Positions 1 through 64,000 of a stretch of 64,000 nucleotides of DNA are shown here, one piece after another. The stretch spans positions 1 to 64,000 of the forward strand of contig NZ_CP132343.1 of the NCBI RefSeq assembly GCF_040529065.1. The letters run 5' to 3'. How positions within the stretch are numbered: position 1 is the stretch's first letter; every line of letters begins with the position of its first letter. Made by a program: the position numbers and the translations under genes. Source of the DNA: Xanthomonas sacchari (GTDB lineage: Bacteria > Pseudomonadota > Gammaproteobacteria > Xanthomonadales > Xanthomonadaceae). The notes beneath the pieces are model-generated. The model was not told where the DNA came from and made no database searches. It worked only from the letters and a program-made list of their open reading frames with translations.

Positions 1-344
1 GCCGGTCATGCGCGGACCATAGCACCGGGCATGGGCCTGGCCATGCTGCACCTGCGCGCGGCGGTGGCGCGGCGCGACCCCGGTCCTGCCGGGCAGCGAA
101 CGCAGCGCGCTGCCCGACGCGGGCCGCCACCGTCGGCGCCGCAGACAGGCACAGCGTCACGTTCCCCGCACCGGGCCGCGGACACCCAGCCACCCTCCCT
201 TCAGTTCGACCCGGCATCGCCGCTATTCATGCGCCGGCCCCGGGACCAGCGCGATGCGTGCGTCACACGGGCGCAGGCAACCTGCCTGCCCGTCCGCCGT
301 CACCCACCGTCGATCCCTCTTCCTTCCCCCACTCCCCCGATCCC
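1..344. other. upstream region of chemoreceptor, no gene seen
   Basis: GC-rich sequence without a convincing coding region. Open frames here are short and Arg/Pro-rich, typical of antisense or out-of-frame reading in very GC-rich DNA. It should hold the promoter and leader of the chemoreceptor that starts at 345, but I cannot point to clear promoter boxes. Confidence 0.4.
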
Positions 345-2453
345 ATGCACGTTCTTTCGCATCTGCGCATCGGCCAGCGCCTCGCGCTCGGCTTCCTCAC
401 CATCATCGTGCTGATGGTCCTGCTCACCGTGGTCGGCATCCAGCGCGTGCACAGCATCGACCGGCGGCTCACCGCGATCAACGAAGTCAACAGCGTCAAG
501 CAGCGCTACGCGATCAACTTCCGCGGCAGCGTGCACGACCGCGCCATCGCCCTGCGCGACGTGGTGCTGCTGGACGATGCGGCCAGCCGCCAGGCGACCG
601 AACAGACCATCGACAAGCTGGCCGGCGACTATGCGCGCGCCGCGCAGCCGCTCGACGCCCTGCTCGCCGCCTCCACCGACGCCCAGGAAAAGGCAATCCT
701 GCAGCGCATCCAGGGCATCGAGGCGCGCACCATGCCGCTGATCGCGCAGGTGCGGCAGCTGCGCGATGCCGGCGACACCGTGCAGGCGCAGGCGCTGCTG
801 CTGCAGCAGGCGCGCCCGGCGTTCGTCGACTGGCTGGCCAGCATCAACGCCTTCATCGACCTGCAGGAAGCCAAGAACCGCCAGGCCGCCAAGGAGGCGA
901 TGGCCACCGCGCGCGGCTTCGCCCTGCTGATGGTCGGCTGCACCGTGCTGGCGCTGCTGCTGGGCACGCTGATCGCCCTGCTGCTCACCCGCCGCGTGGT
1001 CCGCCCGCTGCGGCAGGCGCTGGGCCTGGCCGAGCGTATCGGTGCCGGCGACCTGAGCAGCCCGGACACCGCCACCACCCACGACGAAGCCGGGCAGTTG
1101 CTGCGCGCCATGCAGCAGATGCAGCGGCGCCTGCACGATGTGATTTCCGCACAGCGCGAGATGGCCGCGCGCCACGACGCCGGCGCCATCAGCTACCGCA
1201 TGGACGTGCAGCGCTTCCCCGGCGAGTACGGGCGCATGGTCGCCGACACCAATGCGCTGGTCGATGCGCACGTGCAGACCCAGCTGCGCATGACCGAGGT
1301 GATGGGCCGCTACGCCATCGGCGACCTCAGCCAGGACATCGCCCAGTACCCCGGCGAGAAGGCCGCGATCACCGCGGCGATGCGGCAGGTCAAGCAGAAC
1401 CTGCACGCGATCAACCTGCAGATCCACACCCTGGCCGAAGCCGCCTGCGCCGGCAACTTCGCCCACCGCGGCCAGCCGGAGCAGTTCGAGCACGCCTTCC
1501 GCACCATGGTCGAGAACCTCGACACCATGATGGCCACCGCCGACGCCAACCTGGCCAAGTTCTCTGATCTGCTGCGCTGCATCGCCGACGGCGACCTCAC
1601 CGTGCGCATGCGCGGCAACTTCCATGGCGTGTTCGCCGCCATGCGCGACGATGCCAACAGCACCGTGCACCGCCTCACCGATATCGTCGCGCACATCCAG
1701 CGCACCACCAACAGCATCGGCTTCGCCGCCGAGGACATCGCCAGCGGCAACCAGGAGCTGGCCAAGCGCAGCGAGCAGCAGGCGGCCAGCCTCGAAGAGA
1801 CCGCCGCCTCGATGGAGGAACTGACCTCCACCGTGAAGCAGAACGCCGTGCACGCCCAGCGCGCCAACCAGCTGGCGCTGGGCGCGGCCGGCGTGGCCAG
1901 CGAAGGGCGCGACGTGGTCGGCCAGGTGGTGGCGACCATGGACGGCATCCAGGCCGCCTCCCGGCGCATCGCCGACATCATCGCGGTGATCGACGGCATC
2001 GCCTTCCAGACCAACATCCTCGCCCTCAACGCCGCGGTGGAAGCCGCCCGCGCTGGCGAGCAGGGCAAGGGCTTCGCGGTGGTGGCCGCGGAGGTCGGCA
2101 CGCTCGCGCACCGTTCGGCCGGCGCGGCCAAGGAGATCAAGACCCTGATCGACGACTCGGTGCAGCGCGTGGCCCACGGCGCCACGCTGGTGCACCAGGC
2201 CGGCGCCACCATGGACCAGGTGGTGGCCAGCGTGCAGCACGTCACCGACCTGATGGGCCAGATCTCCGCCGCCTCGCACGAACAGGCCAACGGCATCGCC
2301 CAGGTCAACCAGACCATCGCGCGCATGGACGAGACCACCCAGCAGAACGTGGCGCTGGTGGAAGAAGCCAGCACCGCGGCGCGCTCGCTGGAGGAGCAGT
2401 CGGCGCAGCTCACCCAGGCGGTGGAAGTGTTCAAGGTCGGCGCCTACGTCTGA
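345..2453 (+). CDS. methyl-accepting chemotaxis protein with multiple HAMP-like repeats
   Basis: A 702-residue transmembrane chemoreceptor that should pass a periplasmic signal to CheA/CheW. TM1 is near residues 13-33 and TM2 near 191-215, enclosing a small four-helix-type sensor. A HAMP domain follows. Residues ~270-440 contain further HAMP-like blocks, visible as repeated GDLS, GNFAHR and GDLTVRMRG motifs, so this looks like a poly-HAMP receptor. The signalling hairpin tip ([20 protein letters not shown]) is near residues 551-570. The C-terminus has no NWETF-type pentapeptide. I chose ATG 345 because the protein then begins with the short basic segment and TM1; upstream in-frame ATGs give only Arg/Pro-rich sequence. 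The receptor at 51714-53876 has the same architecture, so the two are paralogues. The ligand is unknown. Confidence 0.93.
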
Positions 2454-2660
2454 CCACGCGCGGGCGGCCGCGCCGTCCGCCCAGGTGGCGACGCGCGGTT
2501 GGCCGCCCCCAGCGCGTGAACGCCAGGTGTCGGGCGATGCCGGCCATCGCATCGGTTGCCATGGCCGGCGCCGGCGCAAGCGGTACGATGGCGGCCTCCC
2601 ACGTTCGCCCCCTCCCCGGAACCGCATGAAGGCTGGCCTCCCCGACGCCGCCGCGACGGC

Positions 2661-3566
2661 ATGAGCCGCGCGTCGCACCGCGCGCGCGCCGCGGCCGAGA
2701 CCCGCAGCGAACGCTGGCAGCGCTGGATCGCCTGGCTGCTCAGCGCGCTGCTGCATGTGCTGATGGCGCTCGCCCTGCTGTACGCGGCCAAGCCCACCAT
2801 GTCCACCCCGCAGGGCGCTGCCGGCGGCAGCCGGATCCGCGTGGACTTCCTCGGCGACAGCGACAAGCCGGTGAAGCCGCTTCCGCCCAAGCCCAGCCCG
2901 CCGCCGGCGTCCGCCGCACCCAAGCGCACGCGGGCCACCACCACCGTGCAATCCACCCTGGTCGCGCAGTCCGACGACCCGGTGCCGCCGCCCGATCGCA
3001 CCGACACGCCGAAAGCGGCGGACACGCCCGCGCCCGCCCCGATGCCACAGCCGCGTCCGGCACCGCCGGCACCCACCCCACCCGCAGACGCTCCGGCGCC
3101 GAGCCCGGCGCAGACCGCCGACAGCAATCCGCCGCCGCCGACCGAGCGGCGCCCGCAGACCTGGACCGGGCGCCCGCCCGGCGCGCTCGACACCGACACC
3201 GCGCCGGACAACAGCGGCCTGGCCGCCGGCCCCGGCAGCCGCGGCAACCGCCACGACATGGACGCGGCCCAGCCCAGCCTCGAAGTCGGCGGCTACCTGG
3301 TCTATTACGACCTGGGCAGCGAGAGCCAGCTGCGCACCTGGCAGCAACAGGGCATGAAAGAGATGTTCATCCTGCTGCCCGGCACTCAGTACCGCATGGT
3401 CTGCCCACTGGAGATCGCGCTCACCCGCGGCTCCGGCAAGTGCCGCGCCCTGCCGCCGGACTCGCCGGAATTGAAGGACATCGGCGATGCCCGCCAGGTC
3501 ATCACCATGCTGCAGGTCTACCACCAGGGCGAACTGGTCTGGCGCGGACCGGGACCGTATCGCTGA
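2661..3566 (+). CDS. TonB-like proline-rich inner-membrane protein, function unknown
   Basis: A 301-residue protein built like TonB/TolA. A basic cytoplasmic N-terminus (~30 residues) is followed by one membrane helix (LLSALLHVLMALALLYA, ~residues 30-47). A long Pro/Ala-rich linker (~70-170) comes next, then a compact folded C-terminal domain (~205-301) beginning SLEVGGYLVYYDLGSESQL. The C-terminal domain does not look like a classical TonB CTD, so energy transduction is only suggested by architecture. No ExbB or ExbD lies beside it. The in-frame ATG at 2556 would add only Arg/Pro-rich sequence, so 2661 is preferred. It lies ~210 bp after the chemoreceptor and is probably transcribed separately. 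Confidence 0.7.
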   Translation: MSRASHRARAAAETRSERWQRWIAWLLSALLHVLMALALLYAAKPTMSTPQGAAGGSRIRVDFLGDSDKPVKPLPPKPSPPPASAAPKRTRATTTVQSTLVAQSDDPVPPPDRTDTPKAADTPAPAPMPQPRPAPPAPTPPADAPAPSPAQTADSNPPPPTERRPQTWTGRPPGALDTDTAPDNSGLAAGPGSRGNRHDMDAAQPSLEVGGYLVYYDLGSESQLRTWQQQGMKEMFILLPGTQYRMVCPLEIALTRGSGKCRALPPDSPELKDIGDARQVITMLQVYHQGELVWRGPGPYR

Positions 3567-3607
3567 GTTGCTGTGAGTGGGCGATTGATGCGTCCAATTT
3601 CACTGCA

Positions 3608-4019
3608 GTCGGGACTGAAGTCCCTCCCACAAGGAGCGACCACCTGTCAGCAGTCCCGGCAGCACTGACATCGCGAACAAGCAGCTTGCCCCTAGGAGCG
3701 GCCTCAGCCGCGACGCCTGAAGCCTCGGGCGTAGCCGACATCACTGCCGTCGGGACTGAAGGACACCTTCAATAATGCGTTATTGCCACGGCTCGGCATG
3801 ATGTCTTGTCTCGATTGTAGGAGCGGCTTCAGCCGCGACGGGCATTCCCGGTAAAGCCCGTCGCGGCTGAAGCCGCTCCTACCAATGGGCCTGGTCGTTG
3901 TTAGAGGTGCCATGAAGTCCCTCCCACAACGAGCTACCCGTCTTCAGCACTGCCGCCAGCGCTAGCTTGAACCAGACACCAAGCGATGCGCGGTCTGTAG
4001 GGGCGATTTCAACCGCGAC
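3608..4019. repeat. cluster of two dispersed repeat families in the 3567-4209 intergenic region
   Basis: This 640-bp gene-free stretch is mostly repeats. A family reading GTCGGGACTGAAGTCCCTCC (dyad GGGACTgaAGTCCC) is at 3608-3640, with decayed copies near 3749 and 3909. A second family reading TAGGAGCGGCCTCAGCCGCG is at 3693-3714, with a full inverted pair at 3817-3882 and a degenerate copy at ~3995-4019. Both families recur elsewhere in the window. No coding sequence is credible here. The promoter of the gene at 4210 should lie at the right edge. Confidence 0.8.
3817..3882. repeat. REP-type inverted pair (BIME-like)
   Basis: Two copies of the GTAGGAGCGGCTTCAGCCGC unit face each other across a short centre. 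They form a ~66-bp near-perfect dyad with arms longer than 23 bp, and each arm has its own internal GCGGCT/AGCCGC dyad. The same arrangement recurs at 35425-35490, 42972-43037 and 50676-50739. Single units sit at 18414-18436 and 37194-37216. Confidence 0.88.
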
Positions 4020-4209
4020 CTTGGCGATGCGAAGCGAAGCCTGCACAGCGCCCCGCGCTCGAAGCAGCCACCACCCCGCGCCCTCACGCCCGCTTTGCAT
4101 TCGTCGCAGGCGCGGTTGCTAGAGTCTGCCCGCGCTGCCGTGGCCGCCTGTCCCTGCTTTGCATGGACCGCCCGGTTCGGCGTCTTTCCTCCATTGAAGG
4201 AGTCTCGAC

Positions 4210-4665
4210 ATGCCCTGGAAATCCCCCCTCGCAACGCTCGCCCTCGCCGCCGTCGCCCTGCCCGCGCTGGCCCAGTCCGACCGGCAGGTGGTCGAGGACA
4301 TGCTGACCCGCTCGGCCAACGTCTGCCCCGGTCACAGCACCGAGCGCACGTCCCCCACGGTGAAGGCCGTGCCGGTGGGCGCGCTGCGGGTGATGCTCGA
4401 CCGCGGCCTGGTGATGTGCCCCGACCGGCGCCTGGACGCCACCGCCCCGGCCGTGTTCTACGGCAGGCTCGGCGTGTTCGCCTGGAACCCCGAGGTCGCC
4501 GCCGGCTCCAGCGTGATCGTCAAGCAGATCGACGCGATGACCCGCAAGGACGAATACCCGTCCGAAACCCTGGTGTGGGACGCCAAGGGGACCGCGCTGA
4601 AGCAGCAGACGGTGCCCGCGTTCGAACCCAAGCCCGGCGCTACCGTGCTGTATCAGGTACGTTGA
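4210..4665 (+). CDS. small secreted protein, function unknown
   Basis: A 151-residue protein with a clear signal peptide (hydrophobic core ATLALAAVALPALAQ, cleavage predicted after AQS-type residues near 21-23). The mature part has two cysteines (VCPGH and VMCPD) that could form a disulfide in the periplasm. I do not recognise the family. The start is preceded by TTGAAGGAGTCTCGAC, a good Shine-Dalgarno with suitable spacing. A strong terminator follows at 4707, so it is probably monocistronic. Confidence 0.75.
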   Translation: MPWKSPLATLALAAVALPALAQSDRQVVEDMLTRSANVCPGHSTERTSPTVKAVPVGALRVMLDRGLVMCPDRRLDATAPAVFYGRLGVFAWNPEVAAGSSVIVKQIDAMTRKDEYPSETLVWDAKGTALKQQTVPAFEPKPGATVLYQVR

Positions 4666-4706
4666 GGCCCTGCAGCTGGTCCGTGCGTGCACGGGCCGGC
4701 GATGAA

Positions 4707-4747
4707 GCCGGTGCGGCCCAATGGGCCCGCCGGCTTTTTTTGTGCCG
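4707..4747 (+). terminator. Rho-independent terminator
   Basis: A GC-rich stem (GCCGG...GGCCC-aat-GGGCC...CCGGC) is followed directly by seven T residues, ~40 bp after the stop of the secreted-protein gene. Confidence 0.85.
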
Positions 4748-5302
4748 CATGACGGCCGCATATCGCCGCAGCGCGCCGGCCGTGCTGCCGGCGCAGCGAT
4801 CGATCTCGCTATCGCGAAAGCAGCCGTGTTGCGCCATGTCGTACAGAGCCAGCGAACTGTCCTGCTCGTGTCCTGCCGCCGTCCAAGCCCTTCTCGACAC
4901 CGCACGTCGCGCGACAATATCCCCGATTATCTCGCGCCAGTTTCCGATTATAGTTAAAACCAAGATTATTAAATTCTGAAACACCGTGTGCGCGAATCGT
5001 AGACAATTGTGGCCACACCGACCTCGCTTGCGCACAACATCCGCATTCGGCCGAATTCGCGCGAAAACCAGCGGATGTTTCATCATTTCCTCAACGTCAC
5101 TGTGGCGCATCGCACGCCATCGCCTCGACATGTGACCGGATTTTCCTGCACCACATGTCGATTCCTGCGAGCGAATGCCACGCGAATCAATACCGTGGAT
5201 AAACATTACCTCGTTGTGTCGCAAAAATAATGCAGACGACATAGTAGCGTCTGCGCCCTCCCCCACCCCCGGGCGACCGGGATTCGACACGAGGATGTTT
5301 CC
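4748..5302. other. AT-richer upstream region of the secreted lipase
   Basis: This ~550-bp stretch has no credible gene and is visibly AT-richer than the rest of the window, especially 4915-5230 (for example GATTATAGTTAAAACC and AGATTATTAAATTC). It holds the perfect palindrome TGTGGCCACA at 5009-5018 and the 37-bp dyad at 5125-5161. The composition and dyads suggest either a long regulated promoter region or DNA of foreign origin. Confidence 0.5.
5125..5161. promoter_or_regulatory. 10-bp perfect inverted repeat, candidate operator or hairpin upstream of lipase
   Basis: TCGACATGTG at 5125-5134 and its exact reverse complement CACATGTCGA at 5152-5161 are separated by 17 bp. The dyad lies ~140 bp before the lipase start. 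It could be a two-half-site operator (half-site centres ~27 bp apart) or an mRNA stem-loop. No regulator is identified. Confidence 0.5.
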
Positions 5303-6565
5303 ATGGCCACACAGCGGAATCGGCTGGCGCTGCGCGCACTTTCCCTCATTGGCATCGCGGGCGCGTCGTTGCCCATCGCCGCCACGGCGGCGCCGGCGCG
5401 CGGCACCGTGCTCAACAGCAATGTCCTGACCAGCTATACCCGCCAGGCGATCGGCACGCTGCTGGCCAACGACCAATCTCCCGACCAGGCCAAGTGCGAC
5501 GTGCGCGTGGCCGAGTTCACCTACGCCACCATCGGCGTCGAGGGCGAACCCACCACCGCCTCGGCCGCGCTGCTGGTGCCGGGCGGCAGCCAATGCCCCG
5601 GTCCGTTCCCGCTGGTGAGCTACAGCCAGGGCACCGAGTCTCAGCGCCGCGCCGAGCAGGCCAAGGAGATCCGCGACGCCAAGGGCGACGACACCATGGT
5701 CACCCACCTCGCCACCCAGGGCTACGTGGTGGTGAGCAGCGACTACCTCGGCATCGGCCAGTCCACCTACGCGTTCCACCCCTACCTGCACGCCGCGTCC
5801 GAGGCCAGTTCCACCATCGATGCGATGCGCGCCGCGCGCCAGGTGCTGCAGCGGCTCAACACCCCGCTGTCGGGCAAGGTCATGCTGACCGGCTACTCGC
5901 AGGGCGGGCATGCCGCCATGGCCACCCAGCGCGAGATCGAGGCGCACCTGTCCAACGAGTTCAACCTGGTCGCCAGCGCGCCGATCTCCGGCCCGTACGC
6001 GCTCAGCCAGACCTTCCGCGACAGCTGGAGCGGCCGCAACGCTGTAGGCGAAAACACCTTCGGCATCGTGCTGGCCAGCTACGCCATCGTCGGCATGCAG
6101 CACACCTACAAGAACATTTATCTGGATCCGTCGCAGGTGTTCCAGGATCCGTGGGCCAAGCAGGTGGAGAAGTTGTTCCCCGGCAACCAGAGCCTGACCG
6201 ACCTGGTGCTCGGCGACACCCTGCCGGGCGTGGATAAGATCCGCCAGTACTTCCAGCCCGGCTTCTACAAGGACTTCGCCAGCAACGCCAACGACCCGTT
6301 CCTGCGTGACCTGGAGCGCAACGACCTGCTCGACTGGGCGCCGCGCACCCCGACCCTGCTGTGCGGCTCGGACAACGACGCCACCGTGCCGCTGAAGAAC
6401 GCCACCACCGCCATCGCCGCGTTCAAGGCGCGCGGCAGCCACCAGGCGACCGTGCTCGACCTGGGCACTGGCAAGCCCAGCGACAACAGCGCGCTGGAGC
6501 ATCTTTTCACCCAAGAGGCCTGCACTATCGCCGTGCGCCAGCAACTGTTCGACACGCTTCGCTGA
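5303..6565 (+). CDS. secreted lipase/esterase, LipA/LesA-like
   Basis: A 420-residue alpha/beta hydrolase with an N-terminal signal peptide (~residues 1-30, ending IAATAAPA), so it is probably a type II secretion substrate. The nucleophile elbow GYSQG is at 197-201 (Ser199). Candidate acid residues are Asp357/Asp359 in CGSDNDATVP, and His400 lies in ALEHLF, giving the expected Ser-Asp-His order. Architecture and length match the LipA/LesA secreted lipases of Xanthomonas, which act on plant cell-wall material or acyl esters; that role is family knowledge, not shown here. A terminator follows at 6633. The upstream region is unusually AT-rich and carries a long dyad. Confidence 0.88.
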   Translation: MATQRNRLALRALSLIGIAGASLPIAATAAPARGTVLNSNVLTSYTRQAIGTLLANDQSPDQAKCDVRVAEFTYATIGVEGEPTTASAALLVPGGSQCPGPFPLVSYSQGTESQRRAEQAKEIRDAKGDDTMVTHLATQGYVVVSSDYLGIGQSTYAFHPYLHAASEASSTIDAMRAARQVLQRLNTPLSGKVMLTGYSQGGHAAMATQREIEAHLSNEFNLVASAPISGPYALSQTFRDSWSGRNAVGENTFGIVLASYAIVGMQHTYKNIYLDPSQVFQDPWAKQVEKLFPGNQSLTDLVLGDTLPGVDKIRQYFQPGFYKDFASNANDPFLRDLERNDLLDWAPRTPTLLCGSDNDATVPLKNATTAIAAFKARGSHQATVLDLGTGKPSDNSALEHLFTQEACTIAVRQQLFDTLR

Positions 6566-6632
6566 GGTCGCGGCGGACGACAACGCAGGCGCACTCCTCC
6601 CCCGGCGCCTGCGATCGTCCGTCCCGCTGGCT

Positions 6633-6665
6633 GCCACGCCTGGGCGCAGGCGTGGCGGCGTTTTT
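6633..6665 (+). terminator. Rho-independent terminator of lipase gene
   Basis: GCCACGCC and GGCGTGGC form an 8-bp perfect stem with an 8-nt loop, followed by GGCG and TTTTT. Confidence 0.85.
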
Positions 6666-6868
6666 CTATGTGATGCGAGCGGCGCACGTGCCAGCGTCTC
6701 ACGGCGAGGTTGGCGGCGGCGATGACGGCGCGTTGTGCGTCGCGACGCCGCGGCGGAGACGCCGACGCTGTGGCCACAACCGACTCAGACATCCGCATGA
6801 CCGCAGATCGGCGAGGCAATGCCGGCACCTGAGTCGCAGGCCCGCGCATCGTCACGCACGCCCGGCCA

Positions 6869-7570
6869 TCACCCCGCGCCGAGACCGGCGCCACGCGGCA
6901 ACATCGGCACCTGCTTGCGACGATCCCGCACATCGGCGATCGCCCGGCCCACGCCATACACCGACAACGGCACCACCCAACTCGCCCACAGCAGCAGCGC
7001 GATCAAGCCCGGCGACAGCGTCATGCCCAGGCCGATCGTCGACGGCAATGACACCCGGAACACCACCGGCGCCAGCGTCGCCAGATAAGCGCGGACCATC
7101 CAGCGCTGATGCCGCAGCACCTGCCCGCGCCAGATCGCCACCAGCCCCACCGATCCGGTCACCAGCCACGCCAGCGCCGTCGCCGCGAACGCCACCCGGA
7201 TCGACGGTGGCGCCGGCGAGGTCGCGATCAGGCCGACTGCCCCGACCATCGCCACCACCATCCCTGCGAAATACACCCGCCCCACCCAACGATGCAGCCG
7301 CGGCCAACGCCGCAACCGCTGCGTCGCGAACTGCAGCGCCCCAAGCAACAGGCCAACCGCCCCGCCACCGAGATGGCACCACAGCCACCCGCGGCGGGTC
7401 ATGAACATGGCGTATGCAGGTGAATCTAGCGCCGCATACTTCAAGTAAACGTGGCGGACGAACTCGGCCGAAACCGCGGCCAGCGCGAGCCACAACAATG
7501 CCCACGCCACGCGCGTCACAGGCCTGCGTCGGCGCAGTTCGACACCCTCGCGTATCGGATCGACCCGCAT
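6869..7570 (-). CDS. DUF2306-type integral membrane protein
   Basis: A 233-residue polytopic protein with about six hydrophobic segments: a first helix after a basic N-terminus (RVAWALLWLALAAVSAEFV), then helices near residues 68-80, 98-118, 125-148, 160-180 and 190-210. HRWVGRVYF and HQRWMVRAYLA carry the conserved His/Arg pattern I associate with DUF2306 proteins. Biochemical function is unknown. It is a solitary minus-strand gene that starts ~75 bp from the divergent gene at 7646. The 300 bp downstream to the lipase terminator contains nothing I recognise. Confidence 0.75.
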   Translation of the reverse strand: MRVDPIREGVELRRRRPVTRVAWALLWLALAAVSAEFVRHVYLKYAALDSPAYAMFMTRRGWLWCHLGGGAVGLLLGALQFATQRLRRWPRLHRWVGRVYFAGMVVAMVGAVGLIATSPAPPSIRVAFAATALAWLVTGSVGLVAIWRGQVLRHQRWMVRAYLATLAPVVFRVSLPSTIGLGMTLSPGLIALLLWASWVVPLSVYGVGRAIADVRDRRKQVPMLPRGAGLGAG

Positions 7571-7645
7571 GTCCGGCTCCCTCGGCTAGTCCGCTCTGGG
7601 GATGAAAACGCTAGCATGCCAACTACACTTTTTCTTGAGCTAGCC

Positions 7646-8101
7646 ATGAAGGCAACGAAAGTCCATCTCGCCCTGCTTGCCTTGCTCGTTTCGGGGGTCG
7701 CTGGCGCCTCCGAAAGAAGCGACCGTCCCGATTTGTCGCGCCTATTGTCCGATTCTGCGGATTTTTGCGAGAAAACTGGCAGTTTAGACAGGTCGTGCAT
7801 CGATAGGCTGGACTATTACTTCGGAGTGATTTATGAGATGGACGAAACCGATTTGTCGACCAAGATCGATGAGCGCGCGATATTGGACATCGCGGAACTG
7901 CTGAAGAGCGACTACCCAAAGCTGTTCAGAGCGGCACGGATTCTTGGCGCGATGGGAAAGCGGGCAACGGTAGCGTTGCCGAGTTTGCGAGCTGCAGAAG
8001 CCGAGGCTGGCGTCGCGAGAGATCTAGACAGCTTGATCGGCAGCGAAGCACTTCAAAAGTCTCTCAGACTTGATGTACAGCGGATAGAAGGCAAGCGTTG
8101 A
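7646..8101 (+). CDS. small exported protein, function unknown
   Basis: 151 residues starting with a signal peptide (MKATKVHLALLALLVSGVAGA). The mature part is largely helical and charged, with a Cys pair (DFCEKTG and RSCIDR). An alternative ATG at 7616 would add ten residues before the signal peptide. Local GC is clearly lower than in the neighbours (TTGTCGCGCCTATTGTCC-type stretches), which may mean recent acquisition. It is convergent with the J-domain gene. Confidence 0.6.
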   Translation: MKATKVHLALLALLVSGVAGASERSDRPDLSRLLSDSADFCEKTGSLDRSCIDRLDYYFGVIYEMDETDLSTKIDERAILDIAELLKSDYPKLFRAARILGAMGKRATVALPSLRAAEAEAGVARDLDSLIGSEALQKSLRLDVQRIEGKR

Positions 8102-8129
8102 CTGCCCATATGCCGTGTGAATCCAGCAC

Positions 8130-9575
8130 TCACCGGGTTCGCCTGCGCTGCCGAACCATCTGCCGCGCCGCATCCAGCAGCCAGTACCCCATGGCTGCCG
8201 CCAGGGGAATCTCGATCACCCGCGAAGTGAGCGCGACGAAGCACACCAGCAGCAATACCGGCGCCACGCGCCACACGGGCTGGTGGAATGGATTCAGGTA
8301 GTGCCGCTGGAAGCCGCGGACGCACGCGACGATCAGCAAGGCGATGGCCAGTGCCCAGGGGATCGGCCACCAGACCCTGTCGGCTAGCAGCAGGGTCAAT
8401 GCCGACAGCACAGGAATGCACAGCAGATGCGCCCAGCGCCAACGCCGGACCGCCGTTTCCGGCAGTGCCTGCCAATGACAGAACTCGACGGCGACCGCAC
8501 AGGCGACGACGATGGCGCTCAGGCTCATCCATGCCACCGCGGCTTGTCGCAGCACATCCCACACGGTGGAGGCATTGCGAAGGGCCACGATCGGCACGAC
8601 GAACAGCGAAAGAATCGCGGTGACCAGCAGACAGCGCGCGGCGTAGACCAGGACACGGTCCAGGCTGAGCCGGGTCGGATCGGCGGCGGCCTGCCAGAAC
8701 ACCCGGTTGCGCTCACCGATGGGCGGCACCGATGTGCCGTCCGGCACGCGCTGCAGAGTGTCCAACAGGTCGCGCATGCGGTCCGCCTCACCGATGGGCA
8801 TGGCATTGAACAGCGCGCTGCGCCATGCGAACGGAGGCGCGAGCTGGGCGAGGTCCTTACGCAGCCGCCAGGCCGGGACCTCGGCCTGGCCCTGCGCACT
8901 CAAGGTATCGGCCAACACCTCCAGCGAATCGGGGCGCAGTTCCCAGGCATGGTTGGCGTCATGACGCGCATCTTCCAGGCGCATCGGATCCACGTCGCCG
9001 CCGAGCGTATCCCACTCGAAGAAACGCTGCAGTATTTCGAAGCGGGCGGCCTCGATGGGTCGGGATTCCTGGTCCAACACCCCGAACAGCGCCTGGCCCA
9101 CGCGCATCTTGTCCTGCAACGACCACATCACCGGATGTTGCTCAAGCCAATGTTGCAGGGCCGGTGCCGTGCCCTCGATGGCATGGGCGACGATCTCGCG
9201 CGCCACCGCTTGCGGATCGCAGGGCGGCTGACGGCGTGGTAGCGACACCGGCTGTGGCATCTCACGCGGCTCCTGCGTGCGCGCTATTGCCGGTGGCCGC
9301 GGCATGTCGCCCAGCGGCTTGCGGGGCGGTGGTGCCTGTTCCAGCGCCGCTGGTTCGTCGGTCGCCACGCCAGCGTCGCGCGGTTTCGCGCCACTGGATC
9401 GACGGCACCACGCCAGGGCCTGTTGGTAGGCCTCGTACAGCACCTGGAACCCCGCCGGATCGGTATCCGGCCGATGCTGCTTCAACAGGCGGGCGTAGGC
9501 ACGCTTGATGCTGACTTCATCCGCGTCCAGCGCTACGCCGAGCCGCTCCAGCGCGGCGCGTTGCCCAGGACTCAC
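8130..9575 (-). CDS. membrane-anchored J-domain protein with atypical HRPD motif
   Basis: 481 residues. The N-terminus (1-~55) folds like a J domain: helix I with LERLGVALDADEVSIKRAYARLL, then KQHRPDTDP, then FQVLYEAYQQAL. The canonical HPD loop is replaced by H-R-P-D. A Pro/Ala-rich linker (~60-105) and a helical middle region follow. Residues ~300-470 hold five or six hydrophobic segments, so the C-terminus is membrane-embedded. J domains normally stimulate DnaK ATPase. The inserted Arg makes that uncertain, although many proteobacterial membrane J proteins show the same spacing. Confidence 0.75.
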   Translation of the reverse strand: MSPGQRAALERLGVALDADEVSIKRAYARLLKQHRPDTDPAGFQVLYEAYQQALAWCRRSSGAKPRDAGVATDEPAALEQAPPPRKPLGDMPRPPAIARTQEPREMPQPVSLPRRQPPCDPQAVAREIVAHAIEGTAPALQHWLEQHPVMWSLQDKMRVGQALFGVLDQESRPIEAARFEILQRFFEWDTLGGDVDPMRLEDARHDANHAWELRPDSLEVLADTLSAQGQAEVPAWRLRKDLAQLAPPFAWRSALFNAMPIGEADRMRDLLDTLQRVPDGTSVPPIGERNRVFWQAAADPTRLSLDRVLVYAARCLLVTAILSLFVVPIVALRNASTVWDVLRQAAVAWMSLSAIVVACAVAVEFCHWQALPETAVRRWRWAHLLCIPVLSALTLLLADRVWWPIPWALAIALLIVACVRGFQRHYLNPFHQPVWRVAPVLLLVCFVALTSRVIEIPLAAAMGYWLLDAARQMVRQRRRTR

Positions 9576-9912
9576 GCGTCACCCCATGGGCGCCCGACAG
9601 CGCGATGAAGCGCCACTGTGTCTCGCCAGCGGCCACGATGCCCTGTGTTGTGTTGCATCGCCATGCCCCCCGCCTGGCTACTGGATGCGTTTAGTTGCGC
9701 ATGCTGTCATAGCGTCGGCGTCACATCCAGGGTCACGCGCCTCCTCGTCCCCCTGCTGCAGGCTGGGCGCCCTGCCTGCCGCCTTCTCTCTGGCGCGCCG
9801 GCAAGACAAGGGAGCGAGTGCGCCGTCGGAAACCGCCCCTCTCCGATTCTTGACCTCCCATACATCCAACCCATCGCATCCTCGCCTCGATTCCAACACC
9901 GGAGGCGGGGAC
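9576..9912. other. divergent intergenic region, nothing specific seen
   Basis: 337 bp between two divergent genes. It must contain both promoters. I see no repeat, riboswitch or strong hairpin. A good Shine-Dalgarno (GGAGGCGGGG) closes the region on the plus side. Confidence 0.4.
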
Positions 9913-10245
9913 ATGACGAAGTGGATGGGGGCGGCGCTGGCCGCGGCGATGCTGGTGACCGGTTGCGCCCGGGTGGAGGGCGAGAAGTTCGTCGGCCACT
10001 GGGTCAACGTGGAGTCGAAGGACGACACGATCGACATCGAGCGCAACGGGGAGTCGTTCATGGTGCGCAACACCACCCCGCGCTTCTTCACCCGCAAGCC
10101 CAAGACCGAGAGCTACCCGGCCATCTACAAGGACGGCGTGCTGCAGGTGACCAACGACGGCGAGACGGTGAACTTCGCCATCGACGAGGCCGATGGGCAC
10201 CTCAACACCGGCAGCGACGAGTACCAGCGGGTTCCCGCCAAGTAA
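9913..10245 (+). CDS. small lipoprotein, function unknown
   Basis: 110 residues. The signal sequence ends in a lipobox (LVTGC, Cys18), so it should be lipidated and membrane-anchored. The mature part (KFVGHWVNVESKDDTIDIER and so on) reads as a small beta-rich domain of the kind found in DUF-type lipoproteins that measure 'weight of residual'-like barrels. I cannot name a family. ATG 9913 follows GGAGGCGGGGAC, an excellent ribosome-binding site, and fits the signal peptide, unlike the upstream in-frame starts. Confidence 0.7.
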   Translation: MTKWMGAALAAAMLVTGCARVEGEKFVGHWVNVESKDDTIDIERNGESFMVRNTTPRFFTRKPKTESYPAIYKDGVLQVTNDGETVNFAIDEADGHLNTGSDEYQRVPAK

Positions 10246-10458
10246 CGTCACCGGTGTGCGTCGTCTCGGATGACGCTACGCCCACTATGAGATCCCTGCT
10301 GCGTGCCGCACCGGCGCGACGCGCAGCGTGGTCTCGCTTCGACTCGGTGCGGTGTCTGCCACACGCGAGTACGGATAGTTGAGGTCTTGCCGGATTGCGG
10401 ATGGGCCTTTCGCATCGCACTGGCAGCAGCACCTGCCTGCGCCCGCGGAATCCACTTG

Positions 10459-11094
10459 CTACGCGCGCGGTGTATGCGCCGCAATGCCGTCGACGAACAA
10501 CCCGATCAGATGCGCGATCCGCGTTTTCGGCGAGCCGAGTTGCTCGGTGGCCAGCGAGGTCGCGGTGGCGACGACGACCAGATCGTCGAACGAGACGTCG
10601 CGCCGGACGACGCCGCTCTTCTGCGCGCGCCGCAACAGCTGCTGCCCTTCCTTGCTGACGGCTTCGCACCCGGGCGTGCCGCTCTGCAGCACCGCGCCGA
10701 GCGAGGCGGCCAGCCCGCGATAGACGCTGGTGTGCAGCGCCAGGTCCTCGAGATACGCACGCAACGCGGCCAACGCATCGAGCGTGCTGGCGCGCGCGTG
10801 GCTGGTCGCGGCCAGCGACAGGAAGCGGCCGCTGTAGGCCGCGGCAAACAAGGACTCGCGCGTGGGGAAGCGCCGATAGAGCGTGCCGATGCCCACGCCG
10901 GCGCGCTTGGCGACGTCTTCCATCGACGCTTCAGCACCGCGCTCCAGGAACACCTCCTCGGCCGCGGCGAGCAGGCGCTCGCGGTTTCGCTGGGCATCGG
11001 CGCGCAGGGGAGTGTCGGCGGTCAACGGGGTATTTCCGATGTGGCTTGTGGAAACGGAGGCTACCTCCGTATAGTAAGTGGAGCAATCCTCCAC
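10459..11094 (-). CDS. TetR/AcrR-family transcriptional regulator
   Basis: 211 residues as drawn. The HTH is clear (AAAEEVFLERGAEASMEDVA, then KRAGVGIGTLYRRFPTRESL) and is followed by a helical ligand-binding domain (~residues 90-211). The gene is divergent from an SDR oxidoreductase and shares a 17-bp-plus control region with it, so it very likely represses that gene and itself. The ATG at 11094 lies inside the palindrome at 11075-11097, so the true start may be further in. A TTG at 11025, preceded by GGAAA, would give 188 residues starting LTADTPLRADAQRNRE. The inducer is unknown. Confidence 0.88.
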   Translation of the reverse strand: MEDCSTYYTEVASVSTSHIGNTPLTADTPLRADAQRNRERLLAAAEEVFLERGAEASMEDVAKRAGVGIGTLYRRFPTRESLFAAAYSGRFLSLAATSHARASTLDALAALRAYLEDLALHTSVYRGLAASLGAVLQSGTPGCEAVSKEGQQLLRRAQKSGVVRRDVSFDDLVVVATATSLATEQLGSPKTRIAHLIGLFVDGIAAHTPRA

Positions 11095-11097
11095 TTA
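11046..11097 (+). promoter_or_regulatory. SDR promoter with perfect palindromic TetR operator
   Basis: A promoter reads TTGTGG (11046-11051), an 18-bp spacer and TATAGT (11070-11075). Overlapping the -10 and the expected start of transcription is a perfect dyad: TAAGTGGAG (11075-11083), CAATC, CTCCACTTA (11089-11097). A second dyad, CGGAGG-cta-CCTCCG, fills 11055-11069 between the -35 and -10. The position fits repression by the adjacent TetR protein. Confidence 0.75.
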
Positions 11098-11111
11098 TCA
11101 AGGGAAGCGAG

Positions 11112-11855
11112 ATGGACAAGCGATTCGAGGGGAAGGTGGTCGCGATCACCGGTGGCACGGACGGCATCGGACTGGTGACGGCGAAGGCGTTTTCGAAGGA
11201 AGGTGCGCAGGTCTACATCACGGGGCGGCGGCAGGACCGGCTGGACGCCGCCGTGGCGGAGATCGGTGGTGGCACAGTGGGCGTGCAGGGCGATGTCGGC
11301 GTTCCCGAGGACATGGATCGGCTCTATGCGCGCATCCAGCAGGACCATGGCCGGCTGGACGTCGTCTTCGCCAACGCGGGCGTTTCCGAGTCGGCGGCGC
11401 TGGGCGAGATCGACATCGCGCACCTGGAGCGCCTGCTGGCGACCAACATCAAGGGCACGGTCTTCACCGTGCAGAAGGCGCTGCCGCTGATGACCACCGG
11501 CGGCGCGGTGATCCTGGCCGGCTCGGTGGCCGGCAGCAAGGGCATCGGCGCACTCTCGGTGTACAGCGCGACGAAGGCAGCGATCCGCTCCTTCGCGCGT
11601 ACCTGGACCACCGATCTCAAGCACCGCGGCATCCGGGTGAACGTGGTGTCGCCCGGCATGGTCCACACACCGGCCATGCAGACCTACCTGGAAGCGAATG
11701 CAGATGCCGAAGCGGCGTTCAAGCAGATGATCCCGTTCGGGCGGCTGGGCGACGCGGAAGAGATTGCGGAGGCGGTGTTGTTCCTGGCCTCGGACGCATC
11801 CACTTTCATCGCCGGGCACGAACTGTTCGTCGATGGCGGGGTCATGGCCATCTAG
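11112..11855 (+). CDS. short-chain dehydrogenase/reductase (classical SDR)
   Basis: A 247-residue NAD(P)-dependent oxidoreductase. The cofactor motif TGGTDGIG is at 13-20 and NAG at 88-90. The catalytic residues Ser138, Tyr151 and Lys155 (SVYSATK) are present, followed by the PGMVHTP loop. An Arg pair (TGRRQDR) after beta-2 suggests NADPH preference. The substrate is unknown. The start follows AGGGAAGCGAG. It is controlled by the TetR-type operator just upstream, so it probably belongs to an inducible detoxification or redox response. Confidence 0.92.
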   Translation: MDKRFEGKVVAITGGTDGIGLVTAKAFSKEGAQVYITGRRQDRLDAAVAEIGGGTVGVQGDVGVPEDMDRLYARIQQDHGRLDVVFANAGVSESAALGEIDIAHLERLLATNIKGTVFTVQKALPLMTTGGAVILAGSVAGSKGIGALSVYSATKAAIRSFARTWTTDLKHRGIRVNVVSPGMVHTPAMQTYLEANADAEAAFKQMIPFGRLGDAEEIAEAVLFLASDASTFIAGHELFVDGGVMAI

Positions 11856-11908
11856 CCTGCCTGGGAGCCCGTGGCGGCCAGCACGATCCGGCCGCCTGGT
11901 GGCTACCG

Positions 11909-12706
11909 CTATGGTTCGCGAAACGCGTCCCGCCACTGCGGGAACACGGGCCGGTAGTCCACCGCCCATTTCCTGCCGCCAAGTGCGATCGCGCCCTTCT
12001 TCTTGCGACGTGCGAGGAAGGCGATCAGTGCCGACTCTTGCGTGCCCGGCAGGAAGATCGAATAGTCATCGCCACGCTTCAGCGTGGTGGGATCCTCCAG
12101 GTCTGGCCAACTGGCCGGCCAGACGATGGAGGCGTCGGGCGCATAGCTGTAATCCCAGAACATGACCTCCAGTCGATCGGGGATCCACTTGGTGGCGCTC
12201 GCCACGTGGAAGTCGGCGAGATACCGATGCAGGCCGGCGATGTTGGCCGGCAACACGTCGGGCTGCTTCTCGCCTGCGAGGCGCAAGGCGACGCCCGCGG
12301 TGGCATGGCCAAGGCCGTGCACCTCGGTCACGAGCTTGCGTCCGTCCACATCCAGGAACAGATGCGACGTGGGTTGATCTGTCCAATTGGGTCGCAGGTC
12401 GATCTTCTTCGGAACCGGTTCCGCGATGAAGCCACGCAGCGTGGCCTCGACGTCGTCCAACTGCGCCGGGCTCAAACGTGCGGTCATGTGGGTGTACGCG
12501 CCCGCGTTGGTCTTCTCGACGAAGATGACGCGGCCATCGTCGTAGAGCGCGAACCACGGTGTGTCCGCGCCAATGACCATCGCCCACGGATCGGTGATGA
12601 GCAGGACGGCGACCGGACGGGCACTGGCGGGTGCCTGGGTCGCCTCGCCGGCAACGCCAGCGAATGACGCAAGCAAGGCGACGAGCGCGAAGACGATCCT
12701 GAGCAT
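11909..12706 (-). CDS. exported protein, function unknown
   Basis: 265 residues beginning with a signal peptide (MLRIVFALVALLASFAGVAG). The mature part contains WFALYDDGRVIFVEK, VEATLRGFIAEPVP and LVTEVHGLGH, which suggests a soluble periplasmic domain. I do not recognise a family. The in-frame sequence upstream of 12706 is antisense to recD and Arg-rich, so ATG 12706 is chosen. The gene follows recD on the same strand after 50 bp but is probably not functionally linked. Confidence 0.65.
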   Translation of the reverse strand: MLRIVFALVALLASFAGVAGEATQAPASARPVAVLLITDPWAMVIGADTPWFALYDDGRVIFVEKTNAGAYTHMTARLSPAQLDDVEATLRGFIAEPVPKKIDLRPNWTDQPTSHLFLDVDGRKLVTEVHGLGHATAGVALRLAGEKQPDVLPANIAGLHRYLADFHVASATKWIPDRLEVMFWDYSYAPDASIVWPASWPDLEDPTTLKRGDDYSIFLPGTQESALIAFLARRKKKGAIALGGRKWAVDYRPVFPQWRDAFREP

Positions 12707-12756
12707 GCGGGCCGGACACGAGAAGGTGGCCGGATCATCGCATGGCGCACCGATGG

Positions 12757-14733
<1,977 letters not shown>

Positions 14734-14758
14734 GGGGTGGGGGCTCCGTGAGCGGGCG

Positions 14759-14942
14759 GACCCTCACCCCAACCCCTCTCTCCCACGGGGACTTCCTGCG
14801 GTCGCCGGGGAAAGAGGGGCTTAAGCGTGCGCGGGGCGACAGTGCGGTGGCGGGCGGGCATGAGGTAGGTGGGTTGGCTCACGGGGTGACTCCGTGGGCG
14901 GACGGACCCTCACCCCAACCCCTCTCCCGGGGGGAGAGGGGC
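14759..14942. repeat. two copies of the CCCTCACCCC/CTCTCCC repeat at the recB-recD junction
   Basis: A decayed copy lies at 14759-14818 between the genes. A nearly intact copy at 14905-14942 (CCCTCACCCCAACCCCTCTC, then CCGGGGGGAGAGGGG) is inside the 3' end of recB. The flanking sequences TGGGTTGGCTCACGGGGTG also occur twice (near 14719 and 14871), so a segment appears to have been duplicated. Confidence 0.8.
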
Positions 14943-17900
14943 TCGGCTGGGGCGCCGGCGAAGAGGGCGTCGACGCCTTCGATCAGGTCTGGGTCGAAGC
15001 GCCAGGCGTGCACGCCTGGCGACGGGTCGCGTGCGGCATCCAGGCCGCGGCAGAACAGGTAGCGCACGCCGCCGAAGTCGCGGGCGTAGTCGTAGGCACC
15101 GCCCAGGCGGAAGCGCAGCCAGCGGTGCAGGGCCACGGTGTAGATCAGCGCCTGCAAGGTGTATTCGCTGTGCGCCATCGCCCGCGCCAGCGTGTCGGGG
15201 TCGTAGGCCGGCAGGCGGTTGGACTTGTAGTCGAGCACGTACCAACGGCCGTTGTGCTGGTACGTGAGGTCGATCAGGCCGGTCATCAGCCCCTCCAGGC
15301 GTTGTCGCGTGCCGAACGCCTGGCGCTCGCCGGCCACGCCGAAGCGGTGTAGCAGCGCCAGCAACGCGTCCACGCGCGTCGGGCGCATGGCGAAGTGGAA
15401 TTCCATTTCGTTGCGCCGCTGCTCCTCCGGCACCGCGGCCAGGCAGGTGCCCTCCGGCAGCGCCACGGTGAGGGTGTTGCCGACCAAGGCGGTGAGCATG
15501 GCGGTGCCGTCTTCCAGCTCGTCCTCAGCATAGCCGCCGCGCTGCAGGGCTTCGACGATGGCGGTGGCCTGCCCGGCCGGCGCCGGCTGGCCTGGCTGCC
15601 AGCTACGCCATGCGGCGAAGTCGCAGCGCTCGAACACGTCGTGCATGGCCACGCCGAAACGGTTGCCGACGAAGCGGCGGTCGACCATGTCCACCTCCAC
15701 CGCGGCGCTGACCGGCTCGCTGGCGGCGGGTTCGTCGCTGCCGCCGCTGCTGGGCACGGTGGCGCTGGCCATCGGGTCGCTGCCGGCGTCGGCATTGGCG
15801 AGCTGGGTGAAGCTGTACACCCACCACTCCGGCAGCACGCGCCGCTGCGGCACGCGCGCCGGCGGCACCGGCGGCGCCGGCTCGGGCGGCAGGCGCGGCA
15901 ACTGCGCCGGCGGCGGGGTGCTGTCGATGGTGATGGCACCGGGAGCAGCGGCGGCCTGCAAGGCGTCGAGGTCACGCAGCATCGGCGCCAGCGGCGTCCG
16001 CTCGTGCTGCGGAAACGCGCCGGTGGCGATCCACAGCGCATGTTCGGCGCGGGTCAGGCCGACGTAGAGCAGGCGTGCGTCCTCGGCGTCTTGCGCTTCC
16101 CTCCATTCGTCCAACACCGCTTTCCATTCGGTGGAATCGGGCTGATCGGGCGGCCAGTGCAAACAACGCTTGCCGTCCCGGTGAATCACCACGCGCTTTC
16201 CCGGCTTTTGTTCGGGCGATTTCCGACCTATGCCGACATACGGCAGGAACACCAGCGGATACTCCAGGCCCTTGCTCTTGTGCAGGGTAACGATCTGTAC
16301 GCGGCGCGCATCCGATTCCAACCGCAGTTGCTGCGCTTCGTCGCTGTCGTCGGCATTGGCGATGCGCCGCGCCAGCCAGTCGACCAGGCCATGCGGGCCG
16401 AGCGCGCGGGTGTCGGCTTCCTGCAGCAGTTCGGCCAGTTGCAGGTAATTGGTGAGGCGGCGCTCGCCGTCGACCAGCGCCAGCAGGCGTTGCCCGTGCG
16501 CGGCACCGAGGTCGCCGATCAGGGCCAGCGGGCCGCCGCGCTGCCAGCGCTCGCGCCAGTCCAGTGCCTGTTGCTGCCAGCGGCGGTGGCGCTCGCCGTC
16601 GTGGTCGAGCGCGGCGATGGCGGCGGCGTCCTCGCCGATCAGCACGGTGGCGAGTGCGGCGCGCAGGCGACCGTCGTCGCCGGGATCGAGCAGCGCCTGC
16701 AGCAGCGCCAGCAGTTCCAGCGCCTCCTCGGTGGCGAACAGGCTGCGACGGCCGGCGGCGACCGCAGGAATGCCAGCCGCGGCCAGCGCCTGTTGGATGC
16801 GCGTGGCCTCGCCGTGGCTGCGCACCAGCACGGCGATGTCGCCGGCCTGCACGGGGCGGCCGAGCAACGTGGCGTTTCCGTCGCGCGCATCGGCCAGCCA
16901 GCCGCGGATCGCCGCGACGCAGGCGGCGGTGCACAGCTCGCGGGCGCGGCCGGCGCTCCACGGCTTGGACTTGCCTGGCCCCTTGGCGGTGGCCGGTGGC
17001 GGCGGTGGTTCCGGCGCGCGCCACACGGTCAGCGCCGGGGCCGGTGCGCCATTGCGCTGCAGGTCGGCATCGACGCGCTTGCTGCCCGGCTGCACCGGGT
17101 GGAAGGCGATGCCGTCGGTGAGAAACGCATCGGCGTAGCCGGCCTGCGTGTACAGCGCGTCGATCGCCGCCAGCAGCGCGGGGCGCGAGCGGAAGTTGTG
17201 CGCCAGCGGCGGCGCGCGTTCGGCGTCCGCGGCGGCGGCCAGGTAGGTGCGCACGTCGCCGCCGCGGAAGCCGTAGATGGCCTGCTTGGGATCGCCGATC
17301 AAGGCGAGCAGCGGCGGCGTGTCGTCCGCTGTGGACAGCGATGGCGCGATCGCCGCGCCGTCCTGCGCCGCAGCGGGATTGGCCGTGTCCGGGGCGAACA
17401 CCTTGCGGAAGATCGTCCACTGGCGATCGTCGGTGTCCTGGAATTCGTCCACCAGGGCCACCGCGTACTGCGCGCGCAGCCGCTGCGCCAAGGCGGCGCC
17501 GTGCGGGCCTTCCAGCGCGCGCGCCACGCCCTCGACCAGGTCGTCGTAGGTCTGCACGCGGCGCTGGCGCTTGAGATAGGCCAGCCGCTCCGCCGCGTCG
17601 GCGCGCAATGCGTGCAGCAGGCGGATGCGACGTTTTTCTCGCCAACGACGAACCTGTGCATCAGCCTGTTGCCACGCATCCAATGACGTAAACAACGGTG
17701 AGGACGGCACGCGATCCTGCATTCCGTCCTTGCAGAACTCCCGTAAGCGCGACGGCAAAAGTTTGTCGAGATGGCTACGTTCATCGAACACCCAATTCGC
17801 TTCTGCACGGCCTTTCCACAGTTGCTCGAATGCCTTGTCGAAACTTGGGCGACGCGCACGACGTCCGTCGAATACCTTGTTGTCAAAAGCGGAAGCGATG

Positions 17901-18694
17901 GCGTCGTAAGCCTGGTCCCCGTGCGCGCTCAGTGCGACGACCAACTCACGTGCGGCCGAGTCACATACGGCCGATGGATCGGGTGCAAGAGCCGGCGCGG
18001 CCGGCAGCAAGGTCGGATGCCGCACCAGTTCGCGCAGATCGGTGGCCATGCCGTCCGGTCCGCCCGGCCACAGCGCCACCAGGTCCTCGGCCATCGCCGG
18101 ATCGGCGGCGCGTTGCCGCCACAGGTCGGCGGCGACGTCGCGCAGCAGTTCGCGGTCGTCGGTGAGCAGTTGCGGCGCGGCGAAGGCCTGGCCGCTCTCC
18201 AGCGCGTGCTCGCGTAGCACGCGCGCGCAGAAGCCGTGGATGGTGAAGATGGCGGCGAGGTCGATGTCCTCGGCAGCCTGCTGCAGGTGGCGGCGCAGGG
18301 CGGTGGGAGTTTCGGTGCTGGCGGCCAGGTGCGCGGTGAGGATGGCGCGGGTGAGGGCGACGTCCGGGGGGTCTTGTTGCGGGGTTGGGCGCGATGGGGC
18401 GGTCGCGATATCGGTCGCGGCTGAAGCCGCTCCTACGAGGCTTCCATTGGCGTCCGGTACCAGCGTCGCCGCCAGCGCCAGGCGCTCGCGGATACGCCGG
18501 CGCAGTTCCTGGGTGGCGGCCTCGGTGAAGGTAACGGCGAGGAGTTGGCCCAGGCGCAAGCCGCGTTCGACCACCAGGCGGGTGAACAAGGTGGCCAGGG
18601 TGAAGGTCTTGCCGGTGCCGGCGCTGGCCTCGATCAGGCGCACGCCGTGCAGCGGCAACTGCAGATAGGGGTCGCGGTCGGGTGCGGCGCTCAT
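14879..18694 (-). CDS. recB: exodeoxyribonuclease V beta subunit RecB
   Basis: 1271 residues: UvrD-type 3'-5' helicase plus C-terminal nuclease. Walker A EASAGTGKT is at 22-30. DEFQDTD, ALIGDPKQAIYGFRGGD, TLHKSKGLEYPLVF and LLYVGLTRAEHALW are the remaining helicase motifs. The nuclease centre is GLIDL...YVLDYKSN. ATG 18694 overlaps the recC stop as ATGA, implying translational coupling. Two parts are repeat-derived. Residues ~85-95 (SLVGAASAATD) come from a REP unit. The last ~20 residues (EPLSPRERGWGEGPSAHGV) come from the CTCTCCC repeat, which has replaced or extended the natural C-terminus. Confidence 0.96.
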   Translation of the reverse strand: MSAAPDRDPYLQLPLHGVRLIEASAGTGKTFTLATLFTRLVVERGLRLGQLLAVTFTEAATQELRRRIRERLALAATLVPDANGSLVGAASAATDIATAPSRPTPQQDPPDVALTRAILTAHLAASTETPTALRRHLQQAAEDIDLAAIFTIHGFCARVLREHALESGQAFAAPQLLTDDRELLRDVAADLWRQRAADPAMAEDLVALWPGGPDGMATDLRELVRHPTLLPAAPALAPDPSAVCDSAARELVVALSAHGDQAYDAIASAFDNKVFDGRRARRPSFDKAFEQLWKGRAEANWVFDERSHLDKLLPSRLREFCKDGMQDRVPSSPLFTSLDAWQQADAQVRRWREKRRIRLLHALRADAAERLAYLKRQRRVQTYDDLVEGVARALEGPHGAALAQRLRAQYAVALVDEFQDTDDRQWTIFRKVFAPDTANPAAAQDGAAIAPSLSTADDTPPLLALIGDPKQAIYGFRGGDVRTYLAAAADAERAPPLAHNFRSRPALLAAIDALYTQAGYADAFLTDGIAFHPVQPGSKRVDADLQRNGAPAPALTVWRAPEPPPPPATAKGPGKSKPWSAGRARELCTAACVAAIRGWLADARDGNATLLGRPVQAGDIAVLVRSHGEATRIQQALAAAGIPAVAAGRRSLFATEEALELLALLQALLDPGDDGRLRAALATVLIGEDAAAIAALDHDGERHRRWQQQALDWRERWQRGGPLALIGDLGAAHGQRLLALVDGERRLTNYLQLAELLQEADTRALGPHGLVDWLARRIANADDSDEAQQLRLESDARRVQIVTLHKSKGLEYPLVFLPYVGIGRKSPEQKPGKRVVIHRDGKRCLHWPPDQPDSTEWKAVLDEWREAQDAEDARLLYVGLTRAEHALWIATGAFPQHERTPLAPMLRDLDALQAAAAPGAITIDSTPPPAQLPRLPPEPAPPVPPARVPQRRVLPEWWVYSFTQLANADAGSDPMASATVPSSGGSDEPAASEPVSAAVEVDMVDRRFVGNRFGVAMHDVFERCDFAAWRSWQPGQPAPAGQATAIVEALQRGGYAEDELEDGTAMLTALVGNTLTVALPEGTCLAAVPEEQRRNEMEFHFAMRPTRVDALLALLHRFGVAGERQAFGTRQRLEGLMTGLIDLTYQHNGRWYVLDYKSNRLPAYDPDTLARAMAHSEYTLQALIYTVALHRWLRFRLGGAYDYARDFGGVRYLFCRGLDAARDPSPGVHAWRFDPDLIEGVDALFAGAPAEPLSPRERGWGEGPSAHGVTP
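18414..18436 (-). repeat. REP unit inside recB coding sequence
   Basis: GTCGCGGCTGAAGCCGCTCC followed by TAC, an exact single unit of the dispersed REP family. It is read in frame as VGAASAAT within recB, in the loop after the first helicase motifs. Confidence 0.9.
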
Positions 18695-21600
18695 TCGGCG
18701 TCTTCCTGGGTGCCGCGCCAGCGCTGCCAGCTCTCGCTCAGCCGCTCGGGATCGAGTGCGGGGCCGGCGTCGCCCTGTTCGAGCAGGCCGAACACGCGCT
18801 GGCTGGTGGCGGCGAACTCGGCGAAGCGCTGCGCATCGGCGAACGGGTCGCGGCCGCGGCCGACCAGGCGCAGTTCGGGGCTGTCCGCCTCGCTCCAGCC
18901 GAAGCTGGCCTGCCATTGCGCGGCAGCGTCCTTGATCGCCTTGTCGAGATCGCCGGCGCGCGCGGCCTGGTAGTACTTCCAACTGCTGTACGGCGCGAAC
19001 GCCAGCGGCGCCTGCCGGCCATGCTGGTACAGCTGCAGCAGTTCGCCCAGCGCTTGCTGCGCCTGGGCGGCGGGCAGCGGCTCGCGGTCCATCGGATGCG
19101 GGCCGAGGCTGTCGTCGTGGTCGAAGAAACGCACGTAGGGCGCGCGTTCTCCGGCGGCGCGCAGCAGCAACCATTCCAGCCCGTGGCGGATCGCGCTGCG
19201 CCCGCTCAAGGCGCCCACCTGCACGCGCGCCACGCCAGACGCATACCAACCCGGCAGGCGGCCGTGCAGCGCGGTGCCGTCGAGGTCCACCTGCAGCCGC
19301 GGCGCCAGCGGCGCGTCGTCGCCGCCACGCCACTGCCGGAACGCCTCGGCGTACGGGCGCAACTGGCGCACGCGCTCGTCGAGCTGGCGCCGGCCCAGCG
19401 GCCCGGACGGCAGCAACGCGCGGGCGCGCAGGCGTTCGTACAGGGCCTCGGTGTCCTCGCGCAGCACCGCCTCGAACACCTGCTGCTGCAGGCCGTACTG
19501 ATCGAGCCCGCGGCTGGGCGCCAGCAGCGGTTCCAGGTCGCTGTCAGCCTGCGCCGGATCGGGCAGGCGCAGGCCCAGGCGCTGACGCAGGAACTGCCCG
19601 GCCGGATCGACCAGCAGCCGGCGCAGGTCGTCGATGGAGAGTTGCGCCGGCAGCGCGTCGTCGGCCACGGCCGGCAGCGCGTCGATCCACGGCGCCAGCG
19701 GCTGGCGCTGGCCGACCAGGCTGTCCACCGCCGGCCGCCACTGCCGTCGGTAGCTGAAACGGCGCGGGTCGGCATCCTCGGCACCGGTGGCGCCGAACGC
19801 GGCGGCGGCGAACGGCTGCAACGGATGCCGCACCACCAGTGCCGCGGCCGCGGCCGGGTCGGCGTGGTACTGGGCGGCACAGGCCAGCAGTTCGCCGACC
19901 AGCGGCGAGGGTTCGCGCACGCTGCCGTCGCGCGCGTCGGCGCCCAGGTAGCTGAGGTAGAACACCTCCTGCGCCGAGGCGAACAGCTGCAGGAACAGGA
20001 AGCGATCGTCCTCGCGCGTCGAGCGGTCGCCGTGGCGGCGGCGCGTGGTGCCCAGTTCGGCGGTGAGGCGGTTGAGCCCGGCGGCCGGATCGCGGCGCGG
20101 GAAGTCGCCATCGTTCATGCCCAGCAGGCAGATGACCCGGAACGGCAGCAGCCGCATTGGCACCATGCGGCCGAAGCTGATGCCGCCGGTGAGCAGCGGC
20201 GCGCGCGTGTCCGATTCGCCCAGCACCGCGGCGAAGTGCGCACGCACCACCTCGGCCGGTACCGCCTCGGTGTAGTCGGCGCGGGAGGCATCGCGCGCGA
20301 ACTGGTCGATCAGCGCGCGCAACCGCTCCAGCGCGCGCTGCTGCCGCGGTGCCGACGGACTCTGCGGCAGCAGCGCCTCGAGCAGGCCCAGCAGCACTTC
20401 GCGCCACTGCGCCGGCGGCATCGGCTCGGCCAGCGCGGCCTGGTGGCGATCGAGCACGCGCAGCAGGCGCAGCAGCGTGTCCAGCGCCGCCAGCGCGCTG
20501 CCTTCCAGCTGCGGCCACGGCGCCACGCCGTCGATGTCGTCCTCGGCGCCGCTGGCGTGGCCGAGCAGCAGGCGGTCCAGGGCGAAGCGCCAGGTGTAGG
20601 CGTCGTCGGCCGGCGCCTGGTGGCGTTGCCGGTGCGCCGCGTCCAGGCCCCAGCGCGCGCCGGCGGCGTGCAGCCAGGCGCGCAGACGCTCCAGCCCGGC
20701 CTCGTCCAGGCCAGCGGCCTCGGCGATCGGCGCGCTGGCGAGCAGATCCAGGATCTCGTGCAGGCCGAAGCGCGCGATCGGCAGGCCGAGCAGCGCCAGG
20801 AACACTTCGGCCAGGGGCTCGCTGGCCAGCGGGCTGGCGTCGGCCAGCGCATAGGGCAAGGCGTCGTCGCCGGCGTGGCCGCCGAACACCGCGTCCAGGT
20901 ACGGCACGTAGGGGTCGATGTCCGGCGACAGCACCGCGATCTCGCGCGGCTGCAGCGGCGGCTCGAAGCGCGGGTCGTCCAGCAGCGCACGCAGTTGGTC
21001 GTGCAGCACCTGCAGTTCGCGCAGGCGGGTGTGGCAGGCGTGCACCTGCAGGCTGGGATCGTGCGGATCCACCGCGGCCAGCGGCGCCGGCCGCGCCGGC
21101 GCACGGCGATGGAACAGATCGCTCTGCATGCGCCGCAGCAGGCTGTCGCCGAGGCCGCCATCGGCCAGCGCGCGCCGGCCCGACTCCAGCGGATCGGCAT
21201 AGACCGCGATCTCGGCCAGCGGATGCACCACCTCGTAGTCGCCGATCAGCGCCATGAAATCGCGCCCGGCCGCGCCCCAGGCCTGCAGCAGCGGGTTCTC
21301 CTGCACGTGGTCGGAGAACAGGTCCACCGCCCCACCCTCGCGGCGGCGCTGCCACAGCGTCTGCAGATCGCCCCAGTATCCCTGCGCCGGGGTCGGCAGG
21401 TAGAAGTGCAGCGTGCCGGCGCGCGCCTGCGTGGCCAGCACGCGCAGCACGTCGGGGGAGATGTTGAGCACGGCGAAGGCGAACAGGCGCCGCGGCAGGC
21501 CCTGCGGTAATGGGCCATCGGGACGCGCGTAGCGGTCCAGGTATTGGCCGATGCGCCGCGCGCGATAGGCGCGGCCGCTGGCGATGCGCCGCCACAGCCG

Positions 21601-22098
21601 CGCCTGTGGATCGTTCGGGTCGGCGCCACTTTCCCAGCGCAGCAGCCAGTCGCGGCGCCAGGCCTGGTACTTCTCGAACACGTTGCTCAGCTCGCCGGCC
21701 AGGCTCCACGGCTTGAGCGCATCGCCGTCGGCCAGATAGCCGGCCAGCGGCGCCAGCGCCGCGTCGCTGCCCAGGTCGCCCTGCAGCGCCGCGTACAGGC
21801 GCCAGTGCATGGTCGCCATGTCCAGGTCATCGGCCGCCGCACCGAGATTGCGCTCCAGCGCGCGCGCGACGAATTCGCCGGGGGTCAGGAATTCCAGGTT
21901 CGCCGCCACCCCGTGCACCGCGGCCAGGGTGGATTGCAGCCAACGCCGCATCGCCACCTGCGGGATCAGCACCACCTCCGGCGCCAGCAAGGGCTGCCCC
22001 GGCGGCGGCCGGCGCAGTTCTTCGGCGAGCAGGGCGGCCAGGGTATCCAGCGCGTTGGACGGATACAGCCGGAAATCGGGCGCGGACGGGGCAGGCAT
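18691..22098 (-). CDS. recC: exodeoxyribonuclease V gamma subunit RecC
   Basis: 1135 residues, the Chi-recognition subunit of RecBCD. The N-terminus (FRLYPSNALDTLAALLAEEL, then VLIPQVAMRRWLQSTLA) is typical of RecC and belongs to its inactive helicase fold. ICLLGMNDGDFPR and the C-terminal inactive nuclease domain follow. ATG 22098 is preferred over an in-frame ATG at 22164, because the extra residues would be encoded by the flanking repeat array. It overlaps recB by the ATGA junction. It is first of three genes that process double-strand breaks. Confidence 0.96.
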   Translation of the reverse strand: MPAPSAPDFRLYPSNALDTLAALLAEELRRPPPGQPLLAPEVVLIPQVAMRRWLQSTLAAVHGVAANLEFLTPGEFVARALERNLGAAADDLDMATMHWRLYAALQGDLGSDAALAPLAGYLADGDALKPWSLAGELSNVFEKYQAWRRDWLLRWESGADPNDPQARLWRRIASGRAYRARRIGQYLDRYARPDGPLPQGLPRRLFAFAVLNISPDVLRVLATQARAGTLHFYLPTPAQGYWGDLQTLWQRRREGGAVDLFSDHVQENPLLQAWGAAGRDFMALIGDYEVVHPLAEIAVYADPLESGRRALADGGLGDSLLRRMQSDLFHRRAPARPAPLAAVDPHDPSLQVHACHTRLRELQVLHDQLRALLDDPRFEPPLQPREIAVLSPDIDPYVPYLDAVFGGHAGDDALPYALADASPLASEPLAEVFLALLGLPIARFGLHEILDLLASAPIAEAAGLDEAGLERLRAWLHAAGARWGLDAAHRQRHQAPADDAYTWRFALDRLLLGHASGAEDDIDGVAPWPQLEGSALAALDTLLRLLRVLDRHQAALAEPMPPAQWREVLLGLLEALLPQSPSAPRQQRALERLRALIDQFARDASRADYTEAVPAEVVRAHFAAVLGESDTRAPLLTGGISFGRMVPMRLLPFRVICLLGMNDGDFPRRDPAAGLNRLTAELGTTRRRHGDRSTREDDRFLFLQLFASAQEVFYLSYLGADARDGSVREPSPLVGELLACAAQYHADPAAAAALVVRHPLQPFAAAAFGATGAEDADPRRFSYRRQWRPAVDSLVGQRQPLAPWIDALPAVADDALPAQLSIDDLRRLLVDPAGQFLRQRLGLRLPDPAQADSDLEPLLAPSRGLDQYGLQQQVFEAVLREDTEALYERLRARALLPSGPLGRRQLDERVRQLRPYAEAFRQWRGGDDAPLAPRLQVDLDGTALHGRLPGWYASGVARVQVGALSGRSAIRHGLEWLLLRAAGERAPYVRFFDHDDSLGPHPMDREPLPAAQAQQALGELLQLYQHGRQAPLAFAPYSSWKYYQAARAGDLDKAIKDAAAQWQASFGWSEADSPELRLVGRGRDPFADAQRFAEFAATSQRVFGLLEQGDAGPALDPERLSESWQRWRGTQEDAE

Positions 22099-22161
22099 GT
22101 GCCGGGCATTGTGCCGGATGCGGGCAGGTGGTGCTTTCGGGCGCAGCTTCGTGTGCCCAAA

Positions 22162-22520
22162 CATCGCGGGTCGCTTCGCGTCGTACCCTCACCCCAACCC
22201 CTCTCCCGGTGGGAGAGGGGCTAGCTATTCCCTTCTCCCCTCGGGACCACGGCCCCCTTTTTGGGGGAAGGTGGCCCGCAGGGCCGGATGAGGGTACGTG
22301 CGCAGCCTCGTGCACCCAAACATCGCGCGTCGCTTCGCGTCGGACCCTCACCCCAACCCCTCTCCCGGGGGAGAGGGGCTTCGGCTTCTCCCTTCTCCCC
22401 TCGGGAGAAGGTGCCCCGCAGGGGCGGATGAGGGTACGTGCGCAGCCTCGCGCACCCAGACATCGCGCGTCGCTGCGCGCCGGACCCTCACCCTAACCCC
22501 TCTCCCGGCGGAAGAGGGGC
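22162..22520. repeat. tandem array of ~140-160-bp compound palindromic repeats
   Basis: Three head-to-tail units start with CATCGCG at 22162, 22321 and 22461 (periods 159 and 140; the third is truncated). Each unit has TCGCTTCGCGTCGGACCCTC, then ACCCCAACCCCTCTCCC with a GGGAGAGGGG partner. The first two continue with CTTCTCCCCTCGGGA and GGATGAGGGTACGTGCGCAG. The array fills the 430-bp gap between recC and the autotransporter, whose genes point away from and into it. Several stems could act as transcription barriers. Confidence 0.88.
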
Positions 22521-22527
22521 TCAAACG

Positions 22528-25500
22528 TCAGTACTTCTTCTCGACGTTGAACATCCAGGTCTGGTCGCTGCCGCTGTCGCCGTCGGTCACGCCGCGGTAC
22601 TCCACGCGTGTGGACAGGCCCTGGTCGGTGCTGAACACCACGCCCACGCCCAGCATCAGCCGGTTGCGGTCGTACACGCTCTGCCCGGTGCGATACAGGG
22701 TGCCGCCGATGATGTCGGCATACCCCAGCGCGGCATCGCCACGGCCCTGGAAGTCGTGCTGGTACTCGAGCCGGAACTGCGGGGTCAGCCGGCCCCAAGT
22801 CATCTGCCGGCGCCATTCCAGGCGCAGGCCGAGGTTGCCGGTGGTGGTGGCCACGTCCATGTCCTCGTAGCGCAGCGCATACGGCGCCATCGCCGCTTCG
22901 CTGTAGGCGTCGAGCGTGGCGCGCGCGGCATCCACCCGCGCATACGGGGTGATCTGCCAGTCGCCGCGCTGCAGGTCGGCACCGGCCGACAGCGACGCGA
23001 TCCACTGGTGGCCGCTGCGATCGCCTTCGGCCAGCGCGCCGTTGTCGGTGACGTAGCGGCGCAGGTCGTAGGACAGCAGCTGATAGCCGACCAGGGTGTC
23101 GAAGAACAGCGTCTGGCCCGGGTGATAGCTGGCATACAGCGCCAGCGTGTACGCGGTGGACTTGCTGTGGCTGCCGTCGCGGCCGACGTCGCTGTCGTCG
23201 CGGCCGAAGCCCACGCCCGCGCCCAGCGCAAAGGCCGAGGAGACGCGGTAATCGGCGCCCAGGCTCAGGCCATCGGTCTGGAAATCCACGCCGGCGCGCT
23301 GCGATTGCTTGTCCAGGCTGCCGGAGCGGATCGCACCGCCCACCCACAGGCCGAGGTCGCCTGCCGCGTTGGCATCGCGTGGTGCCGCCGACACGGTGTC
23401 GGCACCGCCGTCCACGGCGTCGTCGCGCAGGTCGCGGTTGGCCGGGTCGCACGCCTGCGCGTCGAGGTTGCGGTCGCTCTGCAGCGTGCGGTCGCGCTGG
23501 CGGCACTGCGAGGTGGCCTGGAAGCTCACGCCGTTGTCGAAGCCGCGCGCACCACGGTGGGTCGCTTCCAGGCGGCGCTGGAAGTTGTCGATCTGCGCCT
23601 TGGCGAAGCGCCGGGTCGACTCGGCCTGCGCGTCGATCAGGCCACGCACCTGCGCATCCTGGGTCGGATCCGGGCGCGGCGCGATCACGAACACGATGTT
23701 CGCCTCTTCCGAGGTCGCATAGGCGTTGGACAGGGTGAAGCGCACCGTGGCGTTGCCGGAGAAGGCCGGGTTCGGCACGAAGGTCAGCATGAAGCCCGGG
23801 CCGTCGTCCGCGGCCGCAGTCGGCACGCCAGCCGCCTTAGCGGCTGCGCGGGTGATCGTCGCGGTACCGGCGTTGGCCGGCAGCACCGCGACCACGGCAG
23901 CGGCCACGAACGGCCCGCCGGTGGCGTCGCGGGTGACGTCCAGGGTCTGCGCCTGCCCGGTCACCGCCGGCACCGTCACCGACACCGCGATGGGGCGGGC
24001 GTTGACGGTGATGGTGACCACGGCCGGGGCCGAACTGCCGCCGGCGCCGACGGCGGTGTAGTGCACGCTGTCCACGCCCACGTAGCCCGGCGCCGGCGTG
24101 TACACCAGGCGCACGCCATCGACCGTGGCGGTGCCGTGGCTGGGCGCCGTGGCGATGGCGATGCTGTCGATGCTGCCGGTGTCGTTGCCGGTGACCGCCA
24201 GGGTCAGCGCGGTATCCACGAGGGTGGCGCCGGTGTCGTTCGCTGCCACCGGTGCCGGCACCGCCGAGGCGATGGTCAGGGTGTAGGCCTGCGTCGCCGA
24301 GAAGCCATTGGCGTCGCTCACCTTGATGCTGAAGGCGAAACTGCCGGCCGCGCTCGGCGTGCCGGACAGCACACCCGCCGTGGTCAGGCTCAACCCGGTC
24401 GGCAAGGCGCCACTGACCACGCTGTAGCTGTACGGCGCAGTGCCGCCGCTGGTGCTCAGGGTCTGGTTGTAGGCAGTGCCCGCGGTGCCGGCCGGCAAGG
24501 TCGGCTGACCCGGAGTCAGGGTCGGTGCGGCGATGCTCAGGGTGTAGCTGCGGCTGGCCTGGCCGGGGACGCCGGCGGTGCTGTCGGTGACCGTGGCGGT
24601 GAAGACGAAACTGCCCGCCTGGGTCGGGGTGCCGGACAGTACGCCGGCCGCACTCAGGCTCAACCCTGCCGGCAATGCACCGGTGGCGAGGCTGTAGCTG
24701 TAGGGCGCGGTCCCACCGGTGGCGCTGAGTGCCTGGCTGTAGGCGCTGCCCGCAGTACCGGCCGGCAGTGCCGGCGGCGACAGCGTCAGCGTCGGCGACG
24801 CAACCGTCAGGGTGAACGCCTGCGCCGCAGTGAAGGCGTTGGCGTCGGTGACGCGCACGGTGAACGCGAAATTGCCGGCCGTGGTCGGCGTGCCGGACAA
24901 CACACCGCCGGCACTCAGGCTCATCCCGCTCGGCAAACTACCGGCATTGAGCGTGTAGCTGTACGGCGCAGTGCCACCGCTGGTGCTCAGCGCCTGACTG
25001 TAGCTGGCGTTGATCGCCGCTGCCGGCAACGTCGGCGGGGTGATGGCCAGGGTCGGCGAGGCGATGGACAGGGTGTAGGCGTGCGAGCCACCGAAATTGC
25101 CGGCGTCGGTAACGCCGACGACGAAGGTGAAGCTGCCGGCCACGGTCGGGGTTCCGGAGAGGACACCGGCGCTGCTCAAACTCAGGCCCGCAGGCAGGGC
25201 TCCGGAGCTGAGCGCGTAAGTGTAGGGCGCCGTCCCGCCGCTGGTGCTCAGCGTCTGGCTGTAAGCAGCACCCGCGGTTCCGGACGGCAGCGTGGACGGA
25301 GCGACGGTCAAGGTCGGCGCGACGATCGCCAGCGTATAGCTGCGCGACGCCTGGCCAGGGGTTCCGGAGGTGCTGTCGGTCGCGGTCAGGGTGAAGCTGA
25401 AATTGCCGGTCACGGTGGGCGTGCCGCTGAGCGCGCCGCTCGCGCTGTTGACGGTCACGCCCGCCGGCAAGGCACCGGCAGTGACCGCGTAGGTGTACGG

Positions 25501-27570
25501 CGCGATGCCGCCACTGGCCTGGTTGATCGATGCGCTGTAGGCCTGGCTGGCGGTGCCGTTGGGCAGTGTTGTCGCCGGCAGCGTCAGGGTCGGCGACGCC
25601 ACCGTCAACGTGTAGGCACGGCTACCGCTGATGGGCGACGCGCCGCTGTCGGTCGCGGACACGGTGAAATTGAAATTGCCGGTGCCGCTGGGCGTGCCGG
25701 ACAGCACGCCGGCGGAACTCAGCAGCATCCCCACCGGCAACGTGCCGGTGGTGATCGCGAAGCCATACGGCGCGGTCCCGCCACTGGCGCTCAGGGTCTG
25801 GCTGTAGCTGGTGCCGGCGGTGGCCGCCGGCAGCGACGTCGGCGAGATCGTCACCACCGCATCGTCGTTGAGGATCGTGCCGGTCGCGGTGGCGCGGGCG
25901 ATGGTGGCGTTGCTGGCGCCGGACAGCGTCACCGTGAACGTTTCATCCGGCTCGACCGTGGTATCGCCGTTGATGGTCACCGCCACGCTCTGCGTGGTGG
26001 TGCCGGGCGAGAAGGTCAGCGTGCCGGAGCGGGCGACATAGTCGCTGCCGGCGTTGGCGCTGCCGTCGGCGGTCGCGTAGTTGACCGTGACCGTCTGGCC
26101 GCTGGCGGCGCTGAGGGTGACCGGGAATGTGGCCGTGGTGACGCCGCTGTTGCCTTCGGTGACGCTGACGTCGCCGATCGAGAGCGCCGGCACCGCATCG
26201 TCGTTGACGATGGTGCCCTGGCCCTGCCCGTCGGCGACGGTGGCGCCACTGACATTCGTGACGTTGACGAAGAAGGTTTCGTTCGGCTCGTTGAGCGTGT
26301 CGCCGATCACCTGCACGGTGAAGGTGGCACTGCTGCTGCCCGCCGGAATGGTCAGCCCGTTCACGCTGGAGGAGATGTAGTCGGTGCCGGCGGTCGCGGT
26401 GCCGTTGGCAGTGGCGATGTCGAAGCTGACCCCGCCGCTGCCGGCCGGCTGGCTGAGCGAGACGGTGAAGGTGAACCCGGTGTTGCCGGAATTGCCTTCG
26501 TTCTGCGACACGTCGTTGACCGACAGCGCCGGCTGGTCGTCGTTGAGGATGGTGCCGGTGGCGCTGGACGGCGAACCGACGGTGTAACCGCTGCCCGCGT
26601 TGAGGCTGATCACCACGGTCTCGTCCGGTTCCACCGTGGTGTCGGGCGTGGGATCGACGGTGATGGTGCCGCTGGTCTGGCCGGCCGCAATCACCAGCGG
26701 CGAATTGACCGCGGCGTAGTCGGTCCCCGAGGTCGCGGTGCCGCCCACGCTGAAGCCGATCGACAGCGCCGACGGCGACGCCTGGCTCAGGGTGACGGTG
26801 TAGACGAGGTTGGCGCTGCCATCTTCGGCGACGCTGGCCGGCGACACCGCGATGCTCGCCGAGGGATAGTCGTCGTTGACGATGGTGGCGGTGGCGCTGG
26901 ACGGGTTGCCGATCGAGTAGCCGGTACCGTTGGCCACCTGGAAGATCACCGTCTCGTCCGGCTCCACCGTGGTGTCGGCGACCGGGGTGACGCTGAAGCT
27001 TGCGGACGTCGCGTTGGCCGGCACCACGACGCTGGTGACCGCGCCGGTGTAGTCGGTCCCGCTGGTGGCCGTGCCGCTGCGGGTCAGGTTCACCGTGGTC
27101 GCCGAACTATTGGTCGAGCTCAGCGTCACCGTGTAGACGAAGGGCGTGCCGCTGTCCTCGTTGGCGCTGGACGGGGAGACCGTGATGCTGGCGGTGCGCG
27201 AGGGGTTGATGGTGATGTTGAAGACGATCTGGTTGTTGTCCTCGTCCAGCAGGTAGAACGAGTCCGAGCTCGCGCCATCGCCGTTGTTGGTATAGGTCAC
27301 TCGCTCCGTGCCGGCGGCGTCGAGCTGGCCGGTAAGCACGTAGTTGCCGTGCGACGGTTGCGCGCCATCACTCATGCCGAAGTTGTTCGGGCCGTCGCAA
27401 CTGCTGACGTCGAACGTCACCGATTGGCCCTGGTTCACGGTCGCGGTCTGCGGTGTCGTGCAGTAGGGCCCGGCAGCCAGACAGACCTGCGCCGTCGCCA
27501 TCAACAGCAGCGCCATCAGCAAACGCAACATCAGTCGCACACCGCTCGATGCGGAGTATTTTGTAGACAT
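22528..27570 (-). CDS. autotransporter with Calx-beta and Ig-like repeats
   Basis: 1680 residues. The signal peptide is at ~1-33 (LMLRLLMALLLMATAQVCLA). Four Calx-beta domains span ~126-560, each ending in a TIVNDD/TILNDD-type motif and containing VEPDET acidic turns. Six putative-Ig (He_PIG-like) repeats of ~90 residues follow (~560-1110), each with the signature GGTAPY...GVLSGTP. Next is a cadherin/Big-like domain (VAANDTG...VYTPAPGYVGVDSVHYTA). The last ~280 residues form an autotransporter beta-barrel (LGLWVGGAIRSGSL...WMFNVEKKY). This is a type V-secreted surface adhesin-like protein. It is divergent from the tail-collar genes. Repeat number may vary through recombination between near-identical modules. 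Confidence 0.92.
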   Translation of the reverse strand: MSTKYSASSGVRLMLRLLMALLLMATAQVCLAAGPYCTTPQTATVNQGQSVTFDVSSCDGPNNFGMSDGAQPSHGNYVLTGQLDAAGTERVTYTNNGDGASSDSFYLLDEDNNQIVFNITINPSRTASITVSPSSANEDSGTPFVYTVTLSSTNSSATTVNLTRSGTATSGTDYTGAVTSVVVPANATSASFSVTPVADTTVEPDETVIFQVANGTGYSIGNPSSATATIVNDDYPSASIAVSPASVAEDGSANLVYTVTLSQASPSALSIGFSVGGTATSGTDYAAVNSPLVIAAGQTSGTITVDPTPDTTVEPDETVVISLNAGSGYTVGSPSSATGTILNDDQPALSVNDVSQNEGNSGNTGFTFTVSLSQPAGSGGVSFDIATANGTATAGTDYISSSVNGLTIPAGSSSATFTVQVIGDTLNEPNETFFVNVTNVSGATVADGQGQGTIVNDDAVPALSIGDVSVTEGNSGVTTATFPVTLSAASGQTVTVNYATADGSANAGSDYVARSGTLTFSPGTTTQSVAVTINGDTTVEPDETFTVTLSGASNATIARATATGTILNDDAVVTISPTSLPAATAGTSYSQTLSASGGTAPYGFAITTGTLPVGMLLSSAGVLSGTPSGTGNFNFTVSATDSGASPISGSRAYTLTVASPTLTLPATTLPNGTASQAYSASINQASGGIAPYTYAVTAGALPAGVTVNSASGALSGTPTVTGNFSFTLTATDSTSGTPGQASRSYTLAIVAPTLTVAPSTLPSGTAGAAYSQTLSTSGGTAPYTYALSSGALPAGLSLSSAGVLSGTPTVAGSFTFVVGVTDAGNFGGSHAYTLSIASPTLAITPPTLPAAAINASYSQALSTSGGTAPYSYTLNAGSLPSGMSLSAGGVLSGTPTTAGNFAFTVRVTDANAFTAAQAFTLTVASPTLTLSPPALPAGTAGSAYSQALSATGGTAPYSYSLATGALPAGLSLSAAGVLSGTPTQAGSFVFTATVTDSTAGVPGQASRSYTLSIAAPTLTPGQPTLPAGTAGTAYNQTLSTSGGTAPYSYSVVSGALPTGLSLTTAGVLSGTPSAAGSFAFSIKVSDANGFSATQAYTLTIASAVPAPVAANDTGATLVDTALTLAVTGNDTGSIDSIAIATAPSHGTATVDGVRLVYTPAPGYVGVDSVHYTAVGAGGSSAPAVVTITVNARPIAVSVTVPAVTGQAQTLDVTRDATGGPFVAAAVVAVLPANAGTATITRAAAKAAGVPTAAADDGPGFMLTFVPNPAFSGNATVRFTLSNAYATSEEANIVFVIAPRPDPTQDAQVRGLIDAQAESTRRFAKAQIDNFQRRLEATHRGARGFDNGVSFQATSQCRQRDRTLQSDRNLDAQACDPANRDLRDDAVDGGADTVSAAPRDANAAGDLGLWVGGAIRSGSLDKQSQRAGVDFQTDGLSLGADYRVSSAFALGAGVGFGRDDSDVGRDGSHSKSTAYTLALYASYHPGQTLFFDTLVGYQLLSYDLRRYVTDNGALAEGDRSGHQWIASLSAGADLQRGDWQITPYARVDAARATLDAYSEAAMAPYALRYEDMDVATTTGNLGLRLEWRRQMTWGRLTPQFRLEYQHDFQGRGDAALGYADIIGGTLYRTGQSVYDRNRLMLGVGVVFSTDQGLSTRVEYRGVTDGDSGSDQTWMFNVEKKY

Positions 27571-27790
27571 ATTTCGATTCCCCCAAAACGCGCCACCCCA
27601 TGGGCGCTGGCAGCCATCCTGGTGCCTCGGACTTCGCGGAACATCGGCCCAGCAAGCATCGGCCATGCGCGTCGCGCCGCCATTGGAACAGCAAATCCGA
27701 CGCGGCGTAAAGCAACAAATGCGTCACGTCTGTCTGGTTCAGCGAAATCGTCGCTTGCAAGTCGCCGAAGTCGTGATTAAGTAGTCTGGT

Positions 27791-27809
27791 GCCAGACACG
27801 AGGTCTGGC
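27791..27809. promoter_or_regulatory. inverted repeat upstream of tail-collar genes
   Basis: GCCAGAC (27791-27797), ACGAG, GTCTGGC (27803-27809) is a perfect 7-bp dyad. A further TCTGG half-site lies just upstream. It sits 27 bp before the first tail-collar ATG and just ahead of its GGGGGGAGA ribosome-binding site, so it could be an operator or a 5'-UTR hairpin. The 265-bp gap must also hold the divergent autotransporter promoter. Confidence 0.45.
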
Positions 27810-27835
27810 GCTATCCACTCCGGGGGGAGATCCGC

Positions 27836-28387
27836 ATGAGCGAGTTCTTCATCGGTCAGATCATGCTGACCGGTTTCGCGTTTGCGCCAAAGTATTTTGC
27901 GCAGTGCAACGGGCAATTGCTGCCGATCAATCAGAACCAGGCCCTGTTCAGTCTGCTCAGCACCCGCTTCGGCGGCGATGGCAAGACCACCTTCGGCTTG
28001 CCGGACATGCGTGGGCGCACGCCGGTGGGCTATGGTCCATCGGCCGACCCGGCGTGGCAGCCGCCTGCGGTGCCGATGGGCCAGGTCGCCGGCGCGGAGA
28101 CGGTGACGCTGGTGGGCGACAACCTGCCCCAGCATCTCCATCTGCTGGATTGCAGCAGCGTCAACGGCGACAACCGCACGCCCGCCAGTCGCTTGTTCGC
28201 GAACAACATCGTCAGTCCCGGTCCGGGAACAGCGCACGCGCTGTATGCCGCGCCGGGCACGACGGTGCCGTTGTCGCAGTCCACCATCGCCAACAGCGGC
28301 GGCGGCCAGGCGCATCCGAACGTGCAGCCGTACACCACGATCAATTTCTGCATCGCGCTGTCCGGCATCTTCCCTTCGCGCAGCTAG
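27836..28387 (+). CDS. phage tail collar domain protein (MdpB-like), copy 1
   Basis: 183 residues. The N-terminal ~60 residues are the tail-collar motif: FIGQIMLTGFAFAPKYFAQC, then NGQLLPINQNQALFSLL, then TTFGLPDMRGRTPVGYG. The protein ends HPNVQPYTTINFCIALSGIF, a strongly conserved tail. There is no signal peptide. Family members are found in phage tail fibres and in the bacterial microcystin-dependent-protein group (COG4675-type), whose cellular role is unclear. It is first of three tandem paralogues and has a very good ribosome-binding site. Confidence 0.85.
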   Translation: MSEFFIGQIMLTGFAFAPKYFAQCNGQLLPINQNQALFSLLSTRFGGDGKTTFGLPDMRGRTPVGYGPSADPAWQPPAVPMGQVAGAETVTLVGDNLPQHLHLLDCSSVNGDNRTPASRLFANNIVSPGPGTAHALYAAPGTTVPLSQSTIANSGGGQAHPNVQPYTTINFCIALSGIFPSRS

Positions 28388-28455
28388 GCGCATCCGCACC
28401 CAAGCTCACCGCATGCAGCGGCGCGCGTGGCGCCTCATCGACCAGGAAGCATCTC

Positions 28456-28983
28456 ATGGGTACTCCTTTCATCGGCGAAATCCGCATGTTCGGCTTCGGC
28501 CGTACGCCCCAGGGCTGGCAGGCGTGCGACGGCTCGCTGCTGCAGATCTCCGAATACGAACCGTTGTATGTGCTGCTCGGCACCGCCTATGGCGGCAATG
28601 GCACCAGCACCTTCGCCGTGCCGGATCTGCGCGGTCGCCTGCCGATCCACCAGGGCCAGGGACCGGGCCTGAGCAACTATCCGCTCGCCCAGCGTGCAGG
28701 CACCGAGACGGTGACATTGACGGAGCTGCAGATGCCGACGCATACACACACCGCCCAGGCCACCACCGCCGCAGCGACCGCGTCGGCGCCGGCCGGGCTG
28801 CTGCCGGGCGCGGTCAACGGCAGCGTGTTCTATGCCAGCGACACCACCGGCGCCACCATGGTCGCGATGTCCCCGCAAAGCACGACGTTTGCCGGCGGCA
28901 ACCAACCGCACGACAACGTCATGCCGACGCTGACGGTGCAGTACTGCATCGCCACCACCGGCATCTTCCCGCAACAGGCCTGA
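28456..28983 (+). CDS. phage tail collar domain protein (MdpB-like), copy 2
   Basis: 175 residues, with the same layout as its neighbours: FIGEIRMFGFGRTPQGWQAC, LGTAYGGNGTSTFAVPDLRG, then an Ala/Thr-rich variable centre (ATTAAATASAPAG), and NVMPTLTVQYCIATTGIFP at the end. The collar core and C-terminal signature are conserved among the three copies while the middle differs, as expected if the middle carries binding specificity. The start at 28456 gives the conserved MxxxFIGEI opening. It lies 68 bp after copy 1. Confidence 0.85.
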   Translation: MGTPFIGEIRMFGFGRTPQGWQACDGSLLQISEYEPLYVLLGTAYGGNGTSTFAVPDLRGRLPIHQGQGPGLSNYPLAQRAGTETVTLTELQMPTHTHTAQATTAAATASAPAGLLPGAVNGSVFYASDTTGATMVAMSPQSTTFAGGNQPHDNVMPTLTVQYCIATTGIFPQQA

Positions 28984-29043
28984 CCCCCTGCGCCGCGCCG
29001 ATCTGGCTGCGGCACGCATCCGCTTCATCGGAGGACTCCGCTC

Positions 29044-29580
29044 ATGACCGAACCCTATATCGGCGAAATCCAGCTGTTCGGCTTCGACTACAACCCGTAC
29101 GGCTGGGCGTTGTGCAACGGCGCCACCCTGCCGGTCACGCAGAACACCGTGCTGTACTCCCTGCTCGGCGTGGCCTACGGCGGCAATGGCACCACCACGT
29201 TCCAACTGCCGAATTTCGCCACGCGCGCCGGTTGCCAGCAGGGCGCGGGGCCTGGCCTGACGCCGCACACGCTGGGCAGCAACTTCGGCTCGGCGTCGGT
29301 GAGCCTGCAGAGCACGCAGATTCCGATGCACCAACATGGCGTCAACGCGTTTTCGCAGCCCGATCCGACCAAGAAGACCGGTATGCCGGTCAGCGGTGCC
29401 GCCCTGTCGTCGCTGAACCTCACCAACGAGCGTCCGTTCCTGGCCGTCGCGCCGAACACGCAGTTCTCCCCGACCATGTTGATGCCCACCGGCATCGGCC
29501 AGGCGCACGAGAACCGGCAGCCGTATCTGGCGGTGAACTTCTGCATCGCGTTGCAGGGCAACTACCCGGTCTTCAATTGA
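29044..29580 (+). CDS. phage tail collar domain protein (MdpB-like), copy 3
   Basis: 178 residues: YIGEIQLFGFDYNPYGWALC, NGATLPVTQNTVLYSLLGVA, YGGNGTTTFQLPNF, and the C-terminal signature ENRQPYLAVNFCIALQGNYP. GGAGGACTCCGCTC precedes the ATG. It lies 60 bp after copy 2 and 10 bp before the acetyltransferase start, so the four genes are very probably one transcript. Confidence 0.85.
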   Translation: MTEPYIGEIQLFGFDYNPYGWALCNGATLPVTQNTVLYSLLGVAYGGNGTTTFQLPNFATRAGCQQGAGPGLTPHTLGSNFGSASVSLQSTQIPMHQHGVNAFSQPDPTKKTGMPVSGAALSSLNLTNERPFLAVAPNTQFSPTMLMPTGIGQAHENRQPYLAVNFCIALQGNYPVFN

Positions 29581-29590
29581 GGCAGGCGTG

Positions 29591-30160
29591 ATGTCGATCG
29601 TCGCCTCGCCCGGCTTTCCGCAACGGGACGCCGGGTGGGCGGCGCCCGCTGCGCTGCAGGCACGCGGCATCGGCCTGCGGCCGGCGCGGTCGGCAGACCT
29701 GGACTGGCTGCGCGATCTGTACGCCAGCACGCGCCGCGCCGAACTGGCCGCGGTGCCGTGGCCGGAACAAACCAAGCGCGCCTTTCTCGATCAGCAGTTC
29801 GCCTTGCAGCATGCGCACTATCTGCAGCACTTTCCCGGCGCGGACTTCCTGATCGTGGAAGACGCGCACGCACGCCTTGGGCGGCTGTATCTGGACCGCA
29901 GCGCGGATCCGCACGTCCTGGTCGATATCAGCCTGCTGCCGGACTGTCGCGGCCAAGGCATCGGCGGCGCGCTGATCGCACAGGCACAGGCGCTCGCGCA
30001 TGCGGATGGGCGCGCACTGACACTGCATGTGCTGCATGCCAATCCCGCAGCGCAGCGGCTTTACGCGCGGCTGGGCTTCGTCGCCGGCGAGGCCGGCCAG
30101 ACCCATCTGGCCATGCGCTGGGATGGCCCCGGCGCACGACCGAACGCGCGCGTCAGTTGA
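29591..30160 (+). CDS. GNAT-family N-acetyltransferase
   Basis: 189 residues. The acetyl-CoA loop CRGQGIGGALIAQAQALA (Q/RxxGxG/A type) and the closing ANPAAQRLYARLGF motif are clear. The N-terminal half (LRPARSADLDWLRDLYASTR) is a normal GNAT start. A GTG at 29588 is a possible alternative start. It is co-transcribed with the tail-collar genes and might modify one of them or their ligand; this is inference from position only. The 3' end overlaps the convergent gene by 8 bp. Confidence 0.88.
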   Translation: MSIVASPGFPQRDAGWAAPAALQARGIGLRPARSADLDWLRDLYASTRRAELAAVPWPEQTKRAFLDQQFALQHAHYLQHFPGADFLIVEDAHARLGRLYLDRSADPHVLVDISLLPDCRGQGIGGALIAQAQALAHADGRALTLHVLHANPAAQRLYARLGFVAGEAGQTHLAMRWDGPGARPNARVS

Positions 30161-30440
30161 ACACCGCCTGATACAGGAAGCCGTCGCGTTCGCGCGCCAC
30201 CGGCACAAGGAAGATCCCGATCTCGCCCAGGCGTGGATGACGCATCTGGTAGGTCTGCTGCGGAAACAGGAACGACGAGCCGTTGCGGAACAGCAGCGAG
30301 AACGGCGCACGCCGTGCCGCGGGCGGCGTCGGCAGCGGCCGCGCCTCGACCAGCACGAACGCGACCTCACCTTCGTTCAACTGCGCCGAGAACGTCTCGT
30401 TCACGCTTCCGGCGAAGTGTTCCAAGCTCAACAACTCCAT
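30153..30440 (-). CDS. small DUF6916-like protein convergent with the tail-collar operon
   Basis: 95 residues (MELLSLEHFAGSVNETFSAQ...ending GFLYQAVFN). It resembles the small DUF6916-type proteins found near tail-collar genes. That identification is from memory of the pattern and is tentative. There is no signal peptide. The fold appears beta-rich with a PQQTYQMRHPRLGEIGIFLV core. ATG 30440 is chosen because upstream in-frame sequence is Arg-rich noise. It overlaps the GNAT stop by 8 bp in a tail-to-tail arrangement. The conserved neighbourhood suggests a role with the collar proteins. Confidence 0.65.
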   Translation of the reverse strand: MELLSLEHFAGSVNETFSAQLNEGEVAFVLVEARPLPTPPAARRAPFSLLFRNGSSFLFPQQTYQMRHPRLGEIGIFLVPVARERDGFLYQAVFN

Positions 30441-30670
30441 CCTTGACTCCAGGTGTGGTTCGGCACGGGCGCCCTGCCGGCATCGTCGCGTGCCGTGACG
30501 ACGCGCACAAGCGCTGTGCCGGCATTTGTCCACACCCGACGTGCGGCGGCGGCGCACCCAGCGCGCCACCGGGCCGAACACCGACGCGGCGGCATGACAC
30601 GCTGTTGCATGAACAGGGCGAAGCGGGCGCGCACACCGGCCCGCGCGGTGCCACAATACTGCACGGGCCA

Positions 30671-30692
30671 GTTCGGTTAAGTTCAGCCGAAC
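30671..30692. promoter_or_regulatory. inverted repeat in the mla promoter region
   Basis: GTTCGG and CCGAAC (perfect 6-bp arms, 10-bp spacer TTAAGTTCAG) lie ~38 bp before mlaF, next to AT-rich sequence (TATGTTGTATTTTCG) that could hold a -10. No regulator is assigned. The rest of the 290-bp gap shows nothing else. Confidence 0.35.
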
Positions 30693-30729
30693 GGATCGAT
30701 CCTATGTTGTATTTTCGTTAAAGGCCGCA

Positions 30730-31521
30730 ATGGCGTCTTCCGAATCCAATCTGGTGCAGTTGTCGGGCGTGCGCATTGACCGCGGCGGCCGCGCGATCCT
30801 GCGCGACGTCTCGCTGAGCGTGCCGCGCGGCAGCATCACCGCCGTGCTCGGGCCATCCGGCAGTGGCAAGTCCACGCTGCTGGCCGCCCTGACCGGCGAA
30901 CTGGTGCCCGCCGCGGGCACGCTGGAAGTGTTCGGCAAGCCGCTGCCGCGCGGCAGCCGCGCGCTGCGCGAGACGCGCAAGAGCATCGGCGTGCTGCTGC
31001 AGGGCAACGGCCTGCTCACCGACCTGAGCGTGGCCGAGAACGTGGCGCTGCCGTTGCGCGCCCACACCCGCCTGCCCGAGCCGGTGCTGCAGCGGTTGGT
31101 GGCGCTGAAGCTTCACGCGGTGGGCCTGCTGGCCGCCGCCGATGCCTGGCCGCGCGAGTTGTCCGGCGGCATGGCGCGGCGCGTGGCGCTGGCGCGGGCG
31201 CTGGCCCTGGATCCGCCGCTGATGATCTACGACGAACCGCTGACCGGCCTGGATCCGATCGCCTCCGGCGTGATCATGAGCCTGATCCAGCGCCTCAACC
31301 ACACCCTGGGCCTGACCAGCATCATCGTCAGCCACCACGTCCACGAGACCCTGCCGATCTGCGACCAGGCCGTGGCCATCGCCAACGGCGGCGTGGTCTT
31401 CGCCGGCACCCCGCAGGAATTGCAGGCCAGCACCGATCCGTTGCTGCAGCAGTTCCTGCACGGCCGTCCCGATGGCCCGATCCCGTTCGATGCGCCGCAG
31501 CGCGCGCGGAGCGCCGCCTGA
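30730..31521 (+). CDS. mlaF: phospholipid ABC transporter ATPase MlaF
   Basis: A 263-residue cytoplasmic ATPase of the Mla pathway, which moves phospholipid between the outer and inner membranes to keep outer-membrane asymmetry. Walker A GPSGSGKST is at 41-49, the signature is LSGGMARR, Walker B is LMIYDEPLTGLD, and the H-loop is IIVSHHV. Its stop overlaps the mlaE start (TGATG). It heads a six-gene operon. Confidence 0.95.
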   Translation: MASSESNLVQLSGVRIDRGGRAILRDVSLSVPRGSITAVLGPSGSGKSTLLAALTGELVPAAGTLEVFGKPLPRGSRALRETRKSIGVLLQGNGLLTDLSVAENVALPLRAHTRLPEPVLQRLVALKLHAVGLLAAADAWPRELSGGMARRVALARALALDPPLMIYDEPLTGLDPIASGVIMSLIQRLNHTLGLTSIIVSHHVHETLPICDQAVAIANGGVVFAGTPQELQASTDPLLQQFLHGRPDGPIPFDAPQRARSAA

Positions 31522-32270
31522 TGGCCATCGTTGCCCCGATCCGTTCCCTGGGCCGCGCCGGGCTGTTCTTCCTGACCGTGCTGCGCGGCTCGCTGCCGAC
31601 CCGGGACCTGCTGGCCGAGCTGATCCGCGAGATCTACAAGGTCGGCGCGCGCTCGCTGCCGATCATCGCCGTGGGCGGCGCCTTCGTCGGCCTGGTGTTG
31701 ACGCTGCAGGGCTACCGCACGCTGCAGACCTACGGCGCCTCCGATGCGCTGTCGACCCTGCTCGGGCTGTCGCTGTACCGCGAGCTGGCGCCGGTGCTGA
31801 CCGCGCTGCTGTTCATCGGCCGCGCCGGCAGCTCCATCGCCGCCGAACTGGGCCTGATGCGCGCCACCGACCAGATCAAGGCGCTGGAGCTGATGGCGAT
31901 CGACCCGGTGGCCAAGGCGGTGGCGCCGCGCTTCTGGGCGGCGGTGCTGACCGTGCCGCTGCTGACCGGCATCTTCTGCTCGCTGGCGATCAGCGCCAGC
32001 TATTTCGAGGCCGTGGGCGCGCTCGGCCTGGACCGCGGCACGTTCTGGTCGGCGCTGTCGAGCAGCGTGGATTTCTGGGACGACTTCGGCGTGGCGATGC
32101 TGAAGTCGGCGGTGTTCGGCGGCACGGCGGCGCTGGTCGCGGCCTATGTCGGCTTCCATGCCGAGCCGACCATCGAGGGCACCTCGGTAGCCACCACCCG
32201 CGCCGTGGTCAATGCCTCGCTGCTGGTGCTGATGTTCAATTTCGTCATGTCGGCGCTGCTGTTCCGCTGA
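31521..32270 (+). CDS. mlaE: phospholipid ABC transporter permease MlaE
   Basis: 249 residues, a MlaE/YrbE-type permease with about five to six hydrophobic segments. The conserved LRGSLPTRDLLAELIREIYK start and the central GLVLTLQGYRTLQTYGASDA, LFIGRAGSSIAAELGLMRAT blocks are present. It forms the inner-membrane core with MlaF, MlaD and MlaB. It is translationally coupled to mlaF. 103 bp separate it from mlaD. Confidence 0.95.
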   Translation: MAIVAPIRSLGRAGLFFLTVLRGSLPTRDLLAELIREIYKVGARSLPIIAVGGAFVGLVLTLQGYRTLQTYGASDALSTLLGLSLYRELAPVLTALLFIGRAGSSIAAELGLMRATDQIKALELMAIDPVAKAVAPRFWAAVLTVPLLTGIFCSLAISASYFEAVGALGLDRGTFWSALSSSVDFWDDFGVAMLKSAVFGGTAALVAAYVGFHAEPTIEGTSVATTRAVVNASLLVLMFNFVMSALLFR

Positions 32271-32373
32271 GCGGCGCCAACGCGGGGCCGGCCGACGACG
32301 GCAGGTCCCGCGGCAACATCCCGGTCGCGGCACTGGCGCCGCGGCCACGCTGAATCAACAAGGTAGACACGTT

Positions 32374-32901
32374 ATGGCTCTCCGTGGTCCCCGTCTCGAG
32401 TTCGCCGTCGGCGCCTTCCTGCTGCTGGGCCTGGCCTCGCTGCTGGTGCTGGCGCTGGCTTCCACCAACCGCCAGTGGGGCTTCGGCGGCCACCGCTACG
32501 ACCTGGTCGCGCGCTTCTCGCAGATCGGCCAGCTGCGTGCGCAGGCGCCGGTGAAGATCGGCGGCGTCATCATCGGCCAGGTCGCCAAGATCGACCTGGA
32601 CCCGACCAAGTTCGACTCGGTGGTGACCCTGTCCATCGACGACAAGTACAAGGACCTGCCGGCCGACACCTCGGCGGCGATCCTGACCAGCGGCCTGCTC
32701 GGCGAGAGCTATGTCGGCCTGCAGCCCGGCGGCGACCCCGACACGCTCAAGCCCGGCCAGGAAATCGCCTTCACCCAGCCGGCGGTGGACCTGATCCAGC
32801 TGGTCGGCAAGTACATGTTCGGCGGCGGCGACAAGAACGCAACACCCGCTGCCGCACCCTCGGCCGACCCCACCACGCCCGCAACGGAACCCAAGCCATG
32901 A
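32374..32901 (+). CDS. mlaD: MCE-domain lipid-binding protein MlaD
   Basis: 175 residues. One N-terminal membrane helix (~9-29) anchors a single periplasmic MCE domain (~38-120; YDLVARFSQIGQLRAQAPVK, IGGVIIGQVAKIDLDP, GLLGESYVGLQPGG). It ends in a short Pro/Thr-rich tail. MlaD forms a hexameric ring that receives lipid from MlaC. Its stop overlaps the mlaC start as ATGA. Confidence 0.95.
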   Translation: MALRGPRLEFAVGAFLLLGLASLLVLALASTNRQWGFGGHRYDLVARFSQIGQLRAQAPVKIGGVIIGQVAKIDLDPTKFDSVVTLSIDDKYKDLPADTSAAILTSGLLGESYVGLQPGGDPDTLKPGQEIAFTQPAVDLIQLVGKYMFGGGDKNATPAAAPSADPTTPATEPKP

Positions 32902-33566
32902 CGATCAAACTGCTTTCCGCCGCTCTCGCCGCCGCGCTGGCCGTGGCCGCGCCCTCCGCCGCCCTGGCCCAGGCCGCCGCGCCGGCCGCCGCCGCCACCC
33001 AGGCCGGTTCGGCCAGCAAGGTGGTGCTGGAGAACAGCACGCGCATCCTGACCACGCTGGAACAGCGCCGCAGCGAGTTCAAGAGCAACCCGACCGCACT
33101 GCGCCAGTTCATCGACAGCGAGATGAACAAGTCCTTCGACCGCGACTACGCCGCCCGCCTGGTGTTGGGCGTGCACGGCCGCGGCGCCTCCGATGCCGAC
33201 GTCAAGCTTTTCGGCGACGCGATGGCCGACAACCTGATGCAGCGCTACGGCACCTCGCTGCTGACCTTCGAAGGCAAGCCGCAGGTGCGGGTGAAGTCGG
33301 AAACCCCGCTGCCGGGCGGCCGCGGCGTCAAGGTCTCCACCGAGCTGCTGCGCAGCGGCGGCGACCCGGTGCCGGTGGACTACCTGCTGCGCAACACCGG
33401 CGCGGGCTGGAAGATCTTCGACGTGATGGTCGAGGGCGTGTCCTACGTGCAGACCTTCCGCAACCAGTTCGACACCCCGCTGCGCAACAAGTCGATCGCC
33501 GAGGTCGCGGCCGAGCTGCGCAACGGCACGCTGCAGGCGGCGCCGGCGGGCAACAGTGGCGAGTGA
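32898..33566 (+). CDS. mlaC: periplasmic phospholipid shuttle MlaC
   Basis: 222 residues with a signal peptide (~1-24, ending ALAQA), so a soluble periplasmic carrier between MlaA and MlaD. The MlaC fold is recognisable from FIDSEMNKSFDRDYAARLVL and the C-terminal WKIFDVMVEGVSYVQTFRNQ. Both junctions overlap the neighbouring genes (ATGA with mlaD; 11 bp with mlaB). Confidence 0.94.
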   Translation: MTIKLLSAALAAALAVAAPSAALAQAAAPAAAATQAGSASKVVLENSTRILTTLEQRRSEFKSNPTALRQFIDSEMNKSFDRDYAARLVLGVHGRGASDADVKLFGDAMADNLMQRYGTSLLTFEGKPQVRVKSETPLPGGRGVKVSTELLRSGGDPVPVDYLLRNTGAGWKIFDVMVEGVSYVQTFRNQFDTPLRNKSIAEVAAELRNGTLQAAPAGNSGE

Positions 33567-33873
33567 TGCGCCGCAGCTGCGCCGCGACGGCGACACGCTC
33601 GCCCTGAGCGGCGTGCTCGACCGTGCCGCGGCCACCGCGCTGTGGCCGGCGGCGCTGCGCGCGCTGCCGGGCGCACGCGCGCTGGACCTGCGGGCGGTGT
33701 CGCGGGTGGACAGCGCCGGCCTGGCGCTGCTCGCCGAACTTGCCGCGCGCCTGCGCGCCCAGGGCCAGGCCGAGGTCGCCATCCACGGCGCCCCGGCCGG
33801 CCTGACCGACCTGAGCGCCGCCTACCGGCTGGCCTCGACCCTGGATTTCCACTCTCCCCCTGCGGCGAGCTGA
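33556..33873 (+). CDS. mlaB: STAS-domain protein MlaB
   Basis: 105 residues, a STAS domain that binds MlaF and activates the transporter. The phosphorylatable-type loop DLRAVSRVDSAGLALLAELA is present, with Ser in the DSAG turn. The start is a GTG 11 bp inside mlaC, and no better start exists without losing the first strand. The overlap implies translational coupling. Confidence 0.9.
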   Translation: MASDAPQLRRDGDTLALSGVLDRAAATALWPAALRALPGARALDLRAVSRVDSAGLALLAELAARLRAQGQAEVAIHGAPAGLTDLSAAYRLASTLDFHSPPAAS

Positions 33874-33876
33874 CAC

Positions 33877-34959
33877 ATGAACGTGCTGCGCATCCTCACT
33901 TCCCTTACCCTGGCCGCCGCCCTGGGCGCCTGCGCCGGCGCGCCCAAGCGCACGCCGCCCCCGCCTCCGCCGCCCGTGGCGCAGTCGGCACCGGCCGCCA
34001 GCGACAGCGTCGCGCCCACCGATGCGAATGCCATGGCGGCCACCGCCGACGGCACGAGCGGCATGGACGCCAGCGCCCAGGCAGCATCGAGTGCGCCAGC
34101 GGTGACGGCGCCGGCAAGCGCGACGGGCACTGCGTCGGCCAACGGCACGCCGACCTCGGCCGAGGACGACTACGCCGCGCTGTACGGCAGCGACCCGTAC
34201 AACCCGGTCGCCGATCCGACGCTGCCCGCGGGCGTGCCCGCACCGCAGAGCTACGACCCGTGGGAGAAGTTCAACCGCAAGGTGCATGCCTTCAACAACG
34301 TGGTCGATCGCGGCGTGGCGCGACCGCTGGCGCGGGCCTACGTCAACGTGGTGCCGCGGCCGGTGCGGTTGGGCGTGACCAACTTCTTCGACAACCTCAG
34401 TTCGCCGCTGACGATGGTCAACCAGTTGCTGCAGGGTCGGCCGCTGCAGGCGGGGCAGACGCTGAGCCGGTTCCTGATCAACAGCACGCTGGGCATCGGC
34501 GGCATCTTCGACCCGGCCACCGACGCCAACCTGCCGCGCCGCAGCGAGGACTTCGGTCAGACCCTGGGCGTGTGGGGCTGGCGCCGTTCGCGCTACCTGG
34601 AACTGCCGCTGTTCGGTCCGCGCACGGTACGCGATGCGTTCGGCCTGGTCGGCGACGCGCCGCTGTCGCCACTGCAGCAGATCGAGGAGGACCGGGTGCG
34701 CATCGGCCTGCAGGGCCTGCAGTTGGTCGACACGCGGGCGCAGTTGCTGTCGCTGGACAGCATGCGCGACCAGGCGCCGGACGAGTACCAGCTGACCCGC
34801 GATGCGTGGCTGCAGCGCCGCAACTATCAGATCGAGAGCGACATGCGCGGGCACAAGCGGCAGGACGACGATCTGCCGGCCTATCTGCGCGAAGAAGAGA
34901 CCAATCCGACGGTGCCGGTGGATGCGATGCCGGTCCCGGAGTGGCGCGGCGGTCGCTAG
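33877..34959 (+). CDS. mlaA: outer-membrane lipoprotein MlaA (VacJ), with long low-complexity N-terminus
   Basis: 360 residues. The lipobox LGAC places the lipidated Cys near 18. The MlaA domain begins at YDPWEKFNRKVHAFNNVVDR and continues through VRLGVTNFFDNLSSPLTMVN and RFLINSTLGIGGIFDPATD. MlaA removes misplaced phospholipid from the outer leaflet with a porin. This protein is about 110 residues longer than E. coli MlaA. ~100 residues of Pro/Ala/Thr/Ser-rich sequence separate the lipid anchor from the domain, and there is also a charged C-terminal tail. It sits in the mla operon rather than at a separate locus. Confidence 0.94.
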   Translation: MNVLRILTSLTLAAALGACAGAPKRTPPPPPPPVAQSAPAASDSVAPTDANAMAATADGTSGMDASAQAASSAPAVTAPASATGTASANGTPTSAEDDYAALYGSDPYNPVADPTLPAGVPAPQSYDPWEKFNRKVHAFNNVVDRGVARPLARAYVNVVPRPVRLGVTNFFDNLSSPLTMVNQLLQGRPLQAGQTLSRFLINSTLGIGGIFDPATDANLPRRSEDFGQTLGVWGWRRSRYLELPLFGPRTVRDAFGLVGDAPLSPLQQIEEDRVRIGLQGLQLVDTRAQLLSLDSMRDQAPDEYQLTRDAWLQRRNYQIESDMRGHKRQDDDLPAYLREEETNPTVPVDAMPVPEWRGGR

Positions 34960-34986
34960 TCCGGCGCACGACGCACCGACGAAAAG

Positions 34987-35008
34987 CCCGGCTTCGGCCG
35001 GGTTTTTT
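34987..35008 (+). terminator. UUCG-tetraloop terminator of the mla operon
   Basis: CCCGGC-TTCG-GCCGGG followed by TTTTTT, 28 bp after the mlaA stop: a textbook intrinsic terminator with the stable UUCG loop. Confidence 0.95.
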
Positions 35009-35149
35009 GTGTCTGAGGATTTTGCTGGTGTCGTCTGTGGGTGCCGCACGATGTGCGGGAATGAGTGCACGGTTTGCAGTACGTGATCCAGTGTAGTGGC
35101 GAACTACAGGGTGCAGCCGGCTTTGCTGTTGCTCCTGCGGTTGCTGTTG

Positions 35150-35395
35150 CTATTGATTTACCGGGGTCCCCTCGGCGCGGCAGCCACGGCGGGGAAAAAC
35201 CCGAAGGGCGGCGTACATGGATGTACGCCGTTCGCGGCAGGGGCAGGATGCCCCTTCCGCGAATCCCCGTTGTGGCTGCGAACCTGGAGCGCGCAGCGCG
35301 GAAGGCGCGCTGCGGGGTGTGCTTTCTTTTGGTTACTTTTCTTTGCACAAGCAAAGAAAAGTGACTCGCCGCAAGGCGAAAGCTTTGCTCTTGCA
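35150..35395 (+). repeat. ~250-bp dispersed element, left copy
   Basis: This element contains GGCGGCGTACATGGATGTAC, GGCAGGGGCAGGATGCCCCT and CTTTCTTTTGGTTACTTTTC, and ends in AAGCAAAGAAAAGTGACTCG. A diverged copy in the opposite orientation lies at 36800-37050. Its own internal dyads (GTACATggATGTAC, GGGGCAggATGCCCC, TTCTTTG...CAAAGAA) suggest a mobile, non-coding, MITE- or REP-like unit. The remainder of 35009-35149 shows only TTGCTGTTGC-like simple sequence. Confidence 0.8.
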
Positions 35396-35424
35396 CTTGC
35401 TGCCACGGTGGCGGCCGCTGAATC

Positions 35425-35490
35425 GTAGGAGCGGCTTCAAGCCGCGACAGACAGAACGGACTCTCGCTGTCGCGGCTGAAGCCGCTCCTT
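35425..35490. repeat. REP inverted pair next to the IS110-family element
   Basis: GTAGGAGCGGCTTCAAGCCG and its partner TCGCGGCTGAAGCCGCTCCT face each other. The right arm ends CCGCTCCTT instead of the usual CCGCTCCTAC, so the last bases were changed at the point where the transposon-associated sequence begins. Confidence 0.85.
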
Positions 35491-36722
35491 GTATCTGGAC
35501 ATGTCGCCCCTAGACAGGCGTCATGTCTTCCGACTGATCATCGGAGGAGGTGTGGGAGGTCCAGTCGCTCCTAAAGCTTCGAGCTTGCATCGTAGATCGG
35601 CTCCGCCCTCCACATGCTGGCCCTTGTGTGTCCGAACGGTATCCAGAGTCCGCCCCCGGGCGTGAACTCGCATCGACAAGGCAGGACCGGGCCCAGCGCC
35701 GATCATGACCCTGACACGATGGAGGAATCGCGTATGTCTCCCGTCATCGGCATCGACGTCGCCAAACGCAGTTTCGATGTGGCCATCGATCTGACCAATG
35801 GCAAGCACCGTACCAAGGCCAAGTTGTCCAACGATGCCAAGGGCTTCCAGGCCCTGCAGGCATGGCTGCAGACGCATGCGCAGCCCGATAGCTGGATCGC
35901 CATGGAGGCCACCGGCACCTACCACCAGGCGCTGGCCGAGTTCCTCCACGCACGCGGCTATCGGGTGTGCGTGCTCAACCCGGCGCAGACGGCCGCGTAC
36001 GCACGCAGCCAGCTCAGCCGGGTCAAGACCGATCGCAGCGATGCCAAGCTGATCGCCAGCTATGCCCTGCGTCACCGCGAGCAGTTGCGCCGTTGGCACC
36101 CTGATCCGCCGGCGCTCAAGCAGCTCAAAGCGCTGGTGCGCCGGCGCCAGGACCTGCAACAGATGCTGCAGATGGAGCGCAACCGGCTGGAGGTCGCTCC
36201 GGCCCAGGTAAAGGACTCGATCCAGGTCCATCTGGCCGATCTGCAACACCACATCGCCCAGATCGAGCAGGCCATCGATGACCATATCGACCAGGATCCG
36301 ACCTTGCGTGGGCAGCGCGAGCTGCTGGTGAGCATCCAGGGGATTGCCGACACCAGCGCGGCCTTGATGCTGGCCGAGCTTGGCGATGTGAGGCGCTTCG
36401 CCGATGCCTCGGCGGTGACCGCCTTCGCGGGCCTGAATCCGTGCCTGCAGGAGTCGGGCGAGCGCAAAGGCCACGTCTGCATCTCGCGCACCGGCTCGCC
36501 CCGTCTGCGCGCGGGCCTGTTCATGCCGGCCCTGGTGGCCATGACCCACAACCCGATCATCCGGACGCTGAAACAGCGGCTGAGCGAACGCGGCAAAGCC
36601 GGCAAGCAGATCGTGTGCGCCGCCATGCGCAAGCTCCTGCACCTGGCCTACGGGGTTCTCAAGTCGGGCACGGCGTTCGATCCGAAAAGGGGCCTTGCCT
36701 GCTAGGGGGTAAGACGGTATCT
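35491..36722 (+). mobile_element. IS110-family insertion sequence (boundaries tentative)
   Basis: A single DEDD transposase with ~240 bp of non-coding DNA upstream. No terminal inverted repeats are seen, as is usual for IS110. The hexamer GTATCT occurs at 35491-35496, immediately after the REP palindrome, and again at 36717-36722, just after the transposase. This would define a ~1.23-kb element, a normal IS110 size, but the repeat is short and could be chance. The upstream 35497-35733 segment is where an IS110-group bridge RNA would be encoded. Confidence 0.45.
35734..36705 (+). CDS. IS110-family transposase (RNA-guided recombinase type)
   Basis: 323 residues and apparently intact. The N-terminal RuvC-like DEDD domain has IDVAKRSFDV (Asp8), AMEATGTYH (Glu58) and KTDRSDAKLIA (Asp100/Asp103). 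The C-terminal Tnp20 domain has IQGIADTSAALMLAELGDV and RFADASAVTAFAGLNP, with the catalytic-serine region ISRTGSPRLRAGLF (Ser251/Ser255). A good GGAGGA site lies 8 bp before ATG 35734; the in-frame ATG at 35719 is less likely. IS110 recombinases are guided by an RNA encoded in the element and often target REP palindromes, which fits the adjacent REP. Confidence 0.93.
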   Translation: MSPVIGIDVAKRSFDVAIDLTNGKHRTKAKLSNDAKGFQALQAWLQTHAQPDSWIAMEATGTYHQALAEFLHARGYRVCVLNPAQTAAYARSQLSRVKTDRSDAKLIASYALRHREQLRRWHPDPPALKQLKALVRRRQDLQQMLQMERNRLEVAPAQVKDSIQVHLADLQHHIAQIEQAIDDHIDQDPTLRGQRELLVSIQGIADTSAALMLAELGDVRRFADASAVTAFAGLNPCLQESGERKGHVCISRTGSPRLRAGLFMPALVAMTHNPIIRTLKQRLSERGKAGKQIVCAAMRKLLHLAYGVLKSGTAFDPKRGLAC

Positions 36723-36799
36723 ACAGATCTTCTCGTCCGATAGACCAACTTCAATCAACAGCAGTAGCAACAGCAAAAACTCTAAAGGCTTTCGCCCTT

Positions 36800-37050
36800 G
36801 CGGGCGAGTTACTTTGATCAGCCTTCGGCTGCTGAGAAGCGCTTCTTTGCTCGCGCAAAGAAAAGGTAACCAAAAGAAAGCGCGCCCTGCCTCGCGCCCT
36901 CCGCGCTACGCGCTCCGGGTCCGCGTCCAGCACGGGTATCCGCGGAAGGGGCATCCTGCCCCTGCCGCGGACGGCGTACATCCATGTACGCCGCCCTTCG
37001 GGTTTTTCCCCGCGCTGGCCGCCGCTTCGGAAGGGAACCCGGTAAATCAA
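36800..37050 (-). repeat. ~250-bp dispersed element, right copy (inverted)
   Basis: Reverse complement of the element at 35150-35395, with moderate divergence. Shared blocks include AAAGAAAAGGTAACCAAAAG, GCATCCTGCCCC and GTACATCCATGTACGCCGCC. Together with the left copy it brackets the transposase symmetrically. Only one transposase is present, so it is not a composite transposon in the usual sense. Confidence 0.8.
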
Positions 37051-37120
37051 AAGCCAGAGCAACAGCCAAAGCCAAGCAACAGCCGAGGCAACAGCAACAG
37101 CAACGGCGATGGCGACGGCG

Positions 37121-37170
<50 letters not shown>

Positions 37171-37339
37171 CACGTCGATGCTGCACGCCTTGAGTAGGAG
37201 CGGCTTCAGCCGCGACAAGCGACGCTGGAAAACAACCACGTCGGCAACCTCTCCGGCTCAGTCACCAACTAGCTAGACGCCACAACAGTACCTTCAACTC
37301 TGCCTGGCACCGCCTGATGGTCTCAAGCGCAGCGCACCG

Positions 37340-37882
37340 TTACCCCAGCGCCGCGTCGATCGCCGCGCGCAGGCGCGGATCCTCCGCGGTGACGTCCGGA
37401 GCGAAGCGCGCGCGGACCTGGCCGTCGCGGCCGATCAGGAACTTCTCGAAGTTCCACAGCACGCCCGGCGCCGGATTCGGCTCGATGCCGTAGCCGGCCA
37501 GCTTCTCGCGCATCGGACCCTCGCCCTCGGTCTGCGGCTGCGCGGCGATCAGCGCGCGGTACAGCGGATGCGTGTCCTCGCCGGTGACCGCGATCTTGGA
37601 GAACATCGGGAAGGTCACATCGTAGGTGAGCTGGCAGAACTGCTGGATCTCCGCCTCGCTGCCCGGCTCCTGCCCCTTGAAGTCGTTGGCCGGGAAGCCC
37701 AGCACTTCCAGCCCCGCAGCCTGCTTCTCGCGGTACAGCGCTTCCAGGCCCGCGTACTGCGCAGTGAGGCCGCACTTGGAAGCGACGTTGACGATCAGCA
37801 ACACCTTGTCCGCGAACTCGGCCAGGGTGGCCGGCTGGCCATCGATGCGGGTCAGCGGAATGGCGGTCAGCGACTCGGACAT
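37340..37882 (-). CDS. glutathione peroxidase (thioredoxin-fold, Cys type)
   Basis: 180 residues. The active-site Cys37 lies in NVASKCGLT. FPANDFKGQEPGSEAEIQQF and VLWNFEKFLIGRDG contain the conserved Gln and Trp-Asn of the GPx catalytic tetrad. It reduces peroxides in the cytoplasm, in bacteria often with thioredoxin. ATG 37882 has GAGG at good spacing; ATG 37888 is too close to it. It is a solitary gene. Confidence 0.93.
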   Translation of the reverse strand: MSESLTAIPLTRIDGQPATLAEFADKVLLIVNVASKCGLTAQYAGLEALYREKQAAGLEVLGFPANDFKGQEPGSEAEIQQFCQLTYDVTFPMFSKIAVTGEDTHPLYRALIAAQPQTEGEGPMREKLAGYGIEPNPAPGVLWNFEKFLIGRDGQVRARFAPDVTAEDPRLRAAIDAALG

Positions 37883-38061
37883 GGGCATTACCTCGGTCGA
37901 AAAGAAGCGTCAGCATAGTCGTTGCGGCTACGGCGCAGCGGAAGCCCGGGACCCCTCACTCAGCGCCGCGACAGGCGACTGTCCGCTGACCAGGTGTCCC
38001 ACATCGGCGCACCACACACTCCATCGACGTTCACGTGACGACGCCTCTCAGCCGCGTGCCC

Positions 38062-39651
38062 TCAGCCGGACTCGTCGCCCGCAGCCTCGTCCGCCTCGGC
38101 ATCGTCCAGCGGCAGCGACAGTTCAAGCAGCGGCGCGGCCTGCGCATCGGCCAGGGTCTCGACGCCGCGCAGGCGGCGTTCGATGGTGCGGGTCTTGCGG
38201 CTGGCCTCGCCCAGGCTCTTGCCGACGGTGCTGATCTGCTTCTCGGCCTTTTCCAGGATGCCGGCGAACTTGCCGAACTCGCTCTTGACCGCCGCCAGCA
38301 CGCCCCACACCTCGCTGGAGCGCTTCTCGATGGCGAGCGTGCGGAAGCCCATCTGCAGGCTGTTGAGCAGGGCGGTAATGGTGGTCGGCCCGGCAACGAC
38401 GATGCGGTGCTCGCGCTGCAGCAGGTCGGCCAGGCCGGGGCGGCGCAGGGTCTCGGCATACAGGCCCTCGGTGGGCAGGAACATCACCGCGAAGTCGGTG
38501 GTGTGCGGCGGGGCGATGTACTTGTCGCCGATCGACTTGGCCTGCACCCGGATCGCGCGCTCCAGTTGCACCCCCGTCGCCTGCACCAGTTCCGGATCGC
38601 CCTGCTCCTGCGCGTCGAGCAGGCGCTCGTAGTCCTCGCGCGGGAACTTGGCGTCGATCGGCAGCCACACCGGCGTGTCCTCGTGGCCGCGGCCGGGCAG
38701 GCGCACGGCGAAATCGACCATCTCGTTGCGCTCCGGGCGCACCCGCACGCCACGCGCATACTGCTCCTGGGTCAGGGTCTGCTCGAGGATGTTCTCCAGC
38801 TGCACCTCGCCCCAGCCGCCGCGGTTCTTGACGTTGCTCAGCACGCGCTTGAGGTCGCCGACGCCGGTGGCCAGCTGCTGCATCTCGCCCAGGCCGCGCT
38901 GGACCTGCTCGAGCCGTTCGGAGACCAGCTTGAACGAGGCATCCAGGCGCGTGTTGAGGGTGGTCTGCAGCTTCTCGTCGACAGTGCCGCGCATCTGTTC
39001 GAGCTTGGCCGCGTTGTCGGCCTGCAGTTCCTTCAGCCGCTCCTCCAGGGTGGCGCGCATCTCGCCCATCCGCTGCTCGTTGCGCTGGACCAGGTCGCCC
39101 AGGCGCTGGCCGAGTGTGTCGGCGAAGCGCTGCTGCGCGTCCGCGCCTTCCTGGCGGCCCTTGCGCGCGTCCTCGAGCAAGGCCTCGCGCAGCGCGCCCA
39201 GCTGCGCGTCGATGCGCGCGATCAGTTCGGCCTGCTGCTGGCCGAACTGGGCCATGCGTGCGTCCTGCTGCTGGCCGAAGGCGTCGAGCTGGCCGCGGAT
39301 CTCGACCAGGCGCTGGCTCAGCAGCTCGGCCATGCGCTGCTGCGCGGCGCCGGCCTCGACCCGGCCGCGCCGCGCGTCCTCGGTCAGCGCTTCGCGCAGT
39401 AGGTCCAGCCGCTGATCGGTGCGAGTGGACAAGTCGGCCAGGTGGCGGGCGAAGCCTTCGCTGCGCGCGTCCTGCTGGCGGGCCAGGCTGTCGAGCTGCT
39501 CGCGCAGTTCGCCGCGGCCGCTGCGCTGCTCCTCGCGCAGGGCCGCCTCCAGCGCGGTGTGGTTGCCCCGCCGCAGCAACACGGCCAGCAACAGGGCGAT
39601 GACGGCGCACAACAGGCCGGCGAGGATCAGGAAATGGGCATCGTTCTGCAT
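38062..39651 (-). CDS. rmuC: DNA recombination protein RmuC
   Basis: 529 residues. One N-terminal membrane helix (LILAGLLCAVIALLLAVLL) is followed by a long coiled coil rich in Gln/Arg/Glu (~30-260). The RmuC nuclease-like domain (~270-470) contains LSNVKNRGGWGEVQLENILE, LPIDAKFPREDYERLL and VAGPTTITALLNSLQMGFRT. Family members limit recombination between inverted repeats, which is notable in a genome this rich in palindromes. Confidence 0.94.
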   Translation of the reverse strand: MQNDAHFLILAGLLCAVIALLLAVLLRRGNHTALEAALREEQRSGRGELREQLDSLARQQDARSEGFARHLADLSTRTDQRLDLLREALTEDARRGRVEAGAAQQRMAELLSQRLVEIRGQLDAFGQQQDARMAQFGQQQAELIARIDAQLGALREALLEDARKGRQEGADAQQRFADTLGQRLGDLVQRNEQRMGEMRATLEERLKELQADNAAKLEQMRGTVDEKLQTTLNTRLDASFKLVSERLEQVQRGLGEMQQLATGVGDLKRVLSNVKNRGGWGEVQLENILEQTLTQEQYARGVRVRPERNEMVDFAVRLPGRGHEDTPVWLPIDAKFPREDYERLLDAQEQGDPELVQATGVQLERAIRVQAKSIGDKYIAPPHTTDFAVMFLPTEGLYAETLRRPGLADLLQREHRIVVAGPTTITALLNSLQMGFRTLAIEKRSSEVWGVLAAVKSEFGKFAGILEKAEKQISTVGKSLGEASRKTRTIERRLRGVETLADAQAAPLLELSLPLDDAEADEAAGDESG

Positions 39652-39887
39652 GCGGCCAGTGTAGCCGGCCGCGTCTCAATCGCTGCGCCACGCGCCGGCA
39701 CGCGGAGGAGAGCGGATATACCTTGGTATCGCCGCCATGGCCTCATGCAGGCTGGTGCACACCTGAGCCGCATGCCAAGCTTTGCGCCACCCGCTCCTGG
39801 CCCGGCCAGTGAGCGGCACCGCGGCATCCGACCGCGCCAGACCGTCGCGCTCCGCGCGATCCGTTCCCCCTGACACCGGAGGCGAGC

Positions 39888-39968
39888 ATGGACCCCGATC
39901 CGCATCGACGCGGCGTCAGCGCCGCATTCCCCCACCGCTCCCCTCGCCTGGTCGCTGCCCGGCGCTGA
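39888..39968 (+). CDS. 26-residue leader peptide, MDPDP-type, upstream of the MgtC operon
   Basis: A short ORF with a strong ribosome-binding site (GGAGGCGAGC, then ATG) begins Met-Asp-Pro-Asp-Pro and has further prolines at positions 15 and 19. It ends RRGVSAAFPHRSPRLVAARR, stop at 39966-39968. Enterobacterial MgtL, the leader of the Mg2+ transporter gene mgtA, begins Met-Glu-Pro-Asp-Pro. Acidic-Pro starts are known to destabilise ribosomes at low Mg2+. The position before an mgtC-family gene makes a Mg2+-sensing role plausible. It is unproven, and the rest of the peptide is unrelated. Confidence 0.55.
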   Translation: MDPDPHRRGVSAAFPHRSPRLVAARR

Positions 39969-40035
39969 GCCGGAAGACGCCCGCTGCCCGCACGCTGCGA
40001 CGTCCTTGCCGGCCACGCGCCGCAAGGAGGTCGTC
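39969..40035 (+). promoter_or_regulatory. candidate attenuator: two mutually exclusive hairpins, one hiding the Shine-Dalgarno
   Basis: Hairpin 1: GCCGGAAGACG (39969-39979) pairs with CGTCcTTgCCGGC (40001-40013), 11 pairs with two bulges. Hairpin 2: TCCTTGC (40003-40009) pairs perfectly with GCAAGGA (40022-40028), extended by GACG/CGTC (39999-40002 with 40032-40035). It buries the AAGGAGG ribosome-binding site of the gene at 40036. The two structures share 40001-40009 and cannot coexist. Hairpin 1 begins one base after the leader stop codon, so a ribosome completing the leader would mask its first arm and favour SD closure. There is no U-tract, so this is translational rather than intrinsic transcription control. 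Confidence 0.55.
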
Positions 40036-40362
40036 ATGTTCGTGTTCTCGCTGTTTTCCCGTCGTTTCCGCCTGCAGCGCTGCCTGCAGCGCGCGCTGCG
40101 CGCCGCGGTCGCCATGCGCCGCACCGAGGCGCTGCGCCATCTGCTCGCCGCCCACGGCGCGCGCGCCTTCGCGCTGGCGCTGTCCGCGCAGTCACCGCGG
40201 GTGATGGCCGATGCACTGTCGCTGCTGTCCGTCGCCGACCGCATCCGGGTCCGCGCGCGGCTGCCGCATGCGGCGCAGCGGCGCCTGCACGAGGCCGGGG
40301 TGAGTGCCCCGGCGGCGCACTGGCTGCCTGCCGCGCTGGCGTGGCGGCCCGGGGTGCGCTGA
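40036..40362 (+). CDS. small basic protein, function unknown, first gene after the leader
   Basis: 108 residues, Arg/Ala/Leu-rich (LQRCLQRALRAAVAMRRTEA), with predicted helices throughout and no signal peptide or membrane segment. It has an excellent Shine-Dalgarno (AAGGAGG) that lies in the attenuator, so its translation is the likely regulated step. I do not recognise it. It precedes the MgtC-family gene by 126 bp on the same strand and is probably co-regulated. Confidence 0.65.
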   Translation: MFVFSLFSRRFRLQRCLQRALRAAVAMRRTEALRHLLAAHGARAFALALSAQSPRVMADALSLLSVADRIRVRARLPHAAQRRLHEAGVSAPAAHWLPAALAWRPGVR

Positions 40363-40453
40363 GTCGCATCTGTCCGTCGCCACGATGCGAGCTGCCATCT
40401 CGCCGCGGCATCATCGGCCCCCGTCCCTGCCCACTCCCTTCCCCGGAGCCGCC

Positions 40454-40489
40454 ATGCGCGCTCCCCTCGCCCACTGGAACGCGCCCTGA
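40454..40489 (+). CDS. 11-codon mini-ORF overlapping the MgtC start
   Basis: MRAPLAHWNAP, preceded by CCCGGAGCCGCC. Its TGA (40487-40489) overlaps the ATG of the MgtC-family gene as TGATG. The MgtC gene itself has only a weak ribosome-binding site, so translation may depend on ribosomes reinitiating from this mini-ORF. It is too short to judge by composition. Confidence 0.4.
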   Translation: MRAPLAHWNAP

Positions 40490-41217
40490 TGGAAGCCCTG
40501 CGCCTGTTCAATCTCGGCTCGCTGCTCGACACCCTGGTGAGCCTCACCGCCGCCTTCGTGCTCGGCGCGATCATCGGCTTCGAGCGCCAGGTGCGCCAGC
40601 GCACCGCCGGGCTGCGCACCAACACCCTGGTCGCGGTCGGCGCGGCGATCTTCGTCTCGCTCGGCGACCGCCTGTTCGAGATCCACGGCGGCACCCAGGG
40701 CGCGGTGCAGGTGGTGGCCTACGTGGTCTCGGGCATCGGCTTTCTCGGCGCCGGCGCGATCATGAAGGAAGGCGCCAACGTCACCGGGCTCAACACCGCG
40801 GCCACGCTGTGGGGATCGGGCGCGGTCGGCGCCTGTGCCGGCGCCGGGCTGGTCGCCGAGGCGGTACTGGCGGCGATGTTCGTGTTGCTCAGCAATACCC
40901 TGCTGCGGCCGATGGTGAACCGCATCAACCGGCATCCGCTGAAGGAATCCTCGCTGGAAGCCACCTACATGTTCTATGCGATCTGCGCGCGCGAGGTGCA
41001 CGGCGAGGTGCGCGAGCGGCTGATCGAACTGCTGGAGGAGGCGCACTACCCGGCGCGCGAGGTCGAGCAGCATCCGTTCGGGCAGCGGGACGTGGAGATC
41101 GCCGCGACGCTGTATGCCACCGCGGTGCGCGCCGAGGAACTGGATGAAGTTGTGCAGCGCCTGGAGGGCGAACCGGGTGTACAACAGGCGTTCTGGAACG
41201 CCGGCGCCGAAGCCTGA
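40489..41217 (+). CDS. MgtC/SapB-family membrane protein
   Basis: 242 residues. The N-terminal half (~1-140) is the MgtC membrane domain, with four to five helices and the hallmark LGAIIGFERQVRQRTAGLRT, GIGFLGAGAIM and GLNTAATLWGSGAVGACAGAG. The C-terminal half (~150-242) is an ACT-like soluble domain. MgtC proteins help cells survive low Mg2+ or acid stress and, in pathogens, life inside the host; Salmonella MgtC inhibits the F-ATPase. The upstream leader peptide and attenuator fit Mg2+-linked control. A histidine kinase follows after 42 bp. Confidence 0.9.
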   Translation: MEALRLFNLGSLLDTLVSLTAAFVLGAIIGFERQVRQRTAGLRTNTLVAVGAAIFVSLGDRLFEIHGGTQGAVQVVAYVVSGIGFLGAGAIMKEGANVTGLNTAATLWGSGAVGACAGAGLVAEAVLAAMFVLLSNTLLRPMVNRINRHPLKESSLEATYMFYAICAREVHGEVRERLIELLEEAHYPAREVEQHPFGQRDVEIAATLYATAVRAEELDEVVQRLEGEPGVQQAFWNAGAEA

Positions 41218-41259
41218 GCCAGCCATGCCCAACCTCGTCACTTCCATGCCACGCCGCCG

Positions 41260-42330
41260 ATGATCGCCTGGTTCAAGCCGCTGCCGCCGCACCGCCGCCT
41301 GCTCGGCCTGGCCGCGCTGTGCCTTGCGCTGGGCGCGATCTTCGTCGCCGACACGGTCACCGACTACGCGGTGGCGGCGGCGCTGTTCTACACCGTGGCG
41401 ATCCTCGGCGCGGTGCGGCTGCTGGCACCGGTCGGACTCGGCGTACTGGCCGGCATCTGCGTGGTGCTGGTCGTGCTCAGCTTCCATCTCACCCACGCCG
41501 GCGCCTACCACGTCGGCGTGATCAACTCGGCGATCAGCATCGTGGTGGTGGCGGTCACCGCCTCCATCGCGGTGCGCATGGAGCGCGCCAAGGCCGCCGC
41601 GCACGCGGCGCAGGCGCAATTGCTGCGGCTGGCGCGGGTGCGCAGCCTGGGCAGCCTCACCGCCTCGATCGCGCACGAGGTCAACCAGCCGCTGGCGGCC
41701 ATCGTCACCAGCGGCAATGCCTGCCAGCGCTGGCTCGACCAGCAGCCGCCGAACCTGGACAAGGCGCGCGCGGCGCTGGCGCGCATCCTCGCCGACGCCG
41801 AGCGCGCCGGCGAGGTGATCGCACGGGTGCGCAGCCTGACCCGCGGCGAGGCGCCGCAGCAGCGCGCCTTCGATCTCAACGCCGCGGTCAACGAAGTGCT
41901 GGCGCTGTCGCAGGGCGAACTGGAGCGCAGCGCGGTCAGCGTGCACACCGAACTGTCGGCGCTGCTGCCGCCGGTGTCGGCCGACCCGGTGCAGATCCAG
42001 CAGGTGATCGGCAACCTGCTGCTCAATGCGATCGAGGCGATGGCCGCCACGCCGCCAGCACTGCGCACGCTGCGCATCGTCACCGAACGCGAGGACGCAC
42101 GTTCGGTGCGGCTGAGCGTGGCCGACAGCGGCGAAGGCCTGACCGCACAAGCGCAGGCGCACCTGTTTGATGCGTTCTGGACCACCAAACAGGGCGGCAT
42201 CGGCATCGGCCTGAGCATCAGCCGCAGCATCGTCGAGGCCGGCGGCGGCCGCATCTGGGCCGAACCGGGGCGACCGTGCGGCGCGGTGTTCCACGTGTGC
42301 CTGCCCACCGCCAACGGAGTGCGGCCATGA
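41260..42330 (+). CDS. membrane sensor histidine kinase
   Basis: 356 residues. Three or four N-terminal membrane helices (~12-105) have little periplasmic sequence, so it probably senses within the membrane. The H-box is TASIAHEVNQPLAA (His139). The N-box is NLLLNAIEAM, and the G-boxes are DSGEG and GGIGIGLSISRSIV. It is of the FixL/DctB-like subgroup that pairs with FixJ-type regulators. Its stop overlaps the response regulator start (ATGA). The signal is unknown. Confidence 0.92.
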   Translation: MIAWFKPLPPHRRLLGLAALCLALGAIFVADTVTDYAVAAALFYTVAILGAVRLLAPVGLGVLAGICVVLVVLSFHLTHAGAYHVGVINSAISIVVVAVTASIAVRMERAKAAAHAAQAQLLRLARVRSLGSLTASIAHEVNQPLAAIVTSGNACQRWLDQQPPNLDKARAALARILADAERAGEVIARVRSLTRGEAPQQRAFDLNAAVNEVLALSQGELERSAVSVHTELSALLPPVSADPVQIQQVIGNLLLNAIEAMAATPPALRTLRIVTEREDARSVRLSVADSGEGLTAQAQAHLFDAFWTTKQGGIGIGLSISRSIVEAGGGRIWAEPGRPCGAVFHVCLPTANGVRP

Positions 42331-42947
42331 CCACCGACGCGAGCGCCCGCCCGGTGGTGTACCTGATCGACGACGACGCCTCGATCCGCGCCGCGCTGGA
42401 AGACCTGTTCGCCTCCGTGGACCTGCAGGTGCATGCCTTCGCCTCGACCCGCGACTTCCTGGCGCACACATGCGTCGACGCGCCGAGCTGCCTGGTGCTG
42501 GACATCCGCATGCCCGGACAGAGCGGCATGGACTTCCACCGCACCATGCACGAGGCCGGGTTGGCGCTTCCGACCATCTTCATCACCGGCCATGGCGATA
42601 TCCCGATGAGCGTGGAGGCGATGAAGAACGGCGCGATCGAGTTCCTGACCAAGCCATTCCGCGACCAGGACCTGCTCGATGCGATCGGCCAGGGCATCGC
42701 CCGCGACCGCGCGCGCCGCGCCGCCGAAGCCGTGCAGGCCGAGCTGCAGGCACGCTGGGCGCGGCTCAGCGCCGGCGAACGCGAGGTGGTGGAACTGGTG
42801 GTGCAGGGCCTGCTCAACAAGCAGGTGGCGGCGCGGCTGCAGCTCAGCGAGATCACGGTGAAGGTGCGCCGCGGCAATGCGATGCGCAAGCTGGAGGTCG
42901 GCTCGCTGGCGGAGCTGGTGCGGCTGGCGGAGCGGCTGGGTCGATAG
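42327..42947 (+). CDS. FixJ/LuxR-family response regulator
   Basis: 206 residues. The receiver domain has the phospho-acceptor Asp59 (LVLDIRMPG), Thr87 (FITGHGD) and Lys109 (EFLTKPF). The LuxR-type HTH (~140-203) contains LSAGEREVVELVVQGLLNKQ and SEITVKVRRGNAMRKL. It is translationally coupled to the kinase, so it is its cognate partner. The targets are not evident. The MgtC gene immediately upstream is an obvious candidate. Confidence 0.93.
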   Translation: MTTDASARPVVYLIDDDASIRAALEDLFASVDLQVHAFASTRDFLAHTCVDAPSCLVLDIRMPGQSGMDFHRTMHEAGLALPTIFITGHGDIPMSVEAMKNGAIEFLTKPFRDQDLLDAIGQGIARDRARRAAEAVQAELQARWARLSAGEREVVELVVQGLLNKQVAARLQLSEITVKVRRGNAMRKLEVGSLAELVRLAERLGR

Positions 42948-42971
42948 AACACGCTGATGCACAGGTATTCG

Positions 42972-43037
42972 GTAGGAGCGGCTTCAGCCGCGACAGGCGT
43001 CATCGGCAACGCCCGTCGCGGCTGAAGCCGCTCCTAC
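42972..43037. repeat. REP inverted pair
   Basis: GTAGGAGCGGCTTCAGCCGC and TCGCGGCTGAAGCCGCTCCT face each other over a short AT-containing centre. It lies downstream of the response regulator, where it could act as a 3' mRNA barrier. The remaining 157 bp to the permease show no other feature. Confidence 0.88.
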
Positions 43038-43194
43038 GCGACAGAGAGATACAGCGGTCTCCGCGCGATAAAGCCGGACACGCGCTTCGCATCGACCAGC
43101 ACAAGCGCCGAGCCATACCGCGCCACAGGCATAGCTTTGCTGCACCGCATTCGGCGACACTGCCGGGCTTGTCACTTCCGCACCCGAGGCCCGC

Positions 43195-44637
43195 ATGTCG
43201 TTCCTGTTCCGGCGCAAGTCGCTCGACCTGGTCACCGTCCACGAGGCCGGCCGCCGGCTGGTGCCCTCGCTGAGCTGGCCGCATCTGGTGGCGCTGGGCA
43301 TCGGCGCGATCGTCGGCACCGGCATCTACACCTTGATCGGCGTCGGCGCGCAACTGGCCGGGCCGGCGGTGCTGGTGTCGTTCGCGGTAGCCGGGGCGAT
43401 CTGCGCCTGCGCGGCGCTGGCCTACGCGGAGATGGCGACGATGATGCCGGCCGCCGGCAGCGCCTACACCTACAGCTACGTCGCGCTGGGCGAGGCCATC
43501 GCCTGGGTGGTGGGCTGGAGCCTGATCCTGGAGTACTCGCTGGTGGTCAGCACGGTGGCGGTGGGCTGGTCGGGTTATTTCGTCGGCTTCCTGCACTGGG
43601 CCAGCGCGCAGACCGGGTTCGACATGAGCCTGCCGGCGGCGCTGACCGCCGGGCCGCACGCCGGTGGCATCGTCAACCTGCCCGCGGTGTTGATCACCTT
43701 CGCCGTGGCCGGCCTGCTGATGGCCGGCACCAAAGAGAGCGCCACGCTCAACGCGGTGCTGGTGGTGCTGAAGCTGATCGCCCTGGGCATCTTCGTGGCG
43801 GTGGCGCTGCCGGCGTTCCAGAGCGCCAACCTGCACCCGTTCATGCCCTACGGCTTCCCCAAGACGGTCGGCGCCGACGGCGTCGCGCACGGGGTGATGG
43901 CCGCGGCGGCGATCATCTTCTTCGCCTTCTACGGCTTCGATGCGATCTCCACCGCCGCCGAGGAAACCAAGAACCCCAAGCGCGACCTGGCGATCGGCAT
44001 CGTCGGTTCGATGATCGGCTGCACCCTGATCTACATCCTGGTGGCGCTGGCCGCGGTCGGTGCGATGCGCTACGACGTGTTCGGCGCCAGCGCCGAGCCG
44101 CTGGCGCTGATTCTGCGCGAGCTGGGCCACGGCAAGGCGGCGGCGGCGATCGGCGTGGTCGCGGTGATCGCACTGCCGACCGTGCTGCTGGCGTTCCTGT
44201 ACGGGCAGAGCCGGATCTTCTTCGTGATGTCGCGCGATGGCCTGCTGCCGCGCGGGCTGTCCAAGGTCAACGCGCGTACCGGCACGCCGGTGGCGACGAC
44301 GCTGTTCACCGCGGCGCTGGTGGCGGCGCTGGCCGGCGTGGCGCGGCTGGACGAGATCGCCGCGCTGGCCAATGCCGGTACCCTGGCCGCCTTCATCGCC
44401 GTGGCCGCCTGCATGCTGGTCCTGCGCCGCCGCGAACCCGGCCGTGCCCGCACCTTCCGCACGCCGCTGGCGTGGCTGGTCGGGCCTTTGGCGATCGGCG
44501 GCTGCCTGTACCTGTTCTGGAGCCTGCCGGATACCACGAAGATCTGGTTCGGGCTGTGGAACGCGCTGGGCGTGGTCGCCTACCTGCTGTACGGCCGCCG
44601 CAACAGCCTGCTGCAGCGCGCGCAGTCCCCGCGATGA
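43195..44637 (+). CDS. amino-acid permease, APC superfamily (cationic amino-acid transporter-like)
   Basis: 480 residues with about twelve membrane helices. The first helix carries the APC substrate motif (LGIGAIVGTGIYTLIGVGAQ). Later motifs are LAYAEMATMMPAAGSAYTYS, FFAFYGFDAISTAAEETKNP and FLYGQSRIFFVMSRDGLLPR. The layout is that of YfnA/CAT-type exchangers for basic or neutral amino acids; the precise substrate is unknown. Its stop overlaps the next start (ATGA). Confidence 0.92.
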   Translation: MSFLFRRKSLDLVTVHEAGRRLVPSLSWPHLVALGIGAIVGTGIYTLIGVGAQLAGPAVLVSFAVAGAICACAALAYAEMATMMPAAGSAYTYSYVALGEAIAWVVGWSLILEYSLVVSTVAVGWSGYFVGFLHWASAQTGFDMSLPAALTAGPHAGGIVNLPAVLITFAVAGLLMAGTKESATLNAVLVVLKLIALGIFVAVALPAFQSANLHPFMPYGFPKTVGADGVAHGVMAAAAIIFFAFYGFDAISTAAEETKNPKRDLAIGIVGSMIGCTLIYILVALAAVGAMRYDVFGASAEPLALILRELGHGKAAAAIGVVAVIALPTVLLAFLYGQSRIFFVMSRDGLLPRGLSKVNARTGTPVATTLFTAALVAALAGVARLDEIAALANAGTLAAFIAVAACMLVLRRREPGRARTFRTPLAWLVGPLAIGGCLYLFWSLPDTTKIWFGLWNALGVVAYLLYGRRNSLLQRAQSPR

Positions 44638-45365
44638 GTCCGGCATTCCGGGCGGCGCTGGCACGCCACATCGGCAGTGCCTATGCCCGCCAACTGGCGC
44701 TGGCCGACGTGCTGGCCGAGCGTCGCTGGCAGGTGGACCTGGGCGAAGGCCGGGTGCACTTCGGCGAGGATCTGTCGTTTCCGCTGCAGTTGCTGGGCAC
44801 GGCCGCCGAGGCCAGCGCCAGTTGGCTGTGGGCCTGGGCCAACACCGCCAGCAACCTGCCGCCGGCCCTGCTGACCGAGGCGACCGCGCTACGCGCATAC
44901 GGCGAGCGCGAAGGCATCGAGGAGTTAGTCGAACCGTCCTCGGCAGTGGGCGCGGACGCCGGCCACCACATCGCCCTGCTCGCCGGCGCCCTGCGTGGGC
45001 GCTGCTACTACCGCGCGCCGTACGATGGCGGCGCGCTGTTCTTCCTGCTCGAGGAGGTGCCAGCCGCAGTCTTCGCGCCGTGCGACGACGCCCGCGTGCT
45101 GCGTCTGCTCGGCGAATTGCCGATGCAGTTCGAACTCGACCACCGGGCCATGACCGACGGCTTTCTGGCCGACCAGGGCTTTGCGCTGCAGCGCGAATCC
45201 GCGCAGACCGTGGCGACCCGCGGCAACAGCCGCATCGTCCTGGCGTTCGATGCGCAGGAGCGGCTGACCGGCGTGAAAGGGCAACTGGCCCCGGCGCAGG
45301 CCGCCGCCGCCGCGGTCACGGCGAAGCCGGCGCCTGCCTGGCAATTCTGGAAACGTCAGCGCTGA
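44634..45365 (+). CDS. DUF6882-like protein coupled to the permease
   Basis: 243 residues, soluble. It contains the WLWAWANTASNLPPALL and LRAYGEREGIEEL blocks I associate with DUF6882, plus a C-terminal WQFWKRQR tail. ATG 44634 overlaps the permease TGA, so it is translated by coupling. The family has no established function. The family assignment is from pattern memory and is moderate. Confidence 0.75.
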   Translation: MSPAFRAALARHIGSAYARQLALADVLAERRWQVDLGEGRVHFGEDLSFPLQLLGTAAEASASWLWAWANTASNLPPALLTEATALRAYGEREGIEELVEPSSAVGADAGHHIALLAGALRGRCYYRAPYDGGALFFLLEEVPAAVFAPCDDARVLRLLGELPMQFELDHRAMTDGFLADQGFALQRESAQTVATRGNSRIVLAFDAQERLTGVKGQLAPAQAAAAAVTAKPAPAWQFWKRQR

Positions 45366-45410
45366 AAGCAGCGACGGCGCATCAAACGCGCACGCCGCTG
45401 CGCCAGGCCG

Positions 45411-45812
45411 TTACCACCAACGCACGCCTTCGAACGGGTTCCAGCTGACGCTGCCCTTGCGCTGGTCCAGGTAGTAGGCGTAGTTGGCGGCCATGCCGAC
45501 CAGCAGCGAGTAGGCGATGCCCAGGCCGCGGCCGAGCGCGTCGGGCAGGAACGCCGCGACGATGCCCAGCACCAGCGAGATGCCGATCAGCCCCAGCGCC
45601 TTGCGCCACATGCCGAGGACGAAGAAGTAGATGAAGCCGAAGAACAGGGCGAAGAAGTTCATGTTGATCTTCAACCGCTCCATGAACGGCAGCGCCTTGA
45701 ACGCGGCCTTGTACTCGGGCGTGGAGGGGGCGCCATACCGATCGAAGAAGTCGAAGCGGAACTGCCACTTGGGGCTGAGCGGGGCGCGCTGCGGGAGATT
45801 GGGGGTTTCCAT
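45411..45812 (-). CDS. DUF2628-like small membrane protein
   Basis: 133 residues. The N-terminal soluble part (KWQFRFDFFDRYGAPSTPEY) is followed by three hydrophobic segments (~48-66, 70-88, 95-112) and a short aromatic tail (NPFEGVRWW). The arrangement resembles DUF2628 proteins, of unknown function. It is convergent with the preceding gene. Confidence 0.7.
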   Translation of the reverse strand: METPNLPQRAPLSPKWQFRFDFFDRYGAPSTPEYKAAFKALPFMERLKINMNFFALFFGFIYFFVLGMWRKALGLIGISLVLGIVAAFLPDALGRGLGIAYSLLVGMAANYAYYLDQRKGSVSWNPFEGVRWW

Positions 45813-46015
45813 GGCGGGAGCATCCGTGTTGTAAACGTTTTCAGTTTACCTGAATGGCGCGGCGTGCGCCAAATGGGCGCGGGCTGTAGCACCAGTTTGG
45901 TGCGGGAACGGGAGTTGGGATTGGGGATTTGGGATTGGCGAAAGCGGGCTCAGCGCGGACCCACGCCTGCCTGGGACGAGCTCCCTTTCCCCTGTGACAG
46001 CCGCCGGTTCAGCGC

Positions 46016-46047
46016 GTCGGGACTGAAGTCCCTCCCACAGGGGCTGA
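46016..46047. repeat. dispersed GGGACTgaAGTCCC repeat
   Basis: CGTCGGGACTGAAGTCCCTC followed by CCACAGGGGCTGAC, an intact copy of the family seen at 3608-3640. It sits in the ~300-bp space between two minus-strand genes, which also contains AT-richer GGGATTGGGGATTTGGGATT simple sequence and no gene. Confidence 0.85.
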
Positions 46048-46110
46048 CGTATCGCGAACCAACGCCGTGGCTTCCAGTGCGCCGCCAAGCCGAACCGACG
46101 GCACGGGCCG

Positions 46111-47268
46111 CTATTGCGCGCCGGGAACGCCCAGGCGCTGGCCCAGCGCGATCGCTGCAGCCACGTTGCGTGCCGCCGCGCGCAGGGCATCCGCGGCGTC
46201 GGCCAGCGCGGCCTCGCGGGTGGACACCCGCTGCACCGCGCCGAACAGCGCGTCGATTCCTTGCGCATGCAGGTCCGCCGCGCCGTCGCCCAGGCCGCCG
46301 GCGATGGCCAGCACCGGCACGCCGTGGCGTCGGGCGATGCGGGCGAGGCCGACCGGTACCTTGCCCTGCGCGCTCTGCCCGTCCAGGCGGCCCTCGCCGG
46401 TGACCAGCAGATCGGCGCCGGCCAGGTGCGCTTCCAACCCCAGCGCCTGCGCGACGATCTCCACGCCCGGCCGCAGGCGCGCGCCGAGGAAGGCGACCAG
46501 GGCCGCGCCGATGCCGCCGCCAGCGCCGGCGCCGGGGAGTTGCGCCACCGCCACGCCCAGGGTCCGTTCGATCGCCTCGGCGTAGTGCTGCAAGCCGGCA
46601 TCGAGCTCGGCGACCATCGCCGGGGTGGCGCCCTTCTGCGGCCCGAACACCGCCGAGGCGCCGCTCGGCCCGGTCAGCGGGTTGTCGACGTCGCAGGCGA
46701 CTTCGATCGTGCACTCGCGCAGTCGCGGATCCAGCCCGTCCAGGTCGATGCGGGCCAGCGCGCCCAGCGCGGCGCCACCGGCGGCCAGGTCGCGGCCGTG
46801 CGCGTCCAGCAGGCGCACGCCCAGGGCCTGCGCCATGCCGGCGCCGCCATCGTTGCTGGCGCTGCCGCCGATACCGATGAGCAGCCGGCGCGCGCCGGCA
46901 TCCAGCGCGGCCAGGATCAGTTCGCCGACACCGCGGGTGCCGGTCAGGCGCGGGTCGCGCCGCGCCGATGGCACCAGCATCAGCCCGCTGGCCGCGGCCA
47001 TCTCGATCAGCGCGGTGTCGCCGTCCTCGCTCAACCCGAACTGCGCCGCCACCGGTTCACCCAGCGGCCCGGTCACGGTGCAGGCGACCCGGCGTCCACC
47101 GGCGCCGGCCACCAGCGCCTCCACCGTGCCCTCGCCGCCATCGGCGAACGGCAGCAGCACGTACTGAGCGTCCGGGAACACGCTGCGGAAGCCGGCCGCG
47201 ATCTGCGCCGCGGCCTGCGCCGCCGACAGGCTTTCCTTGAACGTATCCGGAGCGATGACGATCTTCAT
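46111..47268 (-). CDS. glycerate kinase (type 2)
   Basis: 385 residues. MKIVIAPDTFKESLSAAQAA is the diagnostic N-terminus. FADGGEGTVEALV, GIGGSASNDGGAGMAQALG, FGPQKGATPAMVAELD and LVTGEGRLDGQSAQGK are the conserved blocks. It phosphorylates D-glycerate to feed lower glycolysis. No glyoxylate or glucarate pathway genes lie beside it, so I leave the gene symbol open. Confidence 0.93.
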   Translation of the reverse strand: MKIVIAPDTFKESLSAAQAAAQIAAGFRSVFPDAQYVLLPFADGGEGTVEALVAGAGGRRVACTVTGPLGEPVAAQFGLSEDGDTALIEMAAASGLMLVPSARRDPRLTGTRGVGELILAALDAGARRLLIGIGGSASNDGGAGMAQALGVRLLDAHGRDLAAGGAALGALARIDLDGLDPRLRECTIEVACDVDNPLTGPSGASAVFGPQKGATPAMVAELDAGLQHYAEAIERTLGVAVAQLPGAGAGGGIGAALVAFLGARLRPGVEIVAQALGLEAHLAGADLLVTGEGRLDGQSAQGKVPVGLARIARRHGVPVLAIAGGLGDGAADLHAQGIDALFGAVQRVSTREAALADAADALRAAARNVAAAIALGQRLGVPGAQ

Positions 47269-47355
47269 GCAGCGGCGGCGTCGATCGCCGGCCGGCGCGC
47301 CCGGATCAGGCCGTCACGCACGCATCGCCGCTCGGCTTTGCGCATGCGCGGCGCG

Positions 47356-48537
47356 CTAGTCCAGCACGCGGCAGAACACCGCCTTGAGGTAGCGCGATTC
47401 CTGCACGTGGGCCATGAACGGATGGTCGGCACCGGCGCCGGCCACCTTCAGGATCTGGATGGTGCGGCCGGAGAAGTAGGCGGCGCGGCGCAGCATGTCC
47501 AGGAACTCGTGCTCGGCGACCAGGCCGGTGCAGGAGAAGGTGGCGAACAAGCCCCCCGGAGCGACCACGCCCAGCGCCAGCTTGTTCATGTCCAGGTATT
47601 TCTTCAGCGCCGGGATCACCTGGTCGCGGTCGCGGGTCATCTTGGCCGGGTCCAGGATCACCACGTCGTACTGGTCGCCGCGGGCGGCGGCATCGCGCAG
47701 GTACGGGAAGATGTCGGCCTGCACGAACTTGGGCCGCACGTCGTTGAGGCGCGCGTTGCCCTTGGCGATCTCGATCACATCCTCGTCGATGTCCACGCCG
47801 ACCACCTCGGTGGCGCCGCGGACCTTGGCGTACACCGCGAAACCACCGGTGTTGCAGCACAGGTCGAGCACGCGCTTGCCCTCCACCTGCTGGCTCAGCC
47901 ACTGCCGGTTCTCGCGCTGGTCGGCGAAGAAGCCGGTCTTGTGCGCGCCGGCCGGGTCGGCGCGGAAGCGCACGCCGTATTCGCTGATGATCGCCGGCTC
48001 CGGGCGCTCGCCGCTGCTGGACACCGGCCGGTAGTCGAAGCTCTCCTGCTTCTGCACGTGCTCCTCGGCGAAGCTGTAGAAGCGCGCGCCGGGGAACTGC
48101 GCGCGCAGCGCGGCATAGATCCACTCGCGGTGGCGGAACATGCCGGCGCTGAAGAATTCCACCACCAGCAGGTCGCCATAGCGGTCCACCACCAGGCCGG
48201 ACAGGCCGTCGCCCTCGGCATGTACCACGCGCCAGGCATCGCTGACCGCGTCCAGCTTGAGCACGTCACGGCGCAGCGACACCGCCTCGGCGATCTTGCG
48301 CGCGAACCACGCTTCGTCGACCGCGATGTCGGGGTGGGTCTCGAGGATGCGCACGGCGATGCGCGAGTGGCCGTTGTAGAAGCCGCGGCCGATCCAGTCG
48401 CCGTCCACCCCGACCACGTCCACCAGCGCGCCCGGCTTGGGCTTGGCGGCGGGTTTTTCGACCAGTTTCTGGAAGATCCAAGGATGGCTGGAGCGCCAGG
48501 CGTTCTTGAGGCGGACTACGGGCAGGGGACTATTCAT
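47356..48537 (-). CDS. rlmI: 23S rRNA (cytosine-C5)-methyltransferase RlmI-like
   Basis: 393 residues. The N-terminal PUA domain (VRLKNAWRSSHPWIFQKLVE) leads into a Rossmann methyltransferase (~200-393): VLDLCCNTGGFAVYAKVRGA, then VVGVDIDEDVIEIAKGNA, VVILDPAKM and FATFSCTGLV. The usual DPPK is DPAK here. RlmI methylates C1962 of 23S rRNA. ATG 48546 is an alternative three codons upstream. The promoter region is shared with the divergent TerC riboswitch. Confidence 0.88.
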   Translation of the reverse strand: MNSPLPVVRLKNAWRSSHPWIFQKLVEKPAAKPKPGALVDVVGVDGDWIGRGFYNGHSRIAVRILETHPDIAVDEAWFARKIAEAVSLRRDVLKLDAVSDAWRVVHAEGDGLSGLVVDRYGDLLVVEFFSAGMFRHREWIYAALRAQFPGARFYSFAEEHVQKQESFDYRPVSSSGERPEPAIISEYGVRFRADPAGAHKTGFFADQRENRQWLSQQVEGKRVLDLCCNTGGFAVYAKVRGATEVVGVDIDEDVIEIAKGNARLNDVRPKFVQADIFPYLRDAAARGDQYDVVILDPAKMTRDRDQVIPALKKYLDMNKLALGVVAPGGLFATFSCTGLVAEHEFLDMLRRAAYFSGRTIQILKVAGAGADHPFMAHVQESRYLKAVFCRVLD

Positions 48538-48594
48538 GAACGCCATTGTAGCCGCCCCGATTGACGGCACCGCCGGCAGCCGCAAGAATGCGCG

Positions 48595-48715
48595 CAGAAG
48601 GGGAGTAGCTCCCGACGTTGTCGCCGTCAATTCGAGCCCGCGGGCTCCGGTGCAACGGCAACCGGTCCGCCGGTTGCGAGCGAGACCTTCGCCGCAGTGG
48701 CGAAGGCACCCTCTG
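48595..48715 (+). promoter_or_regulatory. yybP-ykoY (Mn2+) riboswitch
   Basis: P1 is CAGAaGGG (48595-48602) with CCCTCTG (48709-48715). The conserved L1 sequence GGGGAGTAGCT is at 48600-48610. The conserved GAGCGAGACCTTCGCC follows at ~48678-48693. P3 is CCTTCGCC/GGCGAAGG (48686-48693 and 48699-48706). Additional stems are GAGCCCGCGGGCTC and GCAACCGG/CCGGTTGC. These are the hallmark loops of yybP-ykoY aptamers, which bind Mn2+ and typically control TerC/Alx and MntP exporters. A further GACGAC/GTCGTC stem downstream may belong to the expression platform. Confidence 0.88.
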
Positions 48716-48795
48716 GACGACATCCGTCGTCTCCGTCCGGAACGCCTCCGCCAACGCGGCCCCGAGGTTCCCTGTTCACTGACGGAAAATTCCCA

Positions 48796-49749
48796 ATGGA
48801 AACGATAGGCAACGTGTGGTTGTGGGGCGGTTTCGCGATCGTGGTGGTCGTGGCGCTGCTGGCGGACCTGGTGCTGATGCGCCACGGTGGTCCGCACAAG
48901 GTCACCTTCAAGGAAGCGCTGTGGTGGAGCATCGGCTGGATCGCGCTGGCGCTGGCGTTCAATGCGGGCCTGTGGTGGTACCTGCGCGAGACCATCGACG
49001 TGGCCACCGGCAACCGCCTGGGGCTTGAGTTCCTGACCGGCTACCTGGTCGAGAAGTCGCTGGCGGTCGACAACATCTTCGTGTTCCTGATGATCATGAG
49101 CTATTTCGCCGTGCCGGAGGAGCAGCGCCAGCGCGTGCTGGTGATCGGCGTGCTCGGCGCGATCGTGCTGCGCGCAGTGATGATCTTCGCCGGCTCGGTG
49201 CTGCTGACCAAGTTCCACTGGCTGCTGTACGTATTCGGCGCGTTCCTGCTGCTGACCGGCATCAAGATGTGGTTCTCGGCGGGCAAGGAGCCTGACCTGG
49301 AGGCCAACCCGGTACTGCGCTTCATGCGCAAGCATCTGCGCCTGACCCCGCAGTACCACGGCAACGCACTGAGCGTGACCCAGGAAGGCAAGCGCTGGTT
49401 CACCCCGCTGTTCGCGGTGCTGATGCTGATCGCGATCACCGACGTGATCTTCGCGGTGGACAGCATCCCGGCGATCTTCGCGATCACCACCGACCCGTTC
49501 ATCGTGCTGACCTCCAACGTGTTCGCGGTGCTGGGCCTGCGCGCGATGTTCTTCCTGCTCGCGGGCATGGCCGACCGCTTCCACCTGCTGCCCTACGGCC
49601 TGGCGATCGTGCTGGTGTTCATCGGCACCAAGATGCTGATCATCGACCTGTACAAGATCCCGGTGCTGGTGTCGCTGCTGGCGGTGGCCGTGGTGATCGG
49701 CGCCACCGTGGTGCTGAGCCTGCTGCGCCCGGCCAAGCCGGCGCACTGA
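48796..49749 (+). CDS. TerC-family membrane protein (Alx-like, probable Mn2+ exporter)
   Basis: 317 residues with about nine membrane helices. The conserved acidic motifs LVEKSLAVDNIFVFLMIMSY and LIAITDVIFAVDSIPAIFAI are those that define TerC/Alx proteins and are thought to bind the metal. A charged cytoplasmic loop (RKHLRLTPQYHGNALSVTQE) lies mid-protein. ATG 48796 places the first helix correctly. The yybP-ykoY riboswitch ends ~80 bp upstream, so expression should rise with Mn2+ and the substrate is probably Mn2+. Confidence 0.93.
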   Translation: METIGNVWLWGGFAIVVVVALLADLVLMRHGGPHKVTFKEALWWSIGWIALALAFNAGLWWYLRETIDVATGNRLGLEFLTGYLVEKSLAVDNIFVFLMIMSYFAVPEEQRQRVLVIGVLGAIVLRAVMIFAGSVLLTKFHWLLYVFGAFLLLTGIKMWFSAGKEPDLEANPVLRFMRKHLRLTPQYHGNALSVTQEGKRWFTPLFAVLMLIAITDVIFAVDSIPAIFAITTDPFIVLTSNVFAVLGLRAMFFLLAGMADRFHLLPYGLAIVLVFIGTKMLIIDLYKIPVLVSLLAVAVVIGATVVLSLLRPAKPAH

Positions 49750-49761
49750 CCCGGCACCTGT

Positions 49762-49793
49762 GCCGCGGCCGCGGATTGTCCCGCGGCCGCGGC
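49762..49793. other. 13-bp perfect GC hairpin after terC-family gene
   Basis: GCCGCGGCCGCGG (49762-49774), loop ATTGTC, CCGCGGCCGCGGC (49781-49793). The stem is extremely stable and has no U-tract. It could stop transcription with help from Rho, or protect the terC mRNA 3' end. A related motif (CGCGGCCG...CGGCCGCGATTGTC) occurs at 51675-51707. Confidence 0.8.
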
Positions 49794-49851
49794 CAGTCCC
49801 TCCCACCGGCGGCGCCTTGCCTTGGACGCCCGGCGCCGCCATCCAGGGAGC

Positions 49852-50634
49852 ATGGACACCTCTTCGCTCCCCTCGCCCACGCCCGAGCCCGAGGCGCAGG
49901 GCCGCTTCGACCGCGCGCGGATCCTGCGCGCGTTCAATGTCAGCCTGGCCTTCGTGGCGGTGCTGGTGGCGGTGTTCGCCAGCCAGGGCCTGTTCGACTG
50001 GCGGCCCTGGGCGGTCGCCCCGCATACGGCCGCGGGCCTGCTCGGCGTGCTCACCGCACCGCTGCTGCACGGCTCGCTCGAGCACCTGGGGGCCAACGCT
50101 GGCGCCCTGCTGATCCTGGGCACCCTGGCCGGCAGCGTGTATCCGCGCGCCACCCTGGCCGGGCTGCCCTTGCTGTGGCTGGGCTCGGGCCTGGGCGCCT
50201 GGTGGCTCGGCGACCCCGGCAGCCATCACCTGGGCGCCAGCGGCGTCGCCCACGGCCTGCTGTTCCTGGTGTTCGTACTGGCCTTGCTGCGCCGCGACCG
50301 CGCCGCGATCGCCGCCAGCATGATCGCCTTCCTGTTCTACGGCGGCATGCTGGTGACGGTGCTGCCGCACGAGGACGGGGTGTCCTGGCAGTCGCACCTG
50401 GGCGGCGCGGTGGGCGGGGTGGTCGCGGCGCTGCTGCTGCGCCACCGCGATCCGCTGCCGCCGCGCAAGCGCTACAGCTGGGAGGACGAGGACGACACCG
50501 ACGACGTCCTCGTCGCCGACGACGAACTGGAACCGCCACCGCCTGCCCAGGTGCCGGTGCTGTGGCAGCCGCCCCAGGCGCAGCGCGGGGTGGTGCTGCG
50601 CTTTCCGCCGCGTGGGGAGCGTGACGGGGGCTGA
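49852..50634 (+). CDS. rhomboid-family intramembrane serine protease
   Basis: 260 residues with about six helices in 30-195. The nucleophile is Ser130 in HHLGASGVAHG (the GxSG rhomboid motif), and the partner His182 is in WQSHLGGAVGG. The oxyanion-side HGSLEHLGANA (His78/Asn82) is present. A charged, acidic then Pro-rich cytoplasmic tail (residues 200-260) follows. It cleaves membrane-protein substrates within the bilayer; the substrate is unknown. GGGAGC precedes the ATG. Confidence 0.9.
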   Translation: MDTSSLPSPTPEPEAQGRFDRARILRAFNVSLAFVAVLVAVFASQGLFDWRPWAVAPHTAAGLLGVLTAPLLHGSLEHLGANAGALLILGTLAGSVYPRATLAGLPLLWLGSGLGAWWLGDPGSHHLGASGVAHGLLFLVFVLALLRRDRAAIAASMIAFLFYGGMLVTVLPHEDGVSWQSHLGGAVGGVVAALLLRHRDPLPPRKRYSWEDEDDTDDVLVADDELEPPPPAQVPVLWQPPQAQRGVVLRFPPRGERDGG

Positions 50635-50675
50635 GGTGGGCAAAGGCCATGCCGGCCATACGTCCGTCGGCATCC

Positions 50676-50739
50676 GTAGAAGCGGCTTCAGCCGCGACGC
50701 CTTCCCGGGAACGCCCGTCGCGGCTGCAGCCGCTCCTAC
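50676..50739. repeat. REP inverted pair
   Basis: GTAGAAGCGGCTTCAGCCGC facing TCGCGGCTGCAGCCGCTCCT, a slightly mutated copy of the standard pair. It lies between the rhomboid gene and the acid phosphatase. Confidence 0.87.
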
Positions 50740-50830
50740 AGCGGTCGCGCGCCGCGGCATGTCGCCACGGGCGACCCGTCACTGCATCGCGCCGTACACT
50801 GACCGGTCCGCCGTCGCTGTCCGAGTTCGC

Positions 50831-51661
50831 ATGTCCGTGTCGCCCGCCTGCCGTTCCCGCTCCGCCGCCGCCGTGCTGGCACTCGCCCTGGCCGCCTGCA
50901 GCGGCCCCGCGCTGCGTGCGCCGGCACCTGTCCCGGCCAAGGCGGTGGGCTATCTGCCGGCCGCCGCGGTGCCGGACAGCCTGCAGCTGCTGCCGGCGCC
51001 CCCGGCGGCCGGCTCACCGGGCGAGGCCTTGGACCTGGCGGTCAACCGCGAGGCGCTGGCCCTGCGCGGCAGCGCGCGCTGGCAGCAGGCCGCGCGCGAT
51101 GCCGATCTGAGTTTCCCGAACGGCGCCGGCCAGTTCGCCTGCGCGCTGGGCGTGGCAATCGACGCGCAGCACACCCCGCACCTGTACACCCTGCTGGAGC
51201 GCAGCCGCATCGACGCCAGCGCCGCCACCAAGGCGGCCAAGCGCCAGTACCAGCGCCCGCGGCCGTTCCTGCGCAACCAGCAGGCGGTGTGCACCCCGGA
51301 CGATCTGGACGACCTGCGCCAGAGCGGCTCGTATCCGTCGGGGCATAGCGCCATCGGCTGGGCGTGGGCGCTGACCCTGAGCGAGATCGCGCCCGAGCGC
51401 GCCGATGCGCTGATCGCGCGCGGCCGCAACTACGGCGAGAGCCGGCTGGTGTGCAACGTGCACTGGCAGAGCGACGTGCTCGCCGGCCGCTTCATTGGCG
51501 CGGCCACGGTGGCGCGGTTGCACGACGACCCGGCCTTCCGCACCGACCTGGCCGCGGCCCGCGGCGAGATCGCCGCCGCGCGCGCCGCCGGGCAAACGCC
51601 GACCAGCGACTGCGCCGCGGAGGCCGATGTCCTGCAGGTGCGCCCGGCCAGCGCGCTGTAG
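50831..51661 (+). CDS. class A nonspecific acid phosphatase lipoprotein (PAP2 superfamily)
   Basis: 276 residues. A lipobox (LALAAC, Cys23) indicates a lipoprotein. The full PAP2 signature is present: K137-x6-RP (KRQYQRPRP), PSGH at 169-172, and SR-x5-H-x3-D (Ser204 to Asp215). Class A enzymes are periplasmic phosphomonoesterases. Most are soluble, so a lipid anchor is a modest departure. ATG 50831 is chosen for the signal sequence. It is convergent with the chemoreceptor downstream. Confidence 0.92.
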   Translation: MSVSPACRSRSAAAVLALALAACSGPALRAPAPVPAKAVGYLPAAAVPDSLQLLPAPPAAGSPGEALDLAVNREALALRGSARWQQAARDADLSFPNGAGQFACALGVAIDAQHTPHLYTLLERSRIDASAATKAAKRQYQRPRPFLRNQQAVCTPDDLDDLRQSGSYPSGHSAIGWAWALTLSEIAPERADALIARGRNYGESRLVCNVHWQSDVLAGRFIGAATVARLHDDPAFRTDLAAARGEIAAARAAGQTPTSDCAAEADVLQVRPASAL

Positions 51662-51674
51662 GGCAAGCGCAGAC

Positions 51675-51701
51675 CGCGGCCGCGCGACGGACACGGCCGC
51701 G
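51675..51701. other. GC hairpin between convergent genes
   Basis: CGCGGCCG (51675-51682) and CGGCCGCG (51694-51701), 11-nt loop, followed by ATTGTC. It is placed where both convergent transcripts end. There is no U-tract, so intrinsic termination is uncertain. Confidence 0.5.
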
Positions 51702-51713
51702 ATTGTCGATCCC

Positions 51714-53876
51714 TCACGCGTCGAGCGCGTCCTCCACGGCCGCGGCCGGCGACGCCGCCGCAGTGGCGTCCACCACCCGCAACGCCGGCGTGCGTGCCGG
51801 TGCCGGCGTGCCCAGGCGGAACAGCGCGACCGACTGGCTCAGCTGCCCGGCTTCCTCTTCCATGGCGCGCGCCGAGGCCGTGGCTTCTTCGACCAGCGCC
51901 GCGTTCTGCTGGGTGGCCTGGTCCATCTGCGCCACCGTGGTGTTGACCTGTTCGATGCCGGCCGACTGCTCGCGCGAGGCCGCCGAGATCTCGCCCATGA
52001 TGTCGGTGACGCGCTGCACCGAGGCGACGATCTCCTGCATGGTGGTGCCGGCCTGGCCGACCAGGGCCGAGCCGTCGGCCACACGGGTGACCGACTCATC
52101 GATCAGGCCCTTGATCTCCTTGGCCGCATTGGCCGAGCGCTGGGCCAGCGTCCGCACCTCGCTGGCGACGACCGCGAAGCCGCGGCCCTGTTCGCCGGCA
52201 CGCGCGGCTTCCACCGCCGCGTTGAGCGCGAGGATGTTGGTCTGGAAGGCGATGCCGTCGATCACGCCGATGATGTCGCCGATGCGCCTGGACGAAGAGG
52301 CGATACCTTCCATCGTGCTCACCACCTGGCCGACCACGTTGCCGCCCTGCACGGCCACCGCAGCGGCGCCGGCGGCCAGGCGGTTGGCCTGCTGCGCGTA
52401 CTCGGCGTTCTGCTTGACGGTGGAGGTCAGCTCTTCCATCGACGCGGCGGTTTCTTCCAGGCTGGCCGCCTGCTGCTCCGTGCGGCGCGACAGGTCGTCG
52501 TTGCCGGCGGCGATCTCGGCGGCGGCCGCATCGATGGCCGCGGACGAGTTCTGGATGCGGCCGACGATCTCGGTCAAACGCTCGACGGTGGCATTGGCGT
52601 CGTCGCGCATCCGCGCAAACACGCCCTCGAACTCGCCGTGCATGCGCCCGGTCAGGTCGCCGCTGGCCACCGCCTGCAACAGCGAGGAGAGGGCGTTGAG
52701 GTTGCGGTCGGCCGTGCTCATCAGCTGGTTGAGGTCGACCAGGATCTGCCGGAAGTCGAAGTCGAAGGCGGCCTCGTCGCTGCGCGCGGTGAAATCGCCA
52801 GCCGCCGCTGCGGCCGCCATCCGCTGGATCTCGCCGTTGATCCGCAACAGGTTGCGGCGCACATCGTTGAGCGACTCGGTGATGACCGCGCGTTCGCCCG
52901 GCAAGGCGTCCAGTTCCTGCGACAGGTCGCCGCGCGCATAGCGCTTGATCAGCTCGACCACGCGCAGGGTCACCGCGATGTGCCCCTCGACCAGGGCGTT
53001 GCTCGCCTGGACCATGCTGCCGAACTCGCCAGGGAACTCGGCGGCGGCGATGCGGTGGCTGGTGACGCCGGCCTCGTGCTGCGCGCCCATCTCGGTCTGC
53101 GCCTGGATCACGCGGCGCAGCTGGCGCTGCATGCTGTCCATGGCCTGCAGCAACTGGCCGACCTCGTCGCCGCTGTCGATGGCGATGGGGTTGTCCAGCC
53201 TGCCCTGCGATACCGCATGCGCGGTGCGGATGGCGCGCCGCAATGGCCGGGTGATGGCGCGGGCCACGATCCAGCCGAAGACGATGCAGGCGACCGCACC
53301 GAGCACACCCACGATCAGGCCGCCGACGTTGGCGGCGATCGAGCTGTCCACGGCGTTCTGCACCGTGGCGCGGAAGCGCGCGTCGGCGCTGTGGTGCATC
53401 GCGTTGAGGTGGGTGCGGTAGCGCTCCAGCGAGGGCGCCATCGCCTCCATCTCCGCCGCGTCGGGTTCGCGCTGCTGCGCGAACGCCGCGGCCACGGCCG
53501 AGGCGTGCGCATAGTACGCGTCGAACTCCTTGCCCAGACGCGCCAGTTCCTGGGCGTTGCCCGGGTCGGTCTGCTGCAGCTTCAGATAGGACGCGTGGAT
53601 CTGCGCGGCGATCGGACGGGTCGCGTTGAGCATGTCCATGTCGCCGGCCGCCGCCGCGCCGTTCAGTCCATTGATGATCTTGTCCAGCGCCGCGACGTTG
53701 CGCGTCATGGTGTCCAGCACCGGGAAGTGCACGTCGCGGATCGCCTCCAGATGTCCGTTGTTGCGCTGGAATACCACGGTGCTGAAGCCGATGTAGCCCA
53801 GCAGGCACAGGATCGACACCGCCGCCGGCAGCAGGATCTTCCAGAACAACGGCAGGGAAAGCAGACGTCTCATCAT
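51714..53876 (-). CDS. methyl-accepting chemotaxis protein, third gene of porin-SBP operon
   Basis: 720 residues. TM1 is near 10-30 and TM2 near 180-207, enclosing a ~150-residue periplasmic helical sensor. HAMP and HAMP-like repeats follow ([29 protein letters not shown]), then the signalling domain with [20 protein letters not shown]. It shares its unusual multi-HAMP region with the receptor at 345-2453. The start at 53876 (ATGATG) follows GGAG. Only 19 bp separate it from the solute-binding protein gene, so the binding protein may deliver its ligand to this receptor. Confidence 0.93.
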
Positions 53877-53895
53877 GGAGGCTCTCCGGTGGCGG

Positions 53896-54318
53896 TTAGG
53901 GCTTGAAGACGACCTTGACGCTCGCATCCTGCGCGCCGGCATCGATGTAGCCGATCGCGCCAGGCGAGGCGGCGACCGCCTTCTTGACCGCATCGTCGCC
54001 GGCCACGTGCTTGGGACGCTGCGCCTTGCCGGTGAACATCAACTGCGACCAGTACGACTTGAGCTGCGCGGCATCGCGGCCGGTGACCTTCTTGTAGAAC
54101 TCCTCGCGCGCCTTGGCGCCCTCGTCCTGGTCGATCGGCGTGGCCTGCGCGCCGCCCGGCAGTGCGTTGGACTTGGCCAGGAAGATCTGCGACACCTGAT
54201 CCTTGCTCAGGCTGTCCACCGGGCTCTTGGACGACATCACCACCACCACCTCGGCCTGCGCGGCGGTGCAGAACAGCAAGGCCAGGGCCGCAGCGCCGGC
54301 GATCTTGTAAGCATTCAT
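53896..54318 (-). CDS. small PstS-like periplasmic solute-binding protein
   Basis: 140 residues with a signal peptide (~1-22). [20 protein letters not shown] and [20 protein letters not shown], then [12 protein letters not shown], match one lobe of PstS-like phosphate/oxyanion-binding proteins, but it is less than half the usual length. No ABC permease or ATPase is nearby. It lies between a porin and a chemoreceptor in one operon. A role in ligand capture for chemotaxis, not transport, is the simplest reading. Confidence 0.8.
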
Positions 54319-54328
54319 GGCGTCGTCC

Positions 54329-55498
54329 TCAGAACACGAAATCGAAGGAGGCCGACAGCAGGTTGTAGCTGCCGCCAGGACGGAAACCCGGCTGGATGTT
54401 GCCGAGGCTGCCGTACGAGCCGGCGTTGTTGACGACATGGCTGGCCTGGAACTTGAACGCCACGTTTTCGTACACGTCCCAGCGCAGCGAGGCGGTGTAG
54501 CTGTGGCGGCCGTTTTCGGCGAGCGCGACGGCGCGGGTCATCAGACCCAGCGGATCGGCACCCGGCGCGATCACCGGCGCCTTCTTGTCGACGTTGGCGT
54601 AGGTCAGCGACGGGGTCAGCGCGCCGAAGCGCGCACCGGCACTCACATAGCCAGCGGTGGTCTTGCCGTTGAGCGAGGGCGAGTAGTCGGCACGGATGAC
54701 TTCGGCGCGCGCGAACCACGGACCCGGATCGTAGCTGTAGCCGGCGCTGGCGAAGCTGCCCGCGACGCCGACCGTGTCCAGACGCTCGGCCAGGGCCGGG
54801 TTGATCCGGCGGTACACGGCGAACAGGCGGTCCAGGTCGGCGGTGCGGTAGTCGGCATTGCCCTTGATGTAGGCCACGCGGTAGGTGGACGCGCCCTGGT
54901 CCAGGACCAGCGACAGGCCGCGCATCGCGTGCACGTCGGCCTTCTTGGAATCGATGCGGCCGTAGAAGCCCTGCACGCTGAGCACGCTCTGGCCGACGTT
55001 GCGCGTGTACACGCCTTCCACGCCGTCCATCGCCAGCAGGTAGTTGTAGACCTCGTAGGGCGGACGCACCCACGGCGTGGCGTAGCCGACGCGCTGGTAC
55101 TCGGACAGCATGTACAGCGGCGCGGTGATGCGGCCGACACGCACTGCGAAATCCGGCGCGAACTGGTACTTGACGTGCGCCAGGGTGACCTTGGGCGTAT
55201 ACGAGGCACGCTCGGCGTACTCGCTGGTGACCTGCAGCACGCCGCTGAACTTGTCGCTGAAGGTGGCGTTGACCTGGCCGGCGATGCGCGAATCCGGTCG
55301 CGGCGAGGTGTGCTGGCTGGCGCCGGCACCTTCGGTGGTCTGCAGGTCCGGCGTGAAGTCGGCACGGTCCTCGGTGGAGTGCACCAAGCCCAGGGTACCG
55401 AAGCCGCTGAAGGACAGCTCGGGGCCGTCCTGCGCCTGGACGTTGCCGGCGGCAGCGAGTGCGAGCGCACCGCTCAACAGTAAAACCTTGAATTTCAT
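54329..55498 (-). CDS. outer-membrane porin-like protein
   Basis: 389 residues. The signal peptide is MKFKVLLLSGALALAAAGNV. Alternating amphipathic beta strands run throughout (for example PELSFSGFGTLGLVHST, FKFQASHVVNNAGSYGSL), and the protein ends SASFDFVF with the C-terminal Phe required for barrel insertion. VRVGRITAPLYMLSEYQRVG is typical of porins of the OprO/P- or DcaP-like type; the specificity is unknown. It starts the porin-SBP-receptor operon, with 10 bp to the SBP gene. The 280-bp upstream region has one CTGTCAT heptamer at 55621 that resembles half a Pho box. Confidence 0.83.
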   Translation of the reverse strand: MKFKVLLLSGALALAAAGNVQAQDGPELSFSGFGTLGLVHSTEDRADFTPDLQTTEGAGASQHTSPRPDSRIAGQVNATFSDKFSGVLQVTSEYAERASYTPKVTLAHVKYQFAPDFAVRVGRITAPLYMLSEYQRVGYATPWVRPPYEVYNYLLAMDGVEGVYTRNVGQSVLSVQGFYGRIDSKKADVHAMRGLSLVLDQGASTYRVAYIKGNADYRTADLDRLFAVYRRINPALAERLDTVGVAGSFASAGYSYDPGPWFARAEVIRADYSPSLNGKTTAGYVSAGARFGALTPSLTYANVDKKAPVIAPGADPLGLMTRAVALAENGRHSYTASLRWDVYENVAFKFQASHVVNNAGSYGSLGNIQPGFRPGGSYNLLSASFDFVF

Positions 55499-55778
55499 TG
55501 AATTTCCCCAAATACATGGCGGGTTGGCGATGGACGACAGTCCGACCGCATCCCGTCCTGGTGATTGCGACCCGTGACGGCAGTGAGCCGATAACGGCGA
55601 TCGCGCCGCGTTCTTGAGCGCTGTCATGGTTTTTTCGACGAACGGTCCGCAAAACCCGCGCCGCGGTGTGTCCTGATGACCGGCCAGCGTGGCGCCGGCC
55701 ACCCTGCCGTTGGGCAGATGTCGGCCGTCGCGATGGACCGCTAGACTCGCCGCAACTTCCCGCCAAGGACCTGCACCG

Positions 55779-56792
55779 ATGACCCAGTGGTATTTCCTGA
55801 CCGGCAGCGAACAGACCCGCTCCGGCCCGTTCGACGATGCCGACGCGGTCGCCTTCGCCCGCAACAACCCCACGGCGCTGGCCTGGTGCCAGGGCCAGAG
55901 CGGCTGGCTGCCGGTGGCGCAGATCGCCGCGCTGCGGGGCGGCGCGTCCTTCCTGCCGCCGGGCCTGCCGCCGTTGCCCACCGCCGCCAGCCGCGCCGAC
56001 CAGATCGACTACCGCATCGTCGGCCACGAGATGCAGTTCGTGGAGATCGAGCTGGACCCGGGCGAGAGCGCGGTGGCCGAGGCCGGCGCACTGATGTTCA
56101 AGGACGCGGCGGTGCGGATGGACACCGTGTTCGGCGACGGCTCCAACGCCGACCAGGGTGGGCTGATGGGCAAACTGCTGTCGGCCGGCAAGCGCCTGGT
56201 CACCGGCGAGAGCCTGTTCACCACCGTGTTCACCCACCAGGGCCACGGCAAGGCCAAGGTCGCCTTCGCCGCGCCCTACCCCGGCACGGTGCTGGCGATG
56301 AAACTGGACCAGCACGGCGGCCGCCTGATCTGCCAGAAGGACAGCTTCCTGGCCGGCGCGCGCGGGGTCTCGCTGGGCATCCACTTCCAGCGCAAGGTTA
56401 TGACCGGCCTGTTCGGCGGCGAAGGTTTCATCATGCAGAAGCTCGAGGGCGACGGCTGGGTGTTCGTGCACGCCGGCGGCTGCGTGGTCGAGCGCGAACT
56501 GGCCGCCGGCGAGCGCCTGGACGTGGACACCGGCTGCGTGGTCGCGTTCCACGCCTCGGTGGACATGGACGTGCGCCCGGTCAGCGGCATCAAGAGCATG
56601 TTCTTCGGCGGCGAAGGCATGTTCCTGGCCACCCTCACCGGCCCCGGCAAGGTCTGGCTGCAGTCGCTGCCGTTCTCGCGCCTGGCCGGACGCATGCTCG
56701 CCGCCGCACCGCAGGGCGGCGGGCAGAACCGCGGCGAAGGCTCGGTGCTGGGCGACTTCGGCCGGATCCTGGACGGCGACAACAGGTTCTAA
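55779..56792 (+). CDS. AIM24-family protein with N-terminal GYF_2-like domain
   Basis: 337 residues. Residues 1-~55 (QWYFLTGSEQTRSGPFDDAD, ... GWLPVAQIAAL) form a GYF_2-type module. Residues ~75-320 are an AIM24/TIGR00266 beta-helix: MQFVEIELDPGESAVAEAGA, LFTTVFTHQGHGKAKVAFAA, GIKSMFFGGEGMFLATLTGP. AIM24 relatives are biogenesis proteins in mitochondria; the bacterial function is not settled. The start fits the GYF boundary. Confidence 0.88.
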   Translation: MTQWYFLTGSEQTRSGPFDDADAVAFARNNPTALAWCQGQSGWLPVAQIAALRGGASFLPPGLPPLPTAASRADQIDYRIVGHEMQFVEIELDPGESAVAEAGALMFKDAAVRMDTVFGDGSNADQGGLMGKLLSAGKRLVTGESLFTTVFTHQGHGKAKVAFAAPYPGTVLAMKLDQHGGRLICQKDSFLAGARGVSLGIHFQRKVMTGLFGGEGFIMQKLEGDGWVFVHAGGCVVERELAAGERLDVDTGCVVAFHASVDMDVRPVSGIKSMFFGGEGMFLATLTGPGKVWLQSLPFSRLAGRMLAAAPQGGGQNRGEGSVLGDFGRILDGDNRF

Positions 56793-56804
56793 GACGGCAT
56801 GCTC

Positions 56805-56843
56805 AGCCCCTCTCCCCCCGGGAGAGGGGTTGGGGTGAGGGTC
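56805..56843. repeat. dispersed CTCTCCC/GGGAGAGG repeat
   Basis: AGCCCCTCTCCCCCCGGGAG followed by AGGGGTTGGGGTGAGGGTCCG, a reverse-orientation copy of the element clustered at 22162-22520. It lies directly after the AIM24 stop. It may serve as its transcription end. Confidence 0.85.
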
Positions 56844-56987
56844 CGGGGCGCGAAGCGCCTCGCAGACTCGACCTCCGCGCCGACACTGAAGCGCCCAAGC
56901 GCCCACACCATGACCTCCAGTCGTGGGCGGTGCAGGAGGATGCGGCTATGCTCGCGCCGGCTCCTTCCTCCTTTCCGCGACGCTTCC

Positions 56988-58022
56988 ATGACCGTGTTCC
57001 GCTCCCCGCGCCTGCTGCTGTCCCTGTCTTTGTTCGGCCTGCTTGCCGCCTGCGGCGGCGAACCCAAGCCGGCGCCGCCGGCCCCGGTGGTGACCGGACC
57101 GGCACCGGCGCCCACGCCGGCGGCCAAGCCGCTGCGCATCGGCATCGCCCTGGGCGGCGGCGCGGCCAAGGGCTTCGCCCATATCGGCGTGATCAAGATG
57201 CTGCAGGCCAATGGGCTGGAGCCGACGGTGGTGTCCGGCACCAGCGCCGGCAGCGTGGTCGGCGCGCTGTACGCCAGCGGCATGGACGCGTTCCAGATGC
57301 AGCAGGCGGCGGTGGCGCTGGACGAGAGCAGCATCCGCGACATGCGTCTGTTCTCCGGCGGCCTGGTGCAGGGCCAGGCGCTGCAGGACTACGTCAACGC
57401 CCAGCTCAAGGGCAAGCCGATCGAGAAGCTTGCCAAGCCGTTCGCCGCGGTCGCCACCCGTCTGGAGGACGGCGAGCGCACCGTGTTCGTGCGCGGCAAT
57501 GCCGGCCAGGCGGTGCGCGCGTCCAGCAGCATCCCAGGCGTGTTCGAACCGGTGACCATCGGCAAGTTCCACTACGTGGACGGCGGCGTGGTCAGCCCGG
57601 TACCGGTGGACGCGGCGCGCCAGCTCGGCGCCGATTTCGTCATCGCCGTGGACATCTCCAGCAAGGCCAGCGGCAAGAACCCGGGCAGCATGCTCGGCAC
57701 CGTCAACCAGTCGATCGCGATCATGGGCCAGCGCCTGGGCCAGCAGGAACTGGGCCGTGCCGACATCGTGATCCGGCCCAAGGTCAACGACATCGGCGCG
57801 GCCGACTTCGCCCAGCGCAACGCCGCGATCCTGGAAGGCGAGAAAGCCGCGTTGGCGGCGATGTCGCAGATCAAGGCCAAGCTGGCGCAACTGCAGCAAC
57901 AACGCAGCGACGCCGCCGCCGCGGCGGCAAAGGCCGCGCAACCGGCGCCGCCGCCGTGCGAACCGCAGTCGCGGCTGGGCCGCCTGCTGCGCCGCGACGA
58001 TCCCTGCAAGCCCAAGGACTGA
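56988..58022 (+). CDS. patatin-like phospholipase lipoprotein
   Basis: 344 residues. The lipobox LLAAC (Cys22) is followed by a Pro/Ala linker, then the patatin fold. The oxyanion loop GGGAAKG is at 57-62, the nucleophile elbow GTSAG at 84-88 (Ser86), and the catalytic Asp198 in YVDGGVVSPVPV. This is a Ser-Asp dyad acyl hydrolase of the RssA/NTE-like group. It is probably held at the membrane facing the periplasm. The C-terminus is a coiled, Ala/Gln-rich tail. In-frame sequence before 56988 is repeat-encoded and excluded. Confidence 0.92.
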   Translation: MTVFRSPRLLLSLSLFGLLAACGGEPKPAPPAPVVTGPAPAPTPAAKPLRIGIALGGGAAKGFAHIGVIKMLQANGLEPTVVSGTSAGSVVGALYASGMDAFQMQQAAVALDESSIRDMRLFSGGLVQGQALQDYVNAQLKGKPIEKLAKPFAAVATRLEDGERTVFVRGNAGQAVRASSSIPGVFEPVTIGKFHYVDGGVVSPVPVDAARQLGADFVIAVDISSKASGKNPGSMLGTVNQSIAIMGQRLGQQELGRADIVIRPKVNDIGAADFAQRNAAILEGEKAALAAMSQIKAKLAQLQQQRSDAAAAAAKAAQPAPPPCEPQSRLGRLLRRDDPCKPKD

Positions 58023-58028
58023 GGCGTC

Positions 58029-58069
58029 GCCCCCTCTCCCACCGGGAGAGGGGCCGGGGGTGAGGGTCC
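58029..58069. repeat. dispersed CTCTCCC/GGGAGAGG repeat
   Basis: CCCCCTCTCCCACCGGGAGA followed by GGGGCCGGGGGTGAGGGTCC, in the space between the convergent patatin and TonB-receptor genes. Confidence 0.85.
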
Positions 58070-58123
58070 GACCGCTAGCCCAGCCTCCCTGCGCAAGCAG
58101 TCCCGCCCGCGTCACACCTCAAC

Positions 58124-60325
58124 TCAGTACCGCCAGCGCAGCGTGAAACTCACGAACCGCGGCTCGCCGTAGTTCTGGTAGTCCAAATTGGCCCAGTACT
58201 TCTTGTTCAGCGCGTTGGTCACCGCCAGGGTCGCGGTCCACTGCGAGCTGAGCTGGTAGTTGGCGTTGAAGTGCACCAGCGCGTACGGATCCTGCACTAC
58301 GGTGACCGGACGCGTGGCAGCGCTGCCGTCGCCGACCGGGCGCTGGATGTTGTAGCCGCGCACCGCGCTCTGCCAGCTCACGCCGCCGCCCAGGCTCAGG
58401 CGCTGCCAGGCGCCGGGCAGGCGCACCTGGGTGGACAGCTGCAGGTAGTCTTCCGGCAGATTGGCGTAGATCGCGTCGGTCGGCGCGCGGGTGACCTTGG
58501 CGCGGGTGTAGCCGGCGTTGAGCGTCCAGCCCGGGCGCAGTTCGCCGTTGTATTCCACTTCCCAGCCGCGGCTCTTGGTGCCGTCGACGCCGATGTAGGC
58601 CGAACTGCCGTCGGGCAGCGAGGCTTCGGGCTGGGTCATGTCGCGCACCGCGTAGTTGTCCTGCTTGGCTTCGAACACCGCCGCGCTGAGCAGCGCGCGG
58701 CCATCGGCCAGTTGCGCCTTGATGCCCGCTTCCAGGTTGGAGCCCTGCACCGGCGCCAGCAGGTTGTTGTCCTTGTCCTTGTAGTTCTGCGGATTGAAGA
58801 TCTCGGTATAGCTAGCGTAGGTGGAGATGGCCGGGGTGATGTCGTAGACCAGGCCGACGTAGGGCGTGACCTCGTCGCTGACCCGGTAGCGGCCGCTGGT
58901 GCCGGTGTAGCTGCCGTCGGCGGCGAAGGCCTGGGTGCGGGTCTGCCAGGAACTCAGGCGCGCGCCAGCGATCAGCGACAGCGGCTCGGCCAGGCGCAGC
59001 CGGGTGGAGGCATACACGCCGCGCTGGGTGGTGCGCGCCTCGCGCCGCGCGCCGGTGCGGGTGGTGGTGATCTGGCCCACGTCGCCGCGCCAGTCGTAGA
59101 CGTTGGGGATGTAGTAGCAGCGCTCGCGGCCGCAGGTGGTCCAGTCGCCCGAATAGCGCAGTGCCAGGGTCGGCGTGGTCGACTGCAGGTCCTGCCAGCT
59201 GCCGCCGATCACCACGTCGTGGTCGCGGCCGAACAGCGGGAACGTGCCGGACAGGTACACGTCCAGGCCGTCGCGGGTGTCGGTGGTCCGACCGGCGGCC
59301 GCGCGCAGGTAGATGCCGCTGCCGTCGCGCTTGGGATAGCCGCTGCCGTACACGCGCAGGTTGTTGACCTCGCCCTCGGTGCGCGCCAGGTTGACCTTCA
59401 GCAGCCAGTTCTCGCCGAAGCGCTGTTCCAGGTTGGCGAAGGTGGTGTGGGTGTTACGCTGCCAGCGCGTCCACTTCGGCGCCAGGTTGGTGGACGTGGG
59501 CAGGTCGGCGTACGCACCGTCGGCGAAGAAGTACGGCACCGTGCCCCAGGTCGCGCCGACCGGGTCGTTGTCCTGGCGCTGGTATCCGACGGTGACCGTG
59601 GTGGTGTCGGTCAGGTCGCCCTCCAGCACCGCCATGCCGGACATCTTCTGGTCGCTGTAGTGGTCGTAGTAGTAGCCGCGGTCCTGCCAGGCGGCGACGA
59701 AGCGGCTGCGGAAGCGGCCATCGGCAGTCAGCGGCGCGGTGACGTCGGCCTGGGTGCGGCGGAAGTCCCACGTGCCGAGCGAGGCCGCGAACGCGGCATC
59801 GAAGGTCTTGCCCGGGCGCTTGCGCAGCAGGTTGACCGTGGCCGAGGGAATGCCGGCGCCGCTGAGCAGGCCGTTGGCGCCGCGGATCACCTCGACGCGG
59901 TCGTAAAAGACCATGTCGTATTCCTGGTTGGTGGAACCGCTGTAGGTGGGCAGGCCGTCGACCTGGAAGTCGGTGATCTGGAAGCCGCGCGCGAAGTACA
60001 GCGGGCGCTGGGTGTCGTAGAAGGAGACGTTGACGCCGGTGACGTTGCGCATGACGTCGTTGATGCTGAACAGCGATTCCTCTTCCAGCCGTTGCTGGCC
60101 CAGCACGCTCACCGACTGCGGCGTCTCCTGCAGCGTCAGCGGCAGACGGGTGGTGGTGGACGGCTGCGCGCGCGACGGGCTGCCGCTGACCTCGACCTTG
60201 TCTAGCGTGGTCGGCTGCATGTCGTCAGCGGCCTCGGCCTCGGCGGCGAGCAGCGGTGCCGAGGCCGCGGAGAGCACGGACAGCACGGCGAGGGACAGCA
60301 GGCGGCGTGGAGCGGAGGAAAGCAT
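58124..60325 (-). CDS. TonB-dependent siderophore receptor
   Basis: 733 residues. The signal peptide is at ~1-30. The TonB box region is near TTLDKVEVSG. The plug domain has LPLTLQETPQSVSVLGQQRL and VMRNVTGVNV, typical of FhuE/FpvA-type ferric-siderophore receptors. The 22-strand barrel ends FVSFTLRWRY. A Cys pair (CGRERC) lies in a long extracellular loop. It imports a ferric siderophore across the outer membrane using TonB energy. A Fur-box-like promoter is seen at 60480-60511. No siderophore synthesis genes are nearby, so it may use xenosiderophores. Confidence 0.93.
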   Translation of the reverse strand: MLSSAPRRLLSLAVLSVLSAASAPLLAAEAEAADDMQPTTLDKVEVSGSPSRAQPSTTTRLPLTLQETPQSVSVLGQQRLEEESLFSINDVMRNVTGVNVSFYDTQRPLYFARGFQITDFQVDGLPTYSGSTNQEYDMVFYDRVEVIRGANGLLSGAGIPSATVNLLRKRPGKTFDAAFAASLGTWDFRRTQADVTAPLTADGRFRSRFVAAWQDRGYYYDHYSDQKMSGMAVLEGDLTDTTTVTVGYQRQDNDPVGATWGTVPYFFADGAYADLPTSTNLAPKWTRWQRNTHTTFANLEQRFGENWLLKVNLARTEGEVNNLRVYGSGYPKRDGSGIYLRAAAGRTTDTRDGLDVYLSGTFPLFGRDHDVVIGGSWQDLQSTTPTLALRYSGDWTTCGRERCYYIPNVYDWRGDVGQITTTRTGARREARTTQRGVYASTRLRLAEPLSLIAGARLSSWQTRTQAFAADGSYTGTSGRYRVSDEVTPYVGLVYDITPAISTYASYTEIFNPQNYKDKDNNLLAPVQGSNLEAGIKAQLADGRALLSAAVFEAKQDNYAVRDMTQPEASLPDGSSAYIGVDGTKSRGWEVEYNGELRPGWTLNAGYTRAKVTRAPTDAIYANLPEDYLQLSTQVRLPGAWQRLSLGGGVSWQSAVRGYNIQRPVGDGSAATRPVTVVQDPYALVHFNANYQLSSQWTATLAVTNALNKKYWANLDYQNYGEPRFVSFTLRWRY

Positions 60326-60479
60326 GGATCGATCTCGCGAAGTTTGGGCACGGGCGACACGGTCGCGCCGCGGGTGGCAGGAAAAGGACAGGCGCAGCCG
60401 CACCCCACGGCGGAGACCGGCGTGGCTGGCCCGGCAGGGCTGGCGGAGGGGCTGTGGCCGTGGACGGCCGTCGCAGAAC

Positions 60480-60511
60480 GCAAATGTAAATCGTTAGCAA
60501 CAACTTAACAA
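60480..60511 (-). promoter_or_regulatory. promoter overlapped by Fur-box-like sequence
   Basis: On the minus strand TTGTTA (60511-60506), 17 bp, TACATT (60488-60483). GCAAATGTAAATCGTTAGC at 60480-60498 matches the 19-bp Fur consensus at 13 positions by hand alignment and covers the -10. This would give iron repression of the siderophore receptor. Confidence 0.65.
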
Positions 60512-60557
60512 GGGCAGCCACGCGGCGACACGCGGCGACACATCCGCAGCAGTCCCG

Positions 60558-61037
60558 CTAGCCGCGCGGCAACGGCAGGCCGGCGAAGTCCTTGACCGTG
60601 CGCAGCACGAAGCTGGAATTGACGTCGGCAACGCCGGCGGCGTTGAGCAACTTGTCCAGCAGAAACGCGGAGAAGTGCGCCAGATCGCGGACGTAGACGT
60701 GCAACAGGTAGTCCATGTCGCCGGTCAGCGCGTGGCAGGCGACCACCTCGTCCCAGCCCTGCACGCTGTCGGCGAAATGGGCGATGCCGCTCTGCCCGTG
60801 CTTTTCCAACTGCACGCGGACGAAGGCCTGCAGGCCCAGGCCGATCGCCGCCGGCACCAACCGCGCGGCGTAGCCGGCGACCACGCCCTCGGCTTCCAGC
60901 CGCTGCACCCGGCGCAGGCAGGCCGACGGCGACAGGTTCACCTGCGCGGCCAGCTCGGCGTTGCTGGCGCGGCCCTCCCGCTGCAGCAGGGCGAGCAGGC
61001 GCAGATCGGTGCGGTCGAAGGTCGGCGATCCGGTCAT
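60558..61037 (-). CDS. Lrp/AsnC-family transcriptional regulator
   Basis: 159 residues. The N-terminal HTH (FDRTDLRLLALLQREGRASN, AELAAQVNLSPSACLRRVQR) is followed by the RAM/ACT-like ligand domain (LQAFVRVQLEKHGQ, VVACHALTGDMDYLLHVYVR). It is divergent from phenylalanine 4-hydroxylase, with 127 bp between starts. Amino-acid-responsive control of that gene, probably by phenylalanine or tyrosine, is likely. Confidence 0.93.
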   Translation of the reverse strand: MTGSPTFDRTDLRLLALLQREGRASNAELAAQVNLSPSACLRRVQRLEAEGVVAGYAARLVPAAIGLGLQAFVRVQLEKHGQSGIAHFADSVQGWDEVVACHALTGDMDYLLHVYVRDLAHFSAFLLDKLLNAAGVADVNSSFVLRTVKDFAGLPLPRG

Positions 61038-61040
61038 TTA

Positions 61041-61077
61041 TTGCTCTGCAACATGGCTTCTACGCAACAATCTTGCG
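61041..61077. promoter_or_regulatory. two dyads in the lrp-phhA intergenic region, candidate Lrp sites
   Basis: TTGC-TCT-GCAA (61041-61051) and CGCAA-CAATC-TTGCG (61063-61077) are perfect inverted repeats of the same TTGC half-site. Their centres are ~24 bp apart, adjacent to the regulator start. Spaced dyads on similar faces of the helix suit an Lrp octamer. Confidence 0.6.
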
Positions 61078-61164
61078 CGCGGCGCACGGATCGGCGCAAC
61101 TTCGCAAGCCCATTGCGCGGCTGCACGCCTACCATCGTGGCTATTCCTTTCCGGAGCGTCGACC

Positions 61165-62055
61165 ATGGACACCGCACCGCGCCGCGTCGAACACCAGCAG
61201 ACCGACAAGGGCTACGTGCCGGTCTACACCACGTCGGTGGTGACCCAGCCATGGGAGAGCTACAGCGCCGACGACCATGCCACCTGGGGCACGCTGTACG
61301 CGCGCCAGCGCGAGTTGCTGGTCGGCCGCGCCTGCGACGAATTCCTGCAGGCGCAGGACGCGATGGGCATGACGCCGCAGGCGATCCCGCGCTTCGACGA
61401 GCTCAACGCGGTGCTGCAGGCGACCACCGGCTGGACCCTGGTCGGCGTCGAAGGGCTGCTGCCGGAACTGGATTTCTTCGACCATCTCGCCAACCGCCGC
61501 TTCCCGGTGACCTGGTGGATCCGCCGTCCCGAGCAGATCGACTACATCGCCGAGCCGGACCTGTTCCACGACCTGTTCGGCCACGTGCCGCTACTGATGA
61601 ATCCGCTGTTCGCCGACTACATGCAGGCCTATGGCCGCGGCGGAGTGAAGGCGCATGCGATCGGCCCGGACGCGCTGCAGAACCTGACCAGGCTGTACTG
61701 GTACACGGTGGAGTTCGGCCTGATCGACACCCCGGACGGCCTGCGCATCTACGGCGCCGGCATCGTCTCGTCCAAGGGCGAATCGCTGTATTCGCTGGAG
61801 TCGGACGCGCCCAACCGCATCGGCTTCGACCTTGAGCGGATCATGCGCACCCGCTACCGCATCGATACCTACCAGAAGACCTACTTCGTCATCGACAGCT
61901 TCGAGCAGCTGATGCAGGCGACCGCGCCGGACTTCACCCCGATCTATGCGGCACTGGCCGACCAAGCACACCTGCCCGCCGGCCAGGTGCAGGCGCAGGA
62001 CCGCGTGTTCCATGCCGGCAGCGGCGAAGGCTGGGCGGACGGCGGCGACGTGTGA
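61165..62055 (+). CDS. phhA: phenylalanine 4-monooxygenase PhhA
   Basis: A 296-residue iron- and pterin-dependent hydroxylase converting phenylalanine to tyrosine. The iron facial triad is His135 and His140 in DLFHDLFGHVPLL and Glu183 in YTVEFGL. FPVTWWIRRPEQIDYIAEPD, GGVKAHAIGPDALQNLTRLY and DTYQKTYFVIDSFEQL are further conserved blocks. The length fits the single-domain bacterial enzyme. GGAGCG lies before the ATG. No pterin dehydratase (phhB) is visible next to it. Confidence 0.96.
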   Translation: MDTAPRRVEHQQTDKGYVPVYTTSVVTQPWESYSADDHATWGTLYARQRELLVGRACDEFLQAQDAMGMTPQAIPRFDELNAVLQATTGWTLVGVEGLLPELDFFDHLANRRFPVTWWIRRPEQIDYIAEPDLFHDLFGHVPLLMNPLFADYMQAYGRGGVKAHAIGPDALQNLTRLYWYTVEFGLIDTPDGLRIYGAGIVSSKGESLYSLESDAPNRIGFDLERIMRTRYRIDTYQKTYFVIDSFEQLMQATAPDFTPIYAALADQAHLPAGQVQAQDRVFHAGSGEGWADGGDV

Positions 62056-62110
62056 ATCGCGGCACTGCCCGTCCCCGCCAAACCTGACGGAGACGGGGCA
62101 TGGCGCCGGC

Positions 62111-62770
62111 TCAGTCGGTGCCGTACTTCGGGTTGTAGGGGCCGTACAACAAGCCGCCAGGGTGACCGGCGGACAGCAGACGCTGGCTGGCCACGTTCCC
62201 CATCTGATGCCCTTGGTCGGTGACTTGGTTGACGACCTGATTGATCGCAGCCGTCACCAGCATTCCGACCAGGCCGCCCCCGGCGTTGTTCTGATTTTCG
62301 CCGCTCGACGCCTGTGCCTGGCCCTGCCACAGCACTGTCCCGGTGCGCAGATCCACCAGCTTGGCGTTGGCCGAGACCACGACCACGCTGTTGATGATCT
62401 GGTAGACGGCACCGTACTTTTCCACGGTGATGTACAGCGCCGCGTCGGCCCCGAAGATTTCCCGCAACTTCTCCGGAGACACCGCCTGTGCTTCATCCGC
62501 CACGGCGATGCCGTTCTGCTTGAAGGTCTCGTAGACCGGCGCCACCGGCATCACGTAGTAGCCCGCTTCGGCCAGCGGCAGCGTGGTGACCGACAGCACG
62601 CTCAGGCTGGCGTTGACGTCCGGGGCATGGCTGACCGGCGGCAGGACCAGGATCGACCGCGGCTTGCTGGCCTTGTACGCGCTGTAATCGCGCGACATCG
62701 GCTGCGTCGCACAGGCGCTCAGCAGCAGACCGAGCACGGCCACACAGGCCATTCTTGCGACGTTCTTCAT
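62111..62770 (-). CDS. DUF799 (GNA1162-like) lipoprotein
   Basis: 219 residues. The lipobox LLLSAC places the lipidated Cys near 20. SILVLPPVSHAPDVNASLSV, YYVMPVAPVYETFKQNGIAV and VVVVSANAKLVDLRTGTVLW match DUF799 proteins such as Neisseria GNA1162, whose structure resembles components of transport complexes. It is the last gene of a three-lipoprotein operon; its ATG overlaps the DUF4810 stop (ATGA). Confidence 0.87.
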   Translation of the reverse strand: MKNVARMACVAVLGLLLSACATQPMSRDYSAYKASKPRSILVLPPVSHAPDVNASLSVLSVTTLPLAEAGYYVMPVAPVYETFKQNGIAVADEAQAVSPEKLREIFGADAALYITVEKYGAVYQIINSVVVVSANAKLVDLRTGTVLWQGQAQASSGENQNNAGGGLVGMLVTAAINQVVNQVTDQGHQMGNVASQRLLSAGHPGGLLYGPYNPKYGTD

Positions 62771-63138
62771 TGCGTGCTCCTCGCATTGCTGGCGTTATTC
62801 AACAACAGATCGATGTAGGTGCCGGACTCGGGGTATTGCGTCTTCTCGGCGAGGAGCTCCTGCTGCGCTTTGGCATCGTTGCCGGTTTCGGCGTACAGCA
62901 TGCCCAGATGCGCCTGCAGTCCCGGCGGCGGCCTGCGGTTGGCGGCCTGCATCACCTGCAGGTCCTTTTCCAGCGCCTGGATCTGCTGTTCCGGGCTACC
63001 GCCCTTGAAGTGGCTGTAGACCTGATCCTGGTAGCTGCCCCACTGGTAGAGCGAGGCGCTCTGGTGGGCGCAGCCGACCAGCGCGAGCAGGGCGCAGGTG
63101 CCGAGCCAGAACCGCGTGCGGACATTGAGAGTATTCAT
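62767..63138 (-). CDS. DUF4810 lipoprotein
   Basis: 123 residues. The lipobox LALVGC is followed by LYQWGSYQDQVYSHFKGGSP and a TPR-like helical stretch (QALEKDLQVMQAANRRPPPG, LQAHLGMLYAETGNDAKAQQ). This is the DUF4810 pattern. A GTG at 63162, overlapping the csgG-like stop, is an alternative start. It is the middle gene of the operon. Confidence 0.85.
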   Translation of the reverse strand: MNTLNVRTRFWLGTCALLALVGCAHQSASLYQWGSYQDQVYSHFKGGSPEQQIQALEKDLQVMQAANRRPPPGLQAHLGMLYAETGNDAKAQQELLAEKTQYPESGTYIDLLLNNASNARSTQ

Positions 63139-63158
63139 GTGCGAGGGTCCGTTGCGGG

Positions 63159-63833
63159 TCACTTGACCGGCTTCCAGGCGCCGGAGTCGATCGCGGCGGT
63201 GAGATTGTTGACGGCCTCGCGGATCGCCAGATCCAGGACTTTGCCGTTGAGCGTGGAGTCGTAGCTGGAGGTCCCGCCGAAGCCGACGACCTCGCGGTTG
63301 GACAAGGTGTACTCGCCGCCGCCCTGCACCGAATACACCACTTCGGACGTCGCGCTATCGACCACGTTCAGGCTGACCTTGGCGTAGGCCTGCTGCTGCT
63401 TGCCGCGGCCGAGAATGCCGAACAGCTGCGTATCGCCGGTCTCCTTGCGGCCGAACTCGGTCACGTCGCCGGTGACGACGTAGTCGGCACCCTTGAGTTG
63501 CTGCGCCTGGCCCTTGATCTGCGCTTCCTGCTTGATCTCGCCCATGTTGTCGCGATCCAGCACACGGAAACGATTGGTCTGCTGCAGATGGGTGATCAGG
63601 ATGGCCTTGGCCTGGCTGCCCAGGCGATCCGCACCATCGGAAAACAGACCGCGCATGAAGGACGAGCGGTTGTCGAACTTGCCCACCGCGATCGGCGCTC
63701 GCGCGCCGGCATAGGGAACGCTCGCCGCTGCCACGGTCTGCGGCCTGACGCTCTGATGGGTTTCGGTGGCACAACCGGCCAAGGCCAGTGCGATTGCCAG
63801 CCCGGTGGCTCCCTTGATCACAACATTCTTCAT
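63159..63833 (-). CDS. CsgG/HfaB-family outer-membrane lipoprotein
   Basis: 224 residues. The lipobox LALAGC (Cys ~21) is followed by a CsgG-like domain: PIAVGKFDNRSSFMRGLFSD, ILITHLQQTNRFRVLDRDNM, GADYVVTGDVTEFG, VSLNVVDSATSEVVYSVQGG. CsgG forms the curli secretion pore. This homologue has no curli genes nearby and instead leads a CsgG-DUF4810-DUF799 operon seen in many proteobacteria. It is likely an envelope complex of unknown cargo. Confidence 0.88.
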   Translation of the reverse strand: MKNVVIKGATGLAIALALAGCATETHQSVRPQTVAAASVPYAGARAPIAVGKFDNRSSFMRGLFSDGADRLGSQAKAILITHLQQTNRFRVLDRDNMGEIKQEAQIKGQAQQLKGADYVVTGDVTEFGRKETGDTQLFGILGRGKQQQAYAKVSLNVVDSATSEVVYSVQGGGEYTLSNREVVGFGGTSSYDSTLNGKVLDLAIREAVNNLTAAIDSGAWKPVK

Positions 63834-64000
63834 TCATTACCCCTTGTTGGTGCAGCGACGAAAAAAAGGTTTGCCGGCGCTCAGCCACAGGCATGCGCGG
63901 ACATCGCGCATGGCCCCCATGCACGCCCTTGGCGAACGTCGGCAAACAGAACAGCAGACATGCGATGTCGGTCCATGACCATCCTGCGCAGTGCAGGGAA
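63834..64000. other. upstream region of the lipoprotein operon
   Basis: This stretch should hold the promoter of the csgG-like operon on the minus strand. The only notable feature is an A-rich run (CGAAAAAAAGG) near 63860. No gene is supported up to the window end. Confidence 0.35.

Follow-up and report, generated by a model that had tools for sequence, protein, structure and literature searches.

The gene for an MgtC/SapB family protein in Xanthomonas sacchari is preceded by a 26-codon open reading frame (ORF) that begins Met-Asp-Pro-Asp-Pro and by a small gene whose Shine-Dalgarno (SD) sequence is enclosed in an RNA hairpin. This leader is conserved among relatives and is tied to Mg2+ genes, the SD hairpin recurs across clades, and in Stenotrophomonas-like relatives both the SD-closing helix and its competitor covary. 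We consider the element to be a Mg2+-sensing leader-peptide attenuator of a magnesium operon whose output is translational, through the SD hairpin, and we give this reading a probability of about 0.55. Its parts differ in strength. That the leader and its tie to Mg2+ genes are real is close to certain, and the peptide very likely belongs to the MgtL/MgtQ type of Mg2+-linked leaders; sensing of Mg2+ through the stability of the ribosome is likely. As to output, control of translation by way of the SD hairpin is the best reading, if an unproven one, with Rho-dependent termination as its main rival.

In the model that we infer, transcription would start upstream of the leader, and ribosomes would initiate at its good SD and immediately make Met-Asp-Pro-Asp-Pro, an acidic-proline start expected to destabilise ribosomes under Mg2+ shortage. 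With Mg2+ in sufficient supply the ribosome would reach the stop codon and cover the arm at or near the end of the leader, and the hairpin over the SD of the small gene would stay closed. When Mg2+ is low the ribosome would drop off early and the exposed arm would capture the shared arm of the nascent RNA, so that the SD would remain open and the small MgtE_N-like protein and the product of the Mg2+ gene behind it would be made. Control in this direction would act mainly at the level of translation.

The locus and the small MgtE_N-like protein

The window analysed is the whole stretch of 64,000 nucleotides, and the features of the element are collected in Table 1. On the forward strand the palindrome core is followed by the leader, the small gene, mgtC, a histidine kinase gene and the gene for a LuxR-type response regulator, and a divergent RmuC gene precedes them all. 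A reading made earlier from the sequence only had described the 26-codon ORF with its strong SD and Met-Asp-Pro-Asp-Pro start, and this description stands (ATG at 39888, stop codon at 39966-39968); 67 bases separate the leader from the small gene. The same reading placed an MgtC-family operon downstream. MgtC is indeed present, scoring 118.2 bits against PF02308, above the cut-off of 31.4, with its closest named relative in Xanthomonas sp. F10 (99% identity), but it is the second gene, and the gene that comes next and owns the buried SD encodes the 108-amino-acid protein. The kinase and regulator genes (41260-42947) lie immediately 3' of mgtC and may share its unit. Elsewhere in the source genome (G000:C1:4438697-4439080) there is a second, more distant MgtC-like frame with 39% identity across 124 query residues.

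Table 1. Features of the leader region and the genes behind it, in window coordinates.
Feature	Position	Strand	Basis
Palindrome core TACCTTGGTA, TATACC-NN-GGTATA type, candidate operator	39719..39728	.	169 nt before leader
Leader SD, GGAGG	39878..39882	+	Sequence; five bases before leader ATG
Leader ORF, 26 aa, MDPDPHRRGVSAAFPHRSPRLVAARR (stop included)	39888..39968	+	Sequence; conserved among relatives
Leader codons 1-5, Met-Asp-Pro-Asp-Pro, conserved portion of peptide	39888..39902	+	0/15 columns variable, 6 near relatives
Arm 1 (anti-sequestrator arm), GCCGGAAGACG, non-coding, conserved	39969..39979	+	10/11 columns invariant, 9 sequences
SD-sequestering hairpin, 15 pairs, -25.4 kcal/mol	39997..40034	+	Letters of every pair kept in 9/9 relatives
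Arm 2, CGTCCTTGCCGGC, shared arm able to pair with arm 1 or SD arm	40001..40013	+	Pairing analysis
Small gene SD, AAGGAGG	40024..40030	+	Sequence
Small gene, 108 aa, likely stand-alone MgtE_N-like superhelical protein	40036..40362	+	Profile, structure and fold matches
MgtC/SapB family protein, 242 aa	40489..41217	+	PF02308 E 3.4e-34; PF21770 E 9.6e-13

Taken alone, the small protein of the window matched no family in Pfam or NCBIfam. Among 37 members of its own family, however, 12 matched PF03448 (MgtE_N) at E values up to 1 (best 1.9e-5; the window protein was unmatched), and the best match of the family profile to a solved structure was MgtE (2yvy, E 0.0054). NCBIfam gave nothing notable for six members, the best match being TIGR00400 mgtE at E 0.28 in one of them. 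The predicted model has seven helices at a pLDDT of 71.6, and its top Foldseek match is the cytosolic domain of MgtE (2oux), with a probability of 0.96 but an E value of 1.2; none of the matches reached E 0.001 or better, and FliG structures were also among them. The profile matches and the predicted fold together suggest that the protein is likely to be a stand-alone MgtE_N-like protein. Its likeness to the N domain (PF03448) of the MgtE Mg2+ channel is weak but consistent in sequence and predicted fold, and it differs from the channel in standing alone, at about 94-149 amino acids, without the CBS or membrane part. The protein is restricted in its distribution, since a class-wide search found it in 3 of 369 genomes; a plasmid search for copies of the leader and small gene gave no match.

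The palindrome is rare in this DNA: TACCNNGGTA has one match only in 64 kb, where 0.08 would be expected, and ATACCNNGGTAT has three sites in the whole source genome (G000), that of the window included. In 53 of the 79 loci scanned (for example L115, L116 and L143), all 53 belonging to the Xanthomonadaceae, it lies upstream of the leader at a distance of 106-274 bases. The other palindrome sites in three genomes formed no clear regulon by eye. We regard the palindrome as a candidate operator of the transcript, with the adjacent two-component pair perhaps supplying the regulator.

Conservation of the leader and its tie to Mg2+ genes

Circularity was avoided by searching genomes with the small protein only and inspecting the upstream region afterwards. 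In the genus set, which we read as Stenotrophomonas-like, the small gene was found in 50 of 91 genomes; ATG-GAY-CCN-GAY-CC lies within 300 bases upstream on the same strand in 49 of them and MNPDP in the fiftieth, giving a leader in 50 of 50. At the level of the family 21 of 247 genomes matched (ten Xanthomonas, six of the Stenotrophomonas-like set, two of a third genus and three spurious), and the leader is present in ten of ten Xanthomonas (nine MDPDP, one MNPDP) and, as MDPDP, in both genomes of the third genus. Family-search matches in very long open frames (L244-L246) were rejected, L245 and L246 being unrelated by eye and L244 unmatched on re-scan. In a second family set, which we read as Burkholderiaceae-like, 15 of 250 genomes matched and 12 were accepted as real. 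Eight of these 12 have a leader (five ATG-DPDP, one GTG-DPDP, one MDPEP and one MDPVP), a count that omits L157 and L159, whose frames were judged unrelated, and L158; no leader was seen in the other four small-gene loci (L147, L148, L149 and L151).

Only 15 of the 80 MgtC loci examined have the small gene at E 1e-7 or better, so most of the MgtC loci listed are without the cassette. The small gene lies at the very edge in three of the 15, and among the 12 others 11 have a leader, which reads MDPDP in six of them, MDPYP in three Paracidovorax, MDPAP in one Acidovorax and GTG-DPDP in L071. The locus L012 has the small gene and MgtC but no leader, in L064 MDPDP stands immediately ahead of MgtC and no small gene was found, and the X. 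albilineans group (L005, L006) has MgtC without the cassette. The Burkholderiaceae-like and MgtC sets overlap, because L146 and L071 share small genes, as do L151 and L012.

Conservation of the DPDP codons in Xanthomonas and Stenotrophomonas relatives had been proposed as a check on the leader, and it is seen at the level of the codon as well as in the counts above. In codons 2-5 change is almost exclusively silent, with Asn2 the sole replacement in each of two sets (47 distinct Stenotrophomonas-like and 15 distinct Xanthomonas leaders), although these sequences were recruited partly via a leader pattern that demanded Asp2, Pro3 and Pro5 (two Asn2 leaders were included manually) and thus partly constrains those positions by construction; the counts from the small-gene search are free of that constraint. 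Further along, the Stenotrophomonas-like leaders are moderately variable at codons 6-8 and 10 and widely variable at codons 9 and 11-14, and the variable codons beyond the first five in Xanthomonas are 7, 10, 11, 13 and 14. We read this pattern as selection acting on the first five residues of the peptide.

A working microprotein, or mere coupling of translation to the next gene without sensing, would also account for an ORF that has a good SD in most cases and always lies closely upstream of the small gene (gaps of 35-70 nt). Yet conservation between clades is confined to the first five residues; the tail cannot be aligned, leader length ranges from 16 to 57 amino acids and in L131 the tail appears to be frame-shifted, which sits poorly with a microprotein, while the gaps are long for simple coupling, and we hold this explanation to be improbable.

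Class-wide, the pattern GGAG followed by M[DE]P[DE]P, which misses cassettes with weaker SDs such as that of G243, occurs in 9 of 369 genomes, two of which are this cassette. The matches in the seven other genomes were rejected: two are the starts of long ORFs and five are short ORFs with no downstream Mg2+ gene recognised by eye. One ORF of seven residues, MDPDPTI (L253, in G277), has GGAG and lies about 31 bases ahead of another frame, which we take to resemble a class I fructose-bisphosphate aldolase. A 30-residue MDPDP ORF common to three Xanthomonas genomes (L099, L101, L105) was dropped because it is antisense to a long ORF. The rarity of the pattern bears on whether a random short ORF has simply fallen beside GC-rich hairpins. 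GC-rich DNA does form hairpins readily, and closure of the SD in the window exceeds that in shuffles of the gap only modestly (p 0.033, a single sequence), but the arrangement is conserved in three genera of Xanthomonadaceae and in a second family; the conservation of the leader places the observation beyond chance, an origin that we find scarcely credible.

The genes behind the cassette were tallied for those distinct full small genes, 73 in all, that are followed by 900 bases or more of sequence. What they precede is MgtA in 42 cases, MgtC in 24 (one of which also matched RND), MgtE in one, an RND adaptor in four and none of these in two. A Mg2+ gene (MgtA, MgtC or MgtE) thus stands behind 67 of the 73, and 64 of the 69 distinct small genes that bear a leader lie in cis before one. 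The share of MgtC is inflated because the set was gathered partly via MgtC and partly via the leader pattern; that of MgtA is not, because no MgtA search brought loci in. In most Stenotrophomonas-like loci the cassette is followed by the MgtA transporter, and one locus of this group (L247) has MgtC in place of its relatives' MgtA. The source genome has two E1-E2 ATPases, whose identity to MgtA of the Stenotrophomonas-like set is 24-27% over the best aligned stretches; they were rejected as MgtA, looking CopA-like and KdpB-like instead.

Two further arrangements were noted among these loci. Four distinct cassettes (L143, L145, L083/L239 and L241) sit before an RND/HlyD-type adaptor in place of a Mg2+ gene, an arrangement that speaks against the Mg2+ reading. 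In Comamonadaceae-type loci a second small ORF with a good SD lies upstream of the leader (L114, at 1040-1231, L015, L064 and L153) or upstream of MgtC (L013); it encodes 63 residues in L114, where it has no Pfam match, and 66 or more elsewhere, with the motif WPTHRIR.FL, which is looser in L064 and L013.

The Salmonella mgtP leader reportedly senses the translation of proline, and the leader described here might likewise respond to proline translation (EF-P, charged tRNA-Pro) and not to Mg2+ itself. Pro3 and Pro5 occur in 78 of 78 leaders and position 4 is other than Asp in six, figures that are partly a matter of construction, the pattern having fixed Asp2, Pro3 and Pro5; one leader reads MDPVPPPPPTE. 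Against this, position 4 is Asp or Glu in 73 of the 78 (Y, A or V in the other five), isolated prolines stall weakly according to the passages cited from PMC8092293, and the genes downstream are Mg2+ genes. We judge proline sensing to be unlikely and Mg2+ sensing the better reading.

RNA structure and the output of the leader

The sequence-only reading had set out three arms (39969-39979, 40001-40013 and 40022-40028), all correctly placed, and a hairpin that buries the SD. The SD is buried, but the real hairpin (39997-40034) is bigger than was supposed and stronger than its competitor. Arm 2 has GCAAGGA at 40022-40028 as its alternative partner. The z score of the SD hairpin is -4.68, with 0 of 200 shuffles equally stable; for the competing hairpin (39969-40013, -19.4 kcal/mol) it is -1.63, and 18 of 200 shuffles are equally stable. 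A known riboswitch was rejected as the identity of the leader region, since Rfam, including its Mg2+ riboswitches, gave no match above the gathering score in the window or in 10 relative loci. No T-run of an intrinsic terminator was seen by eye 3' of the hairpins among the sequences listed.

A hairpin hiding the SD of the next gene is found not only in the window but also in the local gap folds of most of 20 representatives, where it is built from unrelated sequences (-14 to -34 kcal/mol); embedding of the SD is weak in L071, L015 and L156. Closure of the SD exceeds that of dinucleotide shuffles with a combined p of 6e-6 over 13 clade representatives, and with a p of 6e-8 over all 25 sequences, which are not independent; it was no better than shuffles in several clades taken singly (Comamonas, some Stenotrophomonas-like, Lampropedia). 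Control genes of the window are often partly closed too (25% of 44 genes with the SD at or below 0.2 unpaired).

Covariation in both hairpins had been proposed as a further check. It is seen in part. Of 44 distinct sequences in the Stenotrophomonas-like set, 43 were used (L175, whose gap is longer, was omitted, and two RND-type loci were not in the set); pairing in these 43 is 98.8% for the closing helix and 94.8% for the competing helix, against 31-59% for slid controls. One pair of the closing helix is AU in 28 sequences and GC in 15, and the competing helix has 23 two-sided cells. For the closing helix neither two-sided changes nor pair-type counts rise above shuffles in these 43 sequences; for the competitor both are mildly above them (86 and 23 of 500 shuffles, respectively, reach the observed values). 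Alignment column 66 pairs with column 80 as AU in 28 and GC in 15, and with column 24 as UA in 27, CG in 8, UG in 7 and another combination in 1; these are tallies of sequences and not of events, which may have been few. Compensation by one column with both of its partners is the pattern expected of a shared arm. The Xanthomonas set (nine distinct sequences from 13 loci) is too uniform to add to this: closing pairs are 100% kept and competing pairs 98.6%, and shuffles equal these values. A third alignment (five distinct sequences from six loci) was aligned and folded and stands outside the pair counts.

Arm 1 lies outside any ORF and outside the SD-closing helix, and its invariance in the nine sequences (10 of 11 columns) exceeds that of the loop (4 of 18; Fisher p 4e-4) and of the leader tail (20 of 48; p 0.003). 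Upstream pairing of the shared arm has a combined p of 8e-4 over 20 representatives, not all of them independent; in the window the competing helix is no better than shuffles (p 0.35).

In the window, forcing the SD open (at 40025-40031, a stretch shifted by one base from the SD itself) gives a form about 15 kcal/mol less stable than the closed one. When a ribosome footprint was placed on each codon in turn, partition-function folding left the SD mostly closed everywhere, with no consistent rise in its exposure upon early drop-off. Thus the proposed logic of the switch, in which completion of the leader closes the SD and early drop-off opens it, fares unevenly: the leader is conserved, the genes are Mg2+ genes, most clades have an SD-closing hairpin and arm 1 is almost invariant, but no switch appears at equilibrium and the competitor of the window is unexceptional. 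Since equilibrium folding holds the SD shut wherever the ribosome stands, a switch requires co-transcriptional folding or another output such as Rho. In a translational device the competitor would have to prevail by kinetics and fold ahead of transcription of the SD. Such kinetic capture of the shared arm is plausible because the competitor lies 5' and is completed first.

The same Mg2+-sensing leader could instead deliver its output through Rho, full translation of the leader letting Rho act and early drop-off refolding the RNA so as to hide the Rho site. This is how the enteric mgtA and corA leaders work in the passages cited (PMC11282234, PMC11552253), C exceeds G in the leader coding stretch in 12 of 12 groups (C:G 1.11-2.13), and the equilibrium folds yield no translational switch. 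A pure Rho device would not need an SD hairpin, however, and one recurs from unrelated sequences in most clades; the richness in C may stem from the coding of many prolines and from the composition of the genome, and C is also abundant in the opening 60 bases of the small gene. We therefore treat termination by Rho as a possibility to be taken seriously, though a rather doubtful one, and retain translational output through the SD hairpin as the preferred reading.

Relation to known leaders and significance

The leader has the features of the mgtL and mgtQ type, namely a short ORF, a good SD and early acidic and proline residues. In the passages on Salmonella mgtQ drawn on here (PMC8092293), Asp2 and Glu5 reduce translation of an eight-residue upstream ORF and an alternative stem-loop frees the SD of mgtB. 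The likeness of the cassette to this system (mgtCBRU) extends to the early acidic residues with proline and to mutually exclusive stem-loops, one hiding the SD of the next Mg2+ gene; in mgtQ, too, early loss of the ribosome raises downstream translation, and its operon also contains mgtC. The two differ in that mgtQ lies between mgtC and mgtB, in enterics, whereas the longer leader of the cassette stands ahead of the first recognised gene, nearly always begins MDPDP and precedes an MgtE_N-like gene. MgtL, the leader of mgtA in E. coli and Salmonella, likewise has an N-terminal acidic-proline motif (EPDP) upstream of a Mg2+ importer; the motif causes ribosomes to drop off at low Mg2+, with Rho as the output, in the passages cited from PMC11282234, while the visible output of the cassette is an SD hairpin. 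The resemblance of the leader to MgtL is likely to be convergence. CorL, the leader of corA, is similarly an upstream ORF linked inversely to a Mg2+ channel gene but, according to the passages cited from PMC11552253, it has a Rho output and fewer acidic and proline residues.

A switch of this kind had been thought undescribed outside enterics. Because Salmonella mgtQ already works in this way the logic of the switch is known, and an mgtQ-like ORF before mgtB in Brucella is reported by the mgtQ authors in the passages cited (PMC8092293). In a literature search that had preprints and many subscription papers outside its scope, no report of such a leader in either family, and none of the small protein with a leader, was recognised among the matches listed. 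The host range, the cassette of leader and small gene, and the MgtE_N-like partner appear new within the literature searched.

A broader proposition, on which we are evenly divided, is that a portable cassette for Mg2+ homeostasis, consisting of an MDPDP leader that senses Mg2+ via ribosome stability and a new stand-alone MgtE_N-like family, has been placed before the unrelated MgtA, MgtC and MgtE in Xanthomonadaceae and Burkholderiaceae, its SD-closing switch being rebuilt from unrelated sequence in each clade. Sensing of Mg2+ by acidic-proline leaders through ribosome stability is so far known from few enteric operons, and the same five residues, kept while the tail is freer, before mgtA, mgtC and mgtE in other families would make such sensing a general strategy. 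If the proposition is true, nascent-chain sensing of Mg2+ arose, or spread, well beyond the enterics, and dozens of natural leader variants would be on hand for testing what the ribosome reads. The uncharacterised MgtE_N-like family that accompanies the leader lends itself to a Mg2+-binding test and, on the same condition, its members may be a second, protein-level Mg2+ sensor under the control of the leader.
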